Shown one piece after another: positions 1 to 22,058 of a DNA stretch of 22,058 nucleotides; the first letter of the stretch is position 1; the number at the start of each line of letters is the position of its first letter. Below the pieces are notes generated by a model, which searched no databases, was not told the origin of the DNA, and saw nothing but the letters and a program-made list of their open reading frames with translations. The translations under genes and the position numbers were made by a program. Location: the IMG/VR virus record IMGVR_UViG_3300030380_001598, positions 1-22,058 of that record; one strand, given 5' to 3'. The DNA is from a virus.

Positions 1-159
1 TATGTTAGCATGAACACTAAGTAAATCTTTAACTAAACTAACTGGCATCTTATAAACTTCTAACGGACTAATTGATAGTGCGCTAGAAAGAGAATAAACC
101 ATAATTAACGAAACTATTTTAGGGTCTGCTTCTTTACCTTTTAAAGCATCCCTAATCAT
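1..159 (-). CDS. tail assembly chaperone, second (-1 frame) part, partial
   Basis: Fifty-three codons are open from ATG at 157-159 to the left window edge, so the gene is incomplete. The translation contains the stretch ISPLEVYKMPVSLVKDLL, which resembles the C-terminal extension of tail assembly chaperones (the lambda gpT role: chaperoning the tape measure and tail tube during tail assembly). The ATG overlaps the TGA stop of the upstream chaperone gene (ATGA). The frame is exactly the one reached by a -1 slip at the A AAA AAC heptamer at 162-168. It is therefore either the extension of a gpG-gpGT-type fusion or a coupled separate gene. The frame and overlap are seen directly; the role is inferred from position after the tail tube gene and from the sequence style. 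Confidence 0.7.
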   Translation of the reverse strand, partial: MIRDALKGKEADPKIVSLIMVYSLSSALSISPLEVYKMPVSLVKDLLSVHANI

Positions 160-533
160 TCGTTTTTTTGTTCATCCTCCTGCATCATCAACATTGGATT
201 TGGTAAAATCTCTTTAATTTGATTTCCGACAAAAGGACTTAATCTAAGCATATCAATAGTAGATAGGCTTGGTTCTGTTTTGGAGATGAAATTCTCAACC
301 ATATAGCGATACATCGCATTTAGGTCGAGGTCAAACGACTGTGTGCGAGAATCAATCTTCATCACACTATTCAAGGCTTTTTCGGCTTCAAGCCATGTGG
401 GTTCTTTGACCCACACCTTGAGATATTCTTCACTTTCGGGTGCTACTTTAATATAATGTAGCGTAGGCTCTTGTAGTGCAAATAATACACTTTTATCTGT
501 AATAACTTTTTTATCGTTCAACATTTCATCCAC
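156..533 (-). CDS. tail assembly chaperone, first part (gpG-like)
   Basis: An acidic protein of about 122-125 residues, followed by an overlapping -1 ORF and preceded by the tail tube gene, which is the usual place of the gpG-type tail assembly chaperone. It should bind the tape measure protein during tail-tube polymerisation and not enter the mature virion. The first codon of the longest reading is GTG at 531-533, but GAAGGTGG sits right against it. ATG at 522-524 has that Shine-Dalgarno at good spacing and is the better start. The 3' end carries the A AAA AAC slippery site. The call rests on size, position and the frameshift architecture rather than on a diagnostic motif. Confidence 0.65.
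   Translation of the reverse strand: MDEMLNDKKVITDKSVLFALQEPTLHYIKVAPESEEYLKVWVKEPTWLEAEKALNSVMKIDSRTQSFDLDLNAMYRYMVENFISKTEPSLSTIDMLRLSPFVGNQIKEILPNPMLMMQEDEQKNE
162..168 (-). promoter_or_regulatory. -1 ribosomal frameshift slippery heptamer A AAA AAC
   Basis: In the zero frame the chaperone gene reads GAA CAA AAA AAC GAA TGA. This places a perfect X XXY YYZ heptamer (A AAA AAC) two codons before the stop. A -1 slip continues as CGA ATG ATT into an ORF that stays open to the window edge. A -1 frameshift between two overlapping tail chaperone ORFs is well known in lambda and many long-tailed phages. I see no clear stimulatory hairpin just downstream. Confidence 0.65.
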
Positions 534-540
534 CTTCTAT

Positions 541-567
541 ACCAACAAACAAACAAACGGTGTTGGT
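541..567 (-). repeat. intergenic hairpin (7-bp inverted repeat)
   Basis: ACCAACA at 541-547 and TGTTGGT at 561-567 form a perfect 7-bp stem around a 13-base loop made largely of AAAC repeats. It lies in the short gap just before the ribosome binding site of the chaperone gene. There is no U-run after it, so it is not a standard intrinsic terminator. It could protect an mRNA end or tune chaperone translation. Confidence 0.4.
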
Positions 568-573
568 GGAATA

Positions 574-678
574 TTATTCTTGTAATTTACTTGTAGTCTT
601 TTTTGGAGTTTCCTTTTTGGTTTCTTTTGGTTTTTTAACCAATTGTTCTTTGAGGCGTAGTTTATCATACTTATCCAT
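574..678 (-). CDS. 34-residue lysine-rich small protein
   Basis: A short ORF from ATG at 676-678 to TAA at 574-576. It starts five bases after the tail tube stop and has a GGGGTGAT Shine-Dalgarno overlapping the end of that gene, like the sites used by certain genes in this operon. The product is highly basic (KKPKETKKETPKKTTSK) and probably disordered. It fills most of the gap between tube and chaperone genes. I recognise no family. The ribosome binding site and fit in the gap support a real gene, but its length makes this tentative. Confidence 0.4.
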   Translation of the reverse strand: MDKYDKLRLKEQLVKKPKETKKETPKKTTSKLQE

Positions 679-682
679 AAAA

Positions 683-2350
683 TCACCCCTGTAAAATCCA
701 ATGAGTTCTAACTTCACAAGTATTTAGATTTCTAGGCATTACTGTTCCTTCAATAGTGATTGGCCCTTTGTCATCTGGAATTGTAATATTTGCTGAACTT
801 AAGAAGTAATCTTGGAACTTTAATAAAATTTGCTCATTAAGAGTTCCATCGGGAGCATTCTTATCAAATTGCAAAGTGATAAGATTGCTTGTTCCTTCTT
901 CTGTTTGGTCGAGAAGTTCTTCAAATAATTTGTTATCTGTAACCATAGCAGTAAAAGAAATTTCATATGTTCTTTGAGCAGGAACGCCAGTTTTAATTGA
1001 TTTATTTCCAACACCAATAAATCTTTTATCTTGTAAATTATTGTTGATGGTCAATGTCATATTTGTAATTTTAAGGAATTGTTCTCCAAAAATAGTAAAA
1101 GCACCGCTTGAGAAGAAAAACGGTTCAAGTGATTCTTCTCCTGTTGCAGTTAATGTATTTGAACCACTTCCAAAGTTAAATAAATTAGCATTATCATCAA
1201 CACCTGCACGACCTTCATACGCTTCATTTGTTTTTAGTTTATGAACTGCTCTTGTATTTAAATCAAGAGTCATTTTGACTTCTTCATTTTCATTAGCCGT
1301 CATTGTTAAAGTATTAACTCGATTACCTCTTGCAATACGAACAAAGTTATGTGATTCTGTTGCTAATGTAGTATCTCCTGTTCTATGTGGATTTGATGTT
1401 TCTAATTTGCTCATGTTTTGTTCTAATCCAAACGAAGGCAATTCTTCACCATTTGCTTCTCCAAATGTATATTTAATTGGGTTTGTTAGAACACCGCTTG
1501 CATTATATTCTGGTAATGTTAATAGTGCCATATGTGTAGCAGTATCTTGATTTGCTACTGGAGGAATCATAAATGTAGAATCTCTTGCAGTTCTGTAAAA
1601 GATTGGCCCTGTTGATGTAAAACCTGTAATGTTATCGCTAAATGCTTTTGCAGTTGCGCTTTCCCCAATATCCAAATAATGAACATTGTTTGCATGAGCA
1701 GTATATGGTGGGGTTGCAGGGTCTAATGAACCGCTTCCAGTAAAAGTCGCATTAATTTGTGTGCATTTACCTAAAGCATAATAAAGCCATGTTCCTTGAT
1801 TATTAACAATAGCCAAATTACCTCCGCTTGCAGTTTCAATTCCTTTGTATTGATGAGTAAAGTTTCTTGAACTTCCTAAAGATAAATTCATTTGTTTCAT
1901 TTCTACTTCAAGATTAGGGAATGTCGCACTTTCCAAAAGACCTAACCAATTATCAGCACTTAATCGTGCAATAGAACCTGTTAATGTTGTAGGAGCAGGT
2001 GTGCCATATCCTCTAATAACGACATAATCTAAAGAAAGAGTTCCACTTTCCGTAGAATCATCTTGTAATGTTCCTAAACTATGAGCAGGAGAAATTGTAA
2101 AAGATGTAGTATCATTAGCAGTAATAACGTGAGTAGAATGGGCTTCAGTTAATGAAGTAGATGCATCGAATAAATCAACAACACAACCAACGTAGAGATT
2201 TTCTACCATTCTTACGTTACCTGTCCAAGTAGCACCTGCCACTAAACTTGTGCTTGTGCTTGTTGTATCTAATATGACTTTTAAATCCAATTCTGGAATC
2301 ATAGTCAAAGTTGCGCCACTGCCTAAAAATATGTCTGTATTTACTGCCAT
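683..2350 (-). CDS. major tail tube protein
   Basis: A 555-residue beta-rich protein that I read as the tail tube subunit. The C-terminal half (about residues 420-555) has a tube-protein pattern: a beta strand (ITNMTLTINNNL), then YEISFTAMVTDNKLFEELL, then a strand-rich end with GPITIEGTVMPRN. The N-terminal part (about 30-110) contains a Ser/Thr-rich segment with VITANDTTSFTISPAHSL, typical of small beta inserts in phage tail proteins. The gene follows the tail-terminator-like gene and precedes the chaperone pair, the usual order. ATG at 2348-2350 has a GGGGAGA site upstream. It is longer than many tube proteins, perhaps because of surface-exposed added domains. The family is inferred from pattern and context. 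Confidence 0.65.
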   Translation of the reverse strand: MAVNTDIFLGSGATLTMIPELDLKVILDTTSTSTSLVAGATWTGNVRMVENLYVGCVVDLFDASTSLTEAHSTHVITANDTTSFTISPAHSLGTLQDDSTESGTLSLDYVVIRGYGTPAPTTLTGSIARLSADNWLGLLESATFPNLEVEMKQMNLSLGSSRNFTHQYKGIETASGGNLAIVNNQGTWLYYALGKCTQINATFTGSGSLDPATPPYTAHANNVHYLDIGESATAKAFSDNITGFTSTGPIFYRTARDSTFMIPPVANQDTATHMALLTLPEYNASGVLTNPIKYTFGEANGEELPSFGLEQNMSKLETSNPHRTGDTTLATESHNFVRIARGNRVNTLTMTANENEEVKMTLDLNTRAVHKLKTNEAYEGRAGVDDNANLFNFGSGSNTLTATGEESLEPFFFSSGAFTIFGEQFLKITNMTLTINNNLQDKRFIGVGNKSIKTGVPAQRTYEISFTAMVTDNKLFEELLDQTEEGTSNLITLQFDKNAPDGTLNEQILLKFQDYFLSSANITIPDDKGPITIEGTVMPRNLNTCEVRTHWILQG

Positions 2351-2380
2351 CTTTAATCTCCCCTTTCCTTTACTTACTTA

Positions 2381-2743
2381 CTAGGGAATGCTTAATGCGA
2401 ATCTTTTTGCTTCTATACTTAATTTATATCCAAATAATCTTTTTGCTCGGTCATTTGATTCGCTTCTTGAACCTACAAATATTTGATTGAATTTAGAACC
2501 ATCACTTGCAGTATAGCCTCTTCGACCTCGCTCAAGTGCATGACGGGCAATCAAGTATAAAGCCCTTAGCCTATCTCGGCCAAAATTTGAGTCCGTTCCA
2601 GCCCTTTCATCATGAATTGTTCTAATATGCATAGTAAATCCATATGTTTCATTTCTAACGTCATAATGAACAGTAGGGTATTCTATGTTCTGACTGTCCT
2701 CAAAGAAGATAATAACGTCTTTAGATGACAAATCGTATCTCAT
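2381..2743 (-). CDS. tail terminator/head-tail joining-like protein, C-terminal part
   Basis: A 120-residue product with mixed alpha/beta pattern: VIIFFEDSQ, a strand (GFTMHIRTIHDE), a helix rich in Arg and Ala (RDRLRALYLIARHALERGRRGY) and a C-terminal strand. This resembles small tail-completion or terminator proteins that cap the tube at the head end, and the gene lies between adaptor and tube genes as expected. The frame is open further upstream to ATG at 2771-2773 (130 residues). An upstream segment in another frame (2754-2891) reads like the missing N-terminus, so the intact protein is probably about 169 residues and interrupted by one extra base in the A run at 2760-2763. Confidence 0.5.
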   Translation of the reverse strand: MRYDLSSKDVIIFFEDSQNIEYPTVHYDVRNETYGFTMHIRTIHDERAGTDSNFGRDRLRALYLIARHALERGRRGYTASDGSKFNQIFVGSRSESNDRAKRLFGYKLSIEAKRFALSIP

Positions 2744-2753
2744 ACCCTTTCCT

Positions 2754-2891
2754 TTATCTAAAGTTCTAACATCAACAAAATTAGGTGTTGCTACATGGTC
2801 TGCTGAAATAGTTCCTGCACTTTGTAATGTTGTAGCAGAACTTACCCAATTACTAGAAACTAAATCAATTAGAAGGCTGACTTCATCAATA
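2754..2891 (-). pseudogene. N-terminal part of the tail-terminator-like gene, out of frame
   Basis: Forty-five codons read as IDEVSLLIDLVSSNW followed by ATPNFVDVRT before hitting TAA at 2754-2756. Removing one base from the A run at 2760-2763 (plus strand) would continue the frame as RTLDKGKGMRYDL into the gene at 2381-2743. The style (a helix ending in NW, then a short extended stretch) fits the N-terminus of small tail-completion proteins. A strong AAAGGAGGT site at 2898-2906 precedes it, but the frame has no ATG, GTG or TTG, so an ATT start near 2891 would be required. It overlaps the end of the previous gene. It may be a sequencing indel, a real mutation, or recoding. Confidence 0.4.
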
Positions 2892-3075
2892 ATGATACCT
2901 CCTTTGATACATACTTTGCAAATGATTCTTTTGCATTTTTAATCATTTCTGCTTTACTAAATGTAACATCATAACCTAGAATTTGAGATAACTCTTGCAT
3001 GGCCAATTGTCTTTCTTGTTCTATTTTTAAAAACTCTTGAAATTTCCTTGTGGTTATTTCAATATCTTCAAACAT
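2869..3075 (-). CDS. small helical protein of unknown function
   Basis: A 68-residue protein predicted to be almost entirely helical, with heptad-like spacing (FQEFLKIEQERQLAMQELSQIL). It lies between the head-tail adaptor and the tail-terminator-like gene, where phages often carry one small connector or stopper gene. ATG at 3073-3075 has an AGGTTGAT site upstream, and the adaptor gene ends four bases before it. Its 3' end holds the AAAGGAGGT site that probably serves the next gene. I do not recognise the family. Confidence 0.55.
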   Translation of the reverse strand: MFEDIEITTRKFQEFLKIEQERQLAMQELSQILGYDVTFSKAEMIKNAKESFAKYVSKEVSLLMKSAF

Positions 3076-3079
3076 GGTA

Positions 3080-4384
3080 TCAACCTAAGAAATATACAAT
3101 ATCTGATTTACCAGATAAAATATCCATTGCTTCTTTCTTTAATATATCATACTTTTCTTTAAGTGATATATTACCTCCTGTTTCAGCAATAAGTATAGTT
3201 TGGTCATCATGTCTTAAAATTTCTGCTGCAACAAGTTTTGTGGCTGCTTCGTGAATTGCAGACGGAACTCGATTATCTCCCGCAATATAAGAAACAATAA
3301 TTGAGTTTTGAGTATGATAAGGATAATCTTGCAAGAAGAAAACTTTTCCTTCTTCTCCAATATTCCAAAAAGAACCTAATCTTCTTACATCTTGCTTATC
3401 TGTAAATTTAGTTATTGTGCAAACCGTTGGAATAGAAGTATTTGTTGCAGTAAATGTAACAGTTCCACTTACAGAACCCGTTGTAGTATGACTTAGAACA
3501 ACAGTTGTTGAATTAGTAATAGAAGTAATAGTTGAAGATGAATTAACATTTGTTCCCGAAACCGCCATTCCTACAACTAATTTACTAGAATCTGCAACAG
3601 TTAAATTTGTTGTTGTTCCCGATGTTGAACAAGTTTGTTGTGTTTTTACTTTAATTGTGCAATCAGAACCATCTTCTCCAGCCAATAGTGAGGAAATAAA
3701 TACTTCCTTTGAATTTTCTGTATTCTTTTGTGCATAAAAGAAATCAGAAATATTCCTACTGCTAACTTGTAATTCTTTTGCTTCTGTTGCTCCTGTAAAT
3801 TGTGCGGTTGGTGCAGGGAATTGTTCATTAATCAAAGAAATCAATTCATTAACTGTTGTCTTTTCTCCGAAAGATACGTTGAATTCTGAGTTTTGTAATG
3901 AACCAGTATCTTCTGAAAGCATCTCAAATTCAGTTCCGCTATTTGGTAATTGTAAAGTAACTGAATAAATATCTCTATAATTCTCAAGTAATTCAATCTT
4001 CGCTTGAGCAGATGCTAATTCAATGTAACTGCTTCCTTGCCATACTTGAAGTGAAACAATCTTTCTAACCTTCATCATCGAAAGTTGAATATATCCAACA
4101 TATCCACCATAATATGCTCTAGCAGGATGTCTGATGAATTCAAAGTTATGATACTCATGTTGGGTAATAATCGGGCGATACGACCTCTTAGCCTTGTCAT
4201 CAATCATGCCCTCCACATACTTTATGATTGAACCCACCTGTGATTGGGAGGGGTTTGTAGCGGAAGAAAATGCTGAAACTTGAAGTAAATCAGCAACTGC
4301 TCCTTTATCTGTGTAAAAACCGTTACCTGTTGAATAGTCTACGTTAATTGATGTATAATCGCTTGGCGAGCGAACTGTTCCCAT
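3080..4384 (-). CDS. head-tail adaptor (connector) protein with inserted beta domain
   Basis: A 434-residue protein. The N-terminal part (about residues 25-85) has ADLLQVSAF followed by a helix (QVGSIIKYVEGMIDDKAKRSYR) and then PIITQHEYH. This is the pattern of adaptor proteins that plug the portal and join head to tail, where an N-terminal helical stretch leads into Tyr-Arg and a strand. The C-terminal part (about 365-430) is helical (PSAIHEAATKLVAAEILRHDD). Between them, roughly residues 250-322 form a Ser/Thr/Gly-rich beta segment (TNLTVADSSKLVVGMAVSGT) that interrupts the core and is probably an insertion. The GAGGTGAT site at the start is strong. Position before the tail genes supports the call. 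Confidence 0.6.
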   Translation of the reverse strand: MGTVRSPSDYTSINVDYSTGNGFYTDKGAVADLLQVSAFSSATNPSQSQVGSIIKYVEGMIDDKAKRSYRPIITQHEYHNFEFIRHPARAYYGGYVGYIQLSMMKVRKIVSLQVWQGSSYIELASAQAKIELLENYRDIYSVTLQLPNSGTEFEMLSEDTGSLQNSEFNVSFGEKTTVNELISLINEQFPAPTAQFTGATEAKELQVSSRNISDFFYAQKNTENSKEVFISSLLAGEDGSDCTIKVKTQQTCSTSGTTTNLTVADSSKLVVGMAVSGTNVNSSSTITSITNSTTVVLSHTTTGSVSGTVTFTATNTSIPTVCTITKFTDKQDVRRLGSFWNIGEEGKVFFLQDYPYHTQNSIIVSYIAGDNRVPSAIHEAATKLVAAEILRHDDQTILIAETGGNISLKEKYDILKKEAMDILSGKSDIVYFLG

Positions 4385-4388
4385 AATA

Positions 4389-6281
4389 TCACCTCAATGT
4401 TCTTTTTGCTCTTCTTGTGTTTGCTCGGAATAAATTAATCATAGAATTGAATTTTGTCAATAATGGTAATGGAACTGTTGTTTCACTAGTAGCAAAATTA
4501 GTTTTTGAACTTGTTGCTAATCTTTGACCCATTGTAACATTGTATCTTTTAACAACTGCGGCACTAACTTTTTTCTTTTTAAGGTCAAAAGTTATTTGAA
4601 CAACTTTATCTAAGTCATTAAGAATATCGCCTAATTTTTGTTTGTTCCAATTAATAATTTCCTTAGCAATATATTTTTTATCATCATTGGAAACATCTGT
4701 CCTACCTTTAACTTTTGCAAATATTTTACCTAAAGTAGTTTCGTTTCCATCAATACCAGTATGCCCATCTTTATATAATGTTGTTATTCTTTCTTGAATG
4801 TCATCAAAGGTTTCAATAAATTCTGCAATTTTTTCTTTAATTATAGCACCTGACCTTTGAGGCAGTTTTATTTTACTAAGAAATTGTCTTATTCCAAGAA
4901 ACTTATGTTTAGCCAAATGATATTTTTCCTTATCTTCTTCGGGAATTTCTTCTTCGGGAATTGAAGTTCCATCAGGGTTTTTCGCCATTAATGGCCCAGA
5001 TGCTTCATCCATTTCTTGTTCAAGTTCAGTCATATTAAATAGTCCGTTAATTATACTTCCAAAATATTGCCTAACATTTTTTATGAAAACTTCAATTTCC
5101 ACAGAATGTTCATCTTTCCATTCTTCGTATTTTTGAGATTTATCAACTAAATCTTCTAATGTTCTCATTCTATCTCTTTGTTCCGAAGTAATATCATCAT
5201 CTGACATTCTTTGTAAAGTTTTCAATTCCTCTTTAAATTCCTCTTTCTTCTTTACTATTAATCTAGTATGTAGTGGCATTAGGAATTCATCTTCAATCAT
5301 AATAGTAAAATCATCCTCTTCTAAAGCATCTAAATATTCTGAATATATATTATTTTCTCTACTTACTGGCCTTTTTAAATCTTCCTTCGATAGAGATAAC
5401 AATTTAAGACCTTCCATTTGTTTTTTAAGAATTGCATTAATTTCAGTTAAGGCTTCGTTTTCATCAATTGCATCTTCATCAGAAACATCAGATTGTATTG
5501 TTCTAATTTCTCTTTGACCCGACGCTATGTTTCCTGTAAAAAAGTTAAAGAACTTACCAGTTCTTTTATCTCTTTTGGGGTCATCTTGATTAAAAACACC
5601 GACTACTTTATCCAGTCTTTCTTTTTTATTCAAGTTACCAGAAATAAGAGAACCATCAAAAGTAATTTTATTAGGAGTAATCTTTAATCCTTCTAAAACA
5701 TACTTTTCTAAATCATCTCCAAGACCATCAGCCAATAACTGCAATCTTTCTCGTTCTGCTTTAGGCATTGAACCTTTTGGTATTTGTTTAGGTATTACTA
5801 CTTCTTTTTCTTTACCAGTTTCATCTTTAACTTTTTTAGTTTCTGAAACTAGTTTTCTTTGAACAGGAGTAATCTTAAAAATAAAATTATCATCTAATAA
5901 TTTCTCTAAAGGTTCATCTTGAATAAACTCTTTAATATCCGCAGGAATACCACTATCCTTAATTCTCTTTTTACTTAATGTTTTATCTTTAAGTAATTCC
6001 TCAAGAGTATCTCTTAGAAAATTACGATATTTTTTCTTTTCTTCTCTAGTAAAACGACCAGTATTCTTAGCCCTTGTTAAAAATTCTTTAAGTTCTCGAT
6101 TTCTAAAGTATTTATCTTTAGAACCTTTTTCTATTTTATTTTTTGTTGCTTCTGCTTTCTGTTCACGATAAAATAAAAAATTAAAAAAGTTATCTAATAG
6201 AAACTTTCTATCAATTGCTTGCCTACTTCCATCATCTAAGATAATAGAGTAGGATTGGTCTTTATTGCTCACATTAACCAC
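4389..6281 (-). CDS. large charged helical protein of unknown function
   Basis: A 630-residue, strongly charged protein with long Lys/Glu-rich helical stretches (for example residues 40-100 and 340-380), a Pro/acidic linker near 436-450 and an Arg/Lys-rich C-terminus (FRANTRRAKRTLR). No signal peptide, transmembrane segment or catalytic motif is apparent. It lies between the Gln/Gly-rich protein and the head-tail adaptor. It resembles the 791-residue protein at 17331-19706 in composition and in its basic tail. It is probably a virion structural or internal head protein. The tape measure is expected on the other side of the chaperone pair, so I do not call it that. The first codon may be GTG at 6279-6281 or GTG at 6270-6272, which overlaps the upstream stop. 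Confidence 0.5.
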   Translation of the reverse strand: MVNVSNKDQSYSIILDDGSRQAIDRKFLLDNFFNFLFYREQKAEATKNKIEKGSKDKYFRNRELKEFLTRAKNTGRFTREEKKKYRNFLRDTLEELLKDKTLSKKRIKDSGIPADIKEFIQDEPLEKLLDDNFIFKITPVQRKLVSETKKVKDETGKEKEVVIPKQIPKGSMPKAERERLQLLADGLGDDLEKYVLEGLKITPNKITFDGSLISGNLNKKERLDKVVGVFNQDDPKRDKRTGKFFNFFTGNIASGQREIRTIQSDVSDEDAIDENEALTEINAILKKQMEGLKLLSLSKEDLKRPVSRENNIYSEYLDALEEDDFTIMIEDEFLMPLHTRLIVKKKEEFKEELKTLQRMSDDDITSEQRDRMRTLEDLVDKSQKYEEWKDEHSVEIEVFIKNVRQYFGSIINGLFNMTELEQEMDEASGPLMAKNPDGTSIPEEEIPEEDKEKYHLAKHKFLGIRQFLSKIKLPQRSGAIIKEKIAEFIETFDDIQERITTLYKDGHTGIDGNETTLGKIFAKVKGRTDVSNDDKKYIAKEIINWNKQKLGDILNDLDKVVQITFDLKKKKVSAAVVKRYNVTMGQRLATSSKTNFATSETTVPLPLLTKFNSMINLFRANTRRAKRTLR

Positions 6282-6925
6282 TTAGCCCAAGCAGCACCCT
6301 TTTGAATCGCTGAACCTAATCCTAAACCACTTGTAGGTGGTTCATAACTCATTTGTCCTGTTTGTGGGTCAATCCAATATGGGCGACCATATCCATCTTG
6401 ACCCGAAGGTGGAACAGGATAACCTGAACCATTGTTTACAGCACCCTGCATTTGATTAAATTGCTGTGTATTTCCTGTTACATTTGCTAATGCCATACCT
6501 GCTGAAATTTGTCCTGCACCTGCCGAGAACCCTTGAGATTCTAGGTATTGCTGTTTTGCAAGTTTTCGTTGATTAATAATTTCTGTATTAATTGCAGTAT
6601 CTAAGAGATTCTTTAAATCTAAATCAATATTTTCTTGTGTGATGCGTTCAAACTCTCGCATAGCGTCTGAATCAATTTTCATTCTGTTTGTTGTGGAGTC
6701 TTGAACAAATGCTAATTTTCCTAGCATTTGACTCATTACTCTTTCAATAACATCCTCCATTAACTTTTCTAACGACTTTAAGAAAAGTTCCCCATGATAC
6801 TGAAAGAACTCTTCAACGTGATTTTCTTGTAATGATAGTAAGTTATTAACTGTTTTAAAGTTTGAATCTGATTGTTGTTGAACTGCATTTAATACAGTTC
6901 CATTACTTGTCCCGAACATTCCCAT
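6269..6925 (-). CDS. Gln/Gly-rich structural-type protein of unknown function
   Basis: A 218-residue protein. Residues 1-125 are helical and amphipathic (HVEEFFQYHGELFLKSLEKL, then VIERVMSQMLGKLAF). Residues 130-200 are low-complexity, rich in Gly, Gln, Asn, Pro and Tyr (GYPVPPSGQDGYGRPYW). The C-terminus (about 199-218) is a Gly/Ala amphipathic segment ending GAAWAKWLM, possibly membrane-interacting. The AAGGAGGAATAAAC Shine-Dalgarno before ATG is excellent. It overlaps the start of the 630-residue gene, implying coupled translation. It sits at the tail-ward end of the GTPase/protease cluster. I do not recognise the family. Confidence 0.5.
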   Translation of the reverse strand: MGMFGTSNGTVLNAVQQQSDSNFKTVNNLLSLQENHVEEFFQYHGELFLKSLEKLMEDVIERVMSQMLGKLAFVQDSTTNRMKIDSDAMREFERITQENIDLDLKNLLDTAINTEIINQRKLAKQQYLESQGFSAGAGQISAGMALANVTGNTQQFNQMQGAVNNGSGYPVPPSGQDGYGRPYWIDPQTGQMSYEPPTSGLGLGSAIQKGAAWAKWLM

Positions 6926-6927
6926 GT

Positions 6928-7590
6928 TTATTCCTCCTTAATCTTTAGTAATACGTCAAGTCTTTGACTAATCGTTTTTAACTCCGATGTTAAGCGCAAT
7001 ACTTCGCTCTCCTTCGACTCATCTTGTGATATGGTTGGAGGCTTTATAACATATCCGACTGATGAGAGGGCAACAATATCTTCATTAGTCAGATTATAAA
7101 TTGGCCCTGTTTTCATCATTTTAGGCATTTTTGGAGTAGGAATAAATCTTTTGAAATCTAATCCATGTTCATCTGCAATAATCTCTTGTTGTAGCATTTC
7201 AAATTGTTTATGATGGGCAGCGTGTTTAGGGCAATAAGTCCCTCTTAATGGCCTTCCACGTTCTACTCTATCTAATGGAATAGGAGGTCGTAAATAATCA
7301 CCTGCTTCCCAAATATGATGCATTCCACAAACAACGCATCTTTCTTTGAGATTGAATTTATATCCGAATTTTACAAATAGAAACTTCTTCTTTTCTGGTA
7401 GTAATACCTTTCTTAGTTCCTTTAGTTTTTTCTTCGGTTTGAAGTTATCAAACTTATATTCTTCAATTGGTCCACTTGCTCTTGCTTGTTGTAATTTAGG
7501 CAAAAATCTATTCGGCACATTCTGATTAACAGTATTACCGACAGGTGCGCCATTTGTTCCTACTTGTTGTATAATGTTGTTCTGATACAT
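6928..7590 (-). CDS. zinc-finger protein with C-terminal coiled coil, unknown function
   Basis: A 220-residue protein. Residues 40-84 are basic and Lys-rich. C85-x2-C88 (CVVCGMHH) is paired with C120-x2-H123 (CPKHAAHH), giving a plausible treble-clef or zinc-ribbon-like site with extra histidines nearby. Residues 165-185 contain NLTNEDIVALSSVGYVI, and the C-terminus (about 190-220) is a leucine heptad coiled coil. ATG follows the upstream stop directly (TAGATG) with AGGGATT as a ribosome site. It belongs to the cluster with the GTPase and metallopeptidase. The HH-rich finger could recall an HNH fold, but I cannot identify a complete HNH motif. Zinc binding is inferred from Cys/His spacing only. 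Confidence 0.5.
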   Translation of the reverse strand: MYQNNIIQQVGTNGAPVGNTVNQNVPNRFLPKLQQARASGPIEEYKFDNFKPKKKLKELRKVLLPEKKKFLFVKFGYKFNLKERCVVCGMHHIWEAGDYLRPPIPLDRVERGRPLRGTYCPKHAAHHKQFEMLQQEIIADEHGLDFKRFIPTPKMPKMMKTGPIYNLTNEDIVALSSVGYVIKPPTISQDESKESEVLRLTSELKTISQRLDVLLKIKEE

Positions 7591-8121
7591 CTAATCCCTC
7601 AATTTTCTTATTGCTTTCATTGTTTCTGAATATAAATCATCTAACATTTTTTCTAGTTTCCTGTCCTTTTTACCCACTATTTCTCTAATATGGTTTGTAA
7701 CTTCAGTCATAAATGAACGAACTGAACTTCCTGTTGCATCTAAATGACTTAATCTTTCATATGATTTTCCACTTCCAAATGCAAATGATTCATTAATAAT
7801 AATATAGTTATAAAGAGTTTTTAGTTTTTTACTAACTGAATCTAATGAAGCGTTTCCTTTCGCATATTGTTTAGTTATAGAAGTCAATTCTTTAAGAACA
7901 TCATCCATATATTTATTCAGTTCCTTTGCATATTCTCTATGAGATAATTCGTGTGTCACTACATTAGCAAACTCAACGACTCTTTCAATGTCATCATATC
8001 CTTCTGCTACTGTACTAAAATTATCCAAGTTAATAGATACCTTATCTTCGTTAGGTTCGTATAGACCTTTGAACCCACCTTCGTTGGTAAATTCATCAAC
8101 CTTAAGAATATTAAACCACAT
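7591..8121 (-). CDS. HExxH zinc metallopeptidase-like protein
   Basis: A 176-residue protein containing HELSH at residues 57-61 (nucleotides 7939-7953) in the context FANVVTHELSHREYAKEL, the classic zincin active-site helix: His57 and His61 would bind zinc and Glu58 would be the base. About fifty residues later IINESFAFG provides Glu111, a candidate third ligand in the gluzincin manner. It is a minimal-size catalytic domain with no signal peptide or transmembrane segment, and the C-terminus is helical and basic. It starts five bases after the GTPase stop, so the two are likely co-translated. It could cleave a virion or host protein. An inactive zincin fold with a structural job is also possible. 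Confidence 0.6.
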   Translation of the reverse strand: MWFNILKVDEFTNEGGFKGLYEPNEDKVSINLDNFSTVAEGYDDIERVVEFANVVTHELSHREYAKELNKYMDDVLKELTSITKQYAKGNASLDSVSKKLKTLYNYIIINESFAFGSGKSYERLSHLDATGSSVRSFMTEVTNHIREIVGKKDRKLEKMLDDLYSETMKAIRKLRD

Positions 8122-8126
8122 AATAA

Positions 8127-8801
8127 TCAGTAGTCCTTAATCATTGTAAATATTCCTTGATAAACTGCTTCGGGTTCTGATTTTGCTGATACAATATATT
8201 TATGCGTCGGTATTCCCACATCATTTAGTTTTTGCATACCATATTTAAAAGGTTCAAAAATCGGATGTTTGTCAATCGGTGCATCACTTTTGTATTTCTC
8301 TCCCCAAATATCATATTTGTTTGCCCAAATAGAAACTGCAATTGGATAATCTGCTTCTTTTTTCTTTCTGCCACTAGGCCACCTATCATTTGTAATTGTA
8401 TCAACTAAAAATTTCCATGCTACTTGATGGTCTAAATTACCGCCTTTATCTAAATGTCTATGGTCAATCATAAAGATAACATATTTGACTTTTCTGGATT
8501 GCATATCTTTAGCCCATTCTTTCCAATATATTGCTTCTCCGCCTATATCCGATGTTCTAAGAGTATTCATTTGTCCATCTAACTTAATAGATTTTCTAGT
8601 TGCTCGGTGACGACCAACAGTTCTTTTTTGTATTGTTGGAACTTCACCTCTTGTTCTTAATTGATGATGTAATGTAGTTTTACCTACCATTGTTGCACCA
8701 TATACTCCAAAATTAATTGCGTGAATTTTTTTGTAAAAACCTAATATTGCTTCTCCGACTAAAATAGCAAAGCCTGTCATTAATGACATTAATGACCCCA
8801 C
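8127..8801 (-). CDS. membrane-anchored Ras/Arf-like small GTPase
   Basis: A protein of up to 224 residues with the full set of small-GTPase motifs in order. The P-loop is GATMVGKT (residues 35-42). A switch I-like VPTI with Thr56 recalls Arf IPTI. DIGGEAIYW starts at 85 (G3, the Arf-type DxGG). NKYD is at 161-164 (G4) and SAK at 205-207 (G5). It should bind and hydrolyse GTP and switch partners. Residues 5-22 (MSLMTGFAILVGEAILGF) are hydrophobic, so it is probably tied to a membrane. The longest reading begins with GTG at 8799-8801, but ATG at 8787-8789 sits in a TAATG overlap with the upstream membrane-protein gene and is the better start. Such a GTPase is very unusual in a virion gene cluster. 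Confidence 0.8.
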   Translation of the reverse strand: MGSLMSLMTGFAILVGEAILGFYKKIHAINFGVYGATMVGKTTLHHQLRTRGEVPTIQKRTVGRHRATRKSIKLDGQMNTLRTSDIGGEAIYWKEWAKDMQSRKVKYVIFMIDHRHLDKGGNLDHQVAWKFLVDTITNDRWPSGRKKKEADYPIAVSIWANKYDIWGEKYKSDAPIDKHPIFEPFKYGMQKLNDVGIPTHKYIVSAKSEPEAVYQGIFTMIKDY

Positions 8802-9007
8802 CCACCGAGAAGGTTATCAAATAGCCAGCCCATTACATTAATATCGAAAACACCCATGATGTTTCCAACTAGAAATGCTGAAAGCGTAGCGCAAGTAGCC
8901 CAAAACCACATTCTCATCTTTAGAAAGAGAATGTCTGCTGAATGCGCTCTTTGTTGATTATACGCATAATCAGAATCGCTAAAGCCTAACCAATCTGATA
9001 CAACCAT
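8789..9007 (-). CDS. small single-pass membrane protein
   Basis: A 72-residue protein with a polar N-terminus (about 1-30), a clear transmembrane stretch at about 32-53 (MWFWATCATLSAFLVGNIMGVF) and a short Trp/Gly-rich hydrophobic C-terminus (GWLFDNLLGGWGH) that may lie on the membrane surface. The start has an AGGTGAG site. The stop overlaps the preferred ATG of the GTPase as TAATG, implying coupled translation and perhaps a physical complex. No family recognised. Its size and position beside decoration genes also allow a holin-like or virion-membrane role, but nothing specific supports a lysis function. Confidence 0.6.
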   Translation of the reverse strand: MVVSDWLGFSDSDYAYNQQRAHSADILFLKMRMWFWATCATLSAFLVGNIMGVFDINVMGWLFDNLLGGWGH

Positions 9008-9015
9008 TTACTCAC

Positions 9016-9414
9016 CTATTGCAACGTAGTCAAGAAATCAGAAGAAACTGTATTTTCTGTTTCATAAGACTGTGCCATAGGTGCTAATCCCGTATAGGGA
9101 GAAAGATTGTATGATTTAGCAGTATCTTGAAGTTTCTTTCTTTGTTCTTCATCTCTTGCCATTCTTGCCCAATAAGCACTAATCTTACGGTCTAACAACC
9201 ATAATTCAATCTTATCGTTAAGTGAAATATCAAAGATGGCTTTCATAACCATTATTGTTCCAACGGTGATTAAACCAAAGAGAACAGAATGCGCTAAAGG
9301 AGTATATGGGAAAGTAGTACCATAAGTCGCATAAAAGAAAACATTAGCACCGCTAACTGTTCCAACAAAGAGAATAGTCATAACTAAACGAGTATCTGTA
9401 TTTAATGCTGGCAT
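9016..9414 (-). CDS. two-pass membrane protein of unknown function
   Basis: A 132-residue protein with two transmembrane segments, about residues 8-30 (LVMTILFVGTVSGANVFFYA) and 42-63 (SVLFGLITVGTIMVMKAIFD), joined by a short aromatic loop, followed by a charged helical domain (about 65-100, DRKISAYWARMARDEEQRKK) and a polar tail. The positive charges after the second segment suggest that the C-terminal domain faces the cytoplasm, where it could meet the GTPase encoded two genes later. The GAGGTGAT site is strong. No family recognised. It is the first of three consecutive genes with membrane-type hydrophobic segments. Confidence 0.6.
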   Translation of the reverse strand: MPALNTDTRLVMTILFVGTVSGANVFFYATYGTTFPYTPLAHSVLFGLITVGTIMVMKAIFDISLNDKIELWLLDRKISAYWARMARDEEQRKKLQDTAKSYNLSPYTGLAPMAQSYETENTVSSDFLTTLQ

Positions 9415-9423
9415 TTTATCACC

Positions 9424-9726
9424 TCAAGCGAATTCGACAGAAACTTCTGCCGTTGAAGAACCTGCTTCAGTAATTTGTAAAAAGATACCATTCCTACACA
9501 ATACTCCATGCATATCATATTCAAAGTTATAGTGTCCTGTTACAGAATGAGTAATTCTTGCTACTTCTGTTCCACTTGCACTTGTTCCATCAAATACTTT
9601 AACGGTAACTAAAGCATTACCCGCTATAATTAAATTTGCATGAATACTAATCAATAAAGACTGTTCATTACTTACTATTCCACTTGAGCCTAAAACACCA
9701 CTTGAACGACATGCTTGATTTGCCAT
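9424..9726 (-). CDS. small beta-rich protein, possible capsid decoration
   Basis: A 100-residue protein made almost wholly of alternating hydrophobic/polar stretches typical of beta sandwiches (LLISIHANLIIAGNALVTVKVF, then EVARITHSVTGHYNFEY and IFLQITEAGSSTAEVSVEF). No helix-rich region, signal peptide or motif is visible. It lies a few genes after the major capsid gene in a group of small beta proteins, which suggests a head decoration or fibre-like surface protein. The ribosome site is AAGGTGAT. The 51-bp gap upstream contains a 5-bp hairpin, AGGGA/TCCCT at 9748-9761, with no U-run. The function is inferred from fold style and position only. Confidence 0.45.
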   Translation of the reverse strand: MANQACRSSGVLGSSGIVSNEQSLLISIHANLIIAGNALVTVKVFDGTSASGTEVARITHSVTGHYNFEYDMHGVLCRNGIFLQITEAGSSTAEVSVEFA

Positions 9727-9777
9727 GTTATCACCTTCAATACGAGCAGGGAGGATTCCCTACTTAACACTTCGGTT

Positions 9778-10140
9778 TCAATCTTCACTTAAAGCAGACC
9801 TTTTAGCCGTTGTTGAAGTTTTCTTTGGTTTAGACTTGCTTTTAGGCTTAGGTGTTACTTTCTTAGGAAGAAGAATATCGCACAAATCTTGTGCAGTACC
9901 GCTTTCTTTCCCAACTTCTTTTAGACCAATCTCTAAAAGTTTTTCAGAAAGATTAAGCAAATCTTCTCTATCTGACTCATCAAATTCAAACATAAGGTTT
10001 GAATCAGATAAAGCCACAATAGCCCTTCGTAAAGATACAGAAGTAGAATCATTCCGAGTAATCTCAGTCCTCCCTTCTAATCCTTCAATAACGTACCTAC
10101 CGCCTAATTGACTACCTTCTGTCAATTTAACAGTAACCAT
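9778..10140 (-). CDS. small protein with Lys/Pro-rich tail, unknown function
   Basis: A 120-residue protein. Residues 1-50 are beta-rich (MVTVKLTEGSQLGGRYVIEG), 50-95 are helical and acidic (ESDREDLLNLSEKLLEIGLKE), and the last 30 are a basic, disordered tail (PKKVTPKPKSKSKPKK). The basic tail could contact DNA or an acidic partner in the capsid. It starts with a GAGGTGAG site and lies in the head decoration group. No family recognised. Confidence 0.45.
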   Translation of the reverse strand: MVTVKLTEGSQLGGRYVIEGLEGRTEITRNDSTSVSLRRAIVALSDSNLMFEFDESDREDLLNLSEKLLEIGLKEVGKESGTAQDLCDILLPKKVTPKPKSKSKPKKTSTTAKRSALSED

Positions 10141-10150
10141 TTAACTCACC

Positions 10151-10501
10151 TCAAATAAGTCCGTAAACTCTAACGATAACGGGAACACCCGATAAAGCGT
10201 CATTTGTTGCGTGTTCCGCTTCTTTACCACTAGTATTATCTTCAACGTTTACTTCTAGGTAAAGATTATTTTTAGTATCAGGGCCACCAACTAAGTTAAA
10301 ACTATGTTGTTGTTGTCCTCCGCCTATTCTTGTGATAACAGCCCTGTTAATCCTACTTAATCCTAAAGAAGTCGCAGTAACAACTTCGGGCGCACTATAT
10401 GTAGTAATGTCAATTGATGCATCAACCATATATTCGTCTCCCATAACTCTAGGTCTAGTATAACCCTTATGGTCTGCCAATAATGTGACTGTATTTGCCA
10501 A
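10151..10501 (-). CDS. small beta-rich head-associated protein
   Basis: A 116-residue, mainly beta protein (ASIDITTYSAPEVVTATSLGL, then HSFNLVGG, then NLYLEVNVED and VPVIVRVYGLI) of the size and style of head decoration proteins or of other minor capsid components. The start codon is TTG at 10499-10501, supported by a perfect GAGGTGAT site just upstream. It follows the 88-residue gene by ten bases. No catalytic motif. Its place two genes after the major capsid gene is the main argument for a capsid-surface role. Confidence 0.45.
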   Translation of the reverse strand: MANTVTLLADHKGYTRPRVMGDEYMVDASIDITTYSAPEVVTATSLGLSRINRAVITRIGGGQQQHSFNLVGGPDTKNNLYLEVNVEDNTSGKEAEHATNDALSGVPVIVRVYGLI

Positions 10502-10511
10502 TTAAATCACC

Positions 10512-10778
10512 TCATTGACCAATTGCAATAAATGTTCCCTTATCTCCAGATGTTGCAACAATTGTTACGCTTCCTGATGCAAGAGGGAATGTTTCATTAC
10601 AAACTGCTACTGCCGCTTCTGTTGCACTTCCTGTATGTCCTAAAACGCATATATCCACACGACCTAATCCTGTAACGATTTCTCCACCTGTTACAGAATT
10701 AGCATCCCATGTTCCATATACGATTCTCATATTTCCTTCTAAAATTTGTTCGTTTTCTATTGTAAATCCAAATGCCAT
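10512..10778 (-). CDS. small beta-rich protein next to capsid gene, possible decoration protein
   Basis: An 88-residue protein with a run of short strands and Gly/Thr/Ser turns (GTWDANSVTGGEIVTGLGRV, then SGSVTIVATSGDKGTFIAIG). This pattern is common in small trimeric head decoration proteins encoded directly after the major capsid gene. It starts at ATG 10776-10778 with AAGGAGATGATT upstream. It is the first gene after the capsid gene, separated by about 30 bases. The role is inferred from position and fold style, not from a specific motif. Confidence 0.5.
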   Translation of the reverse strand: MAFGFTIENEQILEGNMRIVYGTWDANSVTGGEIVTGLGRVDICVLGHTGSATEAAVAVCNETFPLASGSVTIVATSGDKGTFIAIGQ

Positions 10779-10809
10779 AATAAATCATCTCCTTTTTCTT
10801 TTCCTTTCC

Positions 10810-12144
10810 TCATTGAATGTTAGTAATCTTACCTTGACCCTTAAAGAAAGAACATCCGACTTCACCAATTGTTCGATACAATGCTCGGTTTCCGAGAGTA
10901 CCTACACCAAATGGGTTTCCATTCGCAATACCATCCTCAAAGTATTGAGTTGGCTTCATAACAGAAAGCCATAGATGGTCAGTATCGAGGAATAATAGGT
11001 CAGACAACTTAGTTGTTGCGTTACCAGTTGTAGCCATATCCTTAACAGGAATCAATGGAATGTCATAGTACGTTGCAACTCTAAATCCAACTTCTTGACC
11101 CTTTGTTCCACGAACGCCATTTACAGTAGGAACAATTTCCTTTCTGTCCATAAATCGCTCTTGGCTTTGCAATAGGTCAGCAAGTGCTTGAATGGTATCA
11201 TATCCAGTCAAAATAACCTTTGGTGAACCACCTGCAAGTCTTAGGTTTCTAATCATGTCATTAAGACGAGTTAGAGTAAAAGAACGTACATCTCCAGAAG
11301 CATATCCCGAACCAAAATCAACTTCAGCATCTAGGAAAGATGCAGCAGTAAATCTCTCACTTCCGTAAATCTGTCCCAATGCGTTAGAAGCGGAAGTAGT
11401 GTCAGTAGCAATAACTCCACCATCAATAGCCAATAATTCTGCTCTTGAAGTAATAACCTTGTTTAATGAGGTATAGTTGTTAGTAATGTTAGGCATTGCC
11501 GCAGATTCACCGAAATGCTCCAAAGGCATGACTAACATCTTGTTTTGAACTTCCGCATGGTGCTTACCCATATCTTCACGCATTTGCGCTCTAATATCGC
11601 CAATTCCATCATCAATCTGAGCCATTTCCATTGCTAATTCGCTGAAATCGAATTGATGAGCAACAACCTTTGGACTCATGTTTAATTGAGCATATGTTGG
11701 TGCAATTGGGCCTAAACCATCTGCCGCAGTTGATAATCCTGCATTTTCAGGAACACCACCAATTAAATCTGCTCTTGGGTCATCAGAACCTAATTCTGAT
11801 AAAGTAGCACTTCCCGAAGTATCAACAGAAAACAAGTTTCCGCTTCCACCAGAAGGTCTTGACTTTAGAACTCTCCAACCGCTTGAAGAGTATGGTCGCT
11901 TTGAAATCATTGATAATGCATTAACTTCACGGTTTAGCATAGACCAAACCTTTTGCCCATAAACGACGTTGTATAGTGCTGAAACATCTGAAACGGCTGA
12001 ACCACTAAATGCGGGGCCACCATCATGTCCTGTATGAATGCCACCAACCATTCCTGCTTGCTTTAGTAAAGAATTACCAGCAAAAGTGCTTGTTCCGTAT
12101 GTTTGTGCTTCTAAATCTGCAATAGTGTTAATATATCCAACCAT
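10810..12144 (-). CDS. major capsid protein (HK97-like)
   Basis: A 444-residue protein placed right after the protease/scaffold gene, as HK97-type capsid genes are. The N-terminal arm (1-60) is Gly/Ser-rich. VWSMLNREVNALSMISKRPY (about 66-85) leads into strand-rich and helical parts resembling the HK97 E-loop, spine helix (HHAEVQNKMLVMPLEHFGES) and A domain (SFTLTRLNDMIRNLRLAGG, then VILTGYDTIQALADLL). Near the end, DLLFLDTDHLWLSVMKPTQYF resembles the P-domain strands typical of this fold. It has the canonical GGAGG Shine-Dalgarno seven bases before ATG. The family is inferred from context and pattern; an actual structure comparison was not possible here. Confidence 0.75.
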   Translation of the reverse strand: MVGYINTIADLEAQTYGTSTFAGNSLLKQAGMVGGIHTGHDGGPAFSGSAVSDVSALYNVVYGQKVWSMLNREVNALSMISKRPYSSSGWRVLKSRPSGGSGNLFSVDTSGSATLSELGSDDPRADLIGGVPENAGLSTAADGLGPIAPTYAQLNMSPKVVAHQFDFSELAMEMAQIDDGIGDIRAQMREDMGKHHAEVQNKMLVMPLEHFGESAAMPNITNNYTSLNKVITSRAELLAIDGGVIATDTTSASNALGQIYGSERFTAASFLDAEVDFGSGYASGDVRSFTLTRLNDMIRNLRLAGGSPKVILTGYDTIQALADLLQSQERFMDRKEIVPTVNGVRGTKGQEVGFRVATYYDIPLIPVKDMATTGNATTKLSDLLFLDTDHLWLSVMKPTQYFEDGIANGNPFGVGTLGNRALYRTIGEVGCSFFKGQGKITNIQ

Positions 12145-12145
12145 C

Positions 12146-12847
12146 TTAATAACCTCCTACCATCTTATGAATGTCTGACCAATCCATTTCGGCCAAATCA
12201 TCAATACTTGGGAGTTCTACTTTAGCCTCTTCTTGAGCCTTTAGGATTGTTTCCTTTTCAGCCGTCAAAGACTTTCTTAATTGTGTAAATTCATCCTTAA
12301 GGGATGCAATTTCGCTTTGTGCATCATATTGCGACTTTGCGAGCGTGTTTTCTCTTGAGTTCTTTTCTCTTGCGAAACGGTCTTCAAAAGACTTTTGCAA
12401 GTTGTCGTAAGCCAACTTTTCGAGTTGTTCTTGTCGGAAAGCCTCGTAAGCCTTCTCAATGTTACCAACGGACAAATCAAGAGTTTCTAACTCATTGTTT
12501 CCGAATGCCTTAACAACAGGCATATCCGAAGATGTTGGGCGACCATTGTTGATAACGATTCTATCAGCAGGTTCACCGATTTGATTACCTGCGCCATCTA
12601 ATGTGCGAAGATAAGCCTTATCAGCAGATTCATAATCTGCATATTCGCCCTTTTCATCTTCCATCATTTCTTCATCGGCCATTTCCATCATTTCAGAATC
12701 ATCAGCCTTTTCATCCATCATTTCTGTTGCTCTTGGATTCATGGCTTTTTCATCTTCCATCTGTTCTTCTTCTTCTTTTCTCAACGTATTGACTTCTTCC
12801 ATCAATGCGTCTAATTCTTCTAATGCTTTCGCTAATTTTTCTGACAT
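12146..12847 (-). CDS. nested free scaffold protein from internal start
   Basis: Inside the protease-scaffold gene, in the same frame, ATG at 12845-12847 (Met180) is preceded by AAAGGAGA at 12855-12862, eight bases from GGAG to ATG. This is a better ribosome site than that of the full gene. It would yield a 233-residue protein starting MSEKLAKALEELDALMEEV, precisely the coiled-coil scaffold without the protease. Making excess scaffold from a nested start in a protease gene is known from lambda C/Nu3. The signal is seen directly; its use is inferred. Confidence 0.6.
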   Translation of the reverse strand: MSEKLAKALEELDALMEEVNTLRKEEEEQMEDEKAMNPRATEMMDEKADDSEMMEMADEEMMEDEKGEYADYESADKAYLRTLDGAGNQIGEPADRIVINNGRPTSSDMPVVKAFGNNELETLDLSVGNIEKAYEAFRQEQLEKLAYDNLQKSFEDRFAREKNSRENTLAKSQYDAQSEIASLKDEFTQLRKSLTAEKETILKAQEEAKVELPSIDDLAEMDWSDIHKMVGGY

Positions 12848-13384
12848 ATTTTTTTCTCCTTTATCTTGTTTTAAAATATCGAATCTCGCTTCGGGATTAA
12901 TTCCTTTTTCGCATATTGTTACTTCGTGCAGTTCTAATTTACTTATCTCGTTGTATTCACCCATTTCTGAATGTTTCTTCTTAGATTTCTGTAACGCCTG
13001 TCCTCCAATGCTAAACGACCTTAATGACCCTTTGCGAATTCCTCTACCAACTTCTTTGGCTTTTTCAATATCATCTCTTAATTTGATTACAACAAAGAAT
13101 CCAACATCATCTACTTCTGTTTTCCACAATCTCCCTGTTTTGTCTCTATATGAATCTACTACTTCTCCAACTTGAACATTTGAATGATTTGTCATTACAT
13201 TTCTATATTCAGGCTTTTCCATGAATTTTTTAACGGCTTCATTTAATGCTTTTAAGGTTATTAAATCATTTTGTTTATCTACAATTTCAATACTTGCATA
13301 TCCACCAATCATCAGTTCATCGCTTTTGATAATGTTAAACTCATCATGTCTTGTTGCCATGATACTGATGCTCATGTCCTTCAA
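12146..13384 (-). CDS. prohead protease fused to scaffold (XkdF/S78_2-like)
   Basis: A 412-residue two-part protein. Residues 25-170 match the XkdF-like prohead serine protease pattern: GGYASIEIVDKQNDLITLKA, His67 in MTNHSNVQVGEVV, Ser123/Ser125 in GSLRSFSIGG, and HEVTICEKGINPEARF, the segment carrying the acidic residue. It would cleave itself, the scaffold and perhaps the capsid arm during maturation. Residues 180-396 are charged and coiled-coil-like with an acidic Met-rich stretch (206-245), as in scaffolds. The last 16 residues (LAEMDWSDIHKMVGGY) form a motif shared with two other proteins here. The longest reading begins at TTG (13382-13384); ATG at 13373-13375 is more likely. An internal start at 12847 is annotated separately. 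Confidence 0.8.
   Translation of the reverse strand: MKDMSISIMATRHDEFNIIKSDELMIGGYASIEIVDKQNDLITLKALNEAVKKFMEKPEYRNVMTNHSNVQVGEVVDSYRDKTGRLWKTEVDDVGFFVVIKLRDDIEKAKEVGRGIRKGSLRSFSIGGQALQKSKKKHSEMGEYNEISKLELHEVTICEKGINPEARFDILKQDKGEKNMSEKLAKALEELDALMEEVNTLRKEEEEQMEDEKAMNPRATEMMDEKADDSEMMEMADEEMMEDEKGEYADYESADKAYLRTLDGAGNQIGEPADRIVINNGRPTSSDMPVVKAFGNNELETLDLSVGNIEKAYEAFRQEQLEKLAYDNLQKSFEDRFAREKNSRENTLAKSQYDAQSEIASLKDEFTQLRKSLTAEKETILKAQEEAKVELPSIDDLAEMDWSDIHKMVGGY
12855..12862 (-). promoter_or_regulatory. internal ribosome binding site for nested scaffold
   Basis: AAAGGAGA lies eight bases upstream of the in-frame internal ATG at 12845-12847 within the protease-scaffold gene. The surrounding codons encode KQDKGEKN, the junction between protease and scaffold domains, so the site sits exactly at the domain border. 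Confidence 0.6.
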
Positions 13385-13422
13385 CCCTTTGTAATTCAGT
13401 TCAGTATATAATAGGCTCGGTT

Positions 13423-15924
13423 TTACTCTTGTGGTATGGTTAATTCGTTAAACCTATCCTCATAGATGTTCCAGATTCCTTCATCATTATCCTTATCAGC
13501 AGGGGTTTGTTTGAATCCAGTCCATGCAAGCCACATTTTCTTATCCTTTACAGGTAATACTCTAATGTGTAATTTTGTTTCAAACTTGTTTCCTTCTAAG
13601 AAGTATTCATGATAACCATGTCTTTGTAGTCCTAATTCAATTTTACCAGAATCAATTATCTTGTCCTTAGAAACATTCTTTGAAACTTCCGCAGGATATT
13701 TACCTGCTTTTCCAAACAAATCGAAGATATTATCTTCTTCATTAAGTTCAATATACCAATGCATTGTTTCTCCACCAACGGATATTGTAAAGTTTAAATT
13801 ATCATCTTCTCTTAAGTAAATCTTAAAATCACCTTTACGATATTCTTCTGGAGTTTTATATGCTTTCAATACTGTTGGTTCTTTAATAACCTTATCATCA
13901 TCAGCAAAGAGTTTCTTAGTTTTCATATCAAAAGATATGCCATCTCTTTGGTCAAACCAATCTTTAACTTTATTTAATTTACTTTCCAAAATATCTTCAT
14001 AAATAGATTTATGATTCTTAACTAAGAAATTGTGCAATTCTTTCGGTGTCTTAGAACCATTTTCTTTTAGGTAATTAAAACCAATTTGAGTTAATTTTGA
14101 CTGTTTAGTTTTCATAATTTCTTCGGCTTGTGCCTTCCACATATCAATATCAATCAATGCGTTTTTTGACATAAGATTACTTTCTTCAAAGCCATAAATA
14201 GTAAAACCGTCAAAGTCAGATTTGATAATTACATTAGTTTCTCCGTGAATATGGTCTGTAACAATAATTCCCTTTTCTAATGCCTTAACGTCATAATTTA
14301 ATGATTTCTTAGTATCTTGTGAAAGCATTTCCAATGTAACAATCTTATCGGGATATTCAACTTCAGGAACTTCAATAACCTTTGCAGAAAACAAAGTATA
14401 TCTATCTCCATTCTTTTTAACTTCATCAACCTTAACTCGAATAATATCTCCAATATCTACATCTATTTTGGTATTCAATGCTTTACCAACATTCATGTAG
14501 ATTTTTCCTTCAATTTCAGAATAAAACTTTCCTTCTCCTTCGGCTGGCCCTGCCCCTAATGTATACGAATTTAGATTTGATTTTGTAGTTTTCTTATCAA
14601 GAACAATTAAATCCAAATCAACAAACTTTTTCCACTTAATCCACTTAGGATTCTTCCTTGTGCCTATGTAATACGTTGAGGTCATATCCTTGATAACTAC
14701 GCCTTCTGATGTAGGCATATCCATAATCTCTTTCGCATACTCTTCCACATCCTTCAAGTTATCAGCAGTTCTTGTATCTTTCTTTGATGGAAATGCTATT
14801 GCTTCTGTTGAATGCATTGAATAATTGTTAAATAAAGTATTGATTCGATTATCAAGTTCTTCTTCTACTAATTCCTGTTCATTGTGTCGCATAATGTCAA
14901 AAACATGCGCTCTTAACTTAGCGTCAGGGTATTTATTCTTAAATACGTGAGCAATAGTATCAGCACGATGTAATGCTTCATCGCCATCAAATAAAATTAA
15001 TTCAGCATCGAGAATGCAATCTCCATATTTTTTCTTTTTAAGTTCTTCAACTTGTTCTTTGCACTTTTCAGAAATATCTTTTTCATTATAGGAATAGATA
15101 CGAACATTATTGTCAATCTTATGAATCTGTATTCTCATACCGTCATACTTTTCTTGAACAAGGTAGTTTCCTGAGAAGCCCTTTAATTCATTCATGTCAT
15201 CAATATCAAAGATTCTATACATTGGTTTGTTCGGAGTAATAAAATCGCTTTTAGATTTTTGTTCAGACTTTTCAATGCCATCAATTTCCTTCAAGTCCTT
15301 TAAATCTTCTTTTGAGTATTTGGAGAAAAATAAGGTTTCTAATATCTCTAAGGCGGCCTTAACTTTGCTTTCTACCTTTTTTGAGTCTTTATCGTCGCCA
15401 TACTGTTCGATAATATAGAGAGGGATGTCCTCTTCATCTAGGTCAAGTCCTTCCAACCCGTCAGTTATCGTGTCGGCTTCCATATCTTTAATGCTCCAAA
15501 CTTCTTTTGGAAGTGCTTTATCATCATTTCTTAAAGCATAGTGGACAAATTTAACCATTGTTTCTGGAGAAGAAAGTAATCCTTCAAGAACATCCCCTTT
15601 GTATTTTCTTGCGAATGGGTCTGAAATTAAATCAGAACTGAATCGCATTTCTTTAATACCGTTGTAAATCTTTTCAGCGATATTACTTGTTGGGTCTTTT
15701 GCTTCTTTGTTTTCTAATTCGTTTTCTTGAACAAACTTTTTCATTTCTTTGCTAAGTTCATTCAATTGCTCATAGATTTCTCTAATGTCATCAATTGCTT
15801 TACGCCACCTATTCCCATATTCTTTGGGGTCGGTGCGAGCAGATAGATAAGCAACTCTTGTTTTCTCGAAAAGACGTATAATCTCTTCAGAAGAATCCTT
15901 ATCCTTTTCAATGAGAAGAGGCAT
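13423..15924 (-). CDS. ATP-dependent DNA ligase with extra N- and C-terminal domains
   Basis: An 833-residue protein. The nucleotidyltransferase core is clear: motif I EKYDGMR with AMP-accepting Lys259, motif III LDAELILFDG (305-314), IIIa RAHVFDIM (338-345), IV SEGVVIKDM (406-414) and V WIKWKK (428-433), then an OB-fold (about 435-530). It should seal DNA nicks using ATP. Residues 1-230 are helical and do not look like a standard ligase DNA-binding domain. Residues 605-675 resemble a winged helix. Residues 700-812 resemble a LigD 3'-phosphoesterase-like domain (QRHGYHEYFLEGNKF), but the usual LHYDFRLE catalytic segment reads LNFTISVGG, so activity is doubtful. Its place between head genes and just before the protease hints at a role in the head or in packaged DNA. 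Confidence 0.85.
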   Translation of the reverse strand: MPLLIEKDKDSSEEIIRLFEKTRVAYLSARTDPKEYGNRWRKAIDDIREIYEQLNELSKEMKKFVQENELENKEAKDPTSNIAEKIYNGIKEMRFSSDLISDPFARKYKGDVLEGLLSSPETMVKFVHYALRNDDKALPKEVWSIKDMEADTITDGLEGLDLDEEDIPLYIIEQYGDDKDSKKVESKVKAALEILETLFFSKYSKEDLKDLKEIDGIEKSEQKSKSDFITPNKPMYRIFDIDDMNELKGFSGNYLVQEKYDGMRIQIHKIDNNVRIYSYNEKDISEKCKEQVEELKKKKYGDCILDAELILFDGDEALHRADTIAHVFKNKYPDAKLRAHVFDIMRHNEQELVEEELDNRINTLFNNYSMHSTEAIAFPSKKDTRTADNLKDVEEYAKEIMDMPTSEGVVIKDMTSTYYIGTRKNPKWIKWKKFVDLDLIVLDKKTTKSNLNSYTLGAGPAEGEGKFYSEIEGKIYMNVGKALNTKIDVDIGDIIRVKVDEVKKNGDRYTLFSAKVIEVPEVEYPDKIVTLEMLSQDTKKSLNYDVKALEKGIIVTDHIHGETNVIIKSDFDGFTIYGFEESNLMSKNALIDIDMWKAQAEEIMKTKQSKLTQIGFNYLKENGSKTPKELHNFLVKNHKSIYEDILESKLNKVKDWFDQRDGISFDMKTKKLFADDDKVIKEPTVLKAYKTPEEYRKGDFKIYLREDDNLNFTISVGGETMHWYIELNEEDNIFDLFGKAGKYPAEVSKNVSKDKIIDSGKIELGLQRHGYHEYFLEGNKFETKLHIRVLPVKDKKMWLAWTGFKQTPADKDNDEGIWNIYEDRFNELTIPQE

Positions 15925-15934
15925 GAATTATTCC

Positions 15935-16732
15935 TCAATTTGTATTTCTACTCCATCTCTTTCTTCTTTCTAAATTTTTAGGTTGAGTTGTTTGAGACAT
16001 TTGAGGTCGGGGAGCAGGTTGAGGAAGGTTTTGATTTCTAGGGTCTGAAAGAGTCATTTGTTTAGCATTCATTATATCTCTCTCATAAAGAACTGGTTGT
16101 TTCTTCATTTGCTCATATAAGTAGTCTAAAAATTTACCCATATTCATTCCCATAGTTCTAGACAATTCATTATCCACTTGGTTATAGAGGTCTTTAGTTT
16201 TGCTATTGTAGAATCTAAATGATTTCTTAAATTGACTCTCACTAATATTGCTAAATGTTCTACCAACATTTTTAGGATATAAATATGCTGCTAGATTAAC
16301 AAACGCACTAATGTATTCATCACCATTTGTTACTTCAGACAATCTTACGTTTGGATATTTTTTATTAAATTCTTTTAAAACTTCTGTGATTTCGTCTCTT
16401 TTCAAATTAATTGAAAAATGAGGCCCAACAAATCTAGGAGCGAGGCTATTGGCTTCCCTTACGTTTTCTCCGTTTAATGCCATTTCATCATCAAATTTCA
16501 GAACCATTGACTTCTTTAAAGATTCACCTGCTAAACCATAGCCTTCTTTATCCTGAGTTTGATTTGTAATCTTTGAAGCATCTTGAACTTTAGGTCGCTT
16601 AATCTTTTGAACCTCGACTTCTGAATCATAAGGAATAACTTGTGTGGATTCCCTTAATGTTTCAATTGTCTTTCTTGCTTTCGCTATTGCTAAATCTATG
16701 ATTTTTTCTTCTTTTGTTACTCTTTCGGGCAT
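15935..16732 (-). CDS. unknown protein in the head gene cluster
   Basis: A 265-residue protein. Residues 1-35 are helical and charged, 35-95 are polar linker, 105-225 look folded (FSINLKRDEITEVLKEFNKK, then EYISAFVNLAAYLYP and FLDYLYEQMKKQP), and the end (226-265) is Pro/Gln-rich and basic, finishing NLERRKRWSRNTN. No catalytic motif or membrane segment seen. It ends eleven bases before the ligase start and begins two bases after the 80-residue gene, so the three are probably co-translated. I do not recognise it. A minor head or DNA-binding protein is the natural guess from position. Confidence 0.5.
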   Translation of the reverse strand: MPERVTKEEKIIDLAIAKARKTIETLRESTQVIPYDSEVEVQKIKRPKVQDASKITNQTQDKEGYGLAGESLKKSMVLKFDDEMALNGENVREANSLAPRFVGPHFSINLKRDEITEVLKEFNKKYPNVRLSEVTNGDEYISAFVNLAAYLYPKNVGRTFSNISESQFKKSFRFYNSKTKDLYNQVDNELSRTMGMNMGKFLDYLYEQMKKQPVLYERDIMNAKQMTLSDPRNQNLPQPAPRPQMSQTTQPKNLERRKRWSRNTN

Positions 16733-16733
16733 A

Positions 16734-16976
16734 TTACTGACCTCCTACCTTTTCCACCATTTTATGAATTTCAGACCATTCCATGTTTGCTACATCACCA
16801 ACGGGTGAAGCAATCTTATTATCCATTGTTGGAGTAGGACTTTCAGAAACAACAAGACCAGATTTCATTAGCAAATTATCCTTTGCATAAACTGTTCTCT
16901 CTAATGATTCAATCTTATCCGTTAAGGCTTTTAATATAGCCAAAATATCATTACTAACTTCATTCTTTTCTGTCAT
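16734..16976 (-). CDS. small coiled-coil protein with scaffold-like C-terminal motif
   Basis: An 80-residue protein. Residues 8-30 form a short coiled coil (NDILAILKALTDKIESLERT), 40-60 are a polar linker, and 62-74 (VANMEWSEIHKMV) nearly repeat the C-terminal motif of the protease-scaffold protein (LAEMDWSDIHKMV). Both are followed within a few residues by a Gly-Gly ending. The layout (coiled coil, linker, terminal peptide) is that of a miniature scaffold or of a cargo protein docked through the peptide. The start overlaps the end of the 124-residue gene. Family unknown; the shared peptide is the only functional clue. Confidence 0.55.
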   Translation of the reverse strand: MTEKNEVSNDILAILKALTDKIESLERTVYAKDNLLMKSGLVVSESPTPTMDNKIASPVGDVANMEWSEIHKMVEKVGGQ

Positions 16977-17334
16977 CTTTTTTCTCTCCTTTTTTCGGTG
17001 GATAAACTAAATCTCGCAATTGACGATAGAGCAACTCATACTCCTTACGAAGTTTGGATGCTGTGGCAACTATATCAATATTCCTTTCATCCATTGATTT
17101 CATTTTCTTTTTTAACTTGTCATCTGTTTTAATAAAATTAATTTCTCTTAAAGACTCAATAAGTTCTCCTAATTTAGTAAAGTCTTGTCCAAAAAATTCA
17201 GTCGGTGATGCCGCTTGAACTTTCTTTTTCAGTAACTTTTTTTCTTTAGGACTTAATGTATCTAGTAGATTCTTTGCTACTGTTTTTTCTTTAAGAATAA
17301 ATTCTTCCCCTGTATTATAAAAATCCCATGTCAT
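16960..17334 (-). CDS. small basic helical protein, unknown function
   Basis: A 124-residue protein, Lys-rich and mostly helical (TVAKNLLDTLSPKEKKLLKK, then KLRKEYELLYRQLRDLV), with a very basic polar C-terminus (PPKKGEKKDDRKE). It begins MTWDFYNTGEEF; its ATG overlaps the end of the 791-residue gene and its own end overlaps the next start. The upstream site GGAGAGAAATAAG is good. No known motif. Strict overlaps on both sides imply translation in fixed ratio with its neighbours. Confidence 0.5.
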   Translation of the reverse strand: MTWDFYNTGEEFILKEKTVAKNLLDTLSPKEKKLLKKKVQAASPTEFFGQDFTKLGELIESLREINFIKTDDKLKKKMKSMDERNIDIVATASKLRKEYELLYRQLRDLVYPPKKGEKKDDRKE

Positions 17335-19706
17335 CTTATTTCTCTCCTTCTCATTATATTTCTTGTTGTTTTAATTGCATCCTTTAATCTACTAATTTCT
17401 TCTGTTTCAAGATTCTTACCATATCTATATGATGATATTGCTAATGCCTTAATATATGTTTTATTTTCCAATACTGCTTCAATTTTTGCTATTTGTTTTA
17501 AATGATTGATGAAATCTTCTTCTAGTTCTTCTAGGTTTCTAGTTTCTTCGGAAATAGAATCAAAGAATTGCTTAAAGTCATCGCTCATTACTTGACTTTG
17601 CATTTCTGAAGATTCAGCGAGTTTTTCTTCTTTCTCTTCTAATTTATTTTTAGCGGATATTAATTTTTTAATTTGTTGACTTAGTTGTTTAATGTTTTCT
17701 TTAGCCTCTTTCAATTGTTGCTTGAGTTCTGATTCTTTTACATATTCACTAAATTCAATCCCTTGAACTTCTTCTTGAACTTCTTCTTTATCTTCATCTT
17801 CTTTAGGTTTTTCTTTTTCAGACTTAGGGCTTGACGTTGCCATTCTTTCCCTAACTTTTCTTGCTAAAGATTCTAATTTACTAAACTCAAAGGAATCTAC
17901 AAATTCTTGATATTCATTGTTTATTTCATTCAATGCATCACTGAACTCTTTTGCCTTTATGTTATCTAAGGAGCCTAAGTCAATTGCTTCTGTTGCAGTT
18001 TTAATTTTGCTAATAGAACGCTTAAATTGATTTGAATCTCCCTTTATTTCTTTTTCCGTTCTATTAATGCTATTTTCTATTTGCACCGCAATATCAGTCA
18101 ATTCCCTTGTATATTTTTCCACGTTTGTTTTAATAGCAGATACTTGTTTATCTGAATAAAAACCACTAGGACTGATTCTTGCTTCAACTAAAACCTTAAC
18201 TATCTTAGAAATATTTTGTTTAGTTAATTTAGATTTGATTTGGTCTATTTGAGAAGGAGGGTCAATTGGTCTGGGAAGTTTTTGTAATTTATCGGCTTGG
18301 TCTTTTCTAGGAACAGTATAATTCAAGTATTCTTCATCCTCGCCACTTTCTTGAATTAAACGAATTAAAGTTTGTTTAGAAATAGGATTATCTGTAAAGA
18401 ACTTAACAATTTCAGATTTTGAACTTAGTTCTCTAAGCATACGGTTTAAATCTTTATAAAAAGTATTTAGAACCCCTGCAAGTTCTTCTTTTTCATCTAA
18501 TGCTCTAATAGCATCATCAGACTTTCTATCCTTAAGCCTAGCCATTTCATTCTTTAAAGAATCGTTAATTTTTTGAATGATTTGATTGACTTGTCTTTTA
18601 TAGTCTGTTCCAAAAGAGTTTAGAATCATAGCCAAAACTCTTCTTAAGTCGCTCATAAATACATCGAAGTTATTTTCGTTTTTAAACCTAGAAAGTGTAA
18701 CTCTTTTTGTTTTAGTTGTTCTATTTAAATGATTTAATAAAGAGTCAGAACTTTCTAATTGCCTTGCTACTTTCTTATCAGCCGCTTTAATTTCTTTTAA
18801 CTTACTAGGAGCATCTTTAATTAATTTCGCTAATCCCTCGATAGGCTTTCCATCTTTAATGAAGGGAGCAAATGATTTTATTTTTTGTCTATGGTTTTTA
18901 ACATCTTCTTTGAAATCGGCATTAAGAATTTGTATTGTTGTATTTTTTGTCTTATTCTTTAATTTGTCAATTTTATCAGTAATTTTCTTAATACCTTCTT
19001 GATAGTCTTTCGATGCCTTATCAAATTCTTTTTCCATTTCGGGAGTAGTGCTTTCTCTTACTGAAGGATATGCGCCCCCTAATTTAATTCCAATCCTTTC
19101 AATTTCCTTACCATATTTATTATCTAATCTTTTAATTTGATTTTCTATTTTTGACATATCATAATCTTCAGGAACTTGAATTACTTTATCATCAAAGTAT
19201 TTATCTTTATAAGTTCCCTTTTTCTTATCAATAAATGTTTCATTGAAGGTTTTTATTTTTGCAAAGGCTTCTTTAAACTTATCAAGAGTTTTATACTTAG
19301 TTAAGAATTCTGTTCTTTGTTGCTGAACAGAAGCCAATTTCTCTTTTTTATCGTCTTCTTCATCGTCTTCTTCAGGAACAGGTTTATCTCCTATATACTC
19401 TCTTGAAAATAATTCTCTATTAAACAAAGGTTTCTTTTCTTTGATAAAATTTCTTAACTTAATACCGCCTTCTTCAGCGATAATAATTTTTCCAGTCAAT
19501 TTTCCATCTTCATCCTTTTCTTCAAGGACTCTTGTATCTAAAAGTTTTCCTAGTTCTTTAACGGCAGCATCTTTATTCTTCTTTGATAAGGCTTCTTCCG
19601 CAGTAAATTTTGCTTTAAGAATTTTACTAACCATATCATCGTGCATCATTGATAACATCATAAAAATGTCATCATCTGCGCCCTTAAGTATAATACGATG
19701 CATCAT
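17331..19706 (-). CDS. very large charged helical protein of the head cluster, unknown function
   Basis: A 791-residue protein, strongly charged and mostly helical, with several coiled-coil stretches (about 185-275, 395-430, 525-600, 655-740), an acidic linker at 627-650 (after RMATSS) and a basic end (TTRNIMRRREIR). No enzyme motif, signal peptide or transmembrane segment is visible. It starts with two Met codons (MMHRII) after a GAGGCGATT site and ends overlapping the next gene. By position between portal and protease it should be a head protein, for instance an internal core or ejection protein. A tape measure is unlikely because the tail genes are more than 10 kb further along. Confidence 0.5.
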   Translation of the reverse strand: MMHRIILKGADDDIFMMLSMMHDDMVSKILKAKFTAEEALSKKNKDAAVKELGKLLDTRVLEEKDEDGKLTGKIIIAEEGGIKLRNFIKEKKPLFNRELFSREYIGDKPVPEEDDEEDDKKEKLASVQQQRTEFLTKYKTLDKFKEAFAKIKTFNETFIDKKKGTYKDKYFDDKVIQVPEDYDMSKIENQIKRLDNKYGKEIERIGIKLGGAYPSVRESTTPEMEKEFDKASKDYQEGIKKITDKIDKLKNKTKNTTIQILNADFKEDVKNHRQKIKSFAPFIKDGKPIEGLAKLIKDAPSKLKEIKAADKKVARQLESSDSLLNHLNRTTKTKRVTLSRFKNENNFDVFMSDLRRVLAMILNSFGTDYKRQVNQIIQKINDSLKNEMARLKDRKSDDAIRALDEKEELAGVLNTFYKDLNRMLRELSSKSEIVKFFTDNPISKQTLIRLIQESGEDEEYLNYTVPRKDQADKLQKLPRPIDPPSQIDQIKSKLTKQNISKIVKVLVEARISPSGFYSDKQVSAIKTNVEKYTRELTDIAVQIENSINRTEKEIKGDSNQFKRSISKIKTATEAIDLGSLDNIKAKEFSDALNEINNEYQEFVDSFEFSKLESLARKVRERMATSSPKSEKEKPKEDEDKEEVQEEVQGIEFSEYVKESELKQQLKEAKENIKQLSQQIKKLISAKNKLEEKEEKLAESSEMQSQVMSDDFKQFFDSISEETRNLEELEEDFINHLKQIAKIEAVLENKTYIKALAISSYRYGKNLETEEISRLKDAIKTTRNIMRRREIR

Positions 19707-19717
19707 TTAGAATCGCC

Positions 19718-19945
19718 TCAAAATGGAACGTTTTCTTTCTTTCCTCTTCGCTTTGATGGCAAAAGAATAGCATCAGGAACATCATTTGATGTATTTGTTC
19801 GCTTATGCGTAGTATCTGGTGGAATGCCACCAACAGAAAAATCACGGTTCTTTGTAGTCTTTCTTGATTCACTTGCATTTTGCGCCTTCACCTTTGCTAA
19901 TTCTTTTCTTAGCCTAATTTCTTTTTGCTTACTATCTTCGCTCAT
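19718..19945 (-). CDS. small basic disordered protein, unknown function
   Basis: A 75-residue protein: a short charged helix (QKEIRLRKELAKVKAQNASES) followed by a polar, Pro/Asn/Thr-rich and basic tail (DAILLPSKRRGKKENVPF). Its ATG overlaps the stop of the upstream gene as ATGA, so it is probably translated by re-initiation. No motif recognised. The frame is supported by that overlap and by the close fit to the next start. A basic disordered head protein or scaffold helper is possible. Confidence 0.45.
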   Translation of the reverse strand: MSEDSKQKEIRLRKELAKVKAQNASESRKTTKNRDFSVGGIPPDTTHKRTNTSNDVPDAILLPSKRRGKKENVPF

Positions 19946-20244
19946 ACTTTTTCACCCAGTTGTCCTTGAGTTCTTTCTAGCATATCAATTAGTTCTTCCT
20001 TTGACATTTGACCAATTCTTTCCATAACCATATCCATAATATCTGTTCTAGTCATTTCAGCCAATTCATCCATATCTTCTTGAAAAACATCTTCAAATTC
20101 TAGTTTATCTGTTTTTCTTTCCTCTAATTCTGGAATAATTTTTCCACCAGACATTCTAGTTTGAGGCTTTTTTCTTTTTTTGCTTTTAATTTGTTTTCTT
20201 TTAACAATGTTTTCCCATGTCATATTAGCCAACTCTCCTTTCAC
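19942..20244 (-). CDS. small protein with MxWxxI and LAEM helix motifs
   Basis: The longest reading is 100 residues from GTG at 20242-20244, but ATG at 20221-20223 follows the portal stop and has AAAGGAGAG upstream, giving 93 residues that begin MTWENIVKRKQ. A basic stretch (KSKKRKKPQTR) follows, then an acidic middle, then LAEMTRTDIMDMVMERIGQM and SKEELIDMLER, two helices in tandem. The LAEMxxxDIxxMV part matches the scaffold C-terminal motif, and the N-terminal MTWENIVK matches its MDWSDIHK core. It directly follows the portal gene. A portal-scaffold linker is a reasonable inference; there is no known family that I recognise. Confidence 0.5.
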   Translation of the reverse strand: MKGELANMTWENIVKRKQIKSKKRKKPQTRMSGGKIIPELEERKTDKLEFEDVFQEDMDELAEMTRTDIMDMVMERIGQMSKEELIDMLERTQGQLGEKV

Positions 20245-21862
20245 TTCTTCTATCTACGTTTTGATTCCCTGCATCTTGAGGTAATCCTTGTAATCTTTTA
20301 TCAGGCCCAACGCTCATTGATGGTTTATTCCTTGTAGCAGGTGGGTTTTCTTGTGGTTTTCCTCCACCTTGAGCAAATTGTCTTGCTTGCTCATCTAAAT
20401 CCCTTTGGTCTAAATTAGAACCTGCTAATGGGTCGCTTTCTACCATATCTTCACCTTTTGCTGGTTGTTCTTCTTTAGGCTCAGGTTTAGTATATGTAAA
20501 TTGACCATCCTCATCCATTTCAATTTCAAATCCTAGATTCTTAATGGATGCTGCAATATTGACTTCGATTTCTCTTTTACGCAATACTGCAATTTCATCT
20601 TCTTCTTCGCTTGGTGGTAATTTTAAATCCCAATCTGTTATTCCAAACTGTTTAATCAAAAACGGAAATACATAATTGTTATATACATTTTGAGCCATTT
20701 GAACGGCTCTATTTGTAACAAGAATCTGCATACCTTCGTTGTTTAATCCACCACTGGTAGTATTATCAGCCATAAATACTTTGCTGACACCATAGAATGC
20801 TGAAATTCTATCCCGTAAGTCATCCTTGACTGAAACGTAATCCATCTCCTTCAAACTGTCCATGAACTTAATCCATTCAACAGCCCCTTTACCGTTCTCC
20901 GCTTCGATTCCCATGACAGGAATGAAGTGCGGGTCTTGTTCCATCTTTTCCTTAACAGACCTCCAGAAAGAGCGCATAGACTCCATGTTTCTTGTTTGAA
21001 CTGCCAATAGGCCTCTCGGCATTCTGCTCTTTGTATAGGATGAATTGACGTAATTCTCCATAGCAATTAAAGTCATAATATGGTTATAGAGAGTTAAAAT
21101 AGGCGATAATCCGTAAAGACGAGATGGGCTATATTTACTAAAGTGAAGCACTTCTCCTTCTAAAAAGTATTGGTCTTCGCCTCCAACTCTATTTACATAG
21201 TGAATAGGAAATAGATTACTACCACAAGTTTCACACATTTCATGTGGTTCGGTAGCAATAATATCACGATGATTTACGCAAGTGAAACCCTTTGTTCCTC
21301 TTACGCCATTTTCATCAGCATAAATATACATAGTTACTGGGTCGCCCCTGTATAGTTCTTTTACTCGATGCATTCGTATTTTGCCATTACCGTCAATAAA
21401 ATACTCCTTTACCATTACAATGTATGCATCATCCATTGTATTCAAATCATCTTCAAGTTCTCTAAGAACATCAATAAATAACTGTTCAGATTTATTGACG
21501 TATCTATCTAAGAACTTTTCAATGTATTCTAATTGTTTTGGGTCTGGAAGTCTTAAATCTTCTGAACCACATCGAGAACATTCCATAACTGGCTTTTGGT
21601 GTTTCTTACCACAACTCTTGCAAAGTGCTTCGTAAGACTTTTCCCAAACATATCCTCTTCTAAAGATTTCTTGCTTTAATTGAGTAATACAGGTTCTTAC
21701 GATAACAGATTGTTGCACCATCGAATAGATTATTGGTGCGGTCATCATCTGTTGATTTCTTCTTTCTTGAATACCGATGTTAAAAATTTGTCTATCGGCA
21801 GGTTTAGGAGTAGAACGTCTAAACAGGTTAGTAATGGAGAATCTTCGTTTCTCTTCCACCAT
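20225..21862 (-). CDS. portal protein with two zinc-ribbon-like insertions
   Basis: A 545-residue portal-type protein, which would form the dodecameric DNA channel at one capsid vertex. Supporting features are the N-terminal IIYSMVQQSVIVRTCITQL, the ...EVLHFSKYSPSRLYGLSPI segment (about 237-255), a helix with MTLIAMENYVNSSY, and FYGVSKVFMADNTTSGGLNNEG (356-377), the last being a hallmark of HK97-type portals. Two Cys clusters are unusual: C81-x2-C84 with C95-x2-C98, and C195-x2-H198 with C210-x2-C213, each a plausible zinc ribbon. The C-terminus (455-545) is polar, Gln/Pro-rich and likely disordered. Start ATG at 21860-21862. Terminase is expected upstream, beyond the window. Confidence 0.85.
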   Translation of the reverse strand: MVEEKRRFSITNLFRRSTPKPADRQIFNIGIQERRNQQMMTAPIIYSMVQQSVIVRTCITQLKQEIFRRGYVWEKSYEALCKSCGKKHQKPVMECSRCGSEDLRLPDPKQLEYIEKFLDRYVNKSEQLFIDVLRELEDDLNTMDDAYIVMVKEYFIDGNGKIRMHRVKELYRGDPVTMYIYADENGVRGTKGFTCVNHRDIIATEPHEMCETCGSNLFPIHYVNRVGGEDQYFLEGEVLHFSKYSPSRLYGLSPILTLYNHIMTLIAMENYVNSSYTKSRMPRGLLAVQTRNMESMRSFWRSVKEKMEQDPHFIPVMGIEAENGKGAVEWIKFMDSLKEMDYVSVKDDLRDRISAFYGVSKVFMADNTTSGGLNNEGMQILVTNRAVQMAQNVYNNYVFPFLIKQFGITDWDLKLPPSEEEDEIAVLRKREIEVNIAASIKNLGFEIEMDEDGQFTYTKPEPKEEQPAKGEDMVESDPLAGSNLDQRDLDEQARQFAQGGGKPQENPPATRNKPSMSVGPDKRLQGLPQDAGNQNVDRRSERRVG

Positions 21863-21902
21863 ACGCTACGCCCCCTATATTCGACTATAATAGATACCCT
21901 TA

Positions 21903-22058
21903 TTAAGCCTTTTTGCTTTCTCTTCTCATTTGATTGTCTTTAGAAGTCTTGTCATCGTCTATTGGGCCACCTTTAGCCCATGTATAGCAGGTTCTCGCTG
22001 AATGGCATTTAAAATCATGCATCCAACAATAACCCAAACGACCATCTTCATCTGTTGT
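21903..22058 (-). CDS. C-terminal end of a Cys/His-rich protein, partial
   Basis: Fifty-one codons are open from the right window edge to TAA at 21903-21905. The fragment includes GYCWMHDFKCHSARTCYTW, with three Cys and two His in fifteen residues, suggesting a zinc-binding knuckle, then a polar tail ending in QMRRESKKA. Forty bases separate it from the portal start. It could be a small zinc protein or the end of a longer gene; nothing marks it as a terminase. The start lies outside the window. Confidence 0.45.
   Translation of the reverse strand, partial: TTDEDGRLGYCWMHDFKCHSARTCYTWAKGGPIDDDKTSKDNQMRRESKKA

Follow-up and report, generated by a model that had tools for sequence, protein, structure and literature searches.

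The slip heptamer of phage lambda is G GGA AAG, and that of E. coli dnaX is A_AAA_AAG. In lambda G/GT, a slip near the end of G yields a low-copy fusion of two chaperone parts, and tailed phages use -1, -2 or +1 shifts, as described in excerpts of the review by Atkins et al. 2016 (PMC5009743). The same excerpts list -1 shifting for HVTV-1, HCTV-1, HCTV-2 and HCTV-5 and +1 shifting for HSTV-2, and they describe dnaX as a three-part signal, with a Shine-Dalgarno (SD)-like element upstream and a stem-loop downstream of the slip site (PMC5009743). The chaperone pair of Hardycor1 has been assigned a G GGA AAT site (PMC7911831, in excerpt), and one partial-text source counts a single demonstrated archaeal -1 shift, in S. 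solfataricus, plus predictions in haloarchaeal viruses (PMC8211752). The chaperone of HCTV-5 (Druskaviridae) is annotated in GenBank as joined; it has a -1 heptamer, G GGA AAG, with GGAGG 10 nt before it.

Here we analyze a 22,058-base virus record (the window), in which the structural genes lie on the minus strand. Two of its ORFs, called ORF A and ORF B here, very likely encode the G and T portions of a lambda-type tail assembly chaperone, fused by a -1 frameshift (Table 1). The 3' end of ORF A reads CAG GAG GAT GAA CAA AAA AAC GAA TGA, and the -1 frame, already open 5' of the heptamer, stays open for 53 codons beyond the ORF A stop, as far as the window edge. The window ends inside ORF B, and its own B fragment is 53 amino acids long. 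The first-pass annotation had reported a zero-frame A AAA AAC two codons before the stop, leading to a -1 ORF open to the window edge. Both are there in the window sequence; "two codons" is right for AAC, and one sense codon (GAA) separates the heptamer from TGA. We read this as a signal for -1 programmed ribosomal frameshifting of the lambda G/GT kind, the observation being confirmed and the shift itself predicted. The likeness to lambda, including the proposed low-copy fusion through a slip near the G end, is one of description rather than of compared sequences, and the SD-like and stem elements described below are a point of difference. The heptamer differs from that of HCTV-5 and is the one that HCTV-2 is said to use, A_AAA_AAC (PMC5009743, in excerpt).

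Table 1. Coordinates of the frameshift signal and its neighboring genes in the window.
Feature	Position	Strand	Details and basis
ORF A, gpG-like tail assembly chaperone, zero frame	533-156	-	125 aa; stop TGA 158-156
Slippery heptamer A AAA AAC	168-162	-	Direct reading; in-phase canonical heptamer in 155/155 distinct sequences
ORF B, gpT-like C-terminal part, -1 frame	1-168	-	Open to window edge; homologue in the near relative L002 has 79 residues
SD-like GGAGG	176-180	-	7 nt upstream of heptamer; wobble-position conservation, anti-SD pairing energy
Family stem-loop	102-158	-	Arms 158-143 and 117-102; folding z, covariation
ATGA overlap	159-156	-	ATG at 159-157
Tail tube/major tail protein, upstream of ORF A	683-2350	-	PF18906 Phage_tube_2, E 2.5e-11

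Relatives were collected from IMG/VR in four sets, using as queries ORF A (best 80 of 227), the upstream tail tube protein (best 80 of 161, a set independent of the slip site), an alignment of distant A proteins (best 80 of 384) and an alignment of B proteins (best 80 of 214). The first two sets and the window make 157 loci, which reduce to 108 distinct sequences and to 107 once L208 is dropped. The third set added 25 of its 80 loci, and the fourth added 23 of 79 (L014 had already been counted), with four fourth-set loci cut by a contig edge. Left out of the counts were L208, a 4.1-kb contig in which the gene after the tail tube is not ORF A; L170, L174, L178 and L227, with no room after the tail gene; and L345, L354, L381 and L392, with a contig edge before A. 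The resulting 107 and 155 sequences are distinct but related; merging the latter at ≥90% identity over 70 nt leaves 104. In L208, the ORF that follows the tail tube (2190-2717, plus strand) is unrelated to ORF A and encodes 176 amino acids, Glu/Ala-rich by eye; the contig is too short to show whether a chaperone lies elsewhere.

Conservation of the heptamer in relatives was a check that the first-pass annotation had proposed. A canonical in-phase X_XXY_YYZ heptamer is present in all 155 distinct sequences of the gene pair, window included: none has the same ORFs without a heptamer, and in none are A and B in frame with each other or apart. In the 80-locus tail tube set, the heptamer is found in 75/75 usable loci, four others lacking room and one (L208) having another gene next. 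The heptamers comprise AAAAAAC (113), AAAAAAG (22), TTTAAAA (11), AAAAAAA (7) and GGGAAAA (2), and on a tree of ORF A built without the site their class (A6, TTTAAA or GGGAAA) switches three times or more, a pattern which indicates conservation of the X_XXY_YYZ rule rather than of a peptide. As second slip codon, AAC occurs in 113, AAG in 22, AAA in 20 and AAT in none, and Asn codons in eight window genes run to 169 AAT versus 84 AAC. The B frame is open through the slip site in 107/107 members of the first set. As a chance control, we took 1457 distinct plus-strand ORFs of ≥100 amino acids from loci L002-L241. Of these, 176 have an in-phase heptamer of whatever type among their final 10 codons, and 95 of the 176 also have a -1 frame open for ≥50 codons and through the site. 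The heptamer is of the A6 or GGGAAA type used by the ORF A gene in 87 of the 95 (their identity as that gene was not confirmed one by one) and of other types in 8. An AT-rich genome with many A-runs might produce such an overlap by chance, or an assembly indel might, with nothing programmed; against this stand the conservation in 155/155 sequences across many metagenome contigs and the RNA-level selection described below, and we give that reading practically no weight.

The ATGA at the overlap offers another route to B. The first-pass annotation had pointed to this start and suggested that both routes may operate; the start is indeed present in the window, but it is not conserved. We looked for B-frame starts in 144 relatives labelled -1, beginning at the preceding stop. 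No ATG, GTG or TTG occurs in 55 of them as far as 60 nt beyond the site, or in 66 as far as 30 nt beyond it; an ATG within the 60-nt limit is found in 58, and the window has one as well. (These start-codon counts omit L332, which a longest-frame rule put in the +1/-2 group although its B lies in -1; with L332 as -1, the frame counts are 145 and 10.) Because 55/144 have no B start codon, reinitiation cannot be the general route. In a translational coupling scheme, terminating ribosomes would initiate a separate B at the ATGA and the A-run would be incidental. Such a scheme can draw on the window's ATGA, on the 76 of the 144 whose B frame has a start codon of some kind no more than 12 nt from the A stop, and on the strong SD-like element upstream. 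However, GGAGG ends 16 nt before the window ATG, which is far for initiation, and coupling leaves the heptamer phase and the bias in the second codon unexplained. As the sole route, coupling is ruled out by the 55 start-less relatives, and as an account of the locus we judge it very unlikely. The window's ATGA is a local feature, which may add free B protein in the window's own clade. For much of the family, the predicted frameshift is the only visible route to B.

Two further elements flank the slip site, both of which the first-pass annotation had missed. Upstream, an SD-like GGRGG is under selection at wobble positions. In the family it lies at -12 to -8 relative to the heptamer. At the wobble position -9, 104/107 sequences have G, versus 10.6 expected from window codon usage, and at the wobble position -12, 96/107 do, versus 12.4 expected, in counts that treat related sequences as separate, uncorrected for kinship. 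The residue encoded there is mostly Glu (GAG, 73) or Gly (GGG, 31), and both codons preserve anti-SD pairing. The anti-SD duplex averages -11.2 kcal/mol, versus -5.2 kcal/mol for synonymous shuffles, and falls within the best 5 of 100 in 93/107 sequences; other stretches of ORF A pair at a mean of -2.7 kcal/mol. Over the full collection, GGRG occurs within 22 nt 5' of the heptamer in 142/155 and is absent from those 22 nt in the other 13. The three-part layout is as in dnaX, but the gene is different, the second codon here is mostly AAC, and the 7-nt spacer between SD-like element and heptamer is shorter than the 9-14 nt reported for -1 shifts in bacteria, dnaX included (PMC5009743, in excerpt).

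Downstream, a covarying stem-loop just 3' of the heptamer is under selection, starting a few bases past it. Folding z over the 60 nt 3' of the heptamer averages -4.00 in the 104 representatives (<90% identity) and is below -2 in 90/104; for five stretches of equal length elsewhere in A and B, the means are -0.16 to -0.72. The family folds at -18.7 kcal/mol, whereas recoding the same B peptide with synonymous codons gives -9.4 kcal/mol, and in 66/104 representatives 0/60 recodings are equally stable. We defined a 20-pair stem for the family, which was picked from single-sequence folds and hence is no independent prediction; 71.2% of its alignment cells are paired (29% are unpaired), versus 63.2% in shuffled alignments and 42-53% when the stem is slid. 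Stem cells changed on both sides number 267, a value reached by 0/500 shuffles (136 ± 13). Two of five stem measures (pairs with both-side change and pair types) were no higher than in shuffles, and RNAalifold on the full alignment of 104 predicted 0 pairs. Little structure beyond the peptide constraint was seen in four TTTAAAA members (L317, L259, L301 and L265) and five A6 members (L042, L056, L045, L211 and L215). HCTV-5, unlike the window family, has no downstream structure (z +1.2).

By eye on the alignment, 16 of the 20 family pairs are possible in the window, but its best fold differs from the family stem. The minimum-energy structure has a local hairpin, 155-119, in the region of that stem, and an outer helix that closes the hairpin takes up part of the slip site. 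Over 70 nt it reaches -17.1 kcal/mol (z -4.13), and over 60 nt without the heptamer z is -2.85; 4/60 synonymous recodings of the window fold equally well. Rfam gave no match up to E 1 for window positions 1-700.

The make-up of the signal also bears on slippage by RNA polymerase along the A-run, which would give a mixed mRNA population. That process would fit the A7 runs carried by most first-set members (107 in all), and it would also serve the relatives with B in another register (see below). However, the A-run is only six long in 19/107 members, the 2 GGGAAAA and 11 TTTAAAA members have no long A-run, and codon phase is irrelevant to a polymerase, yet the heptamer is in phase. The SD-like and RNA-structure elements point to ribosomes instead. 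We therefore reject polymerase slippage, given the members with A6 only, GGGAAAA or TTTAAAA and given the codon phase, and regard it as even less probable than coupling.

The ribosomal model that we prefer would run as follows. Most ribosomes would terminate at TGA and release G. A minority would pause at A AAA AAC, held by a GGAGG mRNA-rRNA duplex behind and the stem-loop ahead, and both tRNAs would slip back one base (AAA AAC to AAA AAA). Reading would then continue in the -1 frame to give a G-T fusion, which would help the tail tube assemble around the tape measure. This is a new case of a known mechanism, and the three-part signal together with the register switch described below makes it a variant. 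With its 155 distinct sequences, the family is a natural series of variants on one signal in which selection is visible on all three classic parts, and so it forms a ready test set for asking whether internal SD-like sequences and downstream stems act on archaeal ribosomes. The same family could show what decides between -1 and -2 shifts.

A minority of the family, 10 of the 155 sequences, from 12 contigs, pairs the same signal with a B in the +1/-2 frame, again open through the site. The distinct members are L032, L036, L039, L041, L044, L057, L060, L173, L194 and L203; the other 145 sequences are -1. The variant site reads GAA AAA AAG GAT GAT (GAC AAT in L203), followed by TAG, TAA or TGA. 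All 10 keep the SD-like element and have folds of -15.8 to -27.2 kcal/mol. Register changes number at least 6 on the 107-row A tree (starred branches force 4) and 2 on the B tree (starred branches force 1), both being trees of few columns and many open forks, and 5 on the 155-row A tree. The A proteins of L188 and L194 are identical over 117 columns, whereas their B parts and registers differ. Together with the trees, this pair indicates that the register travels with B and that A and B recombine near the site.

Whether the 10 variants shift by -2 or +1 is a question of modest odds, which favor -2. A7 permits re-pairing of both tRNAs after a -2 slip, and a +1 slip on A7 is also possible. All 10 have A7, yet runs of at least seven are also found in 76 of the 97 -1 members of the first set, so that the run is not telling. 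An ATG within 30 nt of the site is present in 9 of the 10 (L203 lacks one). According to the excerpted review, spacers are 9-14 nt for -1 and 3 nt for +1, so that the 7-nt SD spacer here is nearer that for -1, and in an HIV cassette shorter spacers raise the share of -2 relative to -1 (PMC5009743). In single-sequence folds, the spacer between slip site and stem has a median of 3 nt in the -2 group versus 4 nt in the -1 group with overlapping spreads, which supports the spacer idea weakly. It is tempting to propose, though we would sooner expect it to fail than to hold, that the same SD-like element, A7 and stem serve either -1 or -2 shifting; that a one-base loss between slip site and stem put T in the -2 register and shortened the spacer; that archaeal ribosomes set direction by spacer and A-run; and that the shift type has spread between G lineages via recombination in the overlap. 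Phage Mu FS-gp41, a -2 frameshift product, is a fold match to ORF A (E 8.4e-3), and the 10 variant relatives may likewise reach B by a -2 shift. The window's own register is -1, and the slip sequence of Mu differs from the window's.

The first-pass annotation had named the two ORFs as tail chaperones in a lambda G-GT arrangement, and both parts of this assignment gain support, the first from profile and fold matches and the second from gene order. The window ORF A matches phrog_25860 (tail assembly chaperone) at E 6.8e-4, and 13/14 diverse A members match it at E up to 0.1. For B, 12/15 members match phrog_9001 (tail assembly chaperone) at E up to 0.1; the window's own 53-residue fragment has no chaperone family match, its sole PHROG match being phrog_23599, of unknown function (E 0.008). 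Pfam gave nothing above cut-off for A or B, and tblastn of ORF A against phages gave no match up to E 0.01. The predicted model of ORF A (mean pLDDT 81.5) finds as its best fold match an unnamed viral protein (1.1e-13), followed by the HHTV-2 tail assembly chaperone (E 7.3e-7) and the Bacillus phage Gemini chaperone (2.6e-3) besides Mu FS-gp41. Nothing significant was found in the PDB fold search with ORF A, where 2ob9, the chaperone of HK97, has an E of 6.4 and so lends no support. The gene upstream of ORF A also matches phrog_290, labelled minor tail protein (E 6.1e-13). As the window ends inside B, the gene after B is known from the near relative L002, where it matches a tape measure family (E 4.8e-8), completing the order tail tube, A, B, tape measure. 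HCTV-5 shares the order tail tube, G/GT, tape measure. Its G and T parts are homologous to A and B, whose profiles score 21 and 19 bits against them in single-target comparisons, and its T part is longer than here.

Several lines of evidence suggest that this marine, magrovirus-like virus group has an archaeal host (Poseidoniales). The window capsid protein matches 11/11 records of archaeal viruses, representing 7 different viruses. All eight long relatives (G001-G008) have two separate PolB matches, Cpn60 and an ERCC4 nuclease, the last found among control genomes only in archaeal ones; five of the eight records are 90-97 kb, and the others are 66, 77 and 185 kb. The 185-kb record, G004, has two sets of PolB, ERCC4 and Cpn60 and is perhaps a doubled assembly. 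The ICTV profile of Aoguangviridae/Magrovirales describes 90-100 kb genomes with N- and C-terminal parts of PolB, an ATP-dependent ligase and a GroEL-like chaperonin. The two-part PolB, chaperonin and ligase are all found here, as traits read from relatives rather than by comparison with exemplar genomes; the ligase is in the window itself. A magrovirus survey, in excerpt, also lists PolB, ligase and ERCC4 nuclease, and Liu et al. 2021, likewise in excerpt, place magrovirus capsids near Druskaviridae (PMC8651126). The profile also names TFB and MCM; TFIIB was found in 0/8 long relatives, and MCM was found in 3/8 at E up to 0.001 and in 0/8 over the cut-off. The best matches listed for the GroEL-like chaperonin are phages of bacteria and bacterial records. 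The three capsid relatives located in genome contigs (L242, L243 and L244) all come from MAGs labelled Maricaulis (two) and Altibacter (one) and are probably mis-binned viral contigs. No tRNA was found in the window or seven loci.

The first-pass annotation had also noted that, with an archaeal host, the locus would be a useful case of programmed frameshifting in an archaeal virus. As a new case in a magrovirus-like lineage, with the host argued from gene content, this stands; the phenomenon as such had already been predicted in HVTV-1, HCTV-1, -2 and -5 and Hardycor1. The Aoguangviridae ICTV profile labels a tail assembly chaperone and does not mention a frameshift. A literature search for magrovirus and frameshift found the latter only in one reference title, and broader searches, whose coverage did not extend to the original haloarchaeal reports, gave no title on this signal among the matches listed.

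Other genes of the window, all on the minus strand, deserve mention. The gene at 7591-8121 (176 amino acids) has a HELSH sequence, an HExxH-type motif recognized by eye, and no Pfam match above cut-off. Among the structural genes, 8127-8801 (224 amino acids) has weak small-GTPase-like matches (MMR_HSR1, E 0.005, below cut-off). The 833-residue product of 13423-15924 carries a domain of ATP-dependent DNA ligases (PF01068, E 4.9e-29), and its gene lies inside the head-gene block, between the portal and protease genes.
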